Shown: positions 1 through 64,000 of the stretch, piece by piece | Numbering within the stretch: the first letter of the stretch is position 1 | How the letters are laid out: each line of letters begins with the position of its first letter | DNA from: Planctomycetaceae bacterium | Lineage (GTDB): Bacteria > Planctomycetota > Planctomycetia > Pirellulales > Pirellulaceae | NCBI GenBank assembly: GCA_021298315.1 | Contig: JAJTFC010000023.1 | Span: 1-64,000, forward strand | Length of the DNA: 64,000 nucleotides | Direction of reading: 5' to 3' | Program-made: the position numbers and the translations under genes | The notes under the pieces: model-generated | What the model was told of the DNA's origin: nothing | The model's database searches: none | What the model saw: the letters and a program-made list of their open reading frames with translations, nothing else

Positions 1-360
1 AATGCCTAAAGCCTAACGCCTCCCCACCCGCTTGGCTCCCTTTCGCCCCCGGGCTTTGACGGGGGAGAAAGGGCGGGGGGATAGAGGGGGTTGACAGCGA
101 GTAAAGCTTTTTTTTTGAACCGCTGATGAACGCTAATATTCGCTAATAAAGACCAAAAGCGAACCGCTGATAGACGCTGATGAACGCTAATGCAGCGCGT
201 AGGGTACGTGAAGCGGTTGTGCGCGATAGGTATCGCCATGGATTCCAGAAACAATCACGCTCTAGAGATCGTACCAGGATCATCCACCAACCGCGGAACG
301 TACCATCAAGCGCGTAGGGCTGTTTTGCTGTTCCCCTGAAGCCTGAAGTCTGATGCCTGA
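1..360. repeat. Intergenic block of short repeats and a G/C-rich hairpin
   Basis: No credible gene is visible here. Positions 38-51 and 60-73 form a near-perfect inverted repeat (13 of 14 pairs) around an 8-nt loop. The 17-mer CGCTGATGAACGCTAAT occurs twice, at 121-137 and 175-191. The end of the block carries GCGCGTAGGGCTGTTTT. Related versions of the hairpin, the CGCTGATGAA element and the GCGCGTAGGGCTGTTTT element recur in the same order at about 12360-12475, so this looks like a composite dispersed repeat. The ORFs through it are low-complexity products of the repeats. Confidence 0.6.
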
Positions 361-543
361 AACATGTCCAACCACCGCTTGGAAGGATCAGCACATACTC
401 CTTCGATTGGTCACCAAACAGTTGATACCAGGGGGCCGATACCACTTCCTCGCCGTTGGCTGCGGGTTAAACGAATTTTCGCAAAAATGAACCTTGCCGA
501 GAAGCCCAGCCAAACAGCCCTATACGCTCGATGGTACCTAACA

Positions 544-573
544 AAAAGACACCGGATGATTCCGGTGTCTTTT
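544..573 (-). terminator. Rho-independent terminator of the glutamine synthetase gene
   Basis: A perfect 13-bp stem (544-556 with 561-573) with a TGAT loop. On the minus strand the right arm runs into a T-run. It lies about 40 nt beyond the glutamine synthetase stop codon. Confidence 0.85.
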
Positions 574-612
574 GTGAGTCGAACTGTTCTATCGGACCAT
601 CTAGAGGTTTGT

Positions 613-1626
613 CTAGAGAACCGTTTTGATCGTCTTGACGATCCGAGCCAAAATCTTGTATGGATCGGCTTGCGAATTTGGACGGCGATCCTCAAGGTAT
701 CCCTTATAACCGCTGTTGACGAAACTGTGTGGAATCCGAATCGATGCTCCACGGTCGGCCACGCCGTAGCTGAACTTGTCGATCGATTGTGTCTCGTGCA
801 GACCTGTCAAACGCAAATGGTTGTCTGGACCATAAGCAGCAATGTGCTCGTCGCGATACTTCTCAAAGGCACCCATGAGCTTCTCAAAGAACTCCTTGCC
901 ACCTTGATCTCGCAACTTGTCGAACGAGAAGTTCGTATGCATACCAGAGCCGTTCCAGTCACCCTTGATCGGCTTGCAATAGAACTCGATGTCCAATCCA
1001 TACTTCTCAGCAAGACGGACCATCAAGTAACGTGCAATCCACATGTCGTCGCCAGCTTTCTTCGAGCCCTTGGAGAAGATTTGGAATTCCCACTGGCCCT
1101 TAGCGACTTCGGCATTGATCCCTTCGAGATTGATCCCGGCATCGAGGGTGATATCGATGTGCTCATCGACGACCGCTCGGGCGATGTCACCGACGTTCTT
1201 GTATCCTACGCCGGTGTAATACGGACCTTGCGGGGCCGGATAACCTTCGTCTGGGAAGCCCAATGGGCGACCGTTTTCGTAAAAGAAGTACTCTTGTTCA
1301 AAGCCGATCCAAAGATCTGCCATATCCTCGCACTGAGCGCGGAAGTTCGATGGGTGCGGCTCACCGTTGGGAAGCAGAACTTCGCACAGTACCAAAAAAC
1401 CGTTCTTGCGAGTGCTATCTGGATAAAGAGCCACAGGCTTGAGCAAACAGTCCGAACTACGTCCTTCAGCCTGTTGTGTCGAGCTTCCGTCAAAGCCCCA
1501 CATCGGTAGATCCGCAACGCTCGTAGGAGCCTTGTCGACGATCTTGGTTTTACTGCGCATGTTGGGCTCGGGTAGATACCCATCCAACCAAATGTACTCG
1601 AGCTTGAATTTGTTATCCGAAGACAT
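613..1626 (-). CDS. glnII: Glutamine synthetase, type II (eukaryote-like GSII)
   Basis: This cytoplasmic enzyme makes glutamine from glutamate, ammonia and ATP, the main ammonium-assimilation step. At 337 residues it fits the short GSII family rather than the ~470-residue GSI family. The N-terminal half has the GSII beta-grasp signature (YIWLDGYLPEPNMRSKT, then LPMWGFDGSSTQQA). The catalytic half carries the metal and nucleotide motifs GFEQEYFF, GINLEGINAEVAKGQWEFQ and NGSGMHTNFS, and the late R-rich loop DRGASIRIPHSF. The ATG is preceded by GGAAGGAAG about 10 nt upstream. No adenylylation Tyr loop of the GSI type is expected or seen. It is monocistronic, divergent from cstA and followed by a strong terminator. 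The family call is near certain. Confidence 0.95.
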   Translation of the reverse strand: MSSDNKFKLEYIWLDGYLPEPNMRSKTKIVDKAPTSVADLPMWGFDGSSTQQAEGRSSDCLLKPVALYPDSTRKNGFLVLCEVLLPNGEPHPSNFRAQCEDMADLWIGFEQEYFFYENGRPLGFPDEGYPAPQGPYYTGVGYKNVGDIARAVVDEHIDITLDAGINLEGINAEVAKGQWEFQIFSKGSKKAGDDMWIARYLMVRLAEKYGLDIEFYCKPIKGDWNGSGMHTNFSFDKLRDQGGKEFFEKLMGAFEKYRDEHIAAYGPDNHLRLTGLHETQSIDKFSYGVADRGASIRIPHSFVNSGYKGYLEDRRPNSQADPYKILARIVKTIKTVL

Positions 1627-2008
1627 TTAGCTAACTCTTCCTTCCAAATACAAAAAATAGACAAACCGCCTGTGCATACCTTCCAAGCTGAGGTCAGGAA
1701 GCCAGTAGGGTCGGTCCACGCCGAATCACCTCCGGCAGCTCGCATTGCGTTCAAGAACCTGCCATCGACTCGGCTCCGTCTACCCTTCGTCGCCGCGATC
1801 GAGTTGATCCCTGTTTCCTTCGAGTGCAGTGTGCCTTGGACAACCTGAGAAATCGTCGCGATTTCAAGCAAGCCAACACCACAAACAAGGGCGCAATTGC
1901 TAAGCTGATATGCAGCCACAGACTCCATACTGTAGCGAAGCTATGGTCAGGGGCAAGCGACCCGCGAAGTTTCTTTAATCGTAAAACAGACAGGAATCAT
2001 CGAAGCTT
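1627..2008. other. Divergent intergenic region between glnII and cstA
   Basis: This 382-nt region must hold the promoters of both the glutamine synthetase and the CstA gene. I looked for a glutamine riboswitch-like leader on the glnII side and did not find a convincing match. No gene, repeat or strong sigma-70 hexamer pair stands out. Confidence 0.4.
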
Positions 2009-4096
2009 ATGCACTCCATGCCGATTCTCCTGGGAATTCTTGCGGCCATGGCTGTGGCGTACCGATTCTACAGCGCTTTTCTTGCCGCCCATGTTGCCGC
2101 TCTAGACTCGACCCGGATCACCCCCGCCGTCGAGCTTAATGACGGACAAAATTACCATCCGACGAATCGATGGATCTTGTTCGGCCATCACTTTGCCGCC
2201 ATCAGCGGGGCAGGGCCGCTGATCGGTCCGGTTTTGGCCGTTCAATTCGGTTACATGCCTGGGCTTATCTGGCTGGTCATCGGCGTTTGCCTTGCGGGTG
2301 CCGTCCAAGACTTCCTGGTCTTGGCCGTGAGCCTGCGACATCGTGGCCAGTCCTTGGCCAACATCGCCAAATCGCTCCTGGGCCCAAAACTTGGAGTCCT
2401 GACCTCGATTGCTATCCTCTTTATCGTGATCATCGCCCTATCAGGACTCGGAGTGGTGGTGGTCAAAGCACTCGGCGGAGAACGGGTTGCTCTCTATCCG
2501 GGCAGCGTCATCGAAGCTTCAGAAACGATGGCACCCCAAGCGGGAAACTCAGGCCCGGTCACTTACCGTGTCCCTGCAGGCTCCAAAGTCCAGTATCCCA
2601 ACGGCACCCAATTGCTACGCAGCGAAGCTTTCGTCATCGAGATGCCCGAAGCCGACTCGTATCCTAGGACCACGAGTTTAAAGCTGCCCGAGAAATCTTA
2701 TGAACTGATCAAAGGAAGTTCCTGGGGGACCTTCACGATCGCCTGCACGATACCGATCGCGCTTTTTGTAGGATGGTACATGTATCGGTTCCGCAAAGGT
2801 CGTGTCGTAGAAGCTTCTTTGATAGGTGCTGCAGCTGTACTGTTCGCAACCGTTGCTGGATCGTGGGTTCAAGGATCCTCGATAGAACCTTACTTTTCCT
2901 TCACACGAAACGGTATCATTCTTGCGATCTGTCTCTATGGATTCATCGCTTCGGTACTTCCCGTGTGGTTGTTGCTGTGCCCTCGCGATTATCTTTCGTC
3001 GTTCCTAAAGATCGGCACGATCGCACTTTTGATGATAGGGGTCATGGTTGCCAATCCGAAACTCGAAGCTCCCGCAGTGAACCCTTATTTTGCCAACGGC
3101 GGTGGACCTTATTTCTCTGGAGCCATATTCCCGTTTGTCTTCATCTGCATCATGTGTGGAGCGGTCTCAGGGTTCCATGCACTGGTCTCTTCGGGAACGA
3201 CGCCAAAGATGGTCAGCAACGAAAAAGACGTGCGGCTTATCGGCTACGGCTCGATGCTCTTGGAAGGCTTAGTAGCCGTGTGCGCGCTGATCGCTGCGGC
3301 CGCTTTACCTCAAGGGGATTACTGGGCGATCAATATCGATATGTCCAAAGCCCATCAGTACGCTGAGACGCTTACCAAGCTCAACGCGGACGTGGATCAC
3401 TTGGATCAAATCGAGGCCCAAGTTGGCGGCGAGACCCTGCGAGGACGAACCGGAGGTGCAGTGACACTCGCCGTGGGGATGGCTCAGATCATGACCAAAG
3501 CCTTTAGCATTTTTTCGATCGGCTCGATCGATTCGCTCGTGAAGTATTGGTTCCATTTTGCGATCATGTTCGAAGCATTATTCATCCTCACGACGATCGA
3601 CACAGGGACACGGATCGCAAGATTTCTGCTGCAGGAGCTTTTAGGGAATCTGCATCCGAAGTTCCAAAAGATGGATTGGTGGCCCGGTGTTTGGCTCAGT
3701 ACTGCGGTAGTGACCGTCGGTTGGGGTAGTCTCATTTGGACCGGATCGATCGACACGATTTGGCCGATGTTTGGCATCGCCAACCAACTCCTGGCAGCGA
3801 TCGCTCTGTGCTTGTTGACGACATGGATTTTTAAAGAAGGTCGCGGCAAATACGCTTGGGTGACCATTTTGCCGATGCTCTTTGTAACGACGACCACATT
3901 TACGGCCGCAGCGCAGATGCTTCAAACCCGCTTTTGGCCAGATTTTACTGTTGGCTACAACAGCGGTAATTTCCCGCAAGCCCTTCGAGGGGCCTTGAGC
4001 GGTTCGGCGATCATTCTCTTGGTTCTTGCCTATACGATCATCCTTGCGAACGCCATCGCCAAATGGGTGTCACCCAAAGAGGCACCAAAGGGCTGA
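2009..4096 (+). CDS. cstA: Carbon starvation protein CstA (inner-membrane pyruvate/peptide transporter family)
   Basis: A polytopic inner-membrane protein of 695 residues, close to E. coli CstA (~700). The family imports pyruvate by proton symport and has been linked to peptide uptake during carbon starvation. The CstA N-terminal signature is clear: a first helix, then the conserved NRWILFGHHFAAISGAGPLI segment, then alternating hydrophobic segments across the rest of the protein. A hydrophilic loop (about residues 165-230) lies after the early helices, and a second one (about 445-495) precedes the TIDTGTRIARFLLQE motif typical of the C-terminal half. Two ATGs lie nine nt apart (2009 and 2018) without a strong Shine-Dalgarno, so the exact start is uncertain. 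No linked two-component sensor is visible. Confidence 0.93.
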   Translation: MHSMPILLGILAAMAVAYRFYSAFLAAHVAALDSTRITPAVELNDGQNYHPTNRWILFGHHFAAISGAGPLIGPVLAVQFGYMPGLIWLVIGVCLAGAVQDFLVLAVSLRHRGQSLANIAKSLLGPKLGVLTSIAILFIVIIALSGLGVVVVKALGGERVALYPGSVIEASETMAPQAGNSGPVTYRVPAGSKVQYPNGTQLLRSEAFVIEMPEADSYPRTTSLKLPEKSYELIKGSSWGTFTIACTIPIALFVGWYMYRFRKGRVVEASLIGAAAVLFATVAGSWVQGSSIEPYFSFTRNGIILAICLYGFIASVLPVWLLLCPRDYLSSFLKIGTIALLMIGVMVANPKLEAPAVNPYFANGGGPYFSGAIFPFVFICIMCGAVSGFHALVSSGTTPKMVSNEKDVRLIGYGSMLLEGLVAVCALIAAAALPQGDYWAINIDMSKAHQYAETLTKLNADVDHLDQIEAQVGGETLRGRTGGAVTLAVGMAQIMTKAFSIFSIGSIDSLVKYWFHFAIMFEALFILTTIDTGTRIARFLLQELLGNLHPKFQKMDWWPGVWLSTAVVTVGWGSLIWTGSIDTIWPMFGIANQLLAAIALCLLTTWIFKEGRGKYAWVTILPMLFVTTTTFTAAAQMLQTRFWPDFTVGYNSGNFPQALRGALSGSAIILLVLAYTIILANAIAKWVSPKEAPKG

Positions 4097-4247
4097 GGAC
4101 AGCCGTTTTACATTGGACGATTGCATTGTTCGACGGATGTCCCCAGCCGTCGGCCCACAAGCGTAGCTTGGTGTCTTCAGGCCCTTTCAGACTCGCCTCG
4201 CAAGCTCGGCATGAAAACGGCTGAGGACAGCCGTTTTACAATGGACG
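4091..4247 (+). repeat. Two copies of a self-complementary intergenic repeat
   Basis: GGCTGAGGACAGCCGTTTTA occurs at 4091-4110 and again at 4219-4238, with about 29 nt matching per copy. The second copy forms a perfect 10-bp hairpin (4214-4223 with 4228-4237, loop AGGA). It lies directly behind cstA and could serve as its terminator. The form also fits a REP-like dispersed element. Confidence 0.6.
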
Positions 4248-4351
4248 GTTGAGGACAATCGTCGAACATTCTTCGTTCGTTTTGGGGTATACTTAAATCG
4301 TTCTTATCCCGTTTTATTAAACTACCATCCACTTTTTTGATTGATTATAAA

Positions 4352-6202
4352 ATGCACAAGCGTCGATCCGTTCTCCGCAAAGCCCTCGTTGGAATGCTTG
4401 TTGCACCGGTTCTCGGTCACGCAAGCAACTTGCTCTTTGCACAAAGCGATTCGGTCAACACCGAAATCGTCGACAAGATCAAGCAGGAGGGAATGGAACG
4501 ATCGAAGGTGATGGAGACGATCAGTTATTTGACCGACGTTTCCGGACCGCGATTGACCGGTTCCCCCGAAACCAAACTTGCCGGCGAGTGGGCCAAAAAG
4601 CGTCTCGAAGAGTACGGGCTTGAAAATGCCCATCTCGAACCTTGGGGCCCTTTCGGCCGAGGCTGGTCGCTTCAATCGTATCGCGCCAACGTCACGGCTC
4701 CGAATTTCTTTTCGCTCATCGCCTACCCAAAAGCCTGGACTCCCAGCACTCCAACAACGGTGCGTGGAGAGCCAATCTACTTGGATGCCAACACCCCCGA
4801 AGAACTCGAAAAGTACCGTGGCAAACTCGGTCGAGCGATTGTACTGATCAGCCCCCCTCGAGAACTCAAACCTTGGTTTGATCCACCAGGAGCAAGGCAG
4901 ACTGATAGCGAACTATTGAATCTTGCGAATGCCGAGATTGGCGGCTCTCGCCGTCGTAGACCACCCGGAGTCGAACCAGGCACGCCGGCCGGTGGCTTGA
5001 ATCCCCCAAGCTCAAATACCACACCGAGCACCCCCAGCGGCGATGCAAAAACACCTGCAACAACACCAGCATCGGGCGGGGCAGCCGACGGGCAACCACC
5101 CCGGCGAGGCAACGGTGCAGGGATCGGCAGCAATCTTACGACCGACAAGTGGCAGATGTGTTACGACGAGGGAGCCGCAGTGGTGCTCGAAGCCGGTCGA
5201 GGCGATGGAGGTACGGTCTTCGTCGCCTCGGCGACCATGCCCCGAAGGGCTGATCCCCAGCGCGAGATTCGAAGCCCGGGCGAAGGTGGCCCAATGTCCC
5301 GCGGCGCAAGACCCTGGACAGTCGACTCTCCTCCAATTTTGCCCCAGATGGTCGTCTCAGCCGAACACTACAATCGTTTGGTTCGCATGGTGCAAAAAGG
5401 TGTCTTGCCACAATTGGAGATCGACATCGAGTCGACCTATCACGATGGAGACACCAACTGCTTTAACATCATCGCCGAGATTCCAGGGAGCGACCTGAAA
5501 GACGAAGTCGTCATGATCGGTGCCCACTTTGATTCATGGCACTCAGGTACCGGTGCGACCGACAACGCGATCGGTTGCGGAGTGATGATGGAAGCGATGC
5601 GGATCCTCAAGTCGATCGGAGTAGCCCCCAGGCGCACGATCCGAATTGCCCTGTGGACCGGTGAAGAGCAAGGTCTCTTGGGTTCAAGAGCCTACGTTTC
5701 CGAGCACTTTGGAACATTGCAGACCCCACAGCGTGGTGGCGGGGGCGAAGGTGGCGATAGAACCTCGGTCTTGGAGTACAAACCCGAGTACGAAAAGCTC
5801 TCGACCTACTTCAACCTCGACAACGGAGCAGGCAAGATCCGGGGGATTTACCTCCAAGGGAACGAAGCGGCCCGTCCGATTTTCCGTGCGTGGTTATCTC
5901 CGTTTGCCGACTATGGAGCATCGACGGTCACGGCGGCCAACACCGGAGGAACCGACCATCAATCCTTTACGGGGATTGGATTGCCAGGCTTTCAGTTTAT
6001 TCAAGACCCCATCGAGTACGACACCCGCACACACCATTCGAGCATGGACGTGTACGAACGGCTCATCGAAGAAGATGCCAAGCAATCCTCGGTCATCATA
6101 GCGACGTTCGCTTATCAAGCCGCCATGCGAGACGAGAAGATCCCCCGCCGGGCCCTGGAAGGGAACCCAACGATGCAACCCGCTGGAGCTAAATCGGACT
6201 GA
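4352..6202 (+). CDS. Secreted M28-family zinc metallopeptidase with PA domain
   Basis: A predicted exported aminopeptidase-like enzyme of 616 residues. The N-terminus (KRRSVLRKALVGMLVAPVLG) is a signal peptide. The M28 metal ligands are all visible: H392 in GAHFDS, D404 in GATDNAIG, E438/E439 in WTGEEQG, D490 in FNLDNGAG and H561 in TRTHHSSMD. A protease-associated (PA) domain is inserted at about residues 130-345, interrupted by a Pro/Thr/Gly/Ser-rich low-complexity stretch (about 200-265) that is probably a linker. The ATG at 4352 is preferred to a TTG at 4337. The last codons and the stop are part of the 9-bp minisatellite, which continues to the convergent hypF gene. Substrate unknown. 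Confidence 0.9.
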   Translation: MHKRRSVLRKALVGMLVAPVLGHASNLLFAQSDSVNTEIVDKIKQEGMERSKVMETISYLTDVSGPRLTGSPETKLAGEWAKKRLEEYGLENAHLEPWGPFGRGWSLQSYRANVTAPNFFSLIAYPKAWTPSTPTTVRGEPIYLDANTPEELEKYRGKLGRAIVLISPPRELKPWFDPPGARQTDSELLNLANAEIGGSRRRRPPGVEPGTPAGGLNPPSSNTTPSTPSGDAKTPATTPASGGAADGQPPRRGNGAGIGSNLTTDKWQMCYDEGAAVVLEAGRGDGGTVFVASATMPRRADPQREIRSPGEGGPMSRGARPWTVDSPPILPQMVVSAEHYNRLVRMVQKGVLPQLEIDIESTYHDGDTNCFNIIAEIPGSDLKDEVVMIGAHFDSWHSGTGATDNAIGCGVMMEAMRILKSIGVAPRRTIRIALWTGEEQGLLGSRAYVSEHFGTLQTPQRGGGGEGGDRTSVLEYKPEYEKLSTYFNLDNGAGKIRGIYLQGNEAARPIFRAWLSPFADYGASTVTAANTGGTDHQSFTGIGLPGFQFIQDPIEYDTRTHHSSMDVYERLIEEDAKQSSVIIATFAYQAAMRDEKIPRRALEGNPTMQPAGAKSD

Positions 6203-6376
6203 TCGGACGGATCAGACGGATCAGACTGATCGGACGGATCGGACGGATCGGACGGATCGGACGGATCAGACTGATCGGACGGATCAGACGGATCAGACTG
6301 ATCGGACGGATCAGACGGATCTTGCCCGGACGGATCGGACGGATCGGACGGATCAGACGGATCGGACTGATCTTGC
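6193..6376. repeat. 9-bp minisatellite, unit GATC(G/A)GAC(G/T)
   Basis: Seventeen clean 9-mers plus two variant units containing TTGCC run from 6201, after a partial unit inside the M28 gene. The array encodes the last residues and stop codon of the M28 peptidase on the plus strand and the last residues and stop codon of HypF on the minus strand. Every unit carries a GATC. Confidence 0.95.
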
Positions 6377-8746
6377 CAATCGCAGTTGGCCGATGGCCAG
6401 TCCCGAATCATTCGGTGGCACTCGACGGTGCAAATAGACCTGATGACCGGCTCGACTCATCGCCTCGACGGCCAACTCCACGAGCAATCGATTTTGAAAC
6501 ACCCCGCCACTTAATCCAACCTGATGACTCTGCTTAGAGTCATCGGTCAGATGCACAAGTGCATCTGACATCATCGTTGCTATCGCTGCATGGATTCCAA
6601 AAGCGATGCTCGCTCGATCGATGCCGCTTCGCAGATCCTCAACGACCCCTCGCACGACAGGGCGACCATCAAACTCGATCGCCCCACCTTGGTTCTGCAA
6701 AACAAACGCGTACTTTGTATCGCCTCGCTCTTGAGAGTGCCCCATCGCCAGATCCTCGAGCGATATCGCCGCATGGCCTTCGTAGCCATTGCAATGTACC
6801 AATCCCAGGAGGGAAGCTAGCCCATCGAGAAAGCGACCGATGCTACTTGTTGGAATCGAAAGTGTCGATGAATCGAACACTCTTACCAACGCCGATCGCT
6901 GGGCCTCCAAGAGCGATCCCCATGGCGACTGCTCAGTCCAATCGCAGCAAGCTTGCAAGTCTTCGATACCCAGACCCGCATCGAGCAATAGTGCCAAGGC
7001 CGTACGCCAAGGATATTTCGCCGCGACATCTCCACAGGGCAATCGAAACGGTCGCAAATACCCAAGACGTGAAAATTCGCTTCGTCGTAGCCCGATCAAT
7101 TCTCCACCCCAAATCGTACCGTCGGATCCATAGCCGGTCCCGTCGAATACAAAGCCTATCAGAGGTTCTTCGGAAGGGATTCCAGCATCGACTCCAAGCG
7201 CCCCTAGGTGGGCTGCATGATGCTGAATCGATTGACAACCGATCCTCTGTGACCCATCGGAGTCGTTCCCAGCCAACCGTTTTCCTAGCATCGTGGTTTC
7301 GTACGCCGGATGCATGTCGATCAAGATCGAAGGTGCAGGCAAATCGCTCTGCAGCAGCTTTTGAATCGAATCCTCGATGCGTGTGATAACCGCAGGATGC
7401 GACGCGTCTCCTAAGTGCTGCATCAGATACAATCCTTGCCCGAGTGACATTCCCCAAGCTGCCTTGAGATCGGCGCCCAAGGCGATCCCACAACTGGAGC
7501 CGAATTGCGTTTGATCGATCGAGAGCCGACACGGTGTATCGCCTCGGCCCAATCGGATCGGAATGACTGCAACTTGAGCATCGCATACGACTGGATCATC
7601 CAGTGGTTCTGCAATGCGTCGGTTGTGCATCAAGATCGCCTCGACTTGATCACCGAATCGATCGAGGGCTTGCTGATCATCGATAAGCATCGGTTCGCTC
7701 GATAAATTGGCCGACGTAACAACCATTGGCCGACCTATGCGACGGGCAAGCAGGCACTGCACAGGACTGTTTGGAAGCATCACGCCTAAGGAATTCTCCA
7801 ACTCGGAGATCCATCGCCCCAGGCTATCTTGCGAGACTCCGTTAGGAGGCTTGCGGCTCGCGACGACGATTGGACGATGGCTTTCTTGCAAGGCAACTTG
7901 GGCCTCTCGCGAGAGTTCGACCATCTCTAACGCTTGGGCAAGCGATTCGACCAAGACTGCAAAAGGCTTGTGCTCCCGATTTTTGATCTTTCGAATCCGA
8001 AGCGTGGCTTGCTGGCTGGCTGCATCGCAGAGGAATTGATAACCGCCAACACTTTTGACAAGAACAATGCCATCGGTTCGCAATATCTGCTCGCACCGAT
8101 CGAGCATCGACTCGACGTGTGGGGGGCTCGTGCAATGGATCTCCTGCGCATGGCGTTCATGCCATACCCAAGTGGGCCCACATTCAAAGCAACCGATCGT
8201 CTGTGCATGGAAACGACGATTCGCAGGATCGGTGTACTCTCGCTGGCAATCAGCGCACAAGGGGAAAACATCCAAAGTGGTTCGCCCACGATCAAACGGC
8301 GTTCCAGTTTGGATCGAGTAACGCGGTCCACACTGCGTGCAGCTATTCATCAGGTAATGATATCTGCGACTCGCTGGATCGAAAAATTCGCGCAAGCAAT
8401 CTTCGCATGGAGCCATGTCTGGCAGGGCATCGCACAAGGTGAAGCCTTGCCCTTGGCTCAAGTGGATTGCAAATCCAACCGAGCAGCCTTCCGTACCGTA
8501 TTCGATTGGGATTTCATCGATTTGTTCCCAGTCGATGCGTCCAGACGCAGGGAGTTGCTCGTGCAGATTCGCGACGAATTGATCGATGTCCAAGATCGCC
8601 CCTTGGACTTCGATGCAAACTCCGCCGGCTTGGTTGCGAACCGAGCCGGTCAATCCAATCGCGGTGGCAATGCGGCAAACCAACGGACGTAAACCAAGGC
8701 CTTGCAATCGTCCCCCAAGCTTGATCCTCCGTCTATTTTGATTCAT
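6353..8746 (-). CDS. hypF: Hydrogenase maturation carbamoyltransferase HypF
   Basis: HypF activates carbamoyl phosphate and transfers the carbamoyl group to HypE, giving the CN ligands of [NiFe]-hydrogenase. All four domains are present in 797 residues. They are an acylphosphatase-like domain with catalytic R20 (GLGLRPLV) and N38, two zinc fingers (C114/C117 with C136/C139, C164/C167 with C186/C189), a YrdC-like domain (about 205-400), and a Kae1-like domain. The Kae1-like domain holds IQHHAAHLG, FDGTGYGSDGTIWGGE and GLSGGVFQNRLL. Its stop codon lies within the minisatellite, but the protein is full length. It starts 12 nt after the sarcosine-oxidase-like gene, so the two are probably co-transcribed. 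No hydrogenase or other hyp gene is in the window. Confidence 0.93.
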   Translation of the reverse strand: MNQNRRRIKLGGRLQGLGLRPLVCRIATAIGLTGSVRNQAGGVCIEVQGAILDIDQFVANLHEQLPASGRIDWEQIDEIPIEYGTEGCSVGFAIHLSQGQGFTLCDALPDMAPCEDCLREFFDPASRRYHYLMNSCTQCGPRYSIQTGTPFDRGRTTLDVFPLCADCQREYTDPANRRFHAQTIGCFECGPTWVWHERHAQEIHCTSPPHVESMLDRCEQILRTDGIVLVKSVGGYQFLCDAASQQATLRIRKIKNREHKPFAVLVESLAQALEMVELSREAQVALQESHRPIVVASRKPPNGVSQDSLGRWISELENSLGVMLPNSPVQCLLARRIGRPMVVTSANLSSEPMLIDDQQALDRFGDQVEAILMHNRRIAEPLDDPVVCDAQVAVIPIRLGRGDTPCRLSIDQTQFGSSCGIALGADLKAAWGMSLGQGLYLMQHLGDASHPAVITRIEDSIQKLLQSDLPAPSILIDMHPAYETTMLGKRLAGNDSDGSQRIGCQSIQHHAAHLGALGVDAGIPSEEPLIGFVFDGTGYGSDGTIWGGELIGLRRSEFSRLGYLRPFRLPCGDVAAKYPWRTALALLLDAGLGIEDLQACCDWTEQSPWGSLLEAQRSALVRVFDSSTLSIPTSSIGRFLDGLASLLGLVHCNGYEGHAAISLEDLAMGHSQERGDTKYAFVLQNQGGAIEFDGRPVVRGVVEDLRSGIDRASIAFGIHAAIATMMSDALVHLTDDSKQSHQVGLSGGVFQNRLLVELAVEAMSRAGHQVYLHRRVPPNDSGLAIGQLRLARSVRSV

Positions 8747-8758
8747 GGCGACCAGTGG

Positions 8759-9919
8759 CTACCGAAGGGAACCTAGAAAACGGCGGATGCTTAGAAAATC
8801 GATATCCAACTTAGAGTGACCTTCGATAGCAAGTTCGCTTGCGATTTGCCCGAGCACCGAAGTGAACTTGAATCCGTGGCCGGAGAGACCAGCGACAACG
8901 ACGACGTTGGGAGCATCTGGCAATCGATCGAGGATGAAATGTTCGTCGGGGGTCATGGTGTAGTAGCAACCGCTCCAGTTCCGAAGCTGAAGGCTGACTT
9001 CTGGGAGGTAACTCGCAAGAAACTCTTCGACGAGTCTACGGTCTTGCGGATCCGGTGTGTGCTGTCCGATTGGTGGATCTGAAACAATCTGTCCACCGGA
9101 GTGTCGAGCGACTTTTAATCCCTGGCGGCTGTGGTCGGGGAATCCATAGTAGTATCCACTAGGAGTTTCGTAAAAGAAACATGGGAAACCTTGATCTTGC
9201 GAGTAACAAGCTGACGGACACTCGTACCAATACAGATGCTTGCGAAGAACTTTCAGTGGGATAGGGTAGCTTGAGAGGGCTTGGGAGGCCCAAGGCCCTG
9301 CGCAGAGAATCAGTTTATCCGCTTGCAGTGTCTCGCGTTGGGTCTGAATCTCGACCCCATGCTTGTCGGCATGCCAACGAAGCATCCTTTCGTTGACTCG
9401 AATCTGTACACCGAGTTTGCGGGCTTGTTGCAGATGCGCAGCGACGCACTCTTCGACGAGCAAATAGCCCGCATCCTTTTCGAGGATCGCTTGCCAAGCA
9501 TCCGAACCTGCGATGCCTGGATACCGCTCGATGGCTTTTTGCATGCTCATGGTTTCGATAGGGAGCGAGTGTTCCGCTGCGCTGCGAGCAACCCCTGAGA
9601 GGACCACACCATCCGGTGGACCTATTTCCAATAAGCCGGTTGGAAAATACAGTTGTTTGTCGACTTCGAATTCGAGCGTCTTCCAAAGTTCATAGGCTCG
9701 GATCAGTAGCGGCACGTAATTTGGGTGTTCGAAATACGATTTGCGGATGATGCGAGTATCGCCGTGCGAACTACCCATACGGTGTGGAGGATCGAATTGA
9801 TCGATCCCCACGACGCGGTAACCTTGTTTGGCAAGAGCATAGCATGCTGCCGAACCGACGCCTCCGAGTCCGACAATCAGGACATCGCAGCGTTGGGAGG
9901 TTGCGCTGTTAGGATTCAT
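8759..9919 (-). CDS. FAD-dependent amino-acid oxidase, monomeric sarcosine oxidase / SolA family
   Basis: A cytoplasmic flavoenzyme of 386 residues, predicted to oxidise an N-methyl or secondary amine (sarcosine, N-methyl amino acid, pipecolate type) to imine and H2O2. The Rossmann motif VGLGGVGSAA is near the N-terminus, followed by the family signature GSSHGDTRIIRKSYFEHP. The cysteine expected to bind FAD covalently is present in GCYYTMTPDEHF, followed by GLSGHGFKF. The exact substrate cannot be read from the sequence. It lies between the enolase-superfamily gene (141-nt gap) and hypF (12-nt gap) on the same strand. Confidence 0.88.
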   Translation of the reverse strand: MNPNSATSQRCDVLIVGLGGVGSAACYALAKQGYRVVGIDQFDPPHRMGSSHGDTRIIRKSYFEHPNYVPLLIRAYELWKTLEFEVDKQLYFPTGLLEIGPPDGVVLSGVARSAAEHSLPIETMSMQKAIERYPGIAGSDAWQAILEKDAGYLLVEECVAAHLQQARKLGVQIRVNERMLRWHADKHGVEIQTQRETLQADKLILCAGPWASQALSSYPIPLKVLRKHLYWYECPSACYSQDQGFPCFFYETPSGYYYGFPDHSRQGLKVARHSGGQIVSDPPIGQHTPDPQDRRLVEEFLASYLPEVSLQLRNWSGCYYTMTPDEHFILDRLPDAPNVVVVAGLSGHGFKFTSVLGQIASELAIEGHSKLDIDFLSIRRFLGSLR

Positions 9920-10060
9920 AACTCGTCATCGGATGATAGGAGTTGCTCTGTGACAATACAAAACTCGTTTCGAGCACGAGCAGGAGCACAGAGTAGTCGG
10001 TGCGGCCACAAGTTGCCATGGCCCCTAAAATCATTTTTGCGAATATTTTTATTTAGATAA

Positions 10061-11164
10061 CTATCGATAGACTGCTGTCGGCTTGCCCAGTACATCCATT
10101 TTGGGTCGAATGCCCAGGCCCGGCTGGGAGCTAGCAGCAAGTCGTCCGTTGTCGCGTTGGGGGGCACCTTCGGCGATGCTGACGGTCACATAGCTGTTAA
10201 AGTCGGTGCTGGTAAACAGGAGTTCGGTCGGAGTGCTATGGGCAAGGTGAGCGATGGCAGCCGTTACGATATCGCCTCCCCAGGTGTCTTCGATCGTCAT
10301 GGCGATTCCCATCGATACGCACAGATCGCGAGCTTGTCGGATTTTGGTCAGGCCGCCGAATTTACTGATCTTAAGGTTCACAACATCCATGGCCAGATCG
10401 CGTCGACCTCGAAGGAGCATTTCCAGACCATCGATATTTTCGTCGAGCACAAACGGGTGGTCGGTTTGCCGGCGGACAGCGAGGCATTCTTCGTAGGTCA
10501 CGCAAGGCTGTTCGATATAGACATCGAGGTTTTTGACAGCTCGGCATACTCGGACCGCTTCGTGCTGCGTCCAACCGGTATTGGCATCGGCGACAAGTCG
10601 ATCGGTCGGCTTGAGTGCTGCGCGAACGGCATGGATGCGCTCGATATCGACATCTGGATCACCGCCGACTTTGAGTTGGAATCGTCGGTAACCTTGGGCT
10701 CGATATCCCGCGACGTTTGCAGCCATTTGATCGGGGGACTCTTGGGAAATCGCGCGGTAAAGATGGAAGTCGTCGCCGTAGCGACCACCCAATAGAGAGC
10801 AGACCGGTAGTCCAGCTTGTTGTCCGAGCAGATCCCAGCAAGCCACATCGATCGGCGACTTGACGTAGGGATGTCCTTTGAGTGCCGCATCCATAAGTCG
10901 ATTGAGTTTATCGATTTGAAGTGGATCTTGGCCGATGAGTTGCGGTGCGAGTTCCGCCAGGCCGGCACGCACACCCGAGGCGTAAGAGGGTAGATACGCG
11001 GCGCCAAGCGGGCAAGATTCACCCCAACCGACAAGCCCTGAATCGGTAACTACGGCGACGACCGTCGAGTCAAAGACCGTGACCGATTTTCCACCGCTCC
11101 ATTTATAGGTTACTTCATGGAGCGGCAGGTCGACTTGATAGACTCGGATCTCTTGAATTCTCAT
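10061..11164 (-). CDS. Mandelate racemase / muconate lactonizing enzyme family protein
   Basis: An enolase-superfamily racemase, epimerase or dehydratase of 367 residues. The N-terminal capping domain starts [17 protein letters not shown]. The barrel carries the three metal ligands in VADANTG, IEQP and LDEN, and the two catalytic lysines in FQLKVGGD and NLKISKFGG, as in the MLE-type subgroup with a Lys pair. I started the gene at 11164 because an upstream ATG at 11215 adds residues that do not match the family. The likeness to hydroxyproline/proline-betaine epimerases and the neighbouring sarcosine-oxidase-like gene suggest catabolism of an N-modified amino acid, but this is inference. Confidence 0.85.
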
Positions 11165-11247
11165 GGGTTGGCTTCGGTTAAAACAACGGATATTTGCTGG
11201 CGGGATTGTGTTCAAGATAACCCAAGTTGTGACTTTGAGGATCCCAA

Positions 11248-11258
11248 CTTGCTATAAT
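11248..11258 (+). promoter_or_regulatory. Extended -10 promoter of the dienelactone hydrolase gene
   Basis: TGCTATAAT (TATAAT at 11253-11258) is a full extended -10 element about 135 nt upstream of the start codon. No well-placed -35 is visible, which is acceptable for extended -10 promoters. Confidence 0.45.
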
Positions 11259-11392
11259 GCGTCGCCGGAAAATCAGAACTAAAACCAACTTACCGACTCC
11301 GTCGGATCCTCTGATTACCTCCTTCTGACGACTAAACACGAACCGCTAACGGCCAATCACTAATTACTAACCACTCTACCAGGGGTTTGAGC

Positions 11393-12241
11393 ATGTGCGA
11401 TCAGGATCATTTTGACGAAGACATCAAGAAGTACTCTCGAAGGGACTTAGGGGCATTAGCAGCGTTGGGTATGAGTGCCGCGATTCTGTTTCCGCAGGAT
11501 GCTAAAGCGCTGGCCATTAGCGAGCAGGAAGTCACGATCAAGACTCCTGATGGGGAGTGCGACGCTTATTTCGTAACACCTGCTACTGGGGCTCATGCAG
11601 CCGTCTTGGTCTGGCCAGATATCTTTGGTTTGCGACCGGCATTTCGTCAGATGGGTAAGCGGCTAGCTGAGTCCGGTTACAGTGTTTTGGTGGTGAATCC
11701 TTTCTATCGAACCAAGAAGTCACCGACGGCGCCCCAAGGGGCTAGCACACCGATCCAGGAAGTGGTGCCCTTGGCGCGTTCGCTCAGCGCCAAGACGCAT
11801 CAAGCCGATGCGGCAGCATTTGTTGCCTGGCTGGACACTCAGCCTCAGGTCGACAAGAGCAAGAAGATTGGAACGATCGGATACTGCATGGGCGGCCCGA
11901 TCGTGATGCGAACGGCAGCAACGGCGCCCGAGCGCATCGGTGCGGGCTGTTCGTTCCATGGCGGTGGATTGGTGACCAAAGAGGCTGAAAGTCCACATTT
12001 ACTGATCCCCAAGATGAAGGCGGCTTTTTTGATTGCCATTGCCGAGAACGACGACATGAGGGATCCGGAATCCAAACAGGTATTGAAGGAATCCTTTGAG
12101 GGGGCCAAGTTGTCCTCGGAGATCGAAGTGTATCCGGCTGGGCATGGATGGTGTCCACCTGACACTCGGGTCTACAACAAGGATCAGTCCGAGCGAGCTT
12201 GGGCTCGGATGCTGGCTCTCTTCGAGAAAACACTTAGTTAG
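11393..12241 (+). CDS. Tat-exported dienelactone hydrolase family protein
   Basis: An alpha/beta hydrolase of 282 residues. The N-terminus carries a twin-arginine motif (SRRDLGALAALG) and a hydrophobic segment, so export is predicted. The family's Cys-type nucleophile elbow is C165 in GYCMGG, with D220 or D221 (IAENDDMRDP) and H251 (AGHGW) completing the triad. ATG 11393 is chosen over a TTG six nt upstream because AGGGG ends 7 nt before it. The substrate of exported planctomycete dienelactone-hydrolase-like proteins is not known. Followed by a repeat-filled intergenic region. Confidence 0.88.
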   Translation: MCDQDHFDEDIKKYSRRDLGALAALGMSAAILFPQDAKALAISEQEVTIKTPDGECDAYFVTPATGAHAAVLVWPDIFGLRPAFRQMGKRLAESGYSVLVVNPFYRTKKSPTAPQGASTPIQEVVPLARSLSAKTHQADAAAFVAWLDTQPQVDKSKKIGTIGYCMGGPIVMRTAATAPERIGAGCSFHGGGLVTKEAESPHLLIPKMKAAFLIAIAENDDMRDPESKQVLKESFEGAKLSSEIEVYPAGHGWCPPDTRVYNKDQSERAWARMLALFEKTLS

Positions 12242-12250
12242 GAAGTTTCA

Positions 12251-12623
12251 GGGCCTCGCGCCCAACTGCTTTTTGAAAAACCGCTCGACATGCGCCGCGC
12301 CCCACTCAAATCCAATCGTTCCTAAATTGATCCGAATGTCGATTTAATGTTGTTGGGCTAACGCCTTACCCCGCTTGGCCCCCCTTCTCCACCGGGGCTT
12401 TGGCCGGGGGAGTAAGGGGCGGGGGGGATGAGGGGGCTGTGCGCGTAGGGCTGTTTTCCTCAACCGCTGATGAAGACGGAAAATGGTAGAGGAACATCGA
12501 TCGCTGCCCGGTGAACCTTGCCCCTTCACCGGAGGGCTTGCGCCCAACCGCTTTCAAAAAACCCTCGGCATCGCCGAAATACACTCAAATCCAATCTTTC
12601 CTAAAAGGATCAAAATGTCGATT
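12251..12623. repeat. Intergenic block with a diverged 90-bp direct repeat and a dispersed G/C-rich hairpin
   Basis: The segment 12251-12345 and the segment 12534-12623 are diverged copies of one another, sharing CGCCCAAC-GCTTT, ACTCAAATCCAATC-TTCCTAAA and AATGTCGATT. Between them, 12360-12475 repeats in order the hairpin, GCGCGTAGGGCTGTTTT and CCGCTGATGAA elements found at positions 1-360. No gene is supported in the whole 12242-12754 gap. Confidence 0.65.
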
Positions 12624-12754
12624 GGATGGTATCGTATGTCATCGACATCCCAATGCTTCTCTTCGAGTACGAGTACCGTTTCACTGAGTACGAGTACGAA
12701 GAGAACCCGTGGAATAAATTTTCAGCAACAATAATTCCTGAAGATCCTCCAAGA

Positions 12755-14140
12755 CTAAGGTGCGATATAGAAGGGGCTTGTCAAGATCCAGCAATGGGGC
12801 TGGTCCAATAACTCGAGCCATAATTCGACTCGGTAATTACCTGGCCCGGGAATCTGCCAAGTGAATTTCTGATGTTCGCCTTGATAGACCAGTTCGCTCG
12901 GAGACTCAGGCGACGTCCGATACACTTTCCACGTTGCATTCAATGGGGCTTGGCCAACGAGTTTCAAGTCCTCTTTATTTTTGAGAAACTCCCAATCCAA
13001 GTGCGATCCGATTTCATGACGGTTTTGCTGGTGTTCGATGGCTACCTCAAACCCTTTCGAATCGGCAATCCAGTCAAAGGCCACGAATGTTCTTCCCTCA
13101 TCGAGGGCATTCCAAACAGCTTCTTGGGTAAGATCGCTCACGAGCAGATGCGTGCCGGCATGCCTTAGGCTGTATTGATACGGATCCAATTGCAGTTTCA
13201 GGAGCATATCCCCAGGCTTGGCCGTGTCAGGAATCTTTAGCAGGGGAGCCACCAGTAAACGTTCGAGCTTGAGCAGTTCCTCTCCGAGCGCATCGGTAAC
13301 GAGCACCTTGCCATCTTCACCTAAGAGGATCCGTACACCTACGTTTTGATGAGCGTCATTGGCCGCAACACCGGTGTGAGGAGCGATCAAGCAGAGTTGA
13401 TCCCAACGGGCAAGATAATCATCGGGATACGTTTGCAGGGCCGAAAAAGCTTCCTGAGGATATCGATCGATCAGCTCTGCTGTTTTGATCAACCACAGCG
13501 GATTTTTCATCGAGTCGATCATGCGTTTTTGCTTTTTGAAGTCTGCGTGCGTGTTGTAGATTTCCACGCCCGTAAGACCTTGGATTTGCCAATCCATGCG
13601 TTCTTCCAAGTGAGAAAGAAAGACATGTCCACCGCGGTTGCGTACGATCTGAGTGGTTTGCTGAGAATCTGCGTTTTCGAAGGGACGCAAGCTCATGGTT
13701 GGATAGACCAACATGCCTTTCATCTCAGCGCCTGGAATAAGCAGGACGCCATCGCGTAGACCTCGATGGCCGTCTTCGAAAAAGTCCTTCTCTTTCGAAG
13801 GGTGTTCGGTAAACAGGAGGACTTCGGTGCCCGCTCGCTTGGCCGCAGCGACGATATCTTCTATTTTGCCACGCGAGTCATGCGACAGTTCTGAGTGGAC
13901 GTGGAGATTGGCTCTGACCGTTCGAAACGGTCCTCTCGTGGTCAAGTTTTCGCGATGGAGAGAATACTTTTCGATCGCATCACGGATGGCTTGGAGATTC
14001 TTGCGAGTGAGCCGATCGACAGCATCCTTGGTCGGAGAACCCTTGGTGGATAAGTCCTGAGCCAGAGAATTCGGTGGAATCGCCAAGAGTCCGAGGCTAA
14101 AAACGGTTAACCAGACGACTTTCAAGCTCAAACTTTGCAC
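12755..14140 (-). CDS. Secreted PHP-domain metal-dependent hydrolase (CehA/McbA-like)
   Basis: A 461-residue protein with a signal peptide (SLKVVWLTVFSLGLLAIPPNS) and a PHP phosphoesterase domain. The metal ligands lie in LHVHSELSHDS, FTEHP, PGAEM, LSHLEE and AANDAHQN, the usual order. After the PHP domain, about 150 C-terminal residues look like a beta-rich domain (PGPGNYRVELWLELLDQ). Exported PHP proteins are usually phosphoesterases or amidohydrolase-like enzymes of unknown substrate. It is convergent with nothing and divergent from the YHYH gene 134 nt away, so the two may share a control region. Confidence 0.82.
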   Translation of the reverse strand: MQSLSLKVVWLTVFSLGLLAIPPNSLAQDLSTKGSPTKDAVDRLTRKNLQAIRDAIEKYSLHRENLTTRGPFRTVRANLHVHSELSHDSRGKIEDIVAAAKRAGTEVLLFTEHPSKEKDFFEDGHRGLRDGVLLIPGAEMKGMLVYPTMSLRPFENADSQQTTQIVRNRGGHVFLSHLEERMDWQIQGLTGVEIYNTHADFKKQKRMIDSMKNPLWLIKTAELIDRYPQEAFSALQTYPDDYLARWDQLCLIAPHTGVAANDAHQNVGVRILLGEDGKVLVTDALGEELLKLERLLVAPLLKIPDTAKPGDMLLKLQLDPYQYSLRHAGTHLLVSDLTQEAVWNALDEGRTFVAFDWIADSKGFEVAIEHQQNRHEIGSHLDWEFLKNKEDLKLVGQAPLNATWKVYRTSPESPSELVYQGEHQKFTWQIPGPGNYRVELWLELLDQPHCWILTSPFYIAP

Positions 14141-14274
14141 GATCCTATGCTCCCAGCAGTGAAACCGAATTCTGTATTTTGTCTGACCCTATCGTAACCT
14201 ATTTGAATCCTCGGGGTTATGCTATTACTCTGATCGACCGCCCAAGTCTTTTGGTAAGTAACTGGAGTGATCGC

Positions 14275-15510
14275 ATGATTGGGATTGGCTTTATCCAACC
14301 GCTTCGAGCCAAGTTGGCTTGCGTCTTACTAAGTGGAATGCTGTGCACTTGGGCCGGTATTGCGGCAGCACAGGAGATTTCACTCAACACGCAATCGGTT
14401 TCGATCCAGGAAGATCAAGTCGAGTCGATTGGTGGTTTTTGGTATGTCTCGAAGGCCGAGCCGAAAACCTACTATTACCGGGATGCGGGCCGATGGCTTG
14501 ATCTGTTTTCCTACCATTGCAAGGACTCGAATAAGGATGGGATTGCGAACCTGCAAATCTCCCATGATCAAAATCATTTGATCATCAAAAGCCAAGGGTA
14601 TCCGAACCATCCGACGGCCATTTTTCCTAACAGCGACAATCCCAATACGATCAGCGTTCAGGACTTCACGTTCCGTTTGCCTTTGGTGCCTCGTAAGAGT
14701 GAAACGATCACTCGATTGCCGATGGGCCCTGTCGGGATGTCCCTCAATGGGGTGGTTTTCTTTAATCCTTTCGAGATGGAAGGGCGCAATGCCGTTGCCG
14801 GCTATGATGAGGTCTGGCTCGATTCCTGTTGCGGACACCCTCAGCAGACGGGTGTTTATCATTACCACAAGTATCCAACCTGCGTAAAATCGCCGTTCAT
14901 CGATGACGGCAAGTCCCATTCGCCGATCATCGGATTTGCTTTCGATGGCTACCCTTTGTATGGGCCTTACGAATCGGACGGCAAGATGGCGATGGAACTC
15001 TCTGGAGAGCAAGCCTTGGATGCGTGCAACGGCCATAGCGATTCATTGCGGGGTTATCATTACCACGTAACACCCAACCGATTCCCCTACATCTTGGGTG
15101 GCTACGCAGGCGAGGTTGAACCGACAAACAATCGCGAATTTCGTCGGAACGCAGGGCGCAACAGAACAGGTCCAATCCAAGACAACACCCAACCGGGTGA
15201 TAAGTATGGAAAGATTATTACTTCGGTTCGACCTGGAAATCTTGTTCAGGGCAAGTCGCATGAGATCCACATCGAGTTTGATCCGACGCAAGCTCGCCGA
15301 CCGATTCCCGAGGGAGCGCCGACTTGGTTGCAAATTGGGCCTTACGAAGCAGAGTCGATCCAGCGCACTGGCAATAGTGTGACGGCCAAGATCACGATCC
15401 CCAAAGATGCGACGATCGGCGTTTGGCTTGATTGCCACATGGAGTTCGGCTCGGATCGTCGCCCGCTTGTCATCAAGAGAAATGACGCAGCGAGAGTCAC
15501 CTTTGATTGA
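14275..15510 (+). CDS. Secreted YHYH-domain protein
   Basis: A 411-residue exported protein. ATG 14275 is preferred over an upstream start at 14179 because GGAG precedes it and the protein then begins with a proper signal peptide (LACVLLSGMLCTWAGIAAAQ). The YHYH family motif is duplicated, in TGVYHYHKYPTC and in GYHYHVTPN, with IGFAFDGYPLYGPYES between them. These His pairs look like a metal site. No biochemical function is established for the family. The C-terminal ~120 residues look like an Ig-type beta domain. Confidence 0.85.
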   Translation: MIGIGFIQPLRAKLACVLLSGMLCTWAGIAAAQEISLNTQSVSIQEDQVESIGGFWYVSKAEPKTYYYRDAGRWLDLFSYHCKDSNKDGIANLQISHDQNHLIIKSQGYPNHPTAIFPNSDNPNTISVQDFTFRLPLVPRKSETITRLPMGPVGMSLNGVVFFNPFEMEGRNAVAGYDEVWLDSCCGHPQQTGVYHYHKYPTCVKSPFIDDGKSHSPIIGFAFDGYPLYGPYESDGKMAMELSGEQALDACNGHSDSLRGYHYHVTPNRFPYILGGYAGEVEPTNNREFRRNAGRNRTGPIQDNTQPGDKYGKIITSVRPGNLVQGKSHEIHIEFDPTQARRPIPEGAPTWLQIGPYEAESIQRTGNSVTAKITIPKDATIGVWLDCHMEFGSDRRPLVIKRNDAARVTFD

Positions 15511-15534
15511 GCTATGTCATCCGATGTCATCCGA

Positions 15535-17565
15535 TCAACGGATCACAGGTGCAAAGTGGACGTAGTTCCAATGACGATACAGTTCACTTCTTTCCAATAG
15601 CTCATTGTGAGTACCAACATCAGCCACCTTGCGGTTGTGCAATACGATGACTTGGTCTGCGGCTCGCAGGGTCGAGAGTCGGTTTGGCAAGACCAGCACG
15701 ATGCATGAATGATTGCGAGCTTCTAGTAGTGCCCTGGTCGTTTCAGCTTCGATTCCTGCTTGGGTGCTTGCGGGTTCTTCGGCCACGACGATGCTTGGTT
15801 TTTTAAGGAATGCTCGAGCGATCCCTAGGCGGAACATGAGGTCGGGGGAGAGTCGTTGCTCGTTGAAGCTTACGAGAGTCTGAAGTCCATCGGGCAGTTC
15901 GAGCACCGCTTCGCTGACACGGGCAAGCTGTGTAATCTCTCTTAGGTCGATCGTCGCGTCGCGCTGCAATCCGAGCCATAGATTGTCTTCGATGGTACCG
16001 GTGACTAAAGGTCCATTGGGTGCAATCCAGAGTGAATGTTGGCGGATCGATTCGCTCGAAAGATCCTTCGAATCCACGTCGTCGAACATGAGCCTGCCGC
16101 TTACCGGTTGCCCGAATCCCAAGATCATTTCAACCAAGGCTTTTGAAAGGAACGGATCCGAGGAGATGATGGCAGTGAGTTGACCTGGCTTGAAAGAGGC
16201 AGAAACATCGTCGAGGAGTTTTTGGTTGTTTCCTGATTGGAGCGTCACATGCTCGACAGATACACCTTGCGAAAGGTTTTTTGAGAGCATTTTAGTGGCT
16301 GATGAAGAAGACGTGGCTTGGATCGCCAAGTATTCGTAGATCTGGGCTAGCTTGGGGGTCGCTTTGGCGACCGAAAGCCTAGCTGTCGCGATGCGATAGC
16401 CGCTGTAGATGGCTGCACAAATGCTTGCCGTCCAAACGAACCCTGCTCCGAGTGAGAGGTGTTTACGCGGGTCGAGCATACCCAGGGCCAGTAAGAAAAT
16501 CAAACCTGTTCCAAGTGCGGCTAGACTCAGCGGGACCAGTGGCAACTTGGCTTTATCGTAGCTAAGAACTTGGCTAGCTGCATTGCGGTAGGTCGTCATA
16601 TTCGATCGAAAGTGATCGAGCGTTTCACGAGAATCGTGTATCGTGGCCATCAAGGGGGCGGTTTGCGAGACTTTCCCGAGTTGTTCATGGGCAGCGCCCC
16701 AGCGTTGTTGCTCGACCCAACGCTGCTTGATATGACCAGCTTGCTGCCAAAGATGAACATTGCGAATGATCCAAGCTGCAATCAACGCAGCGATCGTTAG
16801 CAGTGGATGAATCAGTCCTGCAAGGATCACAAGCAACCCAATTTGGAGAAAGTGCTTTGGGTAGACCTGCAACCAATTGATAATCGCCATTCGCATCGCA
16901 GGAATGGTCTGCTCGTGAAAAGACTGCAACAGCCCCGCTTGAGCCGACAAGCCTCTTTCGAGGGCCAGAGCTCCAGAGTGATGGAACAGTCGTTGATGCA
17001 TTTGCTCTTCGGTATCGAGTGCACTCTGTACGCCCGACCTGCGTTGGAGCCAATTCAACACGCTCATGAGAGCAAGTCCAACTCCCAAGAGACCGATTAG
17101 GCCCAGCGCCTTGTACGAAGAAAGCAAATTCCAAAATGGCAGATTGCTATATTGAAAGCGAAAAGGGCCGATGGAAGTGTATTGGGATCCAGTGTCGATG
17201 AGCACCTGCGATCCTTGCTCGAAGGATTGCTCGACCTGCTGATGCTCCCAGCCCATCAAGTCGATCGTAAAGCCACCGAGGATCAAAAGTGATGGAACGA
17301 GTAATGCCAAGACCAAAGCAAGAAAATTTGCTATCCATGCAGATACAGGTGTCCTGAGTCCGCTAGCAGGTGGCCAAAAATTCGGAAACACGTTGCACTC
17401 GATCGATGGAGGAAGGATTTCGTTTCTTTCATCATTGCCCAGGATAATCTCGGGGCAAGCGTAGGGGCTATTTGGACATTCGGATTGGAACAGTTGGGAG
17501 GATTTTGAGGGGAAAATCTTGACCAAAATTCGATGGATGCACCGACGCAACACGCGGCGGGGCAA
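15535..17565 (-). CDS. ABC exporter-like protein with a degenerate ATPase domain
   Basis: A 676-residue membrane protein with the half-transporter layout: about six hydrophobic segments between residues 75 and 390, then a nucleotide-binding domain (about 435-665). That domain keeps the fold landmarks but has lost the catalytic motifs. Walker A reads SSDPFLSKAL with no glycines and the Lys displaced by one. The signature reads RLSPDLMFRL instead of LSGGQ. Walker B reads SIVVAEEP with Glu for Asp. The H-loop His is replaced (PNRLST). It is therefore probably unable to hydrolyse ATP on its own. It could be the inactive partner of a heterodimer or a regulatory protein. A long hydrophilic N-terminus (about 70 residues) precedes the first helix. 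It is divergent from the NtrC-type regulator. Confidence 0.8.
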   Translation of the reverse strand: MPRRVLRRCIHRILVKIFPSKSSQLFQSECPNSPYACPEIILGNDERNEILPPSIECNVFPNFWPPASGLRTPVSAWIANFLALVLALLVPSLLILGGFTIDLMGWEHQQVEQSFEQGSQVLIDTGSQYTSIGPFRFQYSNLPFWNLLSSYKALGLIGLLGVGLALMSVLNWLQRRSGVQSALDTEEQMHQRLFHHSGALALERGLSAQAGLLQSFHEQTIPAMRMAIINWLQVYPKHFLQIGLLVILAGLIHPLLTIAALIAAWIIRNVHLWQQAGHIKQRWVEQQRWGAAHEQLGKVSQTAPLMATIHDSRETLDHFRSNMTTYRNAASQVLSYDKAKLPLVPLSLAALGTGLIFLLALGMLDPRKHLSLGAGFVWTASICAAIYSGYRIATARLSVAKATPKLAQIYEYLAIQATSSSSATKMLSKNLSQGVSVEHVTLQSGNNQKLLDDVSASFKPGQLTAIISSDPFLSKALVEMILGFGQPVSGRLMFDDVDSKDLSSESIRQHSLWIAPNGPLVTGTIEDNLWLGLQRDATIDLREITQLARVSEAVLELPDGLQTLVSFNEQRLSPDLMFRLGIARAFLKKPSIVVAEEPASTQAGIEAETTRALLEARNHSCIVLVLPNRLSTLRAADQVIVLHNRKVADVGTHNELLERSELYRHWNYVHFAPVIR

Positions 17566-17660
17566 CTCGTTGCTTTTTTACAACCTAGGGTTTTGGTGCA
17601 AGTTTCGGCGAATCGTCACAGACGAGTCGAGATTCTGACTGATTCTTTATCGGATTGAAA

Positions 17661-19154
17661 ATGAACACCGCGATTCTCAAGGAATTCAGGCCTAAGAGCC
17701 AAGTGGCCAAATCCACCGTGCTGTTGGTCGATGATGACCGACTACTGGTCGAATCGACTCGAATGTGGCTGGAACATCTCGGTTTCCAAATTGTAACGGC
17801 CAGAAATCTTCAGCAAGCTCGAGCGAGGCTTACGGATTCTCCTATCGATTTGCTTTTGACAGACCTACGCTTGGACGAAGGTTGCGGTTTGGAAATCTTG
17901 CGAACCGCTCAAGCGATCCGGCCCGAGTGCCCCCGATTGGCCATGACAGGTTATTTGAGTACCGATTTTGAGATCCAAGCGATCCGAGCAGGAGCCATGA
18001 AAGTCTTGAGCAAACCCCTGGACGATGACCAGTTGCTATCGGTGATTCAAAAGGTGCTAGGCGAGCATCAACTTGCCCAAGAGGATCGTCGATTGTCTTC
18101 GGAGCTTGACCGGCGAGCCAAGGCCGACGGCCCTTGCCAAGACCATTGGTTTGGCATGGGAAACAAGATGCAAGAGATTTTTGATTTGGTCGACCGGATT
18201 GCGGATTCCAAAGCGAGCGTTCTGATTACAGGTGAGCCTGGGACTGGTAAAAGCAAACTCGCAAAAACGGTCCATCAACGGTCTGTAAGACGCTCAGGAC
18301 CGTTTGTAGAACTGGCCTGCGGCGGGATCCCCGAAACGCTTTTGGAAAGCGAACTTTTTGGCCACTGCGCCGGGGCCTTTACCGGTGCGATGCAGAACAA
18401 ACTTGGAAAATTCCAGTATGCGCAAGGGGGAACACTTTTTCTCGATGAAATTACGACGGCTTCCATGGCGATGCAGGTCCGTTTGCTGAGGGTTCTGCAA
18501 TCACGGCAATTTGAGGCTGTCGGAAGCAATGAGACGATTACCACCGATGCTCGCATGATCTTTGCGACGAACGAAGACCTCAGGCATGCGGTGGCTATGG
18601 GTCACTTCCGAGAAGATCTTTTCTATCGTATCCATGTAGTCCCCATCGAGCTTCCTCCCCTTCGGGAACGCCTTGAAGATCTTCGAGAACTTGCAGACGG
18701 GTTTCTGGCTCAGGCTTGCTTGGAGTTTGATCGCCAGATCGATGGATTCAGTCCGGGGGCTTACCGAGCCATGCTCGAGTATCCTTGGCCTGGAAACATT
18801 CGGGAATTGGAAAACACGATCCAACGCGCCGTGCTCGTATCGATCAGAAATAGGATCGATTCGCAAGACATTGAGCGATTGCTGATCAAGGATACTCTCG
18901 TAAGATCTTCAAACTCACAGATCGATTCGACCTGCCGCAAGAGGAATCACAACCAGTCTCGATTCGGTTGGTCTGAACATTTCAAAGACCTGGACGAAGC
19001 GCTCTTGGAACCCGAGCGAGAGATTCTCATCGGAGCGCTTGAGGCCAATGGATGGAATCGCCAAGCTACAGCCATACGGTTGGGGATCAACCGAACGACT
19101 TTGTACAAAAAAATGAAAAGACTCGGAATTGAAATCTCCGGTTCTTTCCAATAA
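17661..19154 (+). CDS. Sigma-54-dependent response regulator (NtrC family)
   Basis: A 497-residue transcription activator. The receiver domain has the acidic pocket (LLVDDD) and phospho-acceptor D68 (LLLTDLRLDEG). The AAA+ domain carries Walker A GEPGTGKS, the sigma-54 contact motif GAFTGA, and Walker B GTLFLDEI. A Fis-type helix-turn-helix ends the protein (WNRQATAIRLGINRTTLYKK). Start ATG 17661 rather than the TTG six nt upstream. No sensor kinase lies beside it. The divergently transcribed neighbour, 95 nt away, is the degenerate ABC exporter, a possible target. Confidence 0.93.
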   Translation: MNTAILKEFRPKSQVAKSTVLLVDDDRLLVESTRMWLEHLGFQIVTARNLQQARARLTDSPIDLLLTDLRLDEGCGLEILRTAQAIRPECPRLAMTGYLSTDFEIQAIRAGAMKVLSKPLDDDQLLSVIQKVLGEHQLAQEDRRLSSELDRRAKADGPCQDHWFGMGNKMQEIFDLVDRIADSKASVLITGEPGTGKSKLAKTVHQRSVRRSGPFVELACGGIPETLLESELFGHCAGAFTGAMQNKLGKFQYAQGGTLFLDEITTASMAMQVRLLRVLQSRQFEAVGSNETITTDARMIFATNEDLRHAVAMGHFREDLFYRIHVVPIELPPLRERLEDLRELADGFLAQACLEFDRQIDGFSPGAYRAMLEYPWPGNIRELENTIQRAVLVSIRNRIDSQDIERLLIKDTLVRSSNSQIDSTCRKRNHNQSRFGWSEHFKDLDEALLEPEREILIGALEANGWNRQATAIRLGINRTTLYKKMKRLGIEISGSFQ

Positions 19155-19576
19155 AAAAACCCCGCGTTGCCGGAGACGCCCGATAACCAGCAAGCGGGGA
19201 TTGGTCCCACGTTTAAGGCCAAGCACGCCCGATGACTCAGCCAAAAACGCAAAACGGGACTGCTCGAAGTTTAGAAGGCATGCCGTGAATCGACCAGGAA
19301 AAAAGGATTCAACGGCTTGGTGGTTCCAGGATCGTGGCGCCTTTGTTGCCGTATGCACCATGAAAAGTGCTGAGGCAAATGACGATCGGGGGCTAGGTTA
19401 CCAGTTGTTTCGGTTTTTACGCGTCGTTTCGACACTTTGCCATGCGCAGCTAGGATCCTGCAGATGATCCGCATCCGTGTCTGTTTACCCATTGCTATAA
19501 TAGGCAGAGAGCCTTCAAGTCGGCTCGGGGTGCATCGCCCGAAGACACTAAGTAGCACAAATCAAGAAAGAGATCG
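19155..19576. other. Intergenic region before the MoxR-like gene, with an extended -10
   Basis: A 422-nt stretch without a gene. An inverted repeat (CCCCGC at 19160-19165 with GCGGGG at 19194-19199) follows the regulator gene. It has an A-run on its left but no T-run on its right, so it is a poor plus-strand terminator. TGCTATAAT at 19493-19501 is an extended -10 about 75 nt upstream of the MoxR-like start. Confidence 0.4.
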
Positions 19577-20563
19577 ATGACTCAATCCGTTACGATCGAC
19601 GGAGTCGCACTGACGCTTGCCAATCCGGTTAAGAATCCGTCACGTTGGATCGGGCAATCCGAACCGCTTCGGCAGCTTGCGGCCTGCTGGTTGACTGTCG
19701 CTCCGAATGATCTGCCTTTGACTCCTCGGCTCGTGGGAGTGCCGGGTGTGGGCAAGACGGCTTTGGCGATGGCCGCAGCGAGTGCTCGGCAGCAAGAGCT
19801 CTATATTTTTCAGTGCACTGCCGATACTCGTCCAGAGGATTTGCTTGTAACACCGGTATTGGCAAGCAACGGAAAGATTGCCTACCACGCTTCGGCGCTG
19901 GTCACAGCGATGATCCGCGGTGGCGTGTGCGTGTTGGACGAAGGGAATCGGATGAACGAGAAGTCATGGGCTTCGTTAGCTCCCCTGTTTGATCAACGAC
20001 GATATGTCGAATCGATCGTTGCGGGAATCACCATTTCGGCGCATCAAGATTTCCGAGCTGCAGTGACGATGAATCAAGACGATTCAACCTACGAGATACC
20101 AGACTATATCCTCAGCAGGTTGCAACCAACGCTTCAGGTGGGATTTCCCAATCGCAAAGATGAACTAGCGATACTTCATTATCATTTGCCTTTTGCCGAG
20201 GCGGATATCTTGGAGCTCACGGTCGATTTTCTCCAGCAGGCGCATTCGCTTAAGCTCGATTTTTCAGCTCGGGATGGCATCAACGTTTTGCGGTATGCCA
20301 TCAAACGCCTAGCTGCACAGGATTCAGGGCATCCGCTTTCGAAGGATCATGCTTGGAAAGAAGCGGTGATGGCTTGTTTGGGTGACGAAGCTCTCGATTT
20401 GGCGGCCCTTGCAGAGAGGAAGCGACAAGCTCTTGGAGGAAACACCCTGCCGATGGGTTTGGATGATTTCTTTTTTGATCCAGATGATCCACTACGTCCG
20501 GAATCCGATTCGGATGAGGATTTGGATGAGGATTTGGATGACCTGGATGACAACTACCGGTAA
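19577..20563 (+). CDS. MoxR-like AAA+ ATPase with acidic C-terminal tail
   Basis: A 328-residue AAA_5/MoxR-type ATPase. Walker A is [10 protein letters not shown] (about residue 55), Walker [11 protein letters not shown], and the sensor regions follow ([20 protein letters not shown]). The C-terminal lid is followed by an acidic Asp/Glu/Ser tail ([16 protein letters not shown]). MoxR proteins usually act with a VWA-domain partner in assembling metalloenzymes or complexes. No such partner is next to this gene. It is followed 24 nt later by the aspartate oxidase gene and is likely co-transcribed with it. Confidence 0.88.
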
Positions 20564-20587
20564 GACGATTGGTCGAAGACAAGATCT

Positions 20588-22225
20588 ATGCTTCAAAACG
20601 AATTGATTTCTGCGAATTGGAACAAGTTGATTCCAAGGTATCTTGTGCCCATCGAACCCAAGCGTATGGGGCACTATTTCACCGATGTGCTGATCATCGG
20701 TGGTGGTTTAGCGGGGATGCGAGCAGCTCAAGAGATCGACCCTTCCCTACGCACCATGATTTTGACCAAGGACAAGGTCGAGGAGTCCAACAGCGCTTAT
20801 GCGCAAGGGGGTATCGCAAGCGTCTGGGATCCTGAGGATCGTTTTGACAATCATATCCAAGACACGCTCGTTGCCGGTTGCGACCTGTGCGATCCGAGTA
20901 CTGTCGAGATGGTCGTGCGGGAGGCCCCAGATCGGGTCGCAGAGCTTATTGGTTGGGGGACTCGTTTCGATCAAATCGATGGAGCATTGATCTTGGGACG
21001 CGAGGGTGGTCATTCCCATCAGCGCATCATCCATGCCCTTGGAGATGCCACGGGCAAAGAGATCATGCGAGCGATGATCAAGCACACCCGAAGTCTTTCG
21101 AACGTCGAGATATGCGAGGAAGCTTATACGATTGATCTTTTATCTCATGAAGGTCAGTGTTGCGGTGCCGTGGTCTCGATCCAGCAGAGGCCTGCGGTAT
21201 TGATTTGGGCTAAGCAAACGATTCTATGCACGGGTGGCTGCGGGCAGGTGTTCCGCGAGTCGACCAACCCGAGGGTCGCCACGGGCGATGGTCATGCGAT
21301 CGCCTTTCGGGCAGGAGCCATGATGAGGGATATGGAATTCATGCAGTTTCACCCGACTGTTTTGTACATCGCAGGTAGCTCTCGAACGCTTATCACCGAA
21401 GCGGTCCGAGGCGAAGGGGCTTACTTGGTCGATTCCCATGGTTATCGGTTTATGAAGGACTACGACTCGCGGCTCGAACTTGCCCCTCGCGATGTGGTCA
21501 GTAAATCGATTGTTGCCCAGATGGACAAGACGCAATCGGCCTGTGTCTATTTGACCTTAGCACACTTGGATCCCGAGCATGTCCAGCAGCGTTTCCCTGG
21601 GATCGCTAAGGTCTGCCAAAGCTTTGGTTTGGATATCACCAAGGATCCGATTCCGGTGCGACCCGGTGCCCATTACATGATCGGCGGCGCGCTTGTCGAC
21701 CAACACGCTCGAACGAGCCTTCCGGGCCTGTGGGCCGCTGGCGAAGTCACCTCCAGTGGTCTCCACGGTGCGAATCGATTGGCATCCAACAGTTTGCTCG
21801 AAGGTTTGGTGTACGGGGCTGTGGCTGGCCGAGGCGCCTCGCAAGCAGCTTTGAAAGACTCGACGGTCGGCTTGAGTGTACTCCCCATCCATTACGAAGC
21901 CGAACGCAGCGATACCCAGGAAATCGATCTAGCGGATATTCGCAACTCCGTACGCTCGCTGATGTGGCGGCAAGTCGGGGTGCATCGCAAGAAAGAACGC
22001 CTTGAGGAGGCTCTCGAACAACTCATCCGCTACAGCAGCTATGTCTTAGCTCATCGCCCAAGTGGGATCGAAGGCTGGGAGCTACAAAACATGCTGACCG
22101 TCGGATTGATGATGACCCATGCGGCTCTAGCTCGAAACGAATCGCGAGGAGTTCACCTGAGGCTCGACTATCCCAAACTCGACAACGAGCATTGGCGTAA
22201 ACATCTTGCCATGCAAAATACTTAA
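20588..22225 (+). CDS. nadB: L-aspartate oxidase (NadB)
   Basis: A flavoprotein of 545 residues that oxidises L-aspartate to iminoaspartate, the first step of de novo NAD synthesis. The FAD-binding motif DVLIIGGGLAGMRAA sits about 35 residues in, after an N-terminal extension ending in RYLVP. The family core is present: ESNSAYAQGGIAS, EGGHSHQRIIHALGDATG, MQFHPTVLY and LFEGVRGEGAYL-like ITEAVRGEGAYL. The C-terminal substrate/flavin loop reads AAGEVTSSGLHGANRLASNS. The aspartate-oxidase reading is favoured over fumarate reductase by the QGGIAS and GLHGANRLASNSLLE context. Convergent with tilS, separated by only 14 nt. Confidence 0.9.
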   Translation: MLQNELISANWNKLIPRYLVPIEPKRMGHYFTDVLIIGGGLAGMRAAQEIDPSLRTMILTKDKVEESNSAYAQGGIASVWDPEDRFDNHIQDTLVAGCDLCDPSTVEMVVREAPDRVAELIGWGTRFDQIDGALILGREGGHSHQRIIHALGDATGKEIMRAMIKHTRSLSNVEICEEAYTIDLLSHEGQCCGAVVSIQQRPAVLIWAKQTILCTGGCGQVFRESTNPRVATGDGHAIAFRAGAMMRDMEFMQFHPTVLYIAGSSRTLITEAVRGEGAYLVDSHGYRFMKDYDSRLELAPRDVVSKSIVAQMDKTQSACVYLTLAHLDPEHVQQRFPGIAKVCQSFGLDITKDPIPVRPGAHYMIGGALVDQHARTSLPGLWAAGEVTSSGLHGANRLASNSLLEGLVYGAVAGRGASQAALKDSTVGLSVLPIHYEAERSDTQEIDLADIRNSVRSLMWRQVGVHRKKERLEEALEQLIRYSSYVLAHRPSGIEGWELQNMLTVGLMMTHAALARNESRGVHLRLDYPKLDNEHWRKHLAMQNT

Positions 22226-22239
22226 GAATCGTCGGTCGC

Positions 22240-23250
22240 TTAACTTCGTTGGTGGATTTGCAATCTGCGGCGAGCAATTTTCAACTCGATCGAACCGGGC
22301 AACTGCATCCTTTTTGGATGATTGGAATACCTCGCAGAATCGATCCAAGCACGCACTCGATCCCAGTGCCGGAAACTGACTTGCCCAAGTGGCCAACCCA
22401 TGCGATGCCAGATGCCGACAAGCCCACACTGAAGTATTGGCCAAGGCAATTCCGCAAAGTCTTTCCAATCGGCTTCGATTTGATTCTGTCCCCATCCAAT
22501 AGCCGGTGAATCCAACCACTGCCTGGCCAATTCTTCGATGACTTCATGCTCTTGGCGGATGAGTTCCAAGGTAGTGCGTAGTCGGTGTTTGAGTTGATTC
22601 GACCCGATGAGTTTCTCTAGATACGGAAGGCATTCGTTGCGGATGCGGTTGCGTGTGAATTCGTTGCAAAGATTGGAGCGATCGATTCGGTACGATTGGC
22701 CGATCGATTCCAAATACTCGATCAATTCGGACTTCCATAATCCGACCAAAGGGTGAACGAGCGTCAAATCCTCGGAAAGTTTTCTTTCGATGCGAATGCC
22801 GGCCAGACCGGCTGGCCCTGATCCTCGGAGCAGATGATGGAACATGGTCTCGACACTATCGTCGGCCGTCGCTCCGGTGGCGATCCACTGAGCTCGATGC
22901 TGCTTGGCAACCTCCTTGAGAAAACCTATGCGAGCCTTGCGCCATTGGGCCTCGCCGGATGATTCGCAAGACTCAGGTAGAGAAGCGAACATCGCATCGA
23001 GTTTGAGTTCACAAGCAAGTTGCTTTACGAAGTGCTCATCGCGATCGCTTTCAGCCCCCCGAAGTTGGTGGTTCAGATGGGCGATGACCAATCGGGTGCA
23101 TTGCTGGATATTGGCTTGCAGAACGATACCGTGGATAGCCCGAACCAGTGCGACGCTATCGGGCCCTCCACTTACGGCCAAAACGATCGTTGAGTCACGC
23201 CAACGATCGATGGGCCAATCCTGGATGATCGATTCAAGGATTCGATGCAT
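22240..23250 (-). CDS. tilS: tRNA(Ile)-lysidine synthase TilS
   Basis: Modifies the wobble C34 of tRNA-Ile (CAU) to lysidine using ATP and lysine, an essential step for AUA decoding. The N-type ATP pyrophosphatase P-loop is SGGPDS at residues 27-32, followed by the family motifs AHLNHQLRGAESDRDE and TGATADDSVETMFHHLLRG. The C-terminal third is shorter than in E. coli TilS, giving 336 residues, like the compact bacterial forms. It begins 12 nt downstream of the M16 peptidase stop, so the two may form one transcript. Confidence 0.92.
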   Translation of the reverse strand: MHRILESIIQDWPIDRWRDSTIVLAVSGGPDSVALVRAIHGIVLQANIQQCTRLVIAHLNHQLRGAESDRDEHFVKQLACELKLDAMFASLPESCESSGEAQWRKARIGFLKEVAKQHRAQWIATGATADDSVETMFHHLLRGSGPAGLAGIRIERKLSEDLTLVHPLVGLWKSELIEYLESIGQSYRIDRSNLCNEFTRNRIRNECLPYLEKLIGSNQLKHRLRTTLELIRQEHEVIEELARQWLDSPAIGWGQNQIEADWKDFAELPWPILQCGLVGIWHRMGWPLGQVSFRHWDRVRAWIDSARYSNHPKRMQLPGSIELKIARRRLQIHQRS

Positions 23251-23262
23251 ACCATGCCTGGT

Positions 23263-26046
23263 TTAGGGTTTAGCCCCAGGTTCAGCGACAGGTTTGACAG
23301 GTGTAGGCTTTGCGAAATCCCCGGCAGTGGCGATGATGAATTTATCTGGATCGATGTATTCAGCGATCGCATCGTTGACCGTTTCGACGTCCAGATTCGC
23401 GATTTTCTCTTCGAGCTTTTCGAAGTAAGTCATATCGCGGCCTGCAAAGAGGTTACTTGCCAGGGTGTTTGCCAAGGCACCATCACGGGCTCGGTTGAGT
23501 TGTTGACTTTGCAAGAAGCCTTGGATGCCACTGGAGAGTTCTTTATCCTCGACCCCACTTTTGACCAGTTTCCTAATCTCTTCGTCGATTGTCGCAACAA
23601 GTTTGTCGCGATTCGATGGATTGGCGATCGCTACGACGCTCAAGGACGCAAACTCATCGATCGGATTTGCGCGAAGCATACTTGCAACGCCATAGGAGAG
23701 CCCTTCTTGCTGTCGAACCCGGTCCCCGAGGCGCGAAGAGAGTGTTCCTCCCCCAAGGATGTAGTTACCCATGACTAGGGCCGGATAGTTCGGGTCGTCG
23801 TCTCTCATCGCGTATTGCTGCGCGGCGAAGTAGACGGAATTGGCTTTGTCGGGCGTTTCAATCGATTTCAGAGGTAATTGCAAATCGAGCGTTGGGGAAA
23901 TAGCCGCGCGCTGATAGGGAATATTGGACTTCCAATTCGCCAGAATACTCGAAAGCTTTCCTTCAACTTCCACTGGATCGAAATCACCGACGACTGAGAC
24001 TTCGCCTTGAGTGCCCGAGAGAAAGTTTGCGTGAAGTGATTTGACGTCATCGAGTTTCAAAGCCTTGATGTCTTCGAGCTCTTCTTCGACGGTCGCATCG
24101 TAGCGAATATCGCCTCGTTGGTAAGGGTTCAGGGCCCTAGTGACCGTGCGCATGGCCAAGAGTTGAGGTTCTTGAAGTTGACTTTCGAGTTCAGTGATGG
24201 TTTGAGACCTTAGCAGTTCGAATTCTTTGGGATCGAATCCCGGCTCTCGCAGCATCTCTCGAACGACATCGAGGACTTCTAAAAGCGTTTCGCGTTTGGT
24301 CTCGATGCTGACGCTCAAGACTTGGCGTACCGATTGCACGTTCAGGTTGGCTTTAAGTTCATCGAGTTTATCGTTGAATTCCTGAAGAGGCATTTTTGCA
24401 GTGCCTCGCGACAAGATTGGCCCAAGGAGCTCGATCACTGTGGATTTGCCATTAAGGGTATCTTCATCGCCGAATCGAAGATTGAGCGTTACGTTGACTG
24501 TAGAACCTCGGGTCTTTTTCGGGAGCATCGCAAAGGGAATCCCTGATTTGAGTTTGCCTTTGATGAGCCGAGATTCAATGTTTCTCGGGGTTGGCTCGAA
24601 GGCCTCACCTTCGCTGGCTGCTTGGCGTCCGACGTAGCCTGAGAGCATCGGTTCGAGGCTGGGTCGGTCGGGAACTTCGATTCGCTGCGATGCGGTAACA
24701 GGTTCAAAGATACCGACGGTGCGATTATTACGAACTAGGAAACGCTGGGCAACTTGTTGAACCTGGGCTGCTGTGGTCTTTTCGAGGTTGTCGCGGAAGA
24801 GAAAGTACAACCTCCAGTCACCTTGTGCGGCCCAGTCGCTCAGAGCGATTGCCAAGGATTGGGTTTTCGCCGAGAGCAATTCCCGTTGGTTGAGCAATTG
24901 CCTTCGAACCCGATCGACTTCTGCATCGCTGATAGGGTTATCGACCAAGTTTTCGAGTGTATCGAGCATCGTCTTGCGAGCCTCTTCGATCGAATTTTCC
25001 TTGGGTATCTGTGCCAAAATAGTCATCAAACCCGGATCGTGAAGCGAGGGTGCATCCGAGGCGACAAAGGTCGCTTGCTTGGTCTCGACCATGGCTTTGT
25101 AGAGTCTTCCACTGGGCACATCGGTCAGCACCGCAGCGAGTATCTCGACGGCAGGGAACAGAGGATCCGAACCGGCGGGAATGTGGTACACCGCACCGAT
25201 GTACTGAGTGTCTGCGACGCGTCGCACGGTCGTGATACGATCACCGTCTTGAGCGGGCTCAACGGTATAAGTCTGAGGGAGGGGAGTCTTGGGCCTAGCC
25301 AATACGCCAAAGTATTTTTGAATCCAAAGCAGGGCCTTTTCCTGTTCAAAGTTTCCAGCCACGATGAGCATCGCGTTATCGGGTCGATAGTACTTCCGGT
25401 AGAAGCCTCTTAAGCTATCGACAGGTACGCGTTCGATGTCGCTGCGATTGCCAATGGTCGACTTGCCATAATTGTGCCATTGATAGGCTGTCGAATACAT
25501 GCGTTGCTGGAGAACCCCAATCGGGTTGTTCTCACCTTGCTCAAATTCGCTACGAACGACTGAGAATTCTTTTTGAAGATCTTCGCCTAGGATCTTGCTG
25601 TTGACCAATCGATCGGCTTCCAAACGGATAGCAAATTCGAGATTGTCATCGTTAGCCGGAAGCGTTTCGTAGTAATTGGTCCGATCGAGCCAAGTCGTTC
25701 CGTTGAAATCAGCACCTCGATCCTTGAGGGCCTTGGGAATGTCCGGATGCAGTTCGGTTCCCTTAAATAGCATGTGCTCAAGGAGGTGAGCCATCCCCGC
25801 TTCGCCGTATCCTTCGTGCCTTGAGCCGACAAATATCGTGGAATTGACCGTCACTTTTGGCTGGCTTCGATCTTGGAATAGCAAGATCTTGAGACCATTT
25901 TCCAATGCGTACTCGGTGATTCCTTCGACGGTGGTAATTTTTTCAGGCATCTTTTCGTCTGCAAATCCGATTGCGTTAAAGCTCATCCAGCATCCAAAGG
26001 CAAGCAACGCGATGGGCTTTGCCAGCTCAATACAACGAGAGAACAT
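23263..26046 (-). CDS. Secreted M16-family zinc peptidase (two-domain)
   Basis: A 927-residue exported insulinase-family peptidase. The signal peptide precedes ADEKMPEK. The inverted zinc motif HLLEH lies in GMAHLLEHMLFKGT in the first M16 module. The second module (from about residue 480) has the same fold landmarks but no HxxEH, the usual arrangement in which the C-terminal half is non-catalytic. Start ATG 26046 is chosen over a GTG nine nt upstream because GGAG is better spaced. Probable role is clearance of peptides in the periplasm. Upstream of tilS. Confidence 0.9.
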   Translation of the reverse strand: MFSRCIELAKPIALLAFGCWMSFNAIGFADEKMPEKITTVEGITEYALENGLKILLFQDRSQPKVTVNSTIFVGSRHEGYGEAGMAHLLEHMLFKGTELHPDIPKALKDRGADFNGTTWLDRTNYYETLPANDDNLEFAIRLEADRLVNSKILGEDLQKEFSVVRSEFEQGENNPIGVLQQRMYSTAYQWHNYGKSTIGNRSDIERVPVDSLRGFYRKYYRPDNAMLIVAGNFEQEKALLWIQKYFGVLARPKTPLPQTYTVEPAQDGDRITTVRRVADTQYIGAVYHIPAGSDPLFPAVEILAAVLTDVPSGRLYKAMVETKQATFVASDAPSLHDPGLMTILAQIPKENSIEEARKTMLDTLENLVDNPISDAEVDRVRRQLLNQRELLSAKTQSLAIALSDWAAQGDWRLYFLFRDNLEKTTAAQVQQVAQRFLVRNNRTVGIFEPVTASQRIEVPDRPSLEPMLSGYVGRQAASEGEAFEPTPRNIESRLIKGKLKSGIPFAMLPKKTRGSTVNVTLNLRFGDEDTLNGKSTVIELLGPILSRGTAKMPLQEFNDKLDELKANLNVQSVRQVLSVSIETKRETLLEVLDVVREMLREPGFDPKEFELLRSQTITELESQLQEPQLLAMRTVTRALNPYQRGDIRYDATVEEELEDIKALKLDDVKSLHANFLSGTQGEVSVVGDFDPVEVEGKLSSILANWKSNIPYQRAAISPTLDLQLPLKSIETPDKANSVYFAAQQYAMRDDDPNYPALVMGNYILGGGTLSSRLGDRVRQQEGLSYGVASMLRANPIDEFASLSVVAIANPSNRDKLVATIDEEIRKLVKSGVEDKELSSGIQGFLQSQQLNRARDGALANTLASNLFAGRDMTYFEKLEEKIANLDVETVNDAIAEYIDPDKFIIATAGDFAKPTPVKPVAEPGAKP

Positions 26047-26287
26047 AAGTAGCACTCCGGAAATGCTCGGTTGAAGTGAGAACCTCGCGATGAAAGGTTC
26101 AAAGGAAAGGAAGTGGAAATTTCACGATGGAAGACTTCCAAAAATTGTACTAAGGAAACAAGATTTGCATCGAGGCAATCTATGGTTGCCACTGGGAATC
26201 GTATAGATTTCCCAGCTTATCGGGAGCCGAAATCACCAATCGGCGTCCCTATCGTAGGATTGCATTCGCAAAGGAGTTAGGCTGACA

Positions 26288-26596
26288 ATGGCTTTTCGAA
26301 GCGTTGCCTCTAGCGACTCGTTGGCCGAGGGCCAAGGAATCGAAGTGATTTCGGATGGAAATATTATCGCGGTATTTCGCCATGGCGGACTCTTGTACGC
26401 GCTCGATGGGGTTTGCATGCACCAGGGTGGCCCTTTGGCCAAAGGTAAACTCTGCGATGGCAAAGTCCAATGCCCTTGGCACGGATGGACGTACGACTTG
26501 CAAACGGGAGACAATGCAACGACGTGCCAAGCTATGCTCAGAACCTATCGGGTTCGCGAGGAGGGTGGAAAAATTGAGGTTGACTTGGGGGATTAA
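26288..26596 (+). CDS. Rieske [2Fe-2S] ferredoxin-type protein
   Basis: A small soluble Rieske protein of 102 residues. The cluster ligands are C-x-H in CMHQGG and C-x2-H in CPWHGW, separated by 16 residues, and these define the family. It resembles the small NirD/dioxygenase-ferredoxin type without signal peptide or membrane anchor, so it is probably a cytoplasmic electron carrier. No oxygenase partner is adjacent. ATG 26288 has AAGGAG about 12 nt upstream. Confidence 0.9.
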   Translation: MAFRSVASSDSLAEGQGIEVISDGNIIAVFRHGGLLYALDGVCMHQGGPLAKGKLCDGKVQCPWHGWTYDLQTGDNATTCQAMLRTYRVREEGGKIEVDLGD

Positions 26597-26693
26597 GCCA
26601 TTCTAGCATCCGCCCAGGTTCCGGGAATTTCGCCTGGAATCTATGAATTCGCCCTGAAGGATTTCGACTACACCATCGGTCAGGAGGACCGCA

Positions 26694-28040
26694 GTGCAAA
26701 CGATTAAAACCGCAGTCGTTGTCGTTTTGTTGCTCTTTGTACTCTACGGCGGTTACATTGCGCTTAACCATCGAGAGCCCGAACTGAACCCCGAATTGCA
26801 GGGCTTAATCCCACCGGATGCATTTGGAGCAGACATCGATTTGCCCGAACCTGCCTATGCACCAACAGCCAGTTCCTCGACCCCAAGTGGATCAGGGCCC
26901 AGCAATGCCTTCGAGGCTTTTGCGAAAAATCCAAATCCGAGTTTTTCTGCTCCAGCCCCGCTGAGCAACCCTCCACTTTCGATCCCTACAGGGAAGCCAG
27001 AGATCGACCCAATCCAGGAAAAACTCACCGTTCCTGATCTCCCGGAAGTTCCGTCGTTGGAACTACCTAAAGTCCAACCACCCGCGATTCAGCCCCCTGC
27101 TTTGGGCACCCCCGATTTGCCCAAGTCAACCTCGATCACACCACCGGCTACAAGCGCGCCGCTGGCTACAAGCACACCGTCCAGTGGAAGCCTTTTGCCA
27201 AGATCCAACCCCGGACTTGGAGATTCAAATATCGTCCAGGCATCGAACGAAGCCCCAGTTTTGGATCTACCGACGCTTCATGGCAACGCCAAAACCATGT
27301 CTGATGCCACGCAACCTCGAATGCCCACCTCTTCAAGCGGCAAGTCCTTTACCAATGCCAAACGTATGGCGATCGACCAAGCCAACTCTGGTAAACTCAA
27401 AGAGGCACTTGCCAATCTATCGGTTTTCTACGGCGCACAGGATCTGACCCAAGAACAGCATAACGATCTGGTTGATCTTCTGGATGCTCTTGCCCGCGAA
27501 GTGATTTTCTCACAGCGTCACTTATTGGACGTGCCCTACGTGGTCAATCCAGGCGAGACCTTGGAGCAAGTGGCTAAGACCTGCCAAGTTCCGGTTTCGA
27601 TCCTTGCGAAAATCAACGGTCTCGATGAGCAAGCGGCATTGACTCCAGATAGAAAATTGAAAGTCTTGCAGGGGCCATTCCGAGCCGAGATTGTCCTGGA
27701 AACAAGCGAGTTGACTCTTTTCCTCGGTGACCTCTATGCAGGTCGTTATCCGGTAAGTTTCGGTAGTGAGCCGTCTCCAACACCCGGGGTTTACCAGGTG
27801 CGGAACAAACAGAAAGACAAAAACTACTACTCGGCCAACGGCATGCAAATCCCCGGCAAAGATCCTCGAAACCCCTTTGGTGGATACTGGATCGATTTGG
27901 ACCAAGATCTATGCATCCACGGATCTTCAGCCATCGAGGGTGGTTCGACGAATCTAGGTTGCATCAGCCTATCACCGCTGGATGCTGAGGATGTTTTTGG
28001 TATGCTCGGACGCGGATGCGAAGTATCCATCCGACGCTAA
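26694..28040 (+). CDS. LysM and YkuD (L,D-transpeptidase) domain envelope protein
   Basis: A 448-residue envelope protein. An N-terminal anchor or signal helix (TAVVVVLLLFVLYGGYIAL) is followed by a Pro/Ser-rich linker (about 35-190) and a helical stretch. A LysM domain follows (PYVVNPGETLEQVAKTCQVP). The C-terminal YkuD domain ends with the catalytic motif HGSSAIEGGSTNLGCISLS, in which His and Cys are kept and the usual Arg after GCI is Ser. It is predicted to form 3-3 crosslinks in peptidoglycan or attach proteins to it. Start is GTG 26694 with a perfect AGGAGG six nt upstream. pyrE follows 37 nt later. Confidence 0.88.
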   Translation: MQTIKTAVVVVLLLFVLYGGYIALNHREPELNPELQGLIPPDAFGADIDLPEPAYAPTASSSTPSGSGPSNAFEAFAKNPNPSFSAPAPLSNPPLSIPTGKPEIDPIQEKLTVPDLPEVPSLELPKVQPPAIQPPALGTPDLPKSTSITPPATSAPLATSTPSSGSLLPRSNPGLGDSNIVQASNEAPVLDLPTLHGNAKTMSDATQPRMPTSSSGKSFTNAKRMAIDQANSGKLKEALANLSVFYGAQDLTQEQHNDLVDLLDALAREVIFSQRHLLDVPYVVNPGETLEQVAKTCQVPVSILAKINGLDEQAALTPDRKLKVLQGPFRAEIVLETSELTLFLGDLYAGRYPVSFGSEPSPTPGVYQVRNKQKDKNYYSANGMQIPGKDPRNPFGGYWIDLDQDLCIHGSSAIEGGSTNLGCISLSPLDAEDVFGMLGRGCEVSIRR

Positions 28041-28077
28041 GCCCTTAAAAACATTTCAGTCTAATCCAGCGAAAACT

Positions 28078-28629
28078 ATGCAATACGACAAAGAGCAACT
28101 CAAGGCTCTGGTGCGCAAGCACGCCTTGGAATTTGGCAACTTCACTCTGGCAAGTGGCAAGCAAGCTTCGTTTTATCTCGACTGCCGCAAAGTCACCTTG
28201 CATCCCCAGGGAGCCAACTGGATTGCAGCCGGCTTGCTCGATCTGATCCTGGAGAAATCCAATCACAAGCTACCCGAAGCCGTCGGTGGGATGGCCATCG
28301 GTGCCGATCCAATCACCGCTTCGATTGTCGTTCACGCAGGACAGCGAGGTTTACCGCTCTTGGGGTTTATGGTTCGTAAAGAGGCCAAGACCCACGGTAC
28401 GGGCAAGCTCGTCGAAGGACCGGTTCAAGCAGGGATGACATGTGTGATCGTCGAGGATGTCATCACCAGCGGTGGCAGCGCACTTAAGGCCGCCGAATCT
28501 GCGAAAGACTTTGGTCTGAAGGTTCTTGGAATCTACGGAGTGATCGATCGGCTCGAAGGAGGCCGAGAGGCGATTGAGCAAGCAGGATACCCGCTTGCGA
28601 CGTTACTTACGATCAACGACTTTCGATAA
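28078..28629 (+). CDS. pyrE: Orotate phosphoribosyltransferase PyrE
   Basis: Converts orotate and PRPP to orotidine-5-phosphate in pyrimidine synthesis. At 183 residues it fits the short bacterial OPRT group. The PRPP-binding loop is CVIVEDVITSGGSALKAAE, and the N-terminal substrate motif FTLASGKQASFYLDCRKVT is typical. ATG 28078 fits the family length. A longer reading from 27982 would overlap the transpeptidase gene. Convergent with the DUF1559 gene. Confidence 0.93.
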   Translation: MQYDKEQLKALVRKHALEFGNFTLASGKQASFYLDCRKVTLHPQGANWIAAGLLDLILEKSNHKLPEAVGGMAIGADPITASIVVHAGQRGLPLLGFMVRKEAKTHGTGKLVEGPVQAGMTCVIVEDVITSGGSALKAAESAKDFGLKVLGIYGVIDRLEGGREAIEQAGYPLATLLTINDFR

Positions 28630-28679
28630 ACGACTTCCGACAGAAGACTTTGACAGAGAAGTCGCAGGTAGCATGCAGC

Positions 28680-29774
28680 CTAATCAGGCAGGCTTGCTAC
28701 GTAGCTATCAGACATTCCGCCGATGGCTCGATAGATCATCAAATCGACAGTGTTGGAGATAAATCGAACGCTTCCGTCGGCTGCCGCGAAATTCGCACCC
28801 ACGGCATGATCGCTCGTAAAACCGTAGTTGTTTTGCCAATCCTGATAGCAGTTCTCAAGTCCTTTTCGGATCGGAGTTCCTGCTGGTGCGCCGCTGCAAA
28901 CCGCAGGAGCGTTCAAAGGAATCGCAACGGTTGCAACGCTTCCGTTGAACCAGAACCACCAATTGTGGTCGGTCCAGGCACCCACAGATTCACCGATCAT
29001 GACCGTGTTGCTCAATCCATCCTTGATTTGGGCAACTTGGGTGTTGCAGGCAACGCCGAACTGATCCGTTGTGCCGGGAGCAGGACCAAGGTATCCGGCA
29101 AACAGAATGCCATTCCCGTTACCGATTCCGTTTCCATTGTTCTTGAAATAGGGATCGGAGCCGAAATTAGGATCGCCGACAGTCCGATAAGCCGTAGCGC
29201 CCCAAGCCCAGTTCGAGCCGGCGACACCTTTGTAGCTGGTCACAGCAAAGGAGGCCTGGCCTCCGAGTACTCGCTGAGCGCGATTGGCTAGAAGCGTTGG
29301 AGTCGTATCGCTCGGGCAACGGTAAAGAGCGATCCTTTGCTGAGCAATCCATGGGTTTGAATTGGTCGTAGGAGCCGTCGGTCCGCTGATGTTTCGAGGA
29401 TCATTAACTACATCCCGAGTCATGTCCACGTTGCGGAAAAGACTTTCCTGCTCGACATAGGGCAAGATGTTGGTCATCCAGGAAACCTGTGCCGTGGGGG
29501 TCCAGGCTGTGTTGGGCTGTGATTCCGAAAAGATGTCTCGTGACCTTTGCCAGTTTCCAAGGTTGGAGGGAAACTGCTTACGGGCTGATTCATGATTGAT
29601 ACAGCCCATAGCGATTTGGCGAATATTATTGCCGCACGACATGCGTCGTGCCGCTTCGCGGGCAGCTTGGACAGCTGGTAAAAGCAATCCGACAAGAACG
29701 CCTATGATTGCAATAACCACTAGCAACTCAACCAAGGTAAAGCCCCTTGGGTGCCTAATAAATGCTTTGCTCAT
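28680..29774 (-). CDS. DUF1559 pseudopilin-like protein
   Basis: A 364-residue planctomycete-type protein. The N-terminus is a class III prepilin signal ([20 protein letters not shown]) with the conserved extension [15 protein letters not shown]. The C-terminal signature is the His and DGS pair in DHAVGANFAAADGSVRF. Such proteins occur in dozens of copies per planctomycete genome. They are thought to be processed by prepilin peptidase and to sit at the cell surface, but their function is not established. Confidence 0.92.
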   Translation of the reverse strand: MSKAFIRHPRGFTLVELLVVIAIIGVLVGLLLPAVQAAREAARRMSCGNNIRQIAMGCINHESARKQFPSNLGNWQRSRDIFSESQPNTAWTPTAQVSWMTNILPYVEQESLFRNVDMTRDVVNDPRNISGPTAPTTNSNPWIAQQRIALYRCPSDTTPTLLANRAQRVLGGQASFAVTSYKGVAGSNWAWGATAYRTVGDPNFGSDPYFKNNGNGIGNGNGILFAGYLGPAPGTTDQFGVACNTQVAQIKDGLSNTVMIGESVGAWTDHNWWFWFNGSVATVAIPLNAPAVCSGAPAGTPIRKGLENCYQDWQNNYGFTSDHAVGANFAAADGSVRFISNTVDLMIYRAIGGMSDSYVASLPD

Positions 29775-30001
29775 AGCGTCTCTCCGGGGTTTGAAGATGT
29801 GGATGAAAAGAGTGGATTAATAGAGTGGATATCGAGCTTGAGGGCAAGCAGGCATCGTCATCCGGTAAAGCACATGTCGTGCGTCAATCGTACGAATCGG
29901 CAGGCTCTTGTCAAGAAAATCGTTGAAATAGCTTGGTCAAGCGAAGCTTGCTCGCGTTGTTCTCGCATTGACTCTGTATAGACTTAGACTACCCGGCGGT
30001 C

Positions 30002-30029
30002 TTGACAGTTCCAAGGAGTTGCTTACAAT
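30002..30029 (+). promoter_or_regulatory. Sigma-70-type promoter of the arsR/His-rich operon
   Basis: TTGACA at 30002-30007 and TACAAT at 30024-30029, spaced 16 nt. It is the best sigma-70 match I noticed in the window. The predicted start of transcription lies at the edge of the inverted repeat at 30037-30060. Confidence 0.6.
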
Positions 30030-30036
30030 TGCTCAT

Positions 30037-30060
30037 TCAATCAACCAATCAAGTGATTGA
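30037..30060. promoter_or_regulatory. Candidate ArsR/SmtB operator (inverted repeat)
   Basis: TCAATCA at 30037-30043 pairs with TGATTGA at 30054-30060 across 10 nt, with a further AATCA copy in between. It starts about 8 nt after the -10 element, the right place for a repressor to block initiation or escape of the downstream SmtB-like gene. Confidence 0.5.
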
Positions 30061-30092
30061 CTGTCCGGTGTGTCATTCGTGGGGGGTATCCG

Positions 30093-30437
30093 ATGCAAAA
30101 GCCGATGGAGCTCATCGATCCGAAGATTTGCAGGAATACTGCGGCAATCTTCCGAGCCTTGGGGGATGCGAGTCGGTTGCAACTCTTGGCGCTGCTGGCT
30201 AAGCGTGAGATGTGCGTCACGGAGCTAACCGAACAGTTGAACGACAATTTGCCAGCGATTTCGCAGCGGCTTAAGCTCCTGCGGGCCGAGCGGCTGGTCA
30301 AGACCCGGCGGGAGGGTAAGCACATTTACTACTCGCTTGCAGACAATCACATCGCATTGCTGATTGAAAACGGTTTGGCTCATGGGAGCGAAGCCGACGA
30401 TTCTGTGTGTTCGAACCAAGAAACTGGAGAAACTTGA
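30093..30437 (+). CDS. ArsR/SmtB-family metal-sensing repressor with alpha-5 zinc site
   Basis: A 114-residue winged-helix repressor. The DNA-binding region reads ALGDASRLQLLALL, then LNDNLPAISQRLKLLRAERL and a wing (KTRREGKHIYYSL). The metal type can be read from the C-terminal helix: D84, H86, H97 and E100 reproduce exactly the D-x-H-x10-H-x2-E spacing of the alpha-5 zinc sites of SmtB and CzrA. One Cys (EMCVTEL) sits at the position of the ArsR alpha-3 motif, but the second Cys is absent, so a zinc or cobalt sensor is favoured over arsenic. Start ATG 30093 has GGGGGG upstream. The stop TGA lies 2 nt before the His-rich gene, indicating coupling. Confidence 0.88.
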   Translation: MQKPMELIDPKICRNTAAIFRALGDASRLQLLALLAKREMCVTELTEQLNDNLPAISQRLKLLRAERLVKTRREGKHIYYSLADNHIALLIENGLAHGSEADDSVCSNQETGET

Positions 30438-30439
30438 GA

Positions 30440-30787
30440 ATGTCTAATCATCACGAAAACCATGACCATATCCATGGAAAAAACTGCGGGCATACGGCTC
30501 TGGAGCACAATGGGCACGTGGACTACCTGCACGATGGGCACATGCACCATCAGACGCAAGCTGGCCAAGTCGAGGAGCATGTTTTAGAGATTTCTCATGA
30601 GAATCCTGATTCATGTACTGGCGGGCACGTTTGCGGGGCTCATAGTGCAGAGCACGTGCATGGGCCTGGGTGCGGGCATCCTGCCGTACCCCATGGAGAT
30701 CATATCGACTACTTGGTCGATGGCCATTTGCATCATCCGCATAACGGCCACTGCGACGACCATGGAAAAGTCCAGGTCGTGCAGTAA
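30440..30787 (+). CDS. His-rich tandem-module metal-binding protein
   Basis: A 115-residue soluble protein with 27 His (about 23%) and 5 Cys, and no signal peptide. Two 26-residue modules at 12-37 and 74-99 match at 16 positions, with consensus HG..CGH.A..H..H.DYL.DGH.HH. A less regular His/Cys segment joins them. It probably binds several zinc (or nickel/cobalt) ions in the cytoplasm. The coupled SmtB-type repressor immediately upstream suggests a sink or chaperone made when metal is in excess. I do not recognise a characterised family. A shift of metallochaperone function to a transporter elsewhere is possible. Confidence 0.8.
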   Translation: MSNHHENHDHIHGKNCGHTALEHNGHVDYLHDGHMHHQTQAGQVEEHVLEISHENPDSCTGGHVCGAHSAEHVHGPGCGHPAVPHGDHIDYLVDGHLHHPHNGHCDDHGKVQVVQ

Positions 30788-30838
30788 TCGACGGCTCGGG
30801 GCTTGGTGCTATTCCCGCTGAACATACTATCTAACCCA

Positions 30839-30860
30839 CGGTTCCCATCTTCGGGAACCG
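30839..30860. terminator. Possible terminator hairpin after the His-rich gene
   Basis: CGGTTCCC at 30839-30846 pairs with GGGAACCG at 30853-30860 around a 6-nt loop. There is no T-run after it, so it is a stable hairpin but not a typical intrinsic terminator. Confidence 0.35.
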
Positions 30861-30903
30861 CCCATCCTTCGGAAACTCTTTGAGTTACGGCCTTGAATCC
30901 ATC

Positions 30904-30933
30904 TTGACCCGTCCTCCAAAGTTTCGCTATTGT
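30904..30933 (+). promoter_or_regulatory. Possible promoter of the HTH-receiver gene
   Basis: TTGACC at 30904-30909 and TATTGT at 30928-30933 with an 18-nt spacer, about 110 nt upstream of the start codon. Confidence 0.35.
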
Positions 30934-31042
30934 CCGCCCATGCCAAGGCAAGTTCGGTAAAGTCGGCAGTCTTGGCGAGCGTTACAGGATAGACCTGCCA
31001 AGCGGATTTAGGTTGAGTGTTCAACAAGGATGGTTGAGTTCC

Positions 31043-31552
31043 ATGTCCAATACAAAAACAGTCTTTACGACAGGCGAGGCTGCCAAGATTTGCAAGGTGA
31101 GCCAGCAGACGATTATCCGTATGAAAGACAACGGGATTCCTACCGATGCTTTGGAAAGCGGCAGGAAGAAACTGCTGATCGTCGACGACGATCAGGATCT
31201 GGTAGACTTGATGCGCGATGGTTTTGAACGCGATGGTCGTTTCGAAATCCGAACTGCCAACAACGGCTTTGATGCCGGCATGCAAGTCAAGGAGTTCCGA
31301 CCCGACTTGGTCGTCCTTGATGTGATGCTTCCGGATATCAATGGACGAGAAGTCTGTCAAAGAGTTCGATCCGATCGCACGATGGATACTGTAAAGATTC
31401 TTTGTATCTCTGGGATGGTCGAGGCCGACAAAATTTCGGATCTTCGATCTGCCGGTGCGAACGACTTTATGCAAAAGCCCTTTACGATCGACCAATTGAT
31501 CGATCGGGTTTGCGACCAGCTTGAGATCGAACGTCCTGTAGCGATGGTTTAA
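31043..31552 (+). CDS. Response regulator with a short N-terminal excisionase-type HTH
   Basis: A 169-residue protein with the reverse of the usual order: a DNA-binding segment first, receiver last. The N-terminus (FTTGEAAKICKVSQQTII) matches the first helices of MerR/excisionase-type domains. It then jumps directly to RMKDNGIPTDALESG, the linker before the receiver, so the second half of the HTH domain appears to be missing. The receiver is intact: LLIVDDD, phospho-acceptor D93 (VVLDVMLPD), the Ser/Thr switch and the Lys of MQKPF. Start ATG 31043 is chosen. A TTG at 31013 would add ten residues. The following gene on the opposite strand is a receptor Ser/Thr kinase, but no His kinase is nearby. 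Confidence 0.82.
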   Translation: MSNTKTVFTTGEAAKICKVSQQTIIRMKDNGIPTDALESGRKKLLIVDDDQDLVDLMRDGFERDGRFEIRTANNGFDAGMQVKEFRPDLVVLDVMLPDINGREVCQRVRSDRTMDTVKILCISGMVEADKISDLRSAGANDFMQKPFTIDQLIDRVCDQLEIERPVAMV

Positions 31553-31579
31553 GAACCGGGACCGACCGGTAAGCAATCG

Positions 31580-33865
31580 CTAGTCGCGTTGCAACTTTTC
31601 GAAATAACGACGGGCCGCCGGATGGTAGGGTAAGCCTTGCCACTCAGCGGCCATTTCTTTTGCGATCAATCCATCGGCAAGCGTTTCGGATTGATAGAGG
31701 GCCGCCAGGCATTCCTCGACCAAACGCGAAGGAGCATCGCGGCGAACGACAAGCATTGCTGCGGTTGCAAGGGAACTGACGGGTTCCTGAATACTGCCAC
31801 GATAGGATCCGGGGCTGAACTGATAGAGGCGAAACATCGGTTCGGCCAGCGTCATCTTCGGAGCATCGTCGATCGACAAGAGCCTGTACTCTCCGGATGT
31901 GAGCAACTCAGCCAAAGCCGGTTGTTCGGCCTTGATGACTGCAAACATCGGTAGCTTCTTTGCTCGAATGCCTTGCGTGTTCCAGTCGCTTTCGACATGG
32001 TCGATATCTTTTTCGGTCATCCCAAAATACTTTAGGAGTTTCAAAGCTGCTTGTCGGGTACCGGAATCCTTGCTTCCAAGGACGACTTGTTGGCCTTTGA
32101 GATCGAGGATCGATTGGATTTTGGAATCGGTGGGGATGAGGATATGGATGGGTTCGAAGAACAAAGGGGCGACGACTGCGACCTGATCGGCTCGAACGGT
32201 CGATTCTTGCATCAGCGCCACATCGGCATGTTTATCCAAAAGCTGCTTAAGATTCTCGACCGATCCGTTCGTGGAAGTCACCGTCGGTTCTCGTCCACTA
32301 CCTGTCTTCATCCGATCGGAGATTTTACCAGCCAAATCATAGTACATTCCGCCTGGAGACCCCGATGCGATCGTGATTCGATTTGGAAGACTATTGTCAC
32401 GAAACTGACTCCAGATGCCATTTCCAAGCAGTGCGACAGCCAGCAGGCTTGCTGAGCTGGCCAAAAAGATGTTCTGCGCCCATCGCTGCGATGGACTCGG
32501 TTCGACTTGCCTGACACCAGTAAGGGCCGCGACGATCGGGATGTTGGAAAACCAGAAACGAAACCTCCTTGCTAGCGATGGAGGTCGCGCCTCGATGGGA
32601 TGACCGTTGAGGAACCGCTCGAGGTCGTCGGCAAATTGGCCCGCAGAGGCGTAGCGAAGACTCGGGGGCTTTTCCAAGCATTTTCCGACGATGGTTTCCA
32701 GATCGACATGGAGGTTGGCTTGCTGCTGCCTGATCGATGGAGCCGGGCGATGGATCACCTGCATGATCGTCTGCATGACCGACTCGGCTTGGAAGGGTGG
32801 TTTGCCGGTTAACAACGCATAGAGGATCGCACCCATGGCATAAACATCCGTTGCAACACCTTGGGCTTCGTTCTTGCCCGATGCCTGTTCGGGTGACATG
32901 TAACTAGGGGTGCCGAGCGTAGCACCGGTGGCCGTAAGCCCTTGTTCGGCACCGATCTGCTTAGCGAGTCCAAAATCGGTAATCACAACATGGTCTGTTT
33001 CATCGATCAGGACATTGGCCGGTTTAAGATCCCTATGAACAACGCCGTGCGAGTGAGCATAGTCGATGGCCCTTGCGACATCCATTACATACTTGACTGC
33101 CTGCTTGGCCTCCAATGGCCCATCGGCGAGCTTTCGTGACAAGTCGGTTCCTGGGATGTAGTCCATCGAAAAGAAATGGTGCCCGTTGCTCTCTCCGCAG
33201 TGATAGATCGTCACGATGCTCGGGTGTGTAAGCTTCGCTACACTTCTTGCTTCGCTATAAAAACGTTCGACCTCTTCTGTGCTGGCCAAGGCTCCTGAAC
33301 GGATCATCTTGACGGCAACTTGGCGATTCAAAGCTGTTTGGGTGGCCAGGTACACAACGCCCATGCCTCCTCGGCCCAAAACGCGTTGCAGGATGTAGTC
33401 CCCGAATCGACAAGGCAATGCCGCTTGGGTGTTATCCAGCGAAGGAAACTCGGCAACATCGCTGCGAGAGCCAGCCATTTCAGAAAGACTAAAATCGATT
33501 TCATCGGTTGCTCGCGCAGCGGCCGAGGGCAAATCGATCGTCGCTGCATTTGGGTCATAGACATCGGCGGGATTAGGAACATCCAAAGATTGGTCCTTGG
33601 GAGACTCGCCTGCCAATTCAACAGCACTCGAAGAGCGAACCTGAGGAGTTTCCTCGGGGTTGAGATCGCCCAAGGTCGGGCCGGCCATCTGTTGGATCCA
33701 GTCGGCTGTCTCAAGGAATCCTTCGAGCTGCTTTCGATACTCAGGGTACTTGCTGAGGAACTCTTGGCGGTCGATTGGCTGACCTGCATCATGCTTGCGC
33801 AGAAACTCAAGAAGAATCTCGTCGAATTCTTCGGTTAGCTCATCATCCGATGGATTGCCTGTCAT
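31580..33865 (-). CDS. Receptor Ser/Thr kinase with a C-terminal TAXI solute-binding domain
   Basis: A 761-residue membrane protein. Residues 1-60 are the N-terminal helical segment common in planctomycete kinases. The kinase domain spans about 155-419, with G-loop GRGGMG (163-170 region), K186, HRD 277-279, DFG 297-299 and GTPSYMSPEQA. One transmembrane helix follows (about 464-483). The outside part (about 495-760) matches the TAXI family of TRAP-transporter solute receptors: RITIASGSPGGMYYDLAG, STNGSVENLKQLLDKHADVALMQ, DLKGQQVVLGSKDSGTRQAA. The natural reading is that a solute bound in the periplasm controls the cytoplasmic kinase. Ligands of TAXI proteins are poorly known (glutamate-like or carboxylates in a few cases). 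No TRAP transporter genes are in the window. Confidence 0.9.
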   Translation of the reverse strand: MTGNPSDDELTEEFDEILLEFLRKHDAGQPIDRQEFLSKYPEYRKQLEGFLETADWIQQMAGPTLGDLNPEETPQVRSSSAVELAGESPKDQSLDVPNPADVYDPNAATIDLPSAAARATDEIDFSLSEMAGSRSDVAEFPSLDNTQAALPCRFGDYILQRVLGRGGMGVVYLATQTALNRQVAVKMIRSGALASTEEVERFYSEARSVAKLTHPSIVTIYHCGESNGHHFFSMDYIPGTDLSRKLADGPLEAKQAVKYVMDVARAIDYAHSHGVVHRDLKPANVLIDETDHVVITDFGLAKQIGAEQGLTATGATLGTPSYMSPEQASGKNEAQGVATDVYAMGAILYALLTGKPPFQAESVMQTIMQVIHRPAPSIRQQQANLHVDLETIVGKCLEKPPSLRYASAGQFADDLERFLNGHPIEARPPSLARRFRFWFSNIPIVAALTGVRQVEPSPSQRWAQNIFLASSASLLAVALLGNGIWSQFRDNSLPNRITIASGSPGGMYYDLAGKISDRMKTGSGREPTVTSTNGSVENLKQLLDKHADVALMQESTVRADQVAVVAPLFFEPIHILIPTDSKIQSILDLKGQQVVLGSKDSGTRQAALKLLKYFGMTEKDIDHVESDWNTQGIRAKKLPMFAVIKAEQPALAELLTSGEYRLLSIDDAPKMTLAEPMFRLYQFSPGSYRGSIQEPVSSLATAAMLVVRRDAPSRLVEECLAALYQSETLADGLIAKEMAAEWQGLPYHPAARRYFEKLQRD

Positions 33866-33950
33866 AACTACCGCGCGTGACTCGGTTGTGAACCGTCCGT
33901 GTTTCTATGAATATCGGTTCCTCAAGACTGCCGTATTGTACACGTTTTGA

Positions 33951-35771
33951 CTAGCCACGGACTGCAACACTCGCCAACTCTTTCTTGATTGCGTGCAATC
34001 GCTCGGTCACTTTCTTTTTGGCCTGCGCGAGGGCTTCGGTCGAGGCCGTCTTAAGCAACTCATGACCAAAGAGATAGAATTTAATTTTTGGCTCGGTTCC
34101 CGATGGCCTCAGAGCGATTGCATTGCCACTTGGGGAACCCTCGGAGTCTCCGAGTTCCAGGATGAGCATGTTGCTTTTGGGTGCTTGCATCGCCTCAGAG
34201 ACACCTTGGGAGGTTTTTCGAACCAGGCTTGCATAATCCCGAACAGCTAGAACCTTCAGGCCTGCGATCGATTCGGGAGGTGAGGATCGAAGCTTGGCCA
34301 TGAGATTTTTCATGTCGGCCATCCCCTGGCTGCCTTCCATCTGGACATTGATTAAGTCTTCGATGTAAACGCCATGTTGGATCATCAGTTCATCGAGGCG
34401 TTGATGCAGTGTCTTTCCGGCGGCTTTGAGGTCAGCCGCAAGCTGAGCCATCAGCAAGCATGCGACGGCACCGTCCTTATCGCGAGCATAGGTTCCGATG
34501 AGATACCCATGGGATTCCTCGGTACCAAAAACAAATCCGTTAGGCCCGCAAGTGTCGATCAAGCCTGCGATCCATTTGAAACCGACATGGATATTACCTT
34601 CGCATCGAACCCCATAGGATTCGGCCACCCGACGGGTCATTTCGGTAGTCACCAAGGTCTTGATCACATAGGCATCCTTGGGAAGATCGCCCATTGCTTT
34701 GCGCTTTGAAATGACATAGTCGGTCAAGAGGACTCCGAGCTGGTTGCCATTGATCGTGGCCCAAGAGCTATCAGGATCGAGGGTCAAGGGACAAGAGCAT
34801 CCCATCCGATCGCAGTCTGGATCGGTTGCAAGAGCGATGTCTGCACCGATGCTCTTGGCATACTCGACAATCGCATCGAAGACGGCTGGGTTCTCGGGGT
34901 TGCTAACATGCCCAGGGACATTTGGAAAGTCTCCATCGGGAGTCGAATGAGGACCATATTCCAGGACATTGGCGAATCCGGCCGCTCGCAGTAATGAGGG
35001 TACGACAAATCCACCTACTCCGTGCAACGGGGAGTAAACGATTTTGGCATCTCTGGATCCGTTCCAAGCGAATTTCAATGCGGCCTGCTGGAATTTCTCG
35101 TCGACCTCTTGGGTGACAAACTTGACATTGCCCTGCGCAACGGCTTGCTGGAAATCCACGCGGCGAATCTGCTCGCAATGCATGACCCCTTCGATGATTT
35201 CCTCATCGTGAGGCGGGAGAACTTGGCCTCCAGTCGACCAGTAAACTTTAACGGCATTATCGCTAGGAGGGTTGTGCGAGGCGGTGACCATGATCCCGCA
35301 ACTGCATCCAAAGAGACGCACCGCGTAGGAAAGTTGCGGCGTGGCTCGGTAGCCGTCCAAGAAAATGACTTGAAAGCCGTTGGCAACCATGATCGAAGCG
35401 CAAAGTTCGGCAAAGTGGCGAGAGCGATGTCGGGTATCGTAAGCGATCGCGCAGGAGAGATTTCCGGAGTTGGTTTGCCTCAGGATGTAATCGGCCAAGC
35501 CTTGTGCACTCTCGCCGATGGTTCGATCGTTGATGGCATTCGAGCCGATCGGGTACATTCGGCCACGCCTGCCCCCGGTTCCAAAGGGGATGATGGTCCA
35601 AAATGCGTCATCGAGTTTTTTCCAATCTGCTCGTTGAATATGGGCCAGGAGCTCTGGTCGGTACTCGGAGTAGCGAGGTTGGCTGAGCCAATCCGCGATA
35701 TTCTTGGCCGCTGATTCAGTAATTTGTCCTTGGGATTTGGCCAACTCGACCGCATTGAGATAGGAATCCAT
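33951..35771 (-). CDS. Phosphohexomutase (phosphoglucomutase/phosphomannomutase)
   Basis: An alpha-D-phosphohexomutase of 606 residues that interconverts hexose 1- and 6-phosphates. The phosphoserine loop is TASHNPPSDN, the Mg-binding loop is ATDPDCDRMG, the sugar-binding loop is GTEESHGYLIG, and the C-terminal phosphate-binding loop is RPSGTEPKIKFY. The length and motif spacing fit the PGM2/phosphopentomutase-like subgroup (about 570-610 residues) better than classical Pgm, so glucose-1-phosphate or ribose-1-phosphate could be a substrate. It lies 85 nt upstream-to-stop from the kinase gene on the same strand, and a common transcript is possible. Confidence 0.92.
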   Translation of the reverse strand: MDSYLNAVELAKSQGQITESAAKNIADWLSQPRYSEYRPELLAHIQRADWKKLDDAFWTIIPFGTGGRRGRMYPIGSNAINDRTIGESAQGLADYILRQTNSGNLSCAIAYDTRHRSRHFAELCASIMVANGFQVIFLDGYRATPQLSYAVRLFGCSCGIMVTASHNPPSDNAVKVYWSTGGQVLPPHDEEIIEGVMHCEQIRRVDFQQAVAQGNVKFVTQEVDEKFQQAALKFAWNGSRDAKIVYSPLHGVGGFVVPSLLRAAGFANVLEYGPHSTPDGDFPNVPGHVSNPENPAVFDAIVEYAKSIGADIALATDPDCDRMGCSCPLTLDPDSSWATINGNQLGVLLTDYVISKRKAMGDLPKDAYVIKTLVTTEMTRRVAESYGVRCEGNIHVGFKWIAGLIDTCGPNGFVFGTEESHGYLIGTYARDKDGAVACLLMAQLAADLKAAGKTLHQRLDELMIQHGVYIEDLINVQMEGSQGMADMKNLMAKLRSSPPESIAGLKVLAVRDYASLVRKTSQGVSEAMQAPKSNMLILELGDSEGSPSGNAIALRPSGTEPKIKFYLFGHELLKTASTEALAQAKKKVTERLHAIKKELASVAVRG

Positions 35772-36012
35772 AATTTTTGTCTTAGTAGTCCGGCTAATTG
35801 CAAAGGGTGCTTCGTGGAGGAAAATGTGTCCGAAAACCTCCTGATCGTCAACGGCGTAAAAAATTGCCTAGATTGCAAACTCAATGGATCTGTTGGTAAT
35901 TAGTTAGGGTTCTAACGGCACAATCTAAGGGACTTTTCCGGTAAGCGGTTTAAATGTGCGTAGCTCTGGAACTTTCCGCCGACGAAGGGAATCATACGTC
36001 TCGGTCTGTTTT

Positions 36013-36058
36013 GTTGACAGCCAAGACCCTCCAACTAGGATGGAGGCCGCCTGTCAAC
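36013..36058. promoter_or_regulatory. Nested inverted repeat upstream of the giant surface protein
   Basis: GTTGACAG at 36013-36020 pairs with CTGTCAAC at 36051-36058, and inside it CCTCCA at 36028-36033 pairs with TGGAGG at 36041-36046. It lies about 95 nt before the start codon in an otherwise empty 379-nt gap. It could be a regulator-binding site or a structured 5' leader. No known riboswitch family was recognised. Confidence 0.45.
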
Positions 36059-36150
36059 GGCTACGGGTGCGTCGTTCCTTCCAATGATGTGTGGGTATGA
36101 CGCGTCGAAGGCATGCTGAAATTCCTTATCGTTCCTCAATCGGGGATCCC

Positions 36151-39100
36151 ATGGTGAAGTCGAACAAGCCATCTAGTCCAAAGAGTGCATTGCGAAATCG
36201 TTCTTCGAAAAAAGTCGCCAAGCGGTCGCGGCTTTTCGAGAAGCTTGAGAATCGCGAGTTAATGGCCGGTGACTTCGCGCCATGGGTCGAGAGCCAATTG
36301 GCAAGGATGTTTTTCCAGGGCGAGTCGTCCTACATCAGTGCTGGCAATCGGATCTCTGGTGGAGGTTCTGGAAGTACAGGGGGCACGGGCACCTCGGGCT
36401 CAGGTGAGTCGAACAACCCACTTTCGATTAGCGAAGTGGAACTCAACAACTCCGTCGCAAGGGCGCAGTTGCTTCCACTCTCGGCTGCACAACCTGTCAA
36501 TCTTTCTGGCACATTTTCGAGCGTGCTTGACGAAGACTACTTCGCGCTCGATTTGAAGAAGGGCGATATCCTTGACTCGCGATTGGTGGCTGTAACTGGC
36601 CAGCGGCCTACGGTCGCTTTGCTCGATAGCAACGCGCAGGAATTGCTCTTCGCTCAAGGCAGGTTCCTCGGCGGGACGGCTTATCCACCGACTTCGCCGC
36701 TTTATACGGACGGATCGACTACGTTGCCTTATGTCATAGGCACGACCGGCAGGTATTACTTGAGAGTTGCCGACGGTGTTGGATCCTACGTGCTGAATCT
36801 GCGTGTCCAGCGATCTACGTTTGAAAAAGATCCGATTGGTACCAAGCAGGTATTGTATGTCGATTTCGATGGTGCCTTTACACGCGCAGAGACACTCAAC
36901 CTCACGGCGCTTGGAGTTCCGGCAGGAACGCTGCGTATTCCTCCGATGTCCAGGATTATGCCTCAATTGGGATTAACGACTGCCGATGCTCCTGCTGTGG
37001 CAAGAAACGTAATGACTCGGCTTGAGCAGAAGATGCGCACCTCGCTGGCTGCTCGATCAAACAATGGATTCTTCGGCTCGACTGGGAACCCTGGCGAATT
37101 CGATATCCAGCTCATCTCGAGTTACGATTCTCCGGATCTGTGGGGACAACCCAACGTTTCGAGAGTTCTAGTGGGTGGTACACAAGCAGACATTGGGCTA
37201 GATCCAGCCACAGGACTTTTGGGTATCGCTCAATCGGTCGATGTTGGTAACTTCGGTCACGAAGAAAGCGGGCTTGTCATGCTCGACATTCTCGTGGCAG
37301 ACACGATTGATCCGACCATCGTTCCTATCGCTGGCAACGTTTCACGATCGGATCTGTTCGCTGAAATGCTTTCGATGGTCATCGCCCACGAAGCAGGCCA
37401 CTACCTTGGTGGCGTGCACCAGGATCCGAATAATACGCAGTTTGGGATCATGGATCAGTTCTACGATCCGTTGGTTGTTTCGGGAGCAGGGCCCGATGGA
37501 ATCTTTGGCAACCGTGACGATGAGCCGTTGTTTTTTAGCGTTGATGAATACTCACCGACGGCAGGTGTTCCATTCGGTGGTGGAGTCAATGATAGCGCCA
37601 ACATGTTGGCATTCGGGATGTCCACGGGTACGGTTGGAGGAACCATCACCGGTGTGGTCTACAACGATGTCAATAGGAACTCTCGCCAGGACGCCGGTGA
37701 AGCAGGCCTTCCCGGTTGGCAAGTCTTTGTCGACTCAAACAACAATTCGGTTTTGGATGTAGGTGAGCCACGGGCTACCACAAGCACCACCGGTCAGTAC
37801 ACCTTGAGGTCTGCAAGTGGTTCACAAGTCGTACGCGTGGTACGGCCATCGGGTTGGCTGGCGTCCAATGCCGCTGAGGAAGCAAAAACCGTTAGCGTTA
37901 CCCTTGGTGCGACGACGACTGCGAACTTCGGATCCTTTGCACCCTCTGGTGCTGCCACCGGATTCAAGTGGCTTGATATCAATGGAGACGGTATCCGCGA
38001 CGCTAGCGAGCCAGGTCTAGCGGGTGTTTACGTTTATCTAGATCTCGATGGAGATGCCCGACCCGACGTTGGTGAACCTGCCGCGATTACCAAAGCAGAT
38101 GGTTCCTATCTCTTGACTCCACCACGTGCTGGATCCTACACGATCCGCGAAGTAGTTGATCCAGGATACGTTCAAACATTCCCAGCAAATGGCTTCCATT
38201 CTGTAAGTTACGACGGTTCGACACCGTTAGGTGGATTCGATTTCGGGAACCGCGAATCGTCCGACTGGGGCGATGCTCCAAGTCCCTACGCGACACTACG
38301 CAGCAACAGCGGTGCGTCGGCAGGTCAACTCGATGGATTCAGACTGGGTGTCAACTGGGATGCTGAGATCGATGGCCGTCCTTCCTCGACTGCCAACGGT
38401 GATGACACCAACGGACCGCTGAACACTTCGGGCAACGTCATCAACGACGAAGATGGTGTGACTCTCTTGACCCCACTGGTTCGTGGCGATACCCAGAACA
38501 TCATCCGTATCAACGTAACCAATACAGCGGGTGCTGGAGCGTTCGTCCAAGGCTGGATCGATTTCAATGGCAACGGAGTTTGGGGTGACCCAGGCGAGCA
38601 AATCGTTTCAAACCTAGCCGCAGTTGCTGGCGATAACTTAGTGACCTTCACGGTTCCAGCCAACGCAGTAAGCAACGGTTTCGCTCGATTCCGCCTTTCG
38701 CAAACTCGTGATGTCGGGCCTACCGGCAGAACCGCAGCTGGTGAAATCGAAGATTACGTCTACACGATCAACAACGGCCCACGAACGATTTTGCAGAACG
38801 ATGTCTTTTCGGTTGCTCGAAACAGCACCGCAAACGTCTTCGATGTTCTAGCCAACGACTTCCTTCCACCCAATGACTCGGTGACGGCAGTTTTGCCTGG
38901 CCCATCGGCTCAAGGCGGAACGATTTCGATCGGTCCGAATAACACCCTGCGATATACCCCACCTCGAGGTTTCTTCGGGCAGGACAGCTTCACCTACACC
39001 GTGGTCTTCGCTTCAGGCAAGCGAGAGACTGCCAATGTCACGGTCAACGTAACTTTGCAGTTCACCGACCCAGTAGCTGTCGATGATTCGTTCGACCTGC

Positions 39101-41229
39101 CGACCAATTCGGTTTCCTATCCCTTGAATGTCCTCCTTAATGACATCGAGGGCGCAGGTGGATCCTTGGTCGTGACCAACTTTAGCAATCCGGATAAAGG
39201 TGGTGCGTTATCGATCGGTTCGGGTGGCCTGAGCCTCCGATACACTCCTCGCCGAGGCTTTGGTGGAACCGAGACCTTTACCTACACGGTCACCGATGGC
39301 CAAGGTAAATCTTCCACTGCACGCGTGACGGTTCACACCCTCGAAGGTGACCGACTCGATGACAACGTCGAGTTCAGCTTCGGCTTCCGTGACATGGCAG
39401 GCAACCCGATCACCAGTGTGACACAAGGTGATCAGTTCCAAGTCTATGTCTATACGTATGACTTGCGACCTGAGAGAGGTGCAGGGCAATCCCCACCAAC
39501 CTCGGTGCAAAACCCAGGCGTTTATGCGGCCTACCTCGATCTGCTTTACAGCTCGAACATTGTTCTACCATCGAGCCCAGGCCCCAACACAACGCTTGAC
39601 TTTGCCAACTCGCCAGTTGCCCCTTATCGAAACGGCATCTCTGGGTCGGCTTCGATTCCAGGTGTCATCGAGTCTCTAGGTGCCTTTACAGGAGCTGAGA
39701 AGCCACCGTTTAGCTTTGCCGATCCGTCTCTGATGACGATCCTGACGTTCACAGCCCGTTCGGCTGGCTTGGCGGAATTCGTCGGAGATCCTGCCAACGA
39801 GTCGCCCAACACCGATGTGGTGCTGTTCAACCCACCGAATGCTCCGGTTCCAGTCGAACAAGTTCGTTACCTGCGTTCGACCATCGAAGTCGTTCCCAAG
39901 GGTACAGAACTTCCATTTGCTGTTGACGATAGCACCACCGAGTTGCTCCTGAACACGACCTCGTTTATCAATGTCATGGCAAACGATATCGTCGGAACCT
40001 CAGGCCCAATCCGAATCACTTCGGTCACGCAGCCAGCCAATGGTGTCGTGTCGATCGACAATCGAGGAACGACCAATCCCTCAGACGATCGCATCCAATT
40101 TGTGCCGTTTACCAATTCGTTGGGCTTCTCGGATCAGTTCACCTACACGATCGCCGATTCCAGAGGCTTCACCTCGACGGCTACCGTGACGCTCAAGGTC
40201 GGTAACACGAGCTTGGACGACAAGATGAAGATTCAGCTCAAGGCCTTTGATCTCAACGGCCAGCCGATCAACTCGATCCCAGCAGGTAGTCAGTTCGAAC
40301 TTCGTGGATACGTCCAAGACCTTCGAACTCCGAATTCGCAAAGCGGTGTCTTTGCGGCTTACCAAGACATCCTCTACGATCGCAATTTGGTAGCAGTCCA
40401 AACTTCCACAAGCGGACTTGGTTTCCAAATCGACTTTGCCACTGGACCTAACGGTTATAGCAATGGCAAGTCTGGCGATATTCGAATCCCAGGCTTGATC
40501 AATGAAGTCGGTTCCTTCCAAGACTCCGCGTCACCGCTTGGAACCTCCGAATTGCTCCAGTTCAGCATTCGGATGAAGGCGACCACCCCAGGTATGGTTC
40601 GATTTATCGCCGATCCGGCAGATATCAGCCCATTCCACGATTCCTTGCTCTACAGCGACCCAAGGAACAAGGTTCCTTACGATCAAATCAGCTACCTTCC
40701 TGCTGAATTGGTGATCACCGGTGGTAGCGGAGCCGGTGGCGAAGGGAATACCAACCCATGGGATCGCTTCGACGTCAACAACGATGGATTCGTATCACCA
40801 ATCGATGCCTTGATCCTAGTCAACAAAGTCAACACCAACGGCGGTGGTGCCTTGGGTGGCAGCGGTGAAGGAGAAGCGTCCGGCGATAAGTACTATGTCG
40901 ACGTTAACGAAGACGGATTCCTATCGCCACTGGATATCCTCTGGGTTGTCAACCGAATCAACGGTTCTAACTTCTCAGGCGAAGGCGAAGGCCAAGGCCA
41001 AGCAGCTCCGGTTGCTCAGTTCGACTCCGAAGTTGCCGCTGTCACGGCCAATCCTCCCATCGAGATTCAGTCCTACAGAGCCTCACGCTCTGGGACCCCT
41101 AATTGGGTGGTGAACTCTGTTGATCCTTCGAGAATCGATGACTTGCTTGCAGGTTACTCGGCCGAAGAGGAACAAGACGACAAGGTCACTGGACTCGTCG
41201 ACGATCTGTTTTCTAGCGACCTGATCTAG
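36151..41229 (+). CDS. Giant surface protein: LExR motif, PPC, metzincin, SdrD-B, GEVED, cohesin-like and dockerin modules
   Basis: A 1692-residue surface or secreted multidomain protein. The N-terminus has basic residues and a planctomycete LExR-type motif (FEKLENRELMAG) instead of a classical signal peptide. Domains in order: a PPC-like beta domain (36427-36800), a metallopeptidase domain with the metzincin zinc motif HEAGHYLGGVH (H413, E414, H417, H423) and Met-turn FGIMDQ (M434), and two SdrD B-like repeats (37636-38245). Then come a GEVED domain (WIDFNGNGVWGDPGEQ), tandem cadherin-like N-D-x-F modules, and two ~190-residue modules with GVYAAYLDLLY / GVFAAYQDILYD that look cohesin-like. 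A C-terminal dockerin with two Ca loops (DVNNDGFVSPIDA, DVNEDGFLSPLDI) ends it. ATG 36151 has GGGGA upstream. A GTG at 36091 in frame is also possible. A perfect terminator follows. Confidence 0.88.
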   Translation: MVKSNKPSSPKSALRNRSSKKVAKRSRLFEKLENRELMAGDFAPWVESQLARMFFQGESSYISAGNRISGGGSGSTGGTGTSGSGESNNPLSISEVELNNSVARAQLLPLSAAQPVNLSGTFSSVLDEDYFALDLKKGDILDSRLVAVTGQRPTVALLDSNAQELLFAQGRFLGGTAYPPTSPLYTDGSTTLPYVIGTTGRYYLRVADGVGSYVLNLRVQRSTFEKDPIGTKQVLYVDFDGAFTRAETLNLTALGVPAGTLRIPPMSRIMPQLGLTTADAPAVARNVMTRLEQKMRTSLAARSNNGFFGSTGNPGEFDIQLISSYDSPDLWGQPNVSRVLVGGTQADIGLDPATGLLGIAQSVDVGNFGHEESGLVMLDILVADTIDPTIVPIAGNVSRSDLFAEMLSMVIAHEAGHYLGGVHQDPNNTQFGIMDQFYDPLVVSGAGPDGIFGNRDDEPLFFSVDEYSPTAGVPFGGGVNDSANMLAFGMSTGTVGGTITGVVYNDVNRNSRQDAGEAGLPGWQVFVDSNNNSVLDVGEPRATTSTTGQYTLRSASGSQVVRVVRPSGWLASNAAEEAKTVSVTLGATTTANFGSFAPSGAATGFKWLDINGDGIRDASEPGLAGVYVYLDLDGDARPDVGEPAAITKADGSYLLTPPRAGSYTIREVVDPGYVQTFPANGFHSVSYDGSTPLGGFDFGNRESSDWGDAPSPYATLRSNSGASAGQLDGFRLGVNWDAEIDGRPSSTANGDDTNGPLNTSGNVINDEDGVTLLTPLVRGDTQNIIRINVTNTAGAGAFVQGWIDFNGNGVWGDPGEQIVSNLAAVAGDNLVTFTVPANAVSNGFARFRLSQTRDVGPTGRTAAGEIEDYVYTINNGPRTILQNDVFSVARNSTANVFDVLANDFLPPNDSVTAVLPGPSAQGGTISIGPNNTLRYTPPRGFFGQDSFTYTVVFASGKRETANVTVNVTLQFTDPVAVDDSFDLPTNSVSYPLNVLLNDIEGAGGSLVVTNFSNPDKGGALSIGSGGLSLRYTPRRGFGGTETFTYTVTDGQGKSSTARVTVHTLEGDRLDDNVEFSFGFRDMAGNPITSVTQGDQFQVYVYTYDLRPERGAGQSPPTSVQNPGVYAAYLDLLYSSNIVLPSSPGPNTTLDFANSPVAPYRNGISGSASIPGVIESLGAFTGAEKPPFSFADPSLMTILTFTARSAGLAEFVGDPANESPNTDVVLFNPPNAPVPVEQVRYLRSTIEVVPKGTELPFAVDDSTTELLLNTTSFINVMANDIVGTSGPIRITSVTQPANGVVSIDNRGTTNPSDDRIQFVPFTNSLGFSDQFTYTIADSRGFTSTATVTLKVGNTSLDDKMKIQLKAFDLNGQPINSIPAGSQFELRGYVQDLRTPNSQSGVFAAYQDILYDRNLVAVQTSTSGLGFQIDFATGPNGYSNGKSGDIRIPGLINEVGSFQDSASPLGTSELLQFSIRMKATTPGMVRFIADPADISPFHDSLLYSDPRNKVPYDQISYLPAELVITGGSGAGGEGNTNPWDRFDVNNDGFVSPIDALILVNKVNTNGGGALGGSGEGEASGDKYYVDVNEDGFLSPLDILWVVNRINGSNFSGEGEGQGQAAPVAQFDSEVAAVTANPPIEIQSYRASRSGTPNWVVNSVDPSRIDDLLAGYSAEEEQDDKVTGLVDDLFSSDLI

Positions 41230-41259
41230 TCGATTCAGCGCGAACAATTCAAATTCACT

Positions 41260-41294
41260 AGCCGGTTGGTTGACGATGAACCAACCGGCTTTTT
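41260..41294 (+). terminator. Rho-independent terminator of the giant surface protein gene
   Basis: A perfect 12-bp stem (41260-41271 with 41279-41290) with a 7-nt loop, followed by TTTT. It lies 30 nt after the stop codon. Confidence 0.92.
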
Positions 41295-41319
41295 CATTGC
41301 CTCATCGAGCAAATGAACC

Positions 41320-42258
41320 ATGAGCAGAATTGACGGTTGGGTTGATCTTCAAATCAACGGTCTGGGTGGGATCGATTTTAATCAGAAAGAACTATCTGAA
41401 AAAGATTGGAATCGGGCCGTCGAGTTGCTCGGGCTCGATGGAACCAAGTTCTTCCTGCCAACACTCATCACCGACAGTATTGAGTCTCTGTGCTCGAAAC
41501 TCAGAACACTTGCGACGTTATGTGAAGCCAATCATCGAGATCCTTCGGCGCAGAGCAAGGCACTGGGCATTCATCTCGAAGGCCCCTTTCTTTCGTGCGA
41601 ATCTGGTTACATTGGAGCACACCCACCTCAGCACGCCATAGCGATGGATCTAGATCAGCTCAAACGTCTTTACGATGCGGCGGGCGGTTGGCTCAAACTC
41701 GTGACTTTGGCACCCGAGTACGATCCGAAGTGCCAAGGGGTCGATTTTTTAGTCCAGCGCGATGTGATGGTAGCCGCAGGGCATTGCAATCCATCGATCG
41801 GGCAACTTCTACATGCAATCGATTCAGGATTGAGCCTCTTTACGCACTTAGGGAATGCTTGTCCTCCAATGCTCCCTAGGCATGACAACATCATTCAGCG
41901 CGTGCTGGCCCTGCGAGAGCATCTGCGGGTGACTTTGATTGCCGACGGGCACCATTTACCTTTATGGCTACTGAAATCTTGGGTCGACTGGTTCGGCGAA
42001 GACAACGTCGCGATCATCTCCGATGCCATCAGTGCCGCAGGGCTTGAGCCCGGAGTCTATCAACTTGGCGATCGCCAAGTTGCCGTTGGCACCGATGGGG
42101 TTCCCCGGAGCCAAGACCGTTCCCATTTCGTAGGTTCGGGTGCGACGCTTGGGCGTATGCGTGCGATCTGCCAAGCGGAATTGGGCTGGAACGAGCAAAG
42201 GATTGAAAAAGTCTTTAGAAACAACGCTTTCCGATGGCTGGGAATCGCTGACAAGTAA
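41320..42258 (+). CDS. N-acetylglucosamine-6-phosphate deacetylase-like amidohydrolase (short form)
   Basis: A 312-residue amidohydrolase. NagA removes acetate from GlcNAc-6-phosphate in amino-sugar use and cell-wall recycling. Motifs of the TIM barrel are clear: GWVDLQINGLGGIDF, metal ligand Glu in HLEGPFL, AAGHCNPSIGQL, THLGNACPPM (usually THLFNAM), the catalytic Asp in AIISDAIS, and HFVGSGATL. It is about 70 residues shorter than typical NagA because the N-terminal part and the C-terminal strands of the usual beta-sandwich domain are missing. The preceding terminator rules out fusion to upstream coding. Activity is likely but not certain. Confidence 0.82.
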   Translation: MSRIDGWVDLQINGLGGIDFNQKELSEKDWNRAVELLGLDGTKFFLPTLITDSIESLCSKLRTLATLCEANHRDPSAQSKALGIHLEGPFLSCESGYIGAHPPQHAIAMDLDQLKRLYDAAGGWLKLVTLAPEYDPKCQGVDFLVQRDVMVAAGHCNPSIGQLLHAIDSGLSLFTHLGNACPPMLPRHDNIIQRVLALREHLRVTLIADGHHLPLWLLKSWVDWFGEDNVAIISDAISAAGLEPGVYQLGDRQVAVGTDGVPRSQDRSHFVGSGATLGRMRAICQAELGWNEQRIEKVFRNNAFRWLGIADK

Positions 42259-42385
42259 AAATCGAGTGGAATTGTTTTTTTGGAATTTGTGAGATTGAAG
42301 CGCGCAGCAAAGCCAATTGCGATCCTTTACAATCGGAGGGCTTGGGCAAACCATTTCCACCCCTAACCTTCACAAGGATCCTCCC

Positions 42386-43852
42386 ATGAGTTGGCTCTCC
42401 CGCCGTCGCTTCCTCGAACAATCGATGTTTACTACTGCCGCTGCTATGGCGTTGCATGCTCAGCGGACTGGGGCCAATGAGCCTCAGCAACAACCCCCCT
42501 CGATTGGGCCTAACGATACGATCCAAGTTGCTGTCATTGGGGCAGGAGGACGAGGCCAATCCCACATCGATGGCTTTGCAGGAAAACCCGGAAGCGTCGT
42601 GACCCACATTTGCGATTGCGATGAAAAAGCGGGCCAGAGATCTTGCGAAAAAGCCGCCGAGAAACAAGGTGGCAAGAAGCCTGTGTGGGTCAAGGATGTT
42701 CGCAAGCTCCTCGAAGACAAATCGATCAATGCCGTCAGTATCGCCACCCCCAACCACTGGCATTCACTCGGAGCGATTTGGGCCATCCAAGCTGGCAAAG
42801 ATGTGTATGTCGAAAAACCTGTGTCCCACAATGTGCTCGAAGGCCGCCGAGTTGTGCAAGCAGCGCGTAAGCATCAGCGGATGGTACAAACCGGAACGCA
42901 GAGTCGCTCGAATCCTGGCATGCGCGAAGCGATCGCGTTTGTGCATGCAGGAGGGATCGGCGATGTGCTGATCTCCCGTGGGCTTTGTTACAAACGCCGC
43001 GACTCGATCGGTCCACGCGGAAGCTATGAAGTCCCCAAGGAAGTCGATTACGACCTGTGGTCTGGTCCTGCGAAAATTTTGCCTTTGACCCGCAAGCGAT
43101 TCCACTACGATTGGCACTGGCAGTGGGAATACGGAAACGGAGACTTGGGCAACCAAGGCATCCATCAAATGGATTTGGCCCGATGGGCATTGGGTGAAGA
43201 TCGCTTGAGCGATCGCGTATGGTCCTTCGGCGGTCGCTTGGGCTACGAGGATGCTGGCGAGACGGCCAATACCCAAGTCGTTGTGCATGACTACGGCAAA
43301 CGCAAACTGATTTTCGAAGTTCGCGGGCTACCGACTCCGGACTACAAAGGTGCAAACGTTGGCATCATCGTCGAAGGCACCAAAGGCTACTTGGTCATGA
43401 CCTCCTATGCCAGCGGTACAGCCTTTGACCTCGATGGCAAGCCGATCAAGCAGTTCAATGGCGGAGGAGACGATCGCCACTACAAGAACTTCACCGATGC
43501 GATGCGAAACAGGGATTACAAGACCCTCAATGCGGACATTGAGCAAGGCCATCTCTCGAGTGCTCTGTGCCACTTGGGCAACATCTCGCTGCGACTCGGT
43601 AAGCAGATTCCAAGTGCCGAAGTTGTCGGGTCGTTGCAATCCCAAGGTGGTGACGGATCGGTCGTCGATACTTGGAAACGCACTGCGGAACACCTGCAAG
43701 CCAACGAGGTCAAAGACTATTCGATTTGGATGGGTAAGCCACTGTCGATCGATCCGATCGCAGAGGTCTTCACCGGAAACGGTGCACCTAACGAGTGGCT
43801 CACTCGCGAGTACCGAGCCCCCTATAGCCTGCCAAGCGAACAAGCGGTTTAG
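42386..43852 (+). CDS. Tat-exported Gfo/Idh/MocA family oxidoreductase
   Basis: A 488-residue predicted NAD(P)-dependent sugar or cyclitol dehydrogenase. Its N-terminus has a twin-arginine motif (SRRRFLEQSMFTTAAAMALH), so it should be exported already folded with its cofactor. The Rossmann motif is VAVIGAGGRGQSH. The family's EKP motif lies in VYVEKPVSHN, and GNGDLGNQGIHQMDLARWAL fits the catalytic C-terminal domain. Such Tat-linked paralogues are numerous in planctomycetes. Their substrates are mostly unknown. ATG 42386 has AAGGA seven nt upstream and begins the Tat signal directly. Confidence 0.9.
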   Translation: MSWLSRRRFLEQSMFTTAAAMALHAQRTGANEPQQQPPSIGPNDTIQVAVIGAGGRGQSHIDGFAGKPGSVVTHICDCDEKAGQRSCEKAAEKQGGKKPVWVKDVRKLLEDKSINAVSIATPNHWHSLGAIWAIQAGKDVYVEKPVSHNVLEGRRVVQAARKHQRMVQTGTQSRSNPGMREAIAFVHAGGIGDVLISRGLCYKRRDSIGPRGSYEVPKEVDYDLWSGPAKILPLTRKRFHYDWHWQWEYGNGDLGNQGIHQMDLARWALGEDRLSDRVWSFGGRLGYEDAGETANTQVVVHDYGKRKLIFEVRGLPTPDYKGANVGIIVEGTKGYLVMTSYASGTAFDLDGKPIKQFNGGGDDRHYKNFTDAMRNRDYKTLNADIEQGHLSSALCHLGNISLRLGKQIPSAEVVGSLQSQGGDGSVVDTWKRTAEHLQANEVKDYSIWMGKPLSIDPIAEVFTGNGAPNEWLTREYRAPYSLPSEQAV

Positions 43853-43875
43853 ATTTGACGGTGCAAATCTAAACC
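43846..43875 (+). terminator. Perfect hairpin across the oxidoreductase stop codon
   Basis: GGTTTAGATTTG at 43846-43857 pairs perfectly with CAAATCTAAACC at 43864-43875 around a 6-nt loop. The stop codon TAG (43850-43852) is in the left arm. There is no T-run after it. Confidence 0.55.
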
Positions 43876-43904
43876 TGTGGAATTGACAAAATCTGAAATC
43901 CCAT

Positions 43905-43950
43905 AACCCTCAAGATCCCGCATACTGCGATGAAGATCTTGAGGGTTTCT
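43905..43950 (+). terminator. Second hairpin downstream of the oxidoreductase gene
   Basis: AACCCTCAAGATC at 43905-43917 pairs perfectly with GATCTTGAGGGTT at 43935-43947, followed by TCTTC. A 13-bp stem with a 17-nt loop, the more likely terminator of the two. Confidence 0.7.
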
Positions 43951-44116
43951 TCATGGATTTTTAATAGTTGCAGCGCACGGTCTTCGGATCCTCCAAGTAT
44001 AAACAAGACCACATTAGGGGGCGTTTGCTTAGGGTGCGTTTGCAAAATGGCACGCTTCTCTTGTAACTAACAGTAACAAAAATTCAATGGCTCTACGACT
44101 TCCATGGAGGGAAAGT

Positions 44117-47100
44117 ATGTGGCGATCTAAGATTCATCGTGCGCTTCAAAACACGATTCGCAAGAGCGCGCGTCTAAGGCTAAGACTAGCTCTGGAGAAA
44201 CTTGAGGAACGATCCCTCTTAGCGGCCATCACGGGCGGAAACCTTTTGGTCGAAAGGGTCGGAGATGGCACGACGGTGTTATCGAGTGCTTCGACTCAAG
44301 TCGCTATCGCTGAATATGCGCGGACCGGAGGCAGTGCTGTACAAACCATTGCGTTGCCAACTACTGGAGCCAATCAAGTCACTGACTCTGGCAGTGCGAC
44401 AAGCAACGGTTATCTCAACGTCTACAACGGCGTGGTCGGTATCCCCGGTTACAATAGTGCATCGGGTACGGCCAGTGTTACGAGTGCAAACACAAAAGTT
44501 GGGACAGTTCTCGGCCAAGATGGTCTTGCAGCATCGAGAACATTGTTTCCGGCGGCACCCAATGTGATACCATTTTCTGGGAATAACTTTCGCAGTTTGA
44601 TCGCTACCGGTAGCGACACTTTCTATGCGACTGGAAATGGAAGTGGAACCACGGGCGGTGTTTGGCATGCCAGCGGAGGAACGTTTACACAAATAAGTAC
44701 CACCGTTACGAACACTCGGAACGTTGAGATTTACAATGGTCAGTTGTATTTCTCGACCGGTTCTGGAAGTCCGGGTATTTTTATGGTCGGATCTGGACTT
44801 CCGACAACCTCCGGTCAAACTTCGAGTTTGGTCATGGGAGCCGCTGGCGCGAGCCCCTATGGATTTGTGATGTTCGATACCGACGGCAATGGTGTGTTTA
44901 CGTGGATTATCTGGTAGTTTCTCCAATGGGGTTGCTACGCTGTATGCGACTACCAGCGAAGCATCCAACAATCGCATGATTTCGATTGTCGATACAGGCA
45001 ATTCGACGCCCACGAGTGCAACGCAACTTGCAACGGCTGGTGCCAACTTCGTATTCCGTGGAGTCGACGTCTTCCCAGACAATACGCCCCCCTTGGTCAC
45101 CTCGATCGATGACGGTGATATCGACAACGAAGTCGCTGTTGGCGATACGCTTACCTATACGATTACTTTCAATGAAGGAATCGACGCTAGTACCGTCAGC
45201 GCATCGGATTTTGACAATGCCGGCTCGTCGGGTATTTCAATAGGATCTGTCACCGCGATCAGTTCTACCGTATTTTCTGTTCCCGTAACCCCAACGACCA
45301 CCGGCACGATCATCTTGCGGATACCGACCGGTGCTGTGATCAAAGACCTAGCCGGAAATAACTTGGTAACCCCGGTTCTTGACGATACCGCCGTGAACGT
45401 TATCGAGGGAGCAGACACAACCCCTCCAACGGTTGTTTCCATCGTCGATAACGATGCGGATAATCTAGTTGCGCTGGACCAAACCGTCACCTATACCATT
45501 TCTTTCAGCGAAGACATTGATGCGGCAACGGTCAGCGCCAGCGACTTTGACAACGCAGGTAGCTCTTCGATCAGCTTCGGAGCGATCACCGAGACGGCAC
45601 CGGGTGTGTTCACTGTCCAGGTCACACCTACCAGTGGCGAGAGCCTCAATCTCCGAATCATCGGCACGATCAAGGATATTGCAGGAAACGATTTGGTGGT
45701 ACCGGTAGTAGACGATGACATTCTCACTGTCGATGCGATTGCACCGACGGTTACCAACATCACCAACAACTCCTCCGGAACTGTCTTTGCGGAAAGCTCG
45801 ATCACCTACACGGTGAGCTTTAGCGAAAACATCGATGCATCGACTTTGTCGATCAATGATTTTAGTAATGCTGGCACGGCCACCGTTGTTTTTGGGGCAA
45901 TCAACCAAGTAAGCCCCAGCGTGTATACGCTTGTCGTGACACCGACCTCCGGTGGGACACTCCGATTGCAATTGCCTGCCGGTGCGATCGTTAAGGACAT
46001 TGCGGGTAATAATGCCGTAGTGCCGGTTCAAGACGACGAAGAGCTTACCATCACTCCGATAACACAGCTTGGCCCCGGTGACATCGTCGTGCTGGGTTAC
46101 AACACCGCAGGATCGCCCAACGATTCGTTTGTCATCATGACCCTCAAGGAACTCTCTGGAGGAACTCGGTTCATCGTCAATGACAACGAAGTGGCCTCCG
46201 ATGGAGGAACATCTTTTACCGATTTAAACGAGGCGGAAGCTTTATTTACCGTCAAAACGGGTCAAACCATTCCCGCTGGAACCATCCTTTCGCTTCCATG
46301 GGGTGGGGCCGATGTTTCCACTGCTACCTACGATTGGGACTTGCCCGCGGGGCCAGGCCTTGGGAATAACAACGACGAGATCTACATCTACAAAGCGACC
46401 ACAATTGCATCATCGACTCCCACTGCATTTATTTATGGCGTGGCCATTGGATCATCGACCAGTTCGCGACCCGCTGGACTTACCCTAGGTACCACCTTCA
46501 TCAAACCAACGGGTGCAGCAGCCAGGTACAAGCCGACAGGTGCCGTCTACAGCGGTCTTCCTAGCACGATTCGACCAGCGATTGGAAATACCGCAGCAAA
46601 CTGGGAATCTGTCGCTCCCGGATCGCCAAGCGATTGGAGCTTTACTCTCGGTGCGACGTTTGTCGGTGCGACGATCAACGGCGGTGCAACATTCCCCAAT
46701 AACGCACAGCGGTCGATCGTCACTTCCCTGGTGGTCAACTTCGGTTCACCTGTAACCCTACAGTCCAATGCTTTCTCCCTTGAGAATATTGGGCTGCTTA
46801 CCGCTGGATCGAGCTTCATCCCTCAGAACCAGCTTATTATCACCCCGGCCTCTGGGCCTTCTTCGAGCTACACGATCACCTTTGATGCCGGAGTTGTAGC
46901 TAACGGTACGAATGTAGGCGGTGTGATCAAGCGTGCTGGAGGGGCCGCTGCTGCCACAAACGGTAACTCGCTTGCCGATGGTAACTATGTACTTCGTATC
47001 GATCCGACCAAGGTTCAGGCTGAAGGTTTCGCTCTGGTCGGCGATGCAGCCTTTGGGGACCTTGCCACCGATCGTTTCTTCCGCATGTACGGAGATAGCG

Positions 47101-47261
47101 ATGGTGATGGAGACGTCGATGGAACCGACGCGGTTGCTTTGAGAAACGCTCAGCTCTCCTACAATGCCGCATTGGATTGGGATGGCAATGGTTCGGTATC
47201 AGCAGGTGCGGATATCACCAACTTCAATAACAATCGAAATCGTCGACGACGATTGTTCTAA
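44117..47261 (+). pseudogene. Frameshifted LExR/dockerin surface protein (two ORFs)
   Basis: Two overlapping frames that look like one broken gene. The first part (44117-44917, 266 residues) starts after a strong GGAGGG, has the LExR-type motif (LEKLEERSLLA), and is a repetitive beta protein. Then the frame changes at about 44885-44917. The second part (44889-47261) starts without a signal peptide and continues with SGSFSNGVATLYATT, three ~115-residue Ig-like repeats (each opening with a TYTI/TYTV-SFSE motif), a Gly-rich beta region, and a C-terminal dockerin (GDSDGDGDVDGTD, LDWDGNGSVSAGAD) ending in a basic RNRRRRLF. In related planctomycete proteins, as I recall them, about 35-40 residues lie between the DTDGNG and RGLSG segments, so a deletion that is not a multiple of three seems to have occurred. 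A sequencing or assembly error is the alternative. Confidence 0.75.
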
Positions 47262-47314
47262 ACCGATTTTTACGCGATCGTTTATTCACTACACTTCGAT
47301 CAGGGAGGGACCCC

Positions 47315-48010
47315 ATGAAGAAGATTTTGTGCGCTGTTTTGGCTTTTTACTCCATGGCTGCCTTGGCTCTTGAGAGCCAAGCGGCTGTCGTTTCGGAATT
47401 GATTCTCGTAGAGCGAACTCCATTCGTCGTTGGAACACCAACGATCATCGATGTAATCCTCAAGGAAACACGTGATGTAGGAGAGACCTCTCAAATCGGG
47501 ACTTTTGAAACCGTCTCTGGAAACATCAAATTCACTTGGACTGGCTCGAGCGCCTACACCGTTTCCGGGTTGACCGATTACGGAACGCAGGGAGGTCGAT
47601 TTTTTGATAACGGTGGCGGATCCTCAACGATCGATTTGAATACCTTGACACTTTCGGGCACGGTCGAACAAGCGGATCTGTCACCTTCGGCAATCGAAGA
47701 TCCGCTAGGTGTGATAGTTAGTCCGACACTAGCATCGATCAGACTCGCTAGTTTTACTCTCAGCGGTGGGGCCGTTGGCGAATCGATCACCTTTACGATG
47801 TCGGATTTCGACGCCCTTCTCGACGACATTGTGCTGGCCGATGGTACGGTGCTCGATGGACTTATCACCTACGGCGCACTGACGATCACAGGAAGCGGCG
47901 GCGGAGGAGGAGGTGGTGGTGTTGTACCCGAACCGACCTCCGTGGCCCTCTTCGGATCGCTCCTAGGCGGATTGCTCGTGCGACACAGAAAACGATCCAA
48001 GATGAACTGA
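47315..48010 (+). CDS. PEP-CTERM sorted secreted protein
   Basis: A 231-residue protein with a signal peptide (KKILCAVLAFYSMAALALES) and a C-terminal sorting signal (VPEPTSVALFGSLLGGLLV then RHRKRSK), preceded by a Gly-only linker. The body is a predicted beta-rich domain of no recognised family. The sorting signal implies an exosortase elsewhere in the genome. GGGA about 10 nt before the ATG is a plausible ribosome binding site. It lies 53 nt behind the frameshifted dockerin gene. Confidence 0.85.
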   Translation: MKKILCAVLAFYSMAALALESQAAVVSELILVERTPFVVGTPTIIDVILKETRDVGETSQIGTFETVSGNIKFTWTGSSAYTVSGLTDYGTQGGRFFDNGGGSSTIDLNTLTLSGTVEQADLSPSAIEDPLGVIVSPTLASIRLASFTLSGGAVGESITFTMSDFDALLDDIVLADGTVLDGLITYGALTITGSGGGGGGGGVVPEPTSVALFGSLLGGLLVRHRKRSKMN

Positions 48011-49141
48011 TCATCCGATGGCATTTTGGCCATTGGATCCATTTTGAGCTCTTCGGCGCCGGACCCAAAGTCCGGTGCCAAGAGTGGCCAACCCAAGTAC
48101 ATCGATCGGCAAATAGATCGATCGGTCTTGGGTAACGGTTCTGACCTGCTGATATGCCTCTGCCTTTAGATCAAAGCTAAACCACAGATCTTTGTCGCTC
48201 GAGGGCCAAGTTCGATCATCCCATGCGGTAAGCCACAGTGGCTCATCGGTCTTGATTTGGTCACTTGGCACAGCCGCACCGATTAATTCTTCGAACTCGG
48301 TTGGTGCCAAGGGCATTGAAAATTTCAAGTTGCCTCGCGTCCAAGCCTCATTCGATGGGCTTTGACCTAACGATCCTGATGCTCTCCCTGGGCCGACTAC
48401 GAAAACTTTCAATAGGTTCCCTTTCCCTTCCTCGGTAAACTGATCCTTCGGGACACGGTACGGAAAAACGGGATTCTCGGTGGCAAAAGAGATGCGCACC
48501 GTGCCTACTTGGGTCCGCTTCGAACTTGAATCGTACTTGAAGGCCGTGATGACCCAGCCTTTCTCAATATAGGGCACTACCCACTCTTCGAGATCCTTGC
48601 GCGCTTGATACTGATTGTCTTTAAGCCATTGGATCAGTTCGTTGGGATCGTTTGCCTTGAGGACTGCGACTTCGTATCCAGCGACTTTTTTATTTTCAAG
48701 AACTGCAAGAGCCGGGGCTATGGCGCTGTCGGTTGCTAGACCGCTCCCTACCTTTGTTTCCATCAATACAAATGGAGATAGAACTAGCGGGAAAGGATCA
48801 ACGCTCCAGCGGTCTTTGACTTCGATCCGAGGCTGAATTTTTTGGTCCAGCGCGCTAAAGACACTTGCGTCGGATTCCTCGATCTGCGGCTGGGTTGGCG
48901 AGGGAACCAAGAAACCAAAATCCGAGTCGTCGTTGGCCGGTCCTCGGAATGCCGCCTCGCGCACGAAATGCTCGATCTTGGACTGCGGATCCCATGCAAT
49001 GAGAATCCTTTGGTCGGCGATTCGGAATCCTGCCCCATCCCTAAATGCAGGACAGCAAGCATTGAGGCATTCGGGCGTATCTCGCAAGACAACGAAAATC
49101 GCTAAGAATAAAACCCAACAAATCGAAAACTTACTTTTCAT
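48011..49141 (-). CDS. DUF2330 family membrane-anchored protein
   Basis: A 376-residue exported protein of the DUF2330 family, whose function is unknown. The signal peptide is followed by CCPAFRDGAGFRIADQRILI and EHFVREAAFRG, with SDFGFLVPSP just after. These are the family's typical N-terminal signatures. A C-terminal hydrophobic segment (YLPIDVLGLATLGTGLWV) followed by RRRR is a probable membrane anchor. Its start codon overlaps the last 11 nt of the upstream 1408-residue gene, so the two are probably translationally coupled. It abuts the PEP-CTERM gene tail to tail. Confidence 0.82.
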   Translation of the reverse strand: MKSKFSICWVLFLAIFVVLRDTPECLNACCPAFRDGAGFRIADQRILIAWDPQSKIEHFVREAAFRGPANDDSDFGFLVPSPTQPQIEESDASVFSALDQKIQPRIEVKDRWSVDPFPLVLSPFVLMETKVGSGLATDSAIAPALAVLENKKVAGYEVAVLKANDPNELIQWLKDNQYQARKDLEEWVVPYIEKGWVITAFKYDSSSKRTQVGTVRISFATENPVFPYRVPKDQFTEEGKGNLLKVFVVGPGRASGSLGQSPSNEAWTRGNLKFSMPLAPTEFEELIGAAVPSDQIKTDEPLWLTAWDDRTWPSSDKDLWFSFDLKAEAYQQVRTVTQDRSIYLPIDVLGLATLGTGLWVRRRRAQNGSNGQNAIG

Positions 49142-52100
49142 GTTTTTGGTCTCCTAAATGTGGTTCGTGAACTTGGCTTGGCAGACCGGCAGGCTGACAC
49201 TGCTTGGATTTGGGACGTTCCCAAGTCATCCAACCTGTGATGTCTACCAAGGATCTCCACCACTCCTTGAGCCACTGCAGCAAGCTATTGGCAAGCCACA
49301 AAGCCCATAGGAGCATCAGGAATCGATAGTACCATATCGAAACCGAAAGAACCCAAGGCTCCGGTAAACTCCTGTCGGATCTAGGGGTAAACCAATTGAG
49401 ATTTCCCTCAAAGGATTCGTTCCCGACGATAAACATTCGAGGTGTTCCCAGTAGCCCTGCGGTCACTACTCCGATGAGCAAGCCGATGGCGACGATCGTT
49501 AATAGAACGTTCGAGACCTGCAAAAAATTAAAAGAAAATCCGCCGATCGAATGAGGATTTAGCCGACGCCGAAACTGGATCGAGAAAAGCCACGCGACAA
49601 TCAAGAGCGACGAAACGATGTGGACTTGGGTAAGTCCGATCATCAGAAGCATCCACTCCCAGGTGGCCAAGGGGGACTCCATACGACTCCCGAGTACCCA
49701 GCCTGCTAAAAGAGAAACCGCTAATACAACCCAAAAACGGACGGCTGGCCCACGCTGCGGACCATTGGCCCAAAGCACCCAACGCGAGGAAGGCATGAGC
49801 ATCTGCGAACGAATATTTGCTACCTCCTGAGGCATTTGTATCGCTGGCATCGAAACGACGCTAGCGATCGGAATCTCCTGGGTCCACTCGATCAAAACCT
49901 GCTGCGCACCGGGCAGGAGATTGATCAAGACTTCGTCGGCTTGCCGACGAATCGGCACGCTCCGTCCAGCGACGCGAACGTCGCTCACAGTGGCCTCAGA
50001 AGGAATTGGAATGGATTGCTCGCCCCCCAGACTCGATTCGATTTCAAAGGACAGCTTCGATTTTCTTTGCCGACCTCCGACCTCCAGCGAATGCTCGAGT
50101 GACTGAATCGTCAGCAATTTGCCTGGAACCGCAGCGGGTCGCTGAAACTTCAATTCCACCGATTCGCCTGGCCAAGGGTTCCATTCGGGAACAAGATTTG
50201 GCTTTCGAAGGTCAAAAACAGGCTTGCTCCCCACCGATTGCATGCTCCAAACAGGAGATGTCTCGACGAGCCATCTCTCGACGAGATTGTTGGACACCGA
50301 GCCGTTTGCAGCCGACTTGGCCACCAATTGAATCTTCGGTGAAACAGGCAACTCCGAATGCCATTCAAAGACCATTTGATCGGCACTGAAGTTCACTTCG
50401 ATATTGCCCGCTTGGCTGGCCACGCCCGGTGTAATGATTTGTTCATTTGCCAAAGTAGGAACCGAAACACTCACAGCCTTGCCCGGTTGGCTTAACCGCT
50501 TGAGCGAGGTATTCACCTTCCAGACCAGTCCGATCTCGAGCCGGCGCTCGACCAGAAATACCGAGCGAAAGTTCTTCTGGTCATAACTTGCTTGACCCTC
50601 GAGGCGCTGCTCTTTGCGAACAAAGATGATTTGATTTTCTGGCTTACCCTCAGGATCAAGTCCCGTCCAGGTCCATTGTGGTGCATCGATCGTTAAGTAG
50701 TGTGGAGCATGGATAAAAGCCCACGACCATTCGGCACTCTCGAGGATTCTTCCTCGTGCCTTTAATTGATGGATCCCATCGGGAACCAACACCCACAGAT
50801 GCTCGTCATCCTTGCGTACCACTTGGGCATCCTGGCCATCGATTTCGATGGTGCTTGGAAACCAACTTGCCCCTTTGCCCGGCAGGGGCACAGCTAGGAT
50901 GCTTGCCGCATGAATCGTCGCCTGCATCTCTAGATTGTCCTGCTGGATTTTGATCGACATCTCCGGGATATCGGCTGCTGTTGGAAAGGCATCACTGGCC
51001 TGTTTGACCCGCTCGCGCAGCGTGCTCAAAGTATCGTTATCAGGTATCTGCGCAAAAGCACGCTCGGCATTGGTACTAGCTATCACCGCTACCATCAAGA
51101 TCAAGAGTATCGCGCTGGGTACAGATGGATTCGCTCGAGCCGTTGGTGTGATTGCTAGAGCCTGTTTCCAGATTTTCCCAAGCCCCTCAAGGAGGATCCC
51201 CATCAGGAGCATCAGCAAGACCAAGCGGCATAAAGTAAGCGCCCGATGCTGGTTGCATGAAATCATCACGGGTCGGATGGTTTGTGTATCGCTTACAGGT
51301 CCATCCCAGGCACAATGCACCGCAGTTCCCAGCCACTGCGGTTTGGCAACACCTGTTTGAATACTGGTCTTGGGATCGTAAGCGAAATTACCTACCTGAG
51401 CTTGATTGGTTTGAACGTAGTTCCGATCCGCTGGTGCACTGTCCAACTTGGAACGAATCTGCGGGATCTGCATCGGAGCTTGCACAATACTCGACTCGAG
51501 TTCCATAGTCGTATAATGGTCGCCCGCCTGATCCGCTCGAGTATTGGAGGTTTGCTCCATCCACTGGAACAAGCTGCGGTTTTTGATGTTCGAATTGCTC
51601 GGCTCGAGCTGCGGATAAATGGCATTTTGAATCTGCATGGCTGCAAAAGGAATCAAATTCAATAGCAGCACTGCCGTGGCTATATGCTTCCACCAATACA
51701 ACCCTGCGAGGCTCTTGCCCGAGCCGATCACGCGAATCAACGCCAGCGGAATCAGTAGGAAAAACCAAGTCCAACGAGGCGAACCTGGTTCGTGATAAGT
51801 CAGAGCAAAGGCGGCGAATGCCACCATACCCGGGATCCATCCATAGAGACGCAGGACAGCTAAGCTAAAGACTAAAAGCAAAAACAGATCCAGCAAGCTC
51901 CATGCGGTTAGCCAGTCCCCTTCGACTCGATCTGGTCCGAAGACAGCTAGCATCCGCCAGCCCGGAGGCATGTAAAGGGTCACATCGAGATTGTCCGCGG
52001 GCGTTTGCCATCCGATGGCAGGTATTTCTCGCACGCTCGATGTCCGTCCGACGGCTTCGATCTGCGGTTTGCGTATCCGCAACTCGATCCCTTCAGAGCC

Positions 52101-53357
52101 CGTCACCGGGTTTTGAGTAATAAGTTGTCTTTCACCTTGAATACGGACCACACCTAGTTGATGCTCGGTAGCCACATCGAGTCGGGTGATTTGCTTGGGT
52201 TCCCCGTCGAGGATATCTTGATAAGTCATCGCGGTGCCATCGTCATCGAGCCAGAGCACGCGGGCAACGCTCAATGGATTGGGTTTCTCGATACCCATCC
52301 CGCGATTTTTCTCAAGAATGGTCGCTGTGTTAGCGGTTTTCCATTGATAGACCGTCACATTGCGCCAGTTCGTGGGAAACCTCGTCGTTTGCGCATCGAT
52401 GGGCACGACTCCCTGAAGTTCTATCGTGCGAAGGTCGGGAGCGGCCTGAATAGCCAGCAGTTCTGCCTCTTTGGCTGGCTTCACACCGTTGGGGTACTTG
52501 AGCTCTTTGATGTCCTCGATTCGAAATGCATCGATGAGTATTTTCCAATTTCCCGCTCGCAACTGGGCTTTGAGCTTACCGCTATCATCGATGGCCACCG
52601 GGATCGGACTGTTGACAAACGAAAGCTGCCAACCCTCTGGGAGAACAAAGCCGAGTTCCTCTTCTCGGCTCTTGCCCGTTGCCGTCAAATCGATCTGTGT
52701 CCGAAGCCAGATTGGAGACCCGTCTTGGATCAAGCGATGGATATCAAACGAGTAGCTGTCCTTTTGTAGGTCTTGGCCGAGAGTCGAGCGACTAAGCCAA
52801 AGCATACCGGCGCTATCCCAGTTCGGAATCGCGATCGGTTCATTGCGAACATGCAGTCTTAACAAACCGTAGCTTCTTGGGATTGCAAGTTTCTGAGGTA
52901 GGGAGTTCCAAAGCCAATATCCCTTGAGCGAATGATTGCCGGGTTTGAGTTTGACCGATGGGGAACCATTGTGTTCGATGACGACAAGTTCCTTTTCGGC
53001 ATCGCTGACCCCTTTAGGCCAATGTTCGCTTCCGCCTGGAAGGGGGAACCAAGATTCTCGGTACACGGCCACTTGGACTTGCCAGCTACCCTTTGCTTCA
53101 TCGGCTTGTATCTCAACCTGGCTGGGCCAGTAATAGATTCGCTCGTCGGGATTTCTATAAGTCGATGGTGCACTCTGGTCGCTCTGGTCCCAAAGAACCC
53201 ACGGGATCCAGGTGCGCAAGACATCGGGGACCGAGTCATTGGGCATTTGAGACGGCGGAGGCACCGCTCGCGTCTGTCCGAGGCATTCACTCGGATCGTG
53301 CATCGCCAAGGCAAAGCCCAGAATGAACAACCCTATGCACCGAAGTGAATGAAGCAT
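49131..53357 (-). CDS. Large multispanning envelope protein, function unknown
   Basis: A 1408-residue protein with an N-terminal signal peptide (LRCIGLFILGFALAM). The hydrophobic segments cluster in three places: around residues 480-590, at about 720-770, and in the last 230 residues. Long, Trp- and Pro-rich beta-type domains lie between them, which I expect to be outside the cell. The closing segment is a Lys/His-rich tail. I do not recognise a family. The stop overlaps the start of the DUF2330 gene by 11 nt, so the two probably form one unit. No homologue of a known secretion or polymer-export system is obvious. Confidence 0.75.
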   Translation of the reverse strand: MLHSLRCIGLFILGFALAMHDPSECLGQTRAVPPPSQMPNDSVPDVLRTWIPWVLWDQSDQSAPSTYRNPDERIYYWPSQVEIQADEAKGSWQVQVAVYRESWFPLPGGSEHWPKGVSDAEKELVVIEHNGSPSVKLKPGNHSLKGYWLWNSLPQKLAIPRSYGLLRLHVRNEPIAIPNWDSAGMLWLSRSTLGQDLQKDSYSFDIHRLIQDGSPIWLRTQIDLTATGKSREEELGFVLPEGWQLSFVNSPIPVAIDDSGKLKAQLRAGNWKILIDAFRIEDIKELKYPNGVKPAKEAELLAIQAAPDLRTIELQGVVPIDAQTTRFPTNWRNVTVYQWKTANTATILEKNRGMGIEKPNPLSVARVLWLDDDGTAMTYQDILDGEPKQITRLDVATEHQLGVVRIQGERQLITQNPVTGSEGIELRIRKPQIEAVGRTSSVREIPAIGWQTPADNLDVTLYMPPGWRMLAVFGPDRVEGDWLTAWSLLDLFLLLVFSLAVLRLYGWIPGMVAFAAFALTYHEPGSPRWTWFFLLIPLALIRVIGSGKSLAGLYWWKHIATAVLLLNLIPFAAMQIQNAIYPQLEPSNSNIKNRSLFQWMEQTSNTRADQAGDHYTTMELESSIVQAPMQIPQIRSKLDSAPADRNYVQTNQAQVGNFAYDPKTSIQTGVAKPQWLGTAVHCAWDGPVSDTQTIRPVMISCNQHRALTLCRLVLLMLLMGILLEGLGKIWKQALAITPTARANPSVPSAILLILMVAVIASTNAERAFAQIPDNDTLSTLRERVKQASDAFPTAADIPEMSIKIQQDNLEMQATIHAASILAVPLPGKGASWFPSTIEIDGQDAQVVRKDDEHLWVLVPDGIHQLKARGRILESAEWSWAFIHAPHYLTIDAPQWTWTGLDPEGKPENQIIFVRKEQRLEGQASYDQKNFRSVFLVERRLEIGLVWKVNTSLKRLSQPGKAVSVSVPTLANEQIITPGVASQAGNIEVNFSADQMVFEWHSELPVSPKIQLVAKSAANGSVSNNLVERWLVETSPVWSMQSVGSKPVFDLRKPNLVPEWNPWPGESVELKFQRPAAVPGKLLTIQSLEHSLEVGGRQRKSKLSFEIESSLGGEQSIPIPSEATVSDVRVAGRSVPIRRQADEVLINLLPGAQQVLIEWTQEIPIASVVSMPAIQMPQEVANIRSQMLMPSSRWVLWANGPQRGPAVRFWVVLAVSLLAGWVLGSRMESPLATWEWMLLMIGLTQVHIVSSLLIVAWLFSIQFRRRLNPHSIGGFSFNFLQVSNVLLTIVAIGLLIGVVTAGLLGTPRMFIVGNESFEGNLNWFTPRSDRSLPEPWVLSVSIWYYRFLMLLWALWLANSLLQWLKEWWRSLVDITGWMTWERPKSKQCQPAGLPSQVHEPHLGDQKHEK

Positions 53358-53446
53358 TTTGGCCTCGATTTGCTAGTAGGAAGTTGGGTCGACTGCAGTG
53401 AGCGTCGAACCTCCAGCATAATTCAATCTTGGCCAAAGATCGAACT

Positions 53447-54376
53447 TTATGATTTGACTTTGCGACTTTTGGTCTTGGCGAAGGCGAAAGCTCCCATTGC
53501 GAAGATCAGCATCGAACTCGGCTCTGGTACAACGGCTTTGTTAAGGTTCGAATTGACAAAGGCGAGGTTGGTAAAATCCACGACGTAGCCGATATCTGCG
53601 AACTGCGCAACGGACATGCGACTTAGAAACGAGGGAGCATTTAACCATCCGGTCATGAGTTCATTTCGCATATCGCGTCCAAGCGTGTCGGTGATGCCCG
53701 TCAGACCTGCGCCTCCTGCAACCTCATTCCAGTGGGATTTGGCCGTTCCTGCCCCCCCATCGGCTTCAACCGGGACAAAGGTTGCAGATGATTGTGAGAA
53801 TTCAGTCTTCCATTGCCCGAGCGCATTGGCTCCGGCATAGGCGTTAGTGGTGTGATTAAAGACGTCTTGGAAACCTCCGATCCCAAAATCGGTGGCTGGA
53901 TCCCAAAGGGTTCCGAATCCAAGCACGTGAGCCATTTCATGCATGATGACCGCCATGAGCGTCTTGTTAGACTCCATGGATCCCAAGTCGGCGCTGTCGA
54001 ATTGCATGATTCCAGTTGCCGTGTAGAGAAAGCCACCTAAACCTGCGCCAGTTTGAGGCCCTGCCTGACCGAGAACTCCACCAACTCCGTCGATAGCGAT
54101 CCCTTTAGCCGTGATGTCAATCCGACCATCCATGTCATCAATCCCACTCGAAAACAGCGGGTTTGTCCCACCAGCATAATCGACGATCAGACTTTGCCAG
54201 TAGCTCGCTGCGACGCTGAAATAAGCTTGTTGCGATGAAGTTAGACCTCCATCGAAATTGATTTGGATCACCACCCCAGCGTGTACCGATGGAGAACCCA
54301 AAAACAATCCGAGGGTCAGTACAAACCAAAAACGCGACTTACGGCAAGCATTCAGCAACCATTTCTGCATGATCAT
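53447..54376 (-). CDS. Leishmanolysin-like (M8-type) metallopeptidase with PEP-CTERM tail
   Basis: A 309-residue secreted zinc peptidase. The signal peptide ends near VHAG. The zinc motif HEMAHVLGFG has H146, E147 and H150. A distant third ligand candidate is H215 in SHWNE, and a Met-turn follows in ELMTG (M241). This order (HExxH, then a distant H, then ELMTG) is the leishmanolysin pattern. The C-terminus is a PEP-CTERM signal (VPEPSSMLIFAMGAFAFA then KTKSRKVKS), so an exosortase should process and anchor it. Substrate unknown. Confidence 0.88.
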   Translation of the reverse strand: MIMQKWLLNACRKSRFWFVLTLGLFLGSPSVHAGVVIQINFDGGLTSSQQAYFSVAASYWQSLIVDYAGGTNPLFSSGIDDMDGRIDITAKGIAIDGVGGVLGQAGPQTGAGLGGFLYTATGIMQFDSADLGSMESNKTLMAVIMHEMAHVLGFGTLWDPATDFGIGGFQDVFNHTTNAYAGANALGQWKTEFSQSSATFVPVEADGGAGTAKSHWNEVAGGAGLTGITDTLGRDMRNELMTGWLNAPSFLSRMSVAQFADIGYVVDFTNLAFVNSNLNKAVVPEPSSMLIFAMGAFAFAKTKSRKVKS

Positions 54377-54549
54377 TCATCCTTTGAATCAGAGTTCCTT
54401 GGAGAGCTAACCCTCTGCTCTCATCGTATCAGAAAAAAGATCCAAAGGTTGTTACGAGCAATACTCCGAGGTAAAAACAGGTGCTTTGGTTTTACTGCAA
54501 TCTTTGAGGCTGAGAATCCTTGCTATAGGGACGAGTCTCCCCGGGCCGA

Positions 54550-54733
54550 ATGCTGTTAGCCGACGAGCGCGAACGTCGGGCAGCGCGTTAAACCGCGCCA
54601 AACCGATGCTTGTTCGCAATTAAACTATTCAACAGCCAAACCGCAACGTTGGCTTGGTTCCGATCAAGGTGTTTCATCGCGCCAGGCCGTGCAGTGTCTC
54701 TGCCCGACGCTCGCGCTCGTCGGCTAACGGCAT
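54550..54733. mobile_element. Small inverted-repeat element (MITE- or REP-like)
   Basis: A 184-bp element bounded by 34-nt inverted repeats (54550-54583 and 54700-54733) that match at 32 of 34 positions. It lies in a 393-nt intergenic gap and has no convincing ORF. Elements of this size and shape are usually non-autonomous transposable elements or large palindromic repeats. I could not identify target-site duplications. Confidence 0.65.
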
Positions 54734-54769
54734 CTTCGCCATTGCAAATGTCCGCAATAGTGTCGCTAA

Positions 54770-57181
54770 TCATTCCACTTTAAGCGGATGATTCAGATGC
54801 TTGCTGAGAAACTCAAAAGTTCCAACCCCATGGATGGTATGAGGACCGTTGAACCACTCGATCGTGGTCTTATCAGGGATCCCTAACCGGGCCGCGTACA
54901 TCCGACGGACTTTTGCGAACTCTAAACCGACTCGCTCGTCGGGTGCCACTCCGTCACCATGCCCTCGTTCGACCATAAATGGACGAGGAGCAATCAAAGT
55001 CGCCATCTCCGCGTAATTAAACTTGCGCCCAAGATCGAACTCGAAGATCTCGTACTCCATCGTCCAAACATAGCTATAAGGTGCCGAGGTGCTGGCGTTC
55101 TTCCATACCCAATCGTTGAAGTCCGCCGAACATATCGACAGGCAATAGTCCGGTACAAGAGCTGGGATTCTCATGGCGCTTTTGCCTCCGTAAGACAACC
55201 CATAAAACGCAATCCTGCTCGGATCGACCTCAGGGCGACTTCCAAGCCACTTTACGATCTGCTCGTGCTGAGCAATGATTGTCGAGAACAAGGTCTTGCC
55301 CAGTGGGTTGCTCTTGCGCTGAAGACTCCGGAAACGATCTGTAAACAAGTACAGATTTTGGGGAGCAAAGACGACATAACCTTGCTCTGCCAACCTCGCC
55401 GAGACATCGTGATAGGCCGGATGATCCTTGACAATCGTGTCCGTGGGGCGTCCCTCGAGCCCATGCTGGAAGACCACGCAAGGTCGCTTGGCAATCGGCT
55501 CGCTGGATTTAGGAACCAGCAGTACGCCATAGGCGATAACATCATCGAACACATCGAGCACGACCTCGTAGCCTCGAAACTTCTCTCGCTCGTAAACGAG
55601 CCTTGTTCGCGGCATCAGGGGCTTTTTCGGAAGATCCCAGTTTCCGATGATCTCCTCACGAAACTCCTTGCGATAGGGTTCGATGCTCGATGCGAACTTT
55701 TCAGGACTGGACGTATCGAGGTCCTTCCAATAAGCGTCTCGCTCGTATTGAATCAAATCCAGCTTCCTTTGTTGCCAGCGATCGATTTGTCCAAGCCATG
55801 CGAGTCGTCGCGATTGGACCGATTCCAAACGATCCCAATTGCCTTGGGCAATCGCAGCTCGCTTGGTAGCGATCGCGAGTGATCCGGCACTGAAATCAGC
55901 CCCGAGTTTTCCGATGCTCGTGGCAAGTCCCGAATCGCTGATCCGAGTTCCCTGCAAGTTAGCCACACCGGATGGTTCGCTAAGTGCGACTCTGTCTTGA
56001 AGCTTCCAATCCGTTAGGATTTCTCTGGCCCGATCCGCTTCTGCTTTGGCCTCGGAGGGCTCTGGGCCGATGAGTCTTCCTGGTGCACCACCGTCTCCTG
56101 CAATGCTCACATCAGGACCGGGAACTGGATCGATCACCAATTGCCTCGGAGCAATCAGGCAAGCAAGCTGGGCATCACCAAAGTCCTTGAGCAGTCCGTG
56201 CACGTTGCGATGGATCGGCTCATCCCAAATTTTTTCTCTTGGTCCAAAATGTCCTGATACACAAGTCACATCGATGCGTGTGTCGCAAGCCCCGGTAGCC
56301 AGCGCGATCCAGCCTCCTTCTCCCCAACCCGCAACCATGATCGGTTTTGGGCCGATCCTTTTTTTCAATAGATCCACGGCCGCCATATTTTGATGGACGT
56401 GGTATCCAAGCAAGTGTCTGCCGAGGATAAAGGCAGATCGGTAAAGGAATTCTTGGTCGGTCATGACTGCCCGTCCTAGCCGTGCCTCACGGTGCCGACT
56501 GGCTCCTTGCGGAATGACGACCAAGCCCCCACAGCGAGCGATCGCAAGAGCATCTGCGTTTGCATTTTGTCCGACACCACAAAGGTTTTCTGGCAATTCA
56601 GAAGCATCGGGAACGAGCACTGCACCGAAACGAATCGTCTTTGGGATCACCAGCAAGCCGTGGGCTTCAAACCCTTCGAGAACTGGCCAGCGAACCTGTT
56701 CGATCCGGAGGTTTTCGTCACTGGCCAACGATTGCAAGCCTCCAGAAAAATCCGTTACCCCGAGTGGACTCTCGATGATCCAATCGCTCGATTCACTGCG
56801 GGAGTCAACAAGCCCGATTCGACGCGCGTACTGTGCACGGAGCCCCTTGATGGCATCTTCATAGGACAGAGCACCAAGTGCACCACTTGGAGGATTGGGT
56901 TTTGGCCAATGAGCCTTGCGTTGAATAACCGAATCATCGAGTTGCTTAAGCAGAAATCGATCGACTCCGGAGACGAGTTCCGATGCGATGTCACCTTGGA
57001 GCGTGAGTCGCTCGGTGCCTTGTAGCTCGACGACATTCACCGGGTCGAGCTTGTCGAAATGCTCGGCTGGGAATTGAGCCCAGGCGCTAGCCTCTAAGCC
57101 AGCAACGATTAAAAAAAACTTGATCGATAGTTTAGTCATGTTGTCTGAGAGTCGGCGAAAATAGGAATCTAGACTAAGCAT
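54770..57181 (-). CDS. Secreted protein with two alpha/beta hydrolase domains, the first degenerate
   Basis: An 803-residue exported protein resembling planctomycete acetyl-xylan-esterase/dienelactone-hydrolase-like enzymes. The first half has a hydrolase-like core with the nucleophile elbow AGWGEGGW (about 56310-56330), in which Gly replaces Ser. The second half has an intact elbow, GLSYGGKSAMR (about 55185-55205), the oxyanion-type VFQHGLEGRP, the acid region ERGHGDGVAPDE, and His in HTIHGVG. The first domain is thus probably structural or substrate-binding. ATG 57181 has AGGGG upstream. The hydrophobic signal (LSIKFFLIVAGLEASAWA) begins 14 residues further in. Confidence 0.82.
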   Translation of the reverse strand: MLSLDSYFRRLSDNMTKLSIKFFLIVAGLEASAWAQFPAEHFDKLDPVNVVELQGTERLTLQGDIASELVSGVDRFLLKQLDDSVIQRKAHWPKPNPPSGALGALSYEDAIKGLRAQYARRIGLVDSRSESSDWIIESPLGVTDFSGGLQSLASDENLRIEQVRWPVLEGFEAHGLLVIPKTIRFGAVLVPDASELPENLCGVGQNANADALAIARCGGLVVIPQGASRHREARLGRAVMTDQEFLYRSAFILGRHLLGYHVHQNMAAVDLLKKRIGPKPIMVAGWGEGGWIALATGACDTRIDVTCVSGHFGPREKIWDEPIHRNVHGLLKDFGDAQLACLIAPRQLVIDPVPGPDVSIAGDGGAPGRLIGPEPSEAKAEADRAREILTDWKLQDRVALSEPSGVANLQGTRISDSGLATSIGKLGADFSAGSLAIATKRAAIAQGNWDRLESVQSRRLAWLGQIDRWQQRKLDLIQYERDAYWKDLDTSSPEKFASSIEPYRKEFREEIIGNWDLPKKPLMPRTRLVYEREKFRGYEVVLDVFDDVIAYGVLLVPKSSEPIAKRPCVVFQHGLEGRPTDTIVKDHPAYHDVSARLAEQGYVVFAPQNLYLFTDRFRSLQRKSNPLGKTLFSTIIAQHEQIVKWLGSRPEVDPSRIAFYGLSYGGKSAMRIPALVPDYCLSICSADFNDWVWKNASTSAPYSYVWTMEYEIFEFDLGRKFNYAEMATLIAPRPFMVERGHGDGVAPDERVGLEFAKVRRMYAARLGIPDKTTIEWFNGPHTIHGVGTFEFLSKHLNHPLKVE

Positions 57182-57346
57182 AGCAAGCCCCTGGAAATGG
57201 GTGGGAGGAAGCATTCGGCAGGAAACTCATTCTAGCAGATTTGGATTCCCTTTAGGCCGGTTTTACTTCAGTGAGCTAAACCGATGGGACGAACCACTTA
57301 TAATTAGCGACGACCAGCCGGATTTGCTCGATGTCAGGAGAGCCCC

Positions 57347-58723
57347 ATGGATACGACACAAGAGAGCTTGCAGCAGAAGTACCGCCTCATTGCCGATCGT
57401 CATGGTGTGGCGTGGGAAAAGGTTTTCGCCCCGAGCTTCGAAGATCGACTCGGGGAACTGGAACGTTGCCTAGCAGACACTCGTGTTCCTTTTCCTATTC
57501 CTGCCGATAAAGCGGAGCAATACCTCCGAGCGGCTCGCTCGGGCCAACCATTTCGAATTGGCAATTTGTCGGATTTGACGGTGGATCTTGGACGCTACGC
57601 CAACGCGCAGCAATACGATTCCTACACGTTCGAACAAAACTTGAGTTGGGCTTGTCTGATCGCCGAGCAGCAGCGTTCTAAGCATCGCTATGCATGCCGC
57701 GAGTATTTGCATGGCGAGGAACTCTTCCAGATCGGCGGCACGGTGATCCCAGACTTTTACTTACTCAACGCTCGTATCTACCAGCAAACGCTTTGGCAAC
57801 TTGCCACCGTCAATATGATCATCCCTGCCGAGTTGTTCTTTACCTGCCATTCGCGGCGTTTTTTTCCAGTGACCACGTTCATGCGAGCGCTGGAACAAGA
57901 CTATCTTCAGGAGCCTGACATTGGTCACGATGTTGCTGGGCACGTATCGACGTTCACTATTCCTGTAGTGGCCCAGTTGATGCAAAGTCATGGCGTAGCC
58001 AGGAATATGATCTATCAAGAGCGAGATGAAGCGTTGGCACTTACAGACCGACCAGAGCGTCGAGAGGCGATCGAGCGACGCGGGGACGAATTGCTGCTGT
58101 ATGCCGAAAGGATCTATTGGTTTACGGTCGAATTTGGTCTGGTGCTCCAGGATCAAGAAGTTCGCGCATATGGGGCTGGGATCCTATCCTCTCCGGGTGA
58201 GACCAAGTTCAGTATCGATTCGAATCGTCCTACTCGCATCTTGATCGATCCGTTGATGGATCGCGACTTGTTGCGACTTGCGACAACCGACTACTTGATT
58301 AGCGAATATCAAAAAACCTATTTCGTCATTCGCCAGTTCGATCTTCTCCAAAGCATCACTCCCGAGCGGATCGTTAGGATAGCCAAAATAGCATCGCAAC
58401 TGCCCCATTTCTCATGGCGAGATTTGGTTCCAGGAGACCACGTGCTCCAAGTCGGCGAGTCGGCTGTCTCGACGAATGAAAAGTACCTGCGGCTTGCATT
58501 TCACTCGCTCGATACACATTGCGAACAAGGTGACGAATGCTTGACCCGCACGGCAATTCGCAATTTGCGTATTTTCGCAAAAAAACCGTCCGCGAGCGAC
58601 GAGCTGTCGGAGCGGTTCGGGAGTCAAATCCCATCCGTACCCGCCGGTATTATGGACTGGTTTGTCCCAAGGGACACCGCAGGCGAGTTTACCCAGCAAA
58701 CGCGACCTCTGAGTCTGGACTAA
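57347..58723 (+). CDS. Biopterin-dependent aromatic amino acid hydroxylase (phenylalanine-4-hydroxylase-like)
   Basis: A 458-residue non-haem iron monooxygenase that hydroxylates Phe, Tyr or Trp using tetrahydrobiopterin and O2. The iron triad is present: H194 and H199 in LQEPDIGHDVAGHV, and E262 in WFTVEFGL. Other family motifs are YTFEQNLSWACL, ACREYLHGEELF, FFPVTTFMRALEQDYL and YGAGILSSPGE. The segment after the second His reads STF, where the usual family sequence has P-L-L. It has about 90 extra N-terminal residues but no obvious ACT domain. Start ATG 57347 has AGGAG six nt upstream. Most bacterial versions make tyrosine from phenylalanine. The specificity here is not certain. Confidence 0.88.
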   Translation: MDTTQESLQQKYRLIADRHGVAWEKVFAPSFEDRLGELERCLADTRVPFPIPADKAEQYLRAARSGQPFRIGNLSDLTVDLGRYANAQQYDSYTFEQNLSWACLIAEQQRSKHRYACREYLHGEELFQIGGTVIPDFYLLNARIYQQTLWQLATVNMIIPAELFFTCHSRRFFPVTTFMRALEQDYLQEPDIGHDVAGHVSTFTIPVVAQLMQSHGVARNMIYQERDEALALTDRPERREAIERRGDELLLYAERIYWFTVEFGLVLQDQEVRAYGAGILSSPGETKFSIDSNRPTRILIDPLMDRDLLRLATTDYLISEYQKTYFVIRQFDLLQSITPERIVRIAKIASQLPHFSWRDLVPGDHVLQVGESAVSTNEKYLRLAFHSLDTHCEQGDECLTRTAIRNLRIFAKKPSASDELSERFGSQIPSVPAGIMDWFVPRDTAGEFTQQTRPLSLD

Positions 58724-58863
58724 GACGATTCGCTTGACAGGTTATAGCCAAAAAGCATCTCCTGGGTGTTGCTTTCGCAAAGTCATCTTCTATGCTTTGG
58801 GATCCCGCCTAGACGTCTGGTCCGCCATACATCATTAACTCTCAACTCGGTGTAATTGCTACC

Positions 58864-60132
58864 ATGAAATTGACGAAGTACCTTTTTAGGATGGTTCTAT
58901 GCTTAGCCACGGCTTGCACGGCGATAGGCTCGGTTGGCTATGCACAGGATTCCGGCAGTGAGAACAAAGTGACCATGGCCGATAAGACAATCCATGCTCA
59001 GCCGAGCTATGTGCTTTCGAACAGTCAGGTCGAACTGGCCGTCACGCTCCTAGGTGGGCACATGGCTCCGGTAACCTTTTATCGCGACACATCCGAACCG
59101 ATCCAGCCCTACCACATCAGTCCTTGGCAGGAGGAGAAAGGGCCCGAGATGCCCGCAGCTGTCTTGGTACCTCTGCGAGGTGATTTCTTTTGTATGCCTT
59201 TTGGTGGTAACTCTGAGGCTGTCGGAAGCGAAAAGCATCCACCGCACGGAGAGGTCGCAAGTAGCCCTTGGATTCGCAAAGTCACCGAGCGTGCCGGGAG
59301 TGTTTCACACACATCGATGACCTTGGAAACGACCGCTCGGGTGGGCAAGGTCACTAAAGATATCTACTTGGTCGACAACCAAAACGTCGTCTATACCAAA
59401 CACACCATCGAAGGATTCGAGGGCAAGGTCCCGCTGGGTCACCATGCGACGCTTGCGATGAGCGAGCAAGAAAACAGCGTCCATCTGGCATCGAGCCCGA
59501 TCCGATTCGGCATGACTTATCCAGGTGTTTTCTCGGATCCCAAGCAAGGGGAGTATCAATCGCTCGAGCCGGGTAAGCATTGGGACTCACTGGCCCATGT
59601 TCCGGTGGCTTGGAAGGGGCAAAAGGATGCCGACTTGAGCCGATTGCCGGCTCGCCAAGGACATGCCGATTTGGTTCAAATCTACAACCAGCCGGCAGAT
59701 GCCCATCAAACCCCCGCTTGGATGACTGCAACTTTCACGGACAAAGGTTATGTCTGGTTTAGTCTCAAGGATCCGTCGGTCTTAAACTCAACAGTTTTTT
59801 GGATCGAGAACCGTGGCCGGCATGGATATCCTTGGCTGGGACGCAACCATTGCCTAGGACTCGAAGATGTGACTGCTTATTTTGCCGATGGCCTCAAGGC
59901 CTCGGTCGAACCCAATGCAATCAACCAGCAAGGAATCAAGACCGCCTTGGAGTTGACGAAGAAAACGCCAACGGAGATTCGTTATATCCAAGGAGTCGTT
60001 CGAGTTCCGCAAGCATTTCAAGTTGTCAAAACAATCGAGTTTAGCCCAGGTCAGATCACCTTGGTTTCTCCAGATGGCCAAAGAGTCTCGGCACCGGTAA
60101 ACCATGATTTTCTAAATACTGGGAAACTGTAA
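58864..60132 (+). CDS. Secreted aldose-1-epimerase/mutarotase-like protein
   Basis: A 422-residue exported protein. The signal peptide (FRMVLCLATACTAIGSVGYA) is followed by a predicted beta-sandwich with the mutarotase-like motifs VELAVTLLGGHMAPVTF and VPLGHHATLAM. Later come WIENRGRHGYPWLGRNH and LGLEDVTAYFADGL. I assign it to the galactose-mutarotase fold only by these motifs. Its substrate is unknown. It lies 89 nt upstream of the sulfatase gene in the same direction, which suggests a role in polysaccharide degradation. Confidence 0.65.
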   Translation: MKLTKYLFRMVLCLATACTAIGSVGYAQDSGSENKVTMADKTIHAQPSYVLSNSQVELAVTLLGGHMAPVTFYRDTSEPIQPYHISPWQEEKGPEMPAAVLVPLRGDFFCMPFGGNSEAVGSEKHPPHGEVASSPWIRKVTERAGSVSHTSMTLETTARVGKVTKDIYLVDNQNVVYTKHTIEGFEGKVPLGHHATLAMSEQENSVHLASSPIRFGMTYPGVFSDPKQGEYQSLEPGKHWDSLAHVPVAWKGQKDADLSRLPARQGHADLVQIYNQPADAHQTPAWMTATFTDKGYVWFSLKDPSVLNSTVFWIENRGRHGYPWLGRNHCLGLEDVTAYFADGLKASVEPNAINQQGIKTALELTKKTPTEIRYIQGVVRVPQAFQVVKTIEFSPGQITLVSPDGQRVSAPVNHDFLNTGKL

Positions 60133-60221
60133 AACACTCCCGATCATACGATTTTTCTAAATTTCCTATTACCGCGTTACCGCGATTTTAAAAGACGTTC
60201 GAAAAGGCTAAGAGCAACACG

Positions 60222-61841
60222 ATGCTTAAGTTATTTTTCCTCCAGGCGTTGGCTTGTTTCATCGCACTTGCCCCATCGGCTAATCGATCTACCGTTAGGG
60301 CCGATGATCGTCCAAATATCCTCTTTGTCTTCTCGGATGATCATGCGCAAGCAGCGATTTCGGCGTATGGATCGAAGGTCAATACAACGCCGCACTTGGA
60401 TCGTTTGGCCAAAGAGGGGGCGCGTTTCCTGAATTCTTTCGTGACCAATTCGATCTGCACCCCTAGCCGTGCTACGCTTTTGACAGGTCAGTACTCTCAC
60501 CTCAACGGTGTACCGGTCTTTAATCGCTTTGACGGCTCAAGGGATCACGTCGCAAAGCGTCTGCAGCAATCCGGCTACCACACTGGAATGATCGGCAAGT
60601 GGCATCTTGGGAGCGACCCGACCGGTTTTGATCGCTGGATTGTTTTGCCAGGACAGGGAGCTTATTGGAATCCCCAGTTTCTCGTCCCTGGTCATAAATT
60701 GACGATCGAAGGCCACTGCACTCAGATCACGACGCAACTGGGAATCGAGTTTCTCGATACTCGACCTGCCGACAAACCTTTCTTTTTGATGCTTCATCAT
60801 AAAGCTCCACACCGCGAATGGGAGCCAGACACGAAGAATAAAGAAGCCTTTCGCAATCGAACATTTCCGGAGCCTTCCACGCTCTGGGATGATTACGCGA
60901 CGCGTCCGGCCGCTCTTCCTGAAAATCAGCAAACCATCGCCAACGATTTGACTCGCCGCGATCTGAAACTCACTCCACCGGTGGAGCTTCAAGGCCAAGA
61001 ACGAAACAAATGGCTCGGGGTCAAACCCACGAGCGTCCAAGTCGACGGCAAGACGCTCGAAGGAAAGGAGTTGGTGCGTTGGAAGTACCAGCGATACATG
61101 CAAGATTATCTGGCATGCGTCCAAGGGGTCGACGACAGCATCGGTGCGATGCTTGATTATTTGGACAAAAAAGGATTGGCAAAAAACACCATCGTTATCT
61201 ACACGGCTGACAACGGTTGGTATATGGGTGAACTCGGGATGTACGACAAGCGTTTCATGTACGAACCCGGCTTGCGATCACCCTTGATCATCAGAGGCCC
61301 TGGGATTCCAGCCGGATCGACTCCCGAAGCGATGGTCGCAAACATCGATCTGGCTCCGACTTTCTTGAACTTTGCTAAGGTTGAAATACCCGATTCGATG
61401 CAAGGCAGATCGCTCGTGCCGGTACTCCAGGGCCAAACGCCGAGCGACTGGCGCAAGTCGGTTTACTATCGGTACTACCACGACCCGGGACACCACAATA
61501 CCGCAGCCCATTACGGAGTCAGGACCGCGACGCACAAGTTGATTTATTACTGGCGCAAAGACGTCTACGAACTGTTCGATATTGCGAATGACCCAAACGA
61601 GCAAAATAACCTCCTGCATGACCCGCAAAGCGCTAATCGACCCGCAACCCAAGAGCTTTTTAAGGAGCTCAAAGGGGAGCTTGGGCGATTGCAAGTCCAA
61701 TACCAAGACGACGGCAAGTACGCCGATCCGAAGACTTGGCCAAGCGGGGGATCCGATGGTCCCTTTGATGACAAAACCCCACTCGGGAAGAAAACTGTGG
61801 CCGAAGCGATCCAGTCCGCACAAGGGCCGCAGGCCCAGTAA
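60222..61841 (+). CDS. Secreted Cys-type (S1) sulfatase
   Basis: A 539-residue exported sulfatase. The signal peptide ends before ADDRPNILFVFSDDHAQ, which begins the catalytic domain and supplies the metal-binding Asp pair. C79 in CTPSRATLLTG is the residue converted to formylglycine, so it needs a maturase (FGE or anSME) elsewhere. Further metal and sulfate-binding residues are in GKWHLG and YTADNGWYMGE. Planctomycetes carry many such enzymes for sulfated algal or mucin-like polysaccharides. Likely works with the preceding mutarotase-like protein. Confidence 0.93.
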   Translation: MLKLFFLQALACFIALAPSANRSTVRADDRPNILFVFSDDHAQAAISAYGSKVNTTPHLDRLAKEGARFLNSFVTNSICTPSRATLLTGQYSHLNGVPVFNRFDGSRDHVAKRLQQSGYHTGMIGKWHLGSDPTGFDRWIVLPGQGAYWNPQFLVPGHKLTIEGHCTQITTQLGIEFLDTRPADKPFFLMLHHKAPHREWEPDTKNKEAFRNRTFPEPSTLWDDYATRPAALPENQQTIANDLTRRDLKLTPPVELQGQERNKWLGVKPTSVQVDGKTLEGKELVRWKYQRYMQDYLACVQGVDDSIGAMLDYLDKKGLAKNTIVIYTADNGWYMGELGMYDKRFMYEPGLRSPLIIRGPGIPAGSTPEAMVANIDLAPTFLNFAKVEIPDSMQGRSLVPVLQGQTPSDWRKSVYYRYYHDPGHHNTAAHYGVRTATHKLIYYWRKDVYELFDIANDPNEQNNLLHDPQSANRPATQELFKELKGELGRLQVQYQDDGKYADPKTWPSGGSDGPFDDKTPLGKKTVAEAIQSAQGPQAQ

Positions 61842-61929
61842 CCCGAAGTGTAAACGAGGAAGCACTCGAGTAAGCGTCATGCGAAGCCATCGGCCGTGTG
61901 CTATCGCGGCCTCCCTCACGGTTCGGGTT
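61840..61929. repeat. Possible dispersed palindromic element after the sulfatase gene
   Basis: AACCCGAA (61840-61847) pairs with TTCGGGTT (61922-61929), enclosing segments that are also partly complementary (GTGTAAACGAGG and CCTCCCTCAC). The remainder of the 61842-62073 gap holds no gene. Confidence 0.35.
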
Positions 61930-62073
61930 TCTAGAGGCATTGCTCTCACCCCCCTATTGGTGGCGACTTTGTTTTTTATTGAAGTCCCCGGAACAATTTC
62001 GATGAAGATCCTGTAATAATATCTCTTTCATTGATTGTCTTGATTCTTCTCTTTTTGCATTAGGGTGCATTCA

Positions 62074-63153
62074 ATGTCTATTCATCGCGAATCCTACATT
62101 GTTTGGAAAAAATCTGATCGGTTGCGCCAAGGTTTCACATTGGTAGAGCTCTTGGTCGTCATCGCGATCATTGGTGTATTGGTCGGGTTGCTTCTACCTG
62201 CCGTTCAAGCGGCGCGGGAAGCGGCGCGTCGAATGCAGTGCCAAAACAACTTTAAGCAACAAATCTTGGCCCTGCACAACTGCCACTCAGCACTCAAGAG
62301 GTTTCCGCCACAGTCCGGAAACTTTGGGGGGGCATGGTATGCTCCACTGTATTACCATATGCTCCCTTATATGGAGAACAACACGGTATGGACAATGGGA
62401 TCGACCTGCGACTTAGCGGCCGCTGTTGGTCAACAGAGTCCAAATACTTGGGTTGATTTGGGTTACACTTGGCCCACTTGGGGATCGGTCAATCCCAACA
62501 GCCGAACGTGGCTTCGTCAAACCAGCATTCCCACGTTCCGATGTCCGAGTGATTCGACGTTGGGCAACGGATTGGACTGGACGCCTGGCGATTCATCTTA
62601 TGCTGGAAACTTCTTAGTTTTTGGAGGTGTTAATAACATCACAACGGTTTGCGGTGCAGCCGGTTACCCTTGGGAAACTTGCTGGGATGGCAGAGCCAAG
62701 TTCTCGACGATTAAAGATGGAACGTCGCAAACGATCATGCTTGCAGAGAAACTTTCGCGATGCGACGGCGCGGGTGCTCCAGGTGGCACTTGGTGGATGC
62801 GTGGTATCTTCCGAATTGGAGGTACTGGAGGGTCTCAGCCGAATTCGGGGGTTCCTGTCGATAGCTACCCTGGCGACAGGCTATCGGCTGTCTTTGGTGG
62901 CGGGCGAGGTCGCGATGGTGTGATCTTCACTTATGGCATCGCTTCTCGCTTTCAAGTAAGCCCAGCTTACCCCTTGAGAAACTCAACCAACGGCGGTCGT
63001 TGCGACAGGCGTTTGGCCACGTCCCAACACTCTCTCATGCAAGTCGCTTATGCGGACGGGTCAGTCACAGCCCTGTCGGGGACGATGGACTCGCAGATTT
63101 GGTTCTGGAGCCTGACCCCCGATGGTGGTGATGTCGCCATTTTGCCCGAATAG
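62074..63153 (+). CDS. DUF1559 pseudopilin-like protein
   Basis: A 359-residue protein. The prepilin-type N-terminus ([20 protein letters not shown]) and the [15 protein letters not shown] extension are nearly identical to those of the other DUF1559 gene at 28680-29774. The C-terminal signature is [16 protein letters not shown] 62074 is chosen (AGGG eight nt upstream) over an in-frame GTG at 62065. The following lipoprotein gene overlaps or abuts it, as is common for this family. Confidence 0.93.
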
Positions 63154-63190
63154 AGAACGCAAACCCAACGGATTAAAGGAAGTATTCGTG

Positions 63191-63664
63191 ATGATCATCT
63201 ATCGATGCTTTTTATTTTCGACCTTGCTTTGTTTCATGATTGGATGCCAGCGCCCGCGGGGTAGTGTTGAGGGAGAAGTTCTCTTTGACAGCAAGCCACT
63301 GCCTGGAGGGATGTTGAGCTTCGTTTCGATCGATGCCAAGAACAAGCTTACCGTCGAAGGATCTGCGGAATTGGGGCGTGATGGAACTTTCAAGATCGAT
63401 TTACCGGTTGGCGACGTGATGGTCGGGGTAGACAATCGGGAGTTTGAACCATTGCCCGCTACGGGTCCGGCCAAACTCCCGGGAGACAATCTCCCAGAGG
63501 ATGTCCGCAAGAGCCTTCTGCAGAGCACCAAGGGGGCATCGAAGGTTTCCGACCGATGGGTAAAGCTTCCCGAGCAGTACTATTTGCCTGAAACCTCGCA
63601 GCTCAAGATCAAAGTCAAGAAGGGGTCTCAGAAGATCCAAATTGAACTCAAGCCGGGCAGTTAG
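63191..63664 (+). CDS. Small lipoprotein downstream of DUF1559
   Basis: A 157-residue lipoprotein. The signal peptide ends with the lipobox MIGC. A beta-rich body (GSVEGEVLFDSKPLPGGMLSF) is typical of the small transthyretin/carboxypeptidase-regulatory-like proteins that follow many DUF1559 genes in planctomycetes. Start ATG 63191 has AAAGGAAG upstream. A GTG at 63188 is adjacent. Probably co-transcribed with the DUF1559 gene. Confidence 0.82.
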   Translation: MIIYRCFLFSTLLCFMIGCQRPRGSVEGEVLFDSKPLPGGMLSFVSIDAKNKLTVEGSAELGRDGTFKIDLPVGDVMVGVDNREFEPLPATGPAKLPGDNLPEDVRKSLLQSTKGASKVSDRWVKLPEQYYLPETSQLKIKVKKGSQKIQIELKPGS

Positions 63665-63746
63665 TCTCGTTTTGGCCGTTATAATGATGGGCAGTCGCGT
63701 TCCTAGAGAGAATGCTATTTGATCCACACCTGAATAAAGACCAACC

Positions 63747-64000
63747 ATGAGTCGTTCCTTGCGCAAATCCGCAACCGCATTGAGTGTTGCCGTTTCGATT
63801 TTTGTTTCTCACCAAGCCCTAGGTCAGAAAGTGGAGCTTTCGGGAAAAGACCTCCAATGGGCTTGGAGCACTCAGGAGGTCGCTCAAGCTGGCAAGGGGT
63901 TTTGGCCTCAATACCGGGGGCCAAAAGGGGACGGTCTTGCCGACGAGAATTGCGATCCACCCATCGAATGGAGCGAATCGAAAAACATCGCATGGAGAAC
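63747..64000 (+). CDS. PQQ/WD40-like beta-propeller protein (truncated by window end)
   Basis: The first 84 residues of a gene that runs off the window. A signal peptide (RKSATALSVAVSIFVSHQALG) is followed by FWPQYRGPKGDGLADE and IEWSESKNIAWR, the usual opening of outer-membrane or secreted PQQ-like beta-propeller proteins. The full length cannot be seen here. Confidence 0.75.
   Translation, partial: MSRSLRKSATALSVAVSIFVSHQALGQKVELSGKDLQWAWSTQEVAQAGKGFWPQYRGPKGDGLADENCDPPIEWSESKNIAWR

Follow-up and report, generated by a model that had tools for sequence, protein, structure and literature searches.

The closest described counterparts of the locus analysed here are the gene pairs SmtB-SmtA of Synechococcus, BxmR-BmtA of Oscillatoria and AzuR-NmtA of Anabaena. 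Each of them combines a repressor carrying an alpha-5 metal site, an inverted repeat at the promoter and a small metal-binding protein. SmtB and AzuR are described as sharing the ligand pattern DxHx10Hx2E; smtB and smtA are divergent, while nmtA is unlinked to azuR, which itself lies inside a znuABC operon (PMC8790569). For CzrA the alpha-5 ligands are given as D84, H86, H97 and H100, such that the last ligand is Glu in the SmtB version of the site and His in the CzrA version (PMC1665450). The same repressor fold and alpha-5 site occur in SmtB-type sensors with exporters as targets, among them CzrA and ZiaR.

All three elements have likely counterparts in the window, i.e. the whole stretch of 64,000 nucleotides that was analysed, with the inverted repeat being a putative operator and the metal-binding protein a predicted one. 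The arrangement is a single co-directional pair, unlike the divergent smtB/smtA and the unlinked azuR/nmtA genes, and the gene linked to the repressor encodes a soluble protein rather than an exporter of the kind controlled by CzrA or ZiaR. In contrast to SmtA and BmtA this partner is a His-dominated protein of 115 residues with predicted beta modules, five invariant Cys and no similarity to PF02069. Having no Pfam family and 5 Cys against 27 His, it differs from metallothioneins as defined by PF02069 and a Cys-rich composition. The original prediction had described the locus as a metallothionein-like system with a different sink. The alpha-5 repressor, the co-directional pair, the conserved promoter and the partner outside PF02069 agree with this description, in which the sink is only one possible role. 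The family of the His-rich protein is without a database name and occurs in two sorts of fusion; the zinc-responsive SmtB-SmtA logic is already known.

Repressor gene, promoter and putative operator

The repressor gene (30093-30437, + strand) encodes 114 amino acids. Its product matches the NCBIfam model NF033788 with 88.2 bits (cut-off 55) as well as Pfam HTH_5 (PF01022, E 8.6e-10), and thus has the winged helix of ArsR proteins. The top match among PDB sequences is SmtB (1r1t, E 3.5e-20). In this alignment D84, H86, H97 and E100, for which the alpha-5 zinc ligand spacing had been proposed, all fall on the SmtB ligands D104, H106, H117 and E120 (ligand numbering of SmtB and CzrA as given in PMC1665450), and the pattern DxHx10Hx2E/H is complete. 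The genome holds four ArsR matches above the family cut-off and two weaker ones; among the translations that were read, the alpha-5 motif occurs in the window repressor alone. PADLOC also returned matches for this repressor, which we discarded as generic winged-helix matches with no link to defence.

Upstream of the gene a sigma-70-like promoter can be read directly in the sequence (30002-30029, + strand), with TTGACA at 30002-30007, TACAAT at 30024-30029 and a spacer of 16 nt. It is adjoined by a putative ArsR operator, CATTCAATCA-N10-TGATTGACTG, at 30034-30063 (no strand assigned), so that the promoter and inverted repeat of the original prediction are both present. Its inner dyad CAATCA-AG-TGATTG (30046-30059) lies within a longer dyad formed by TCAATCA (30037-30043) and TGATTGA (30054-30060). 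The dyad at 30034-30063 was the best of the upstream region and was equalled in none of 40 shuffles. The inverted repeat expected at the promoter of alpha-5 regulators is of the 12-2-12 type.

Within the genus this arrangement is conserved. In 20 of 23 loci (the window counted) TTGAC-N15..19-TAnnnT is followed within 55 nt by at least one exact half-site (TCAATCA or TGATTGA), and a spacer of 16 nt is found in 18 of them. Among the three loci without this pattern is L005, which is truncated by the end of its contig. Both exact half-sites occur together in 6 of the 23 loci only. Near and upstream of the arsR starts of the genus the half-sites were found 39 times in 5,782 bases, compared to 7 times in 67,658 bases for the rest of the same loci. 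Besides the operator itself, the window's own genome contains TCAATCA-N0..12-TGATTGA at one other place, inside an open reading frame (C62). Inspection by eye of the 3 kb around this second site revealed no metal gene, and we rejected this intragenic dyad as a further target of the repressor. Among wider relatives a dyad was detected at p<=0.05 (40 shuffles) in 24 of 46 upstream regions with varying sequence and arm spacing, a rough count which leaves out 26 rows where the core was not located by the pattern and includes some wrong start choices. The dyad is therefore a candidate binding site that is well supported inside the genus and plausible outside of it.

The histidine-rich protein and its family

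The second gene (30440-30787, + strand) begins 2 nt past the arsR stop on the same strand. Its product contains 27 His, 5 Cys and a total of 2 Lys and Arg in 115 residues, and position, length and His count are as originally stated. Two modules had been proposed as well, with a length of 26 residues each. The modules exist, while the repeat unit is longer, comprising about 36 residues: module 1 covers residues 12-47 from H12 to H47 (HGKNCGH...HNGHVDYLHDGHMHH...VEEH, 30473-30580, + strand) and module 2 residues 74-109 from H74 to G109 (HGPGCGH...HGDHIDYLVDGHLHHPHNGHCDDHG, 30659-30766, + strand). Aligning 53 relatives gave 38 invariant columns and aligning 55 gave 36, which mainly hold His, Asp, Gly and Cys residues. 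Each of the five Cys that the window protein contains occupies one of these invariant positions. Third-position changes dominate in seven of seven same-genus pairs compared, for example with 19, 10 and 53 changes at codon positions 1, 2 and 3 for L002. The invariant columns, this third-position bias, a dyad that shuffles did not match and the enrichment of the half-sites show that the gene pair is not a chance occurrence.

AlphaFold2 predicts two beta modules of four strands each for the window protein and one short additional terminal strand (mean pLDDT 87.1, pTM 0.79). For a Bradyrhizobium member, again two four-stranded beta modules were obtained (mean pLDDT 85.0), with alignment rows that are mostly common to both runs. 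A Foldseek search of the window model against the PDB gave no match at E<=0.001. Searching PDB sequences with a profile returned a single match, to a capsid fusion at E 0.051. The window protein has no family match in Pfam, NCBIfam or PHROGs, and for the 55 aligned members the best match to Pfam and NCBIfam reached E 0.019. The first reading of the sequence had not recognised the family either. The HGDH-type motif HxxHx[HD] presumably resembles that of the streptococcal Pht histidine-triad proteins. A relation to PhtA (PDB 2cs7) was nevertheless rejected, as the Foldseek match was not significant (E 7.4, rank 41) and the window protein has no Pfam match.

Among 60 genomes including the window's own, the His-rich protein was found in 32, namely in the own genome, in 23 of 26 other genus members and in 8 of 33 more distant genomes. 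Scanning contigs of 84,980 species provided 242 relatives; the analysis used the best 80 of them. These 80 include close relatives and, by their titles, members of Planctomycetota, Pseudomonadota, Acidobacteria, Myxococcales, Gemmatimonas, Leptospiraceae, Nitrospina, Opitutia and a cyanobacterium. Samples of individual phyla, named after inference from their centre genomes, contained the protein in 10 of 199 genomes (the window's phylum), 7 of 398 (the Vreelandella phylum), 11 of 199 (the Granulicella phylum), 35 of 188 (the phylum of a Polyangiaceae genome) and 1 of 194 (the phylum of an Opitutae genome), with the centre genome being counted in the latter four. Matches were also present in 17 of 72,556 plasmid records, including Bacillota and Actinomycetota. 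The two-gene unit and the family are thus real, and the family is widespread yet patchy across phyla, strongly conserved and without a Pfam or NCBIfam model. In the open-access PMC literature we recognised no paper describing this protein, which does not prove its absence from print.

Four plasmid records name short members "zinc transporter permease", even though these members have no permease domain; the label may stem from fusions of the module to ABC-3 permeases (see below). The plasmid-borne members include L124, L139 and L140 (Rhodococcus, Streptomyces), where a short one-module Rhodococcus gene carries this annotation, and L125 and L126 (Pediococcus and Pantoea), which lie behind annotated ArsR/SmtB genes. 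Two unannotated human-faecal "Bacteriophage sp." contigs (MT837699.1 and MT836058.1) each encode a match to the protein in two pieces. Two distant standalone relatives (L147:1489-1899, - strand, and L148:1435-1782) have an N-terminus that by eye resembles a signal peptide, so that some relatives may act outside the cytosol, perhaps as a branch of secreted or periplasmic proteins. A recently described protein that is comparable in being a patchily distributed bacterial zinc-handling protein with similar gene neighbours is ZepA, found near Fur-family, COG0523, DksA and ZnuA/ZupT genes; it differs in being described as a zinc exoprotein that carries a signal peptide and a PEP-CTERM domain and is tied to Zur (PMC10957091).

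Genomic partners of the histidine-rich protein

Co-occurrence of the module with alpha-5 ArsR regulators, which the original prediction had put forward as a check, was found for part of the family. Among the best 80 of the 242 loci, 47 have an ArsR gene with the exact motif DxHx10HxxE on the same strand, ending at most 250 bases upstream. One further locus has an upstream ArsR without the exact motif, two consist of a single ArsR-His frame, one has the ArsR downstream, and in two it is encoded on the opposite strand, once as an adjacent divergent gene and once at a distance of 2 kb. No near ArsR was present in 26 of these 80 loci despite enough upstream sequence, with L109 among them having an ArsR at a distance of 3 kb; one locus was too short upstream. 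Of the distinct linked ArsR proteins that could be placed, 43 of 46 have the exact alpha-5 motif; it is broken in the linked ArsR of L007/L031 (E to Q), L023 and L100.

A similar picture was obtained from the phylum samples, for which 50 standalone genes were counted (fetched loci with about 1.5 kb flank, leaving out centre genomes, seven permease fusions and eight further matches of the Myxococcota sample that had no locus). For 22 genes an ArsR was either fused or encoded upstream in the same orientation, and 21 of these 22 regulators carry DxHx10Hxx[E/H], 13 in the E form and 8 in the CzrA-like H form, with one being incomplete. For 25 of the 50 genes there was no near ArsR, two loci were short and one had another arrangement. 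In the Pseudomonadota sample all six genes were without an ArsR within about 1.5 kb, while several Pseudomonadota among the best 80 loci do have one. Since half of the phylum-sample genes have no ArsR nearby, the module is more general than the operon in the window. With 26 of the best 80 loci, 25 of 50 and six of six Pseudomonadota genes lacking a near ArsR, zinc derepression through a linked ArsR cannot be a general rule of the family. Fusions of both proteins into a single frame were seen at L075:4650-5336 (a Xanthobacteraceae bacterium) and twice in the Granulicella phylum, at L100:4518-5333, where one alpha-5 His is replaced by Tyr, and at L159:1495-2259 (- strand), where the site is intact.

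A second sort of fusion joins the module to zinc-import-type permeases. In seven fetched loci of the Myxococcota sample (L191-L197) the same kind of His module, similar to module 2 of the window protein, forms the C-terminus of an ABC-3 (ZnuB-type) permease, with two copies in L191 and one in each of L192-L197. All seven proteins scanned match PF00950 (E 9.5e-39 to 7.5e-35), a membrane domain which according to Pfam is absent from the window protein, where no membrane part is present. Genes near the His gene point in the same direction as the fusions. Cluster HMMs detected ZIP at 9, Fur-family at 12 (two of them weak), COG0523 at 6 and ABC-3 permease genes at 3 of the best 80 of the 242 loci, and Pfam confirmed ZIP, Fur-family, CobW/COG0523, ZnuA and ABC-3 genes in the members scanned. 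At least one zinc-type neighbour occurs at 17 of these best 80 loci, a count that stands without a background control. In planctomycetes ZIP is divergent to the arsR-his pair in eight loci, and a Fur-family gene follows 3' of the His gene on the same strand in seven. Together, the ZIP, ABC-3, ZnuA, COG0523 and Fur-family neighbours and the permease fusions suggest zinc as the likely metal.

Adjoining the operon of the window itself we identified no zinc gene. By eye, its neighbours resemble a pilin with a type IV methylation-type start (28680-29774, - strand), a response regulator with an excisionase-like start (31013-31552, + strand) and a serine/threonine kinase (31580-33865, - strand), for none of which a metal link was seen.

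For members without an ArsR we scanned up to 350 bases upstream with a gamma-proteobacterial Zur-box consensus. The 50 rows, representing 46 distinct genes as judged by the last 80 residues, gave three weak matches where about two would be expected, and two of the three represent one and the same position in a genome. Being at chance level, this count does not support Zur control of the ArsR-less members, and we dropped the idea. Outside these 50 rows, L072, where an ArsR lies 2 kb off, carries a Zur-like box with two mismatches, placed some 140 bases before the start of the His gene. In Marinobacter (L059:2208-9139) three COG0523-cluster genes and a DksA-like gene flank the His gene, and a perfect match to the Zur consensus is found at 7049, at a gene other than the His gene. 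This locus looks like a zinc-starvation island.

Possible roles in zinc handling

We consider it fairly probable that the window carries a zinc-derepressed operon for a cytosolic zinc buffer and acceptor, in which an unrelated protein is used within the logic of SmtB-SmtA. The inferred parts of this reading are that the protein binds metal, which metal it binds and that the operon is derepressed. A repressor dimer bound to the dyad, which lies directly after the -10 box, would keep the operon off. When cytosolic zinc rises, the alpha-5 sites across the dimer would be filled and the repressor would leave the DNA, as expected from the chemistry of SmtB and CzrA. Repressor and His-rich protein, whose gene order is observed, would then be co-produced from one short transcript. 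The His-rich protein, with its two predicted beta-meander modules and invariant His, Asp and Cys, would bind several cytosolic zinc ions and serve as buffer and as acceptor for incoming zinc. Once free zinc falls the repressor would rebind, closing a feedback loop. A module fused to a ZnuB-type permease would take over zinc on entry, and fusion to ArsR would place sensor and buffer in one chain. A buffer and acceptor fits the data better than a detoxification sink alone, because the module forms the tail of ABC-3 permeases and often lacks a linked ArsR.

ZIP and ZnuABC neighbours and the permease fusions are import machinery, as would be expected for an acceptor or chaperone more than for a protein that serves purely as a detoxification sink. 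Accordingly the module might be primarily a metallochaperone for import that receives zinc from ZnuB- or ZIP-type importers and passes it to clients, with ArsR merely setting its amount. The C-terminal fusions to ABC-3 permeases, the ZIP, ABC-3/ZnuA and COG0523 neighbours, a Paraburkholderia megaplasmid where a His gene adjoins an annotated zinc ABC operon, and the Zur-like box of L072 are in line with such a role. We regard it as a realistic but less probable reading than the buffer and acceptor, given that a directly linked regulator is nearly always an alpha-5 ArsR and that Zur-like boxes at ArsR-less genes did not exceed chance. The tight coupling of both genes could also reflect a His-rich protein that, when metal-loaded, binds ArsR and sets its response, in the way that SrnR is described to sense metal only jointly with SrnQ (PMC1665450). 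The fusions of ArsR and His module in one frame, which occur in two groups of bacteria (L075; L100 and L159), are suggestive of this, no more. The ArsR has a complete metal site of its own, however, and it is not an obligatory partner, because roughly one gene in two lacks a linked ArsR and the module is fused to permeases as well, so that we hold a co-regulator to be improbable.

As to the choice of metal, His-rich proteins are often nickel binders, and the pair could be read as a nickel or cobalt store like Hpn under a nickel- or cobalt-sensing alpha-5 ArsR like NmtR. Alpha-5 sites able to sense these metals are described (PMC1665450, PMC8790569). A NicO/DsbD_2-type cluster is present near 7 of the best 80 of the 242 loci, with NicO matched in both members scanned, and a UreG-like gene lies upstream in three Acinetobacter loci (L068 and L095 by eye, L102 by the same gene cluster). 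The fusions and the commoner neighbours are zinc-type transporters and regulators, though, and with its four ligands the alpha-5 site corresponds to that of SmtB and CzrA, both of them zinc sensors, which makes nickel or cobalt a less likely candidate. Returning to zinc buffering, a broader reading would see in the module a general folded, His-dominated zinc-handling domain, a "histidine metallothionein", that bacteria use in three or more arrangements: as a free protein under an alpha-5 zinc sensor, welded to the sensor in one self-titrating chain, or as the receiving tail of an importer. We put this forward tentatively, as a possibility that falls somewhat short of an even chance.

Classical bacterial metallothioneins are patchy, with PF02069 detected in 1 of 14 control genomes and in none of the 60 genomes searched (the window's own included), and to our knowledge it is an open question which other proteins buffer cytosolic zinc. 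A short protein family that crosses phyla and has zinc-type sensors and import-type permeases as partners gives a direct and testable prediction of zinc buffering. The ABC-3 permease fusions provide a route to studying how the cytosol receives imported zinc. In place of the label "zinc transporter permease", the family merits a model of its own.
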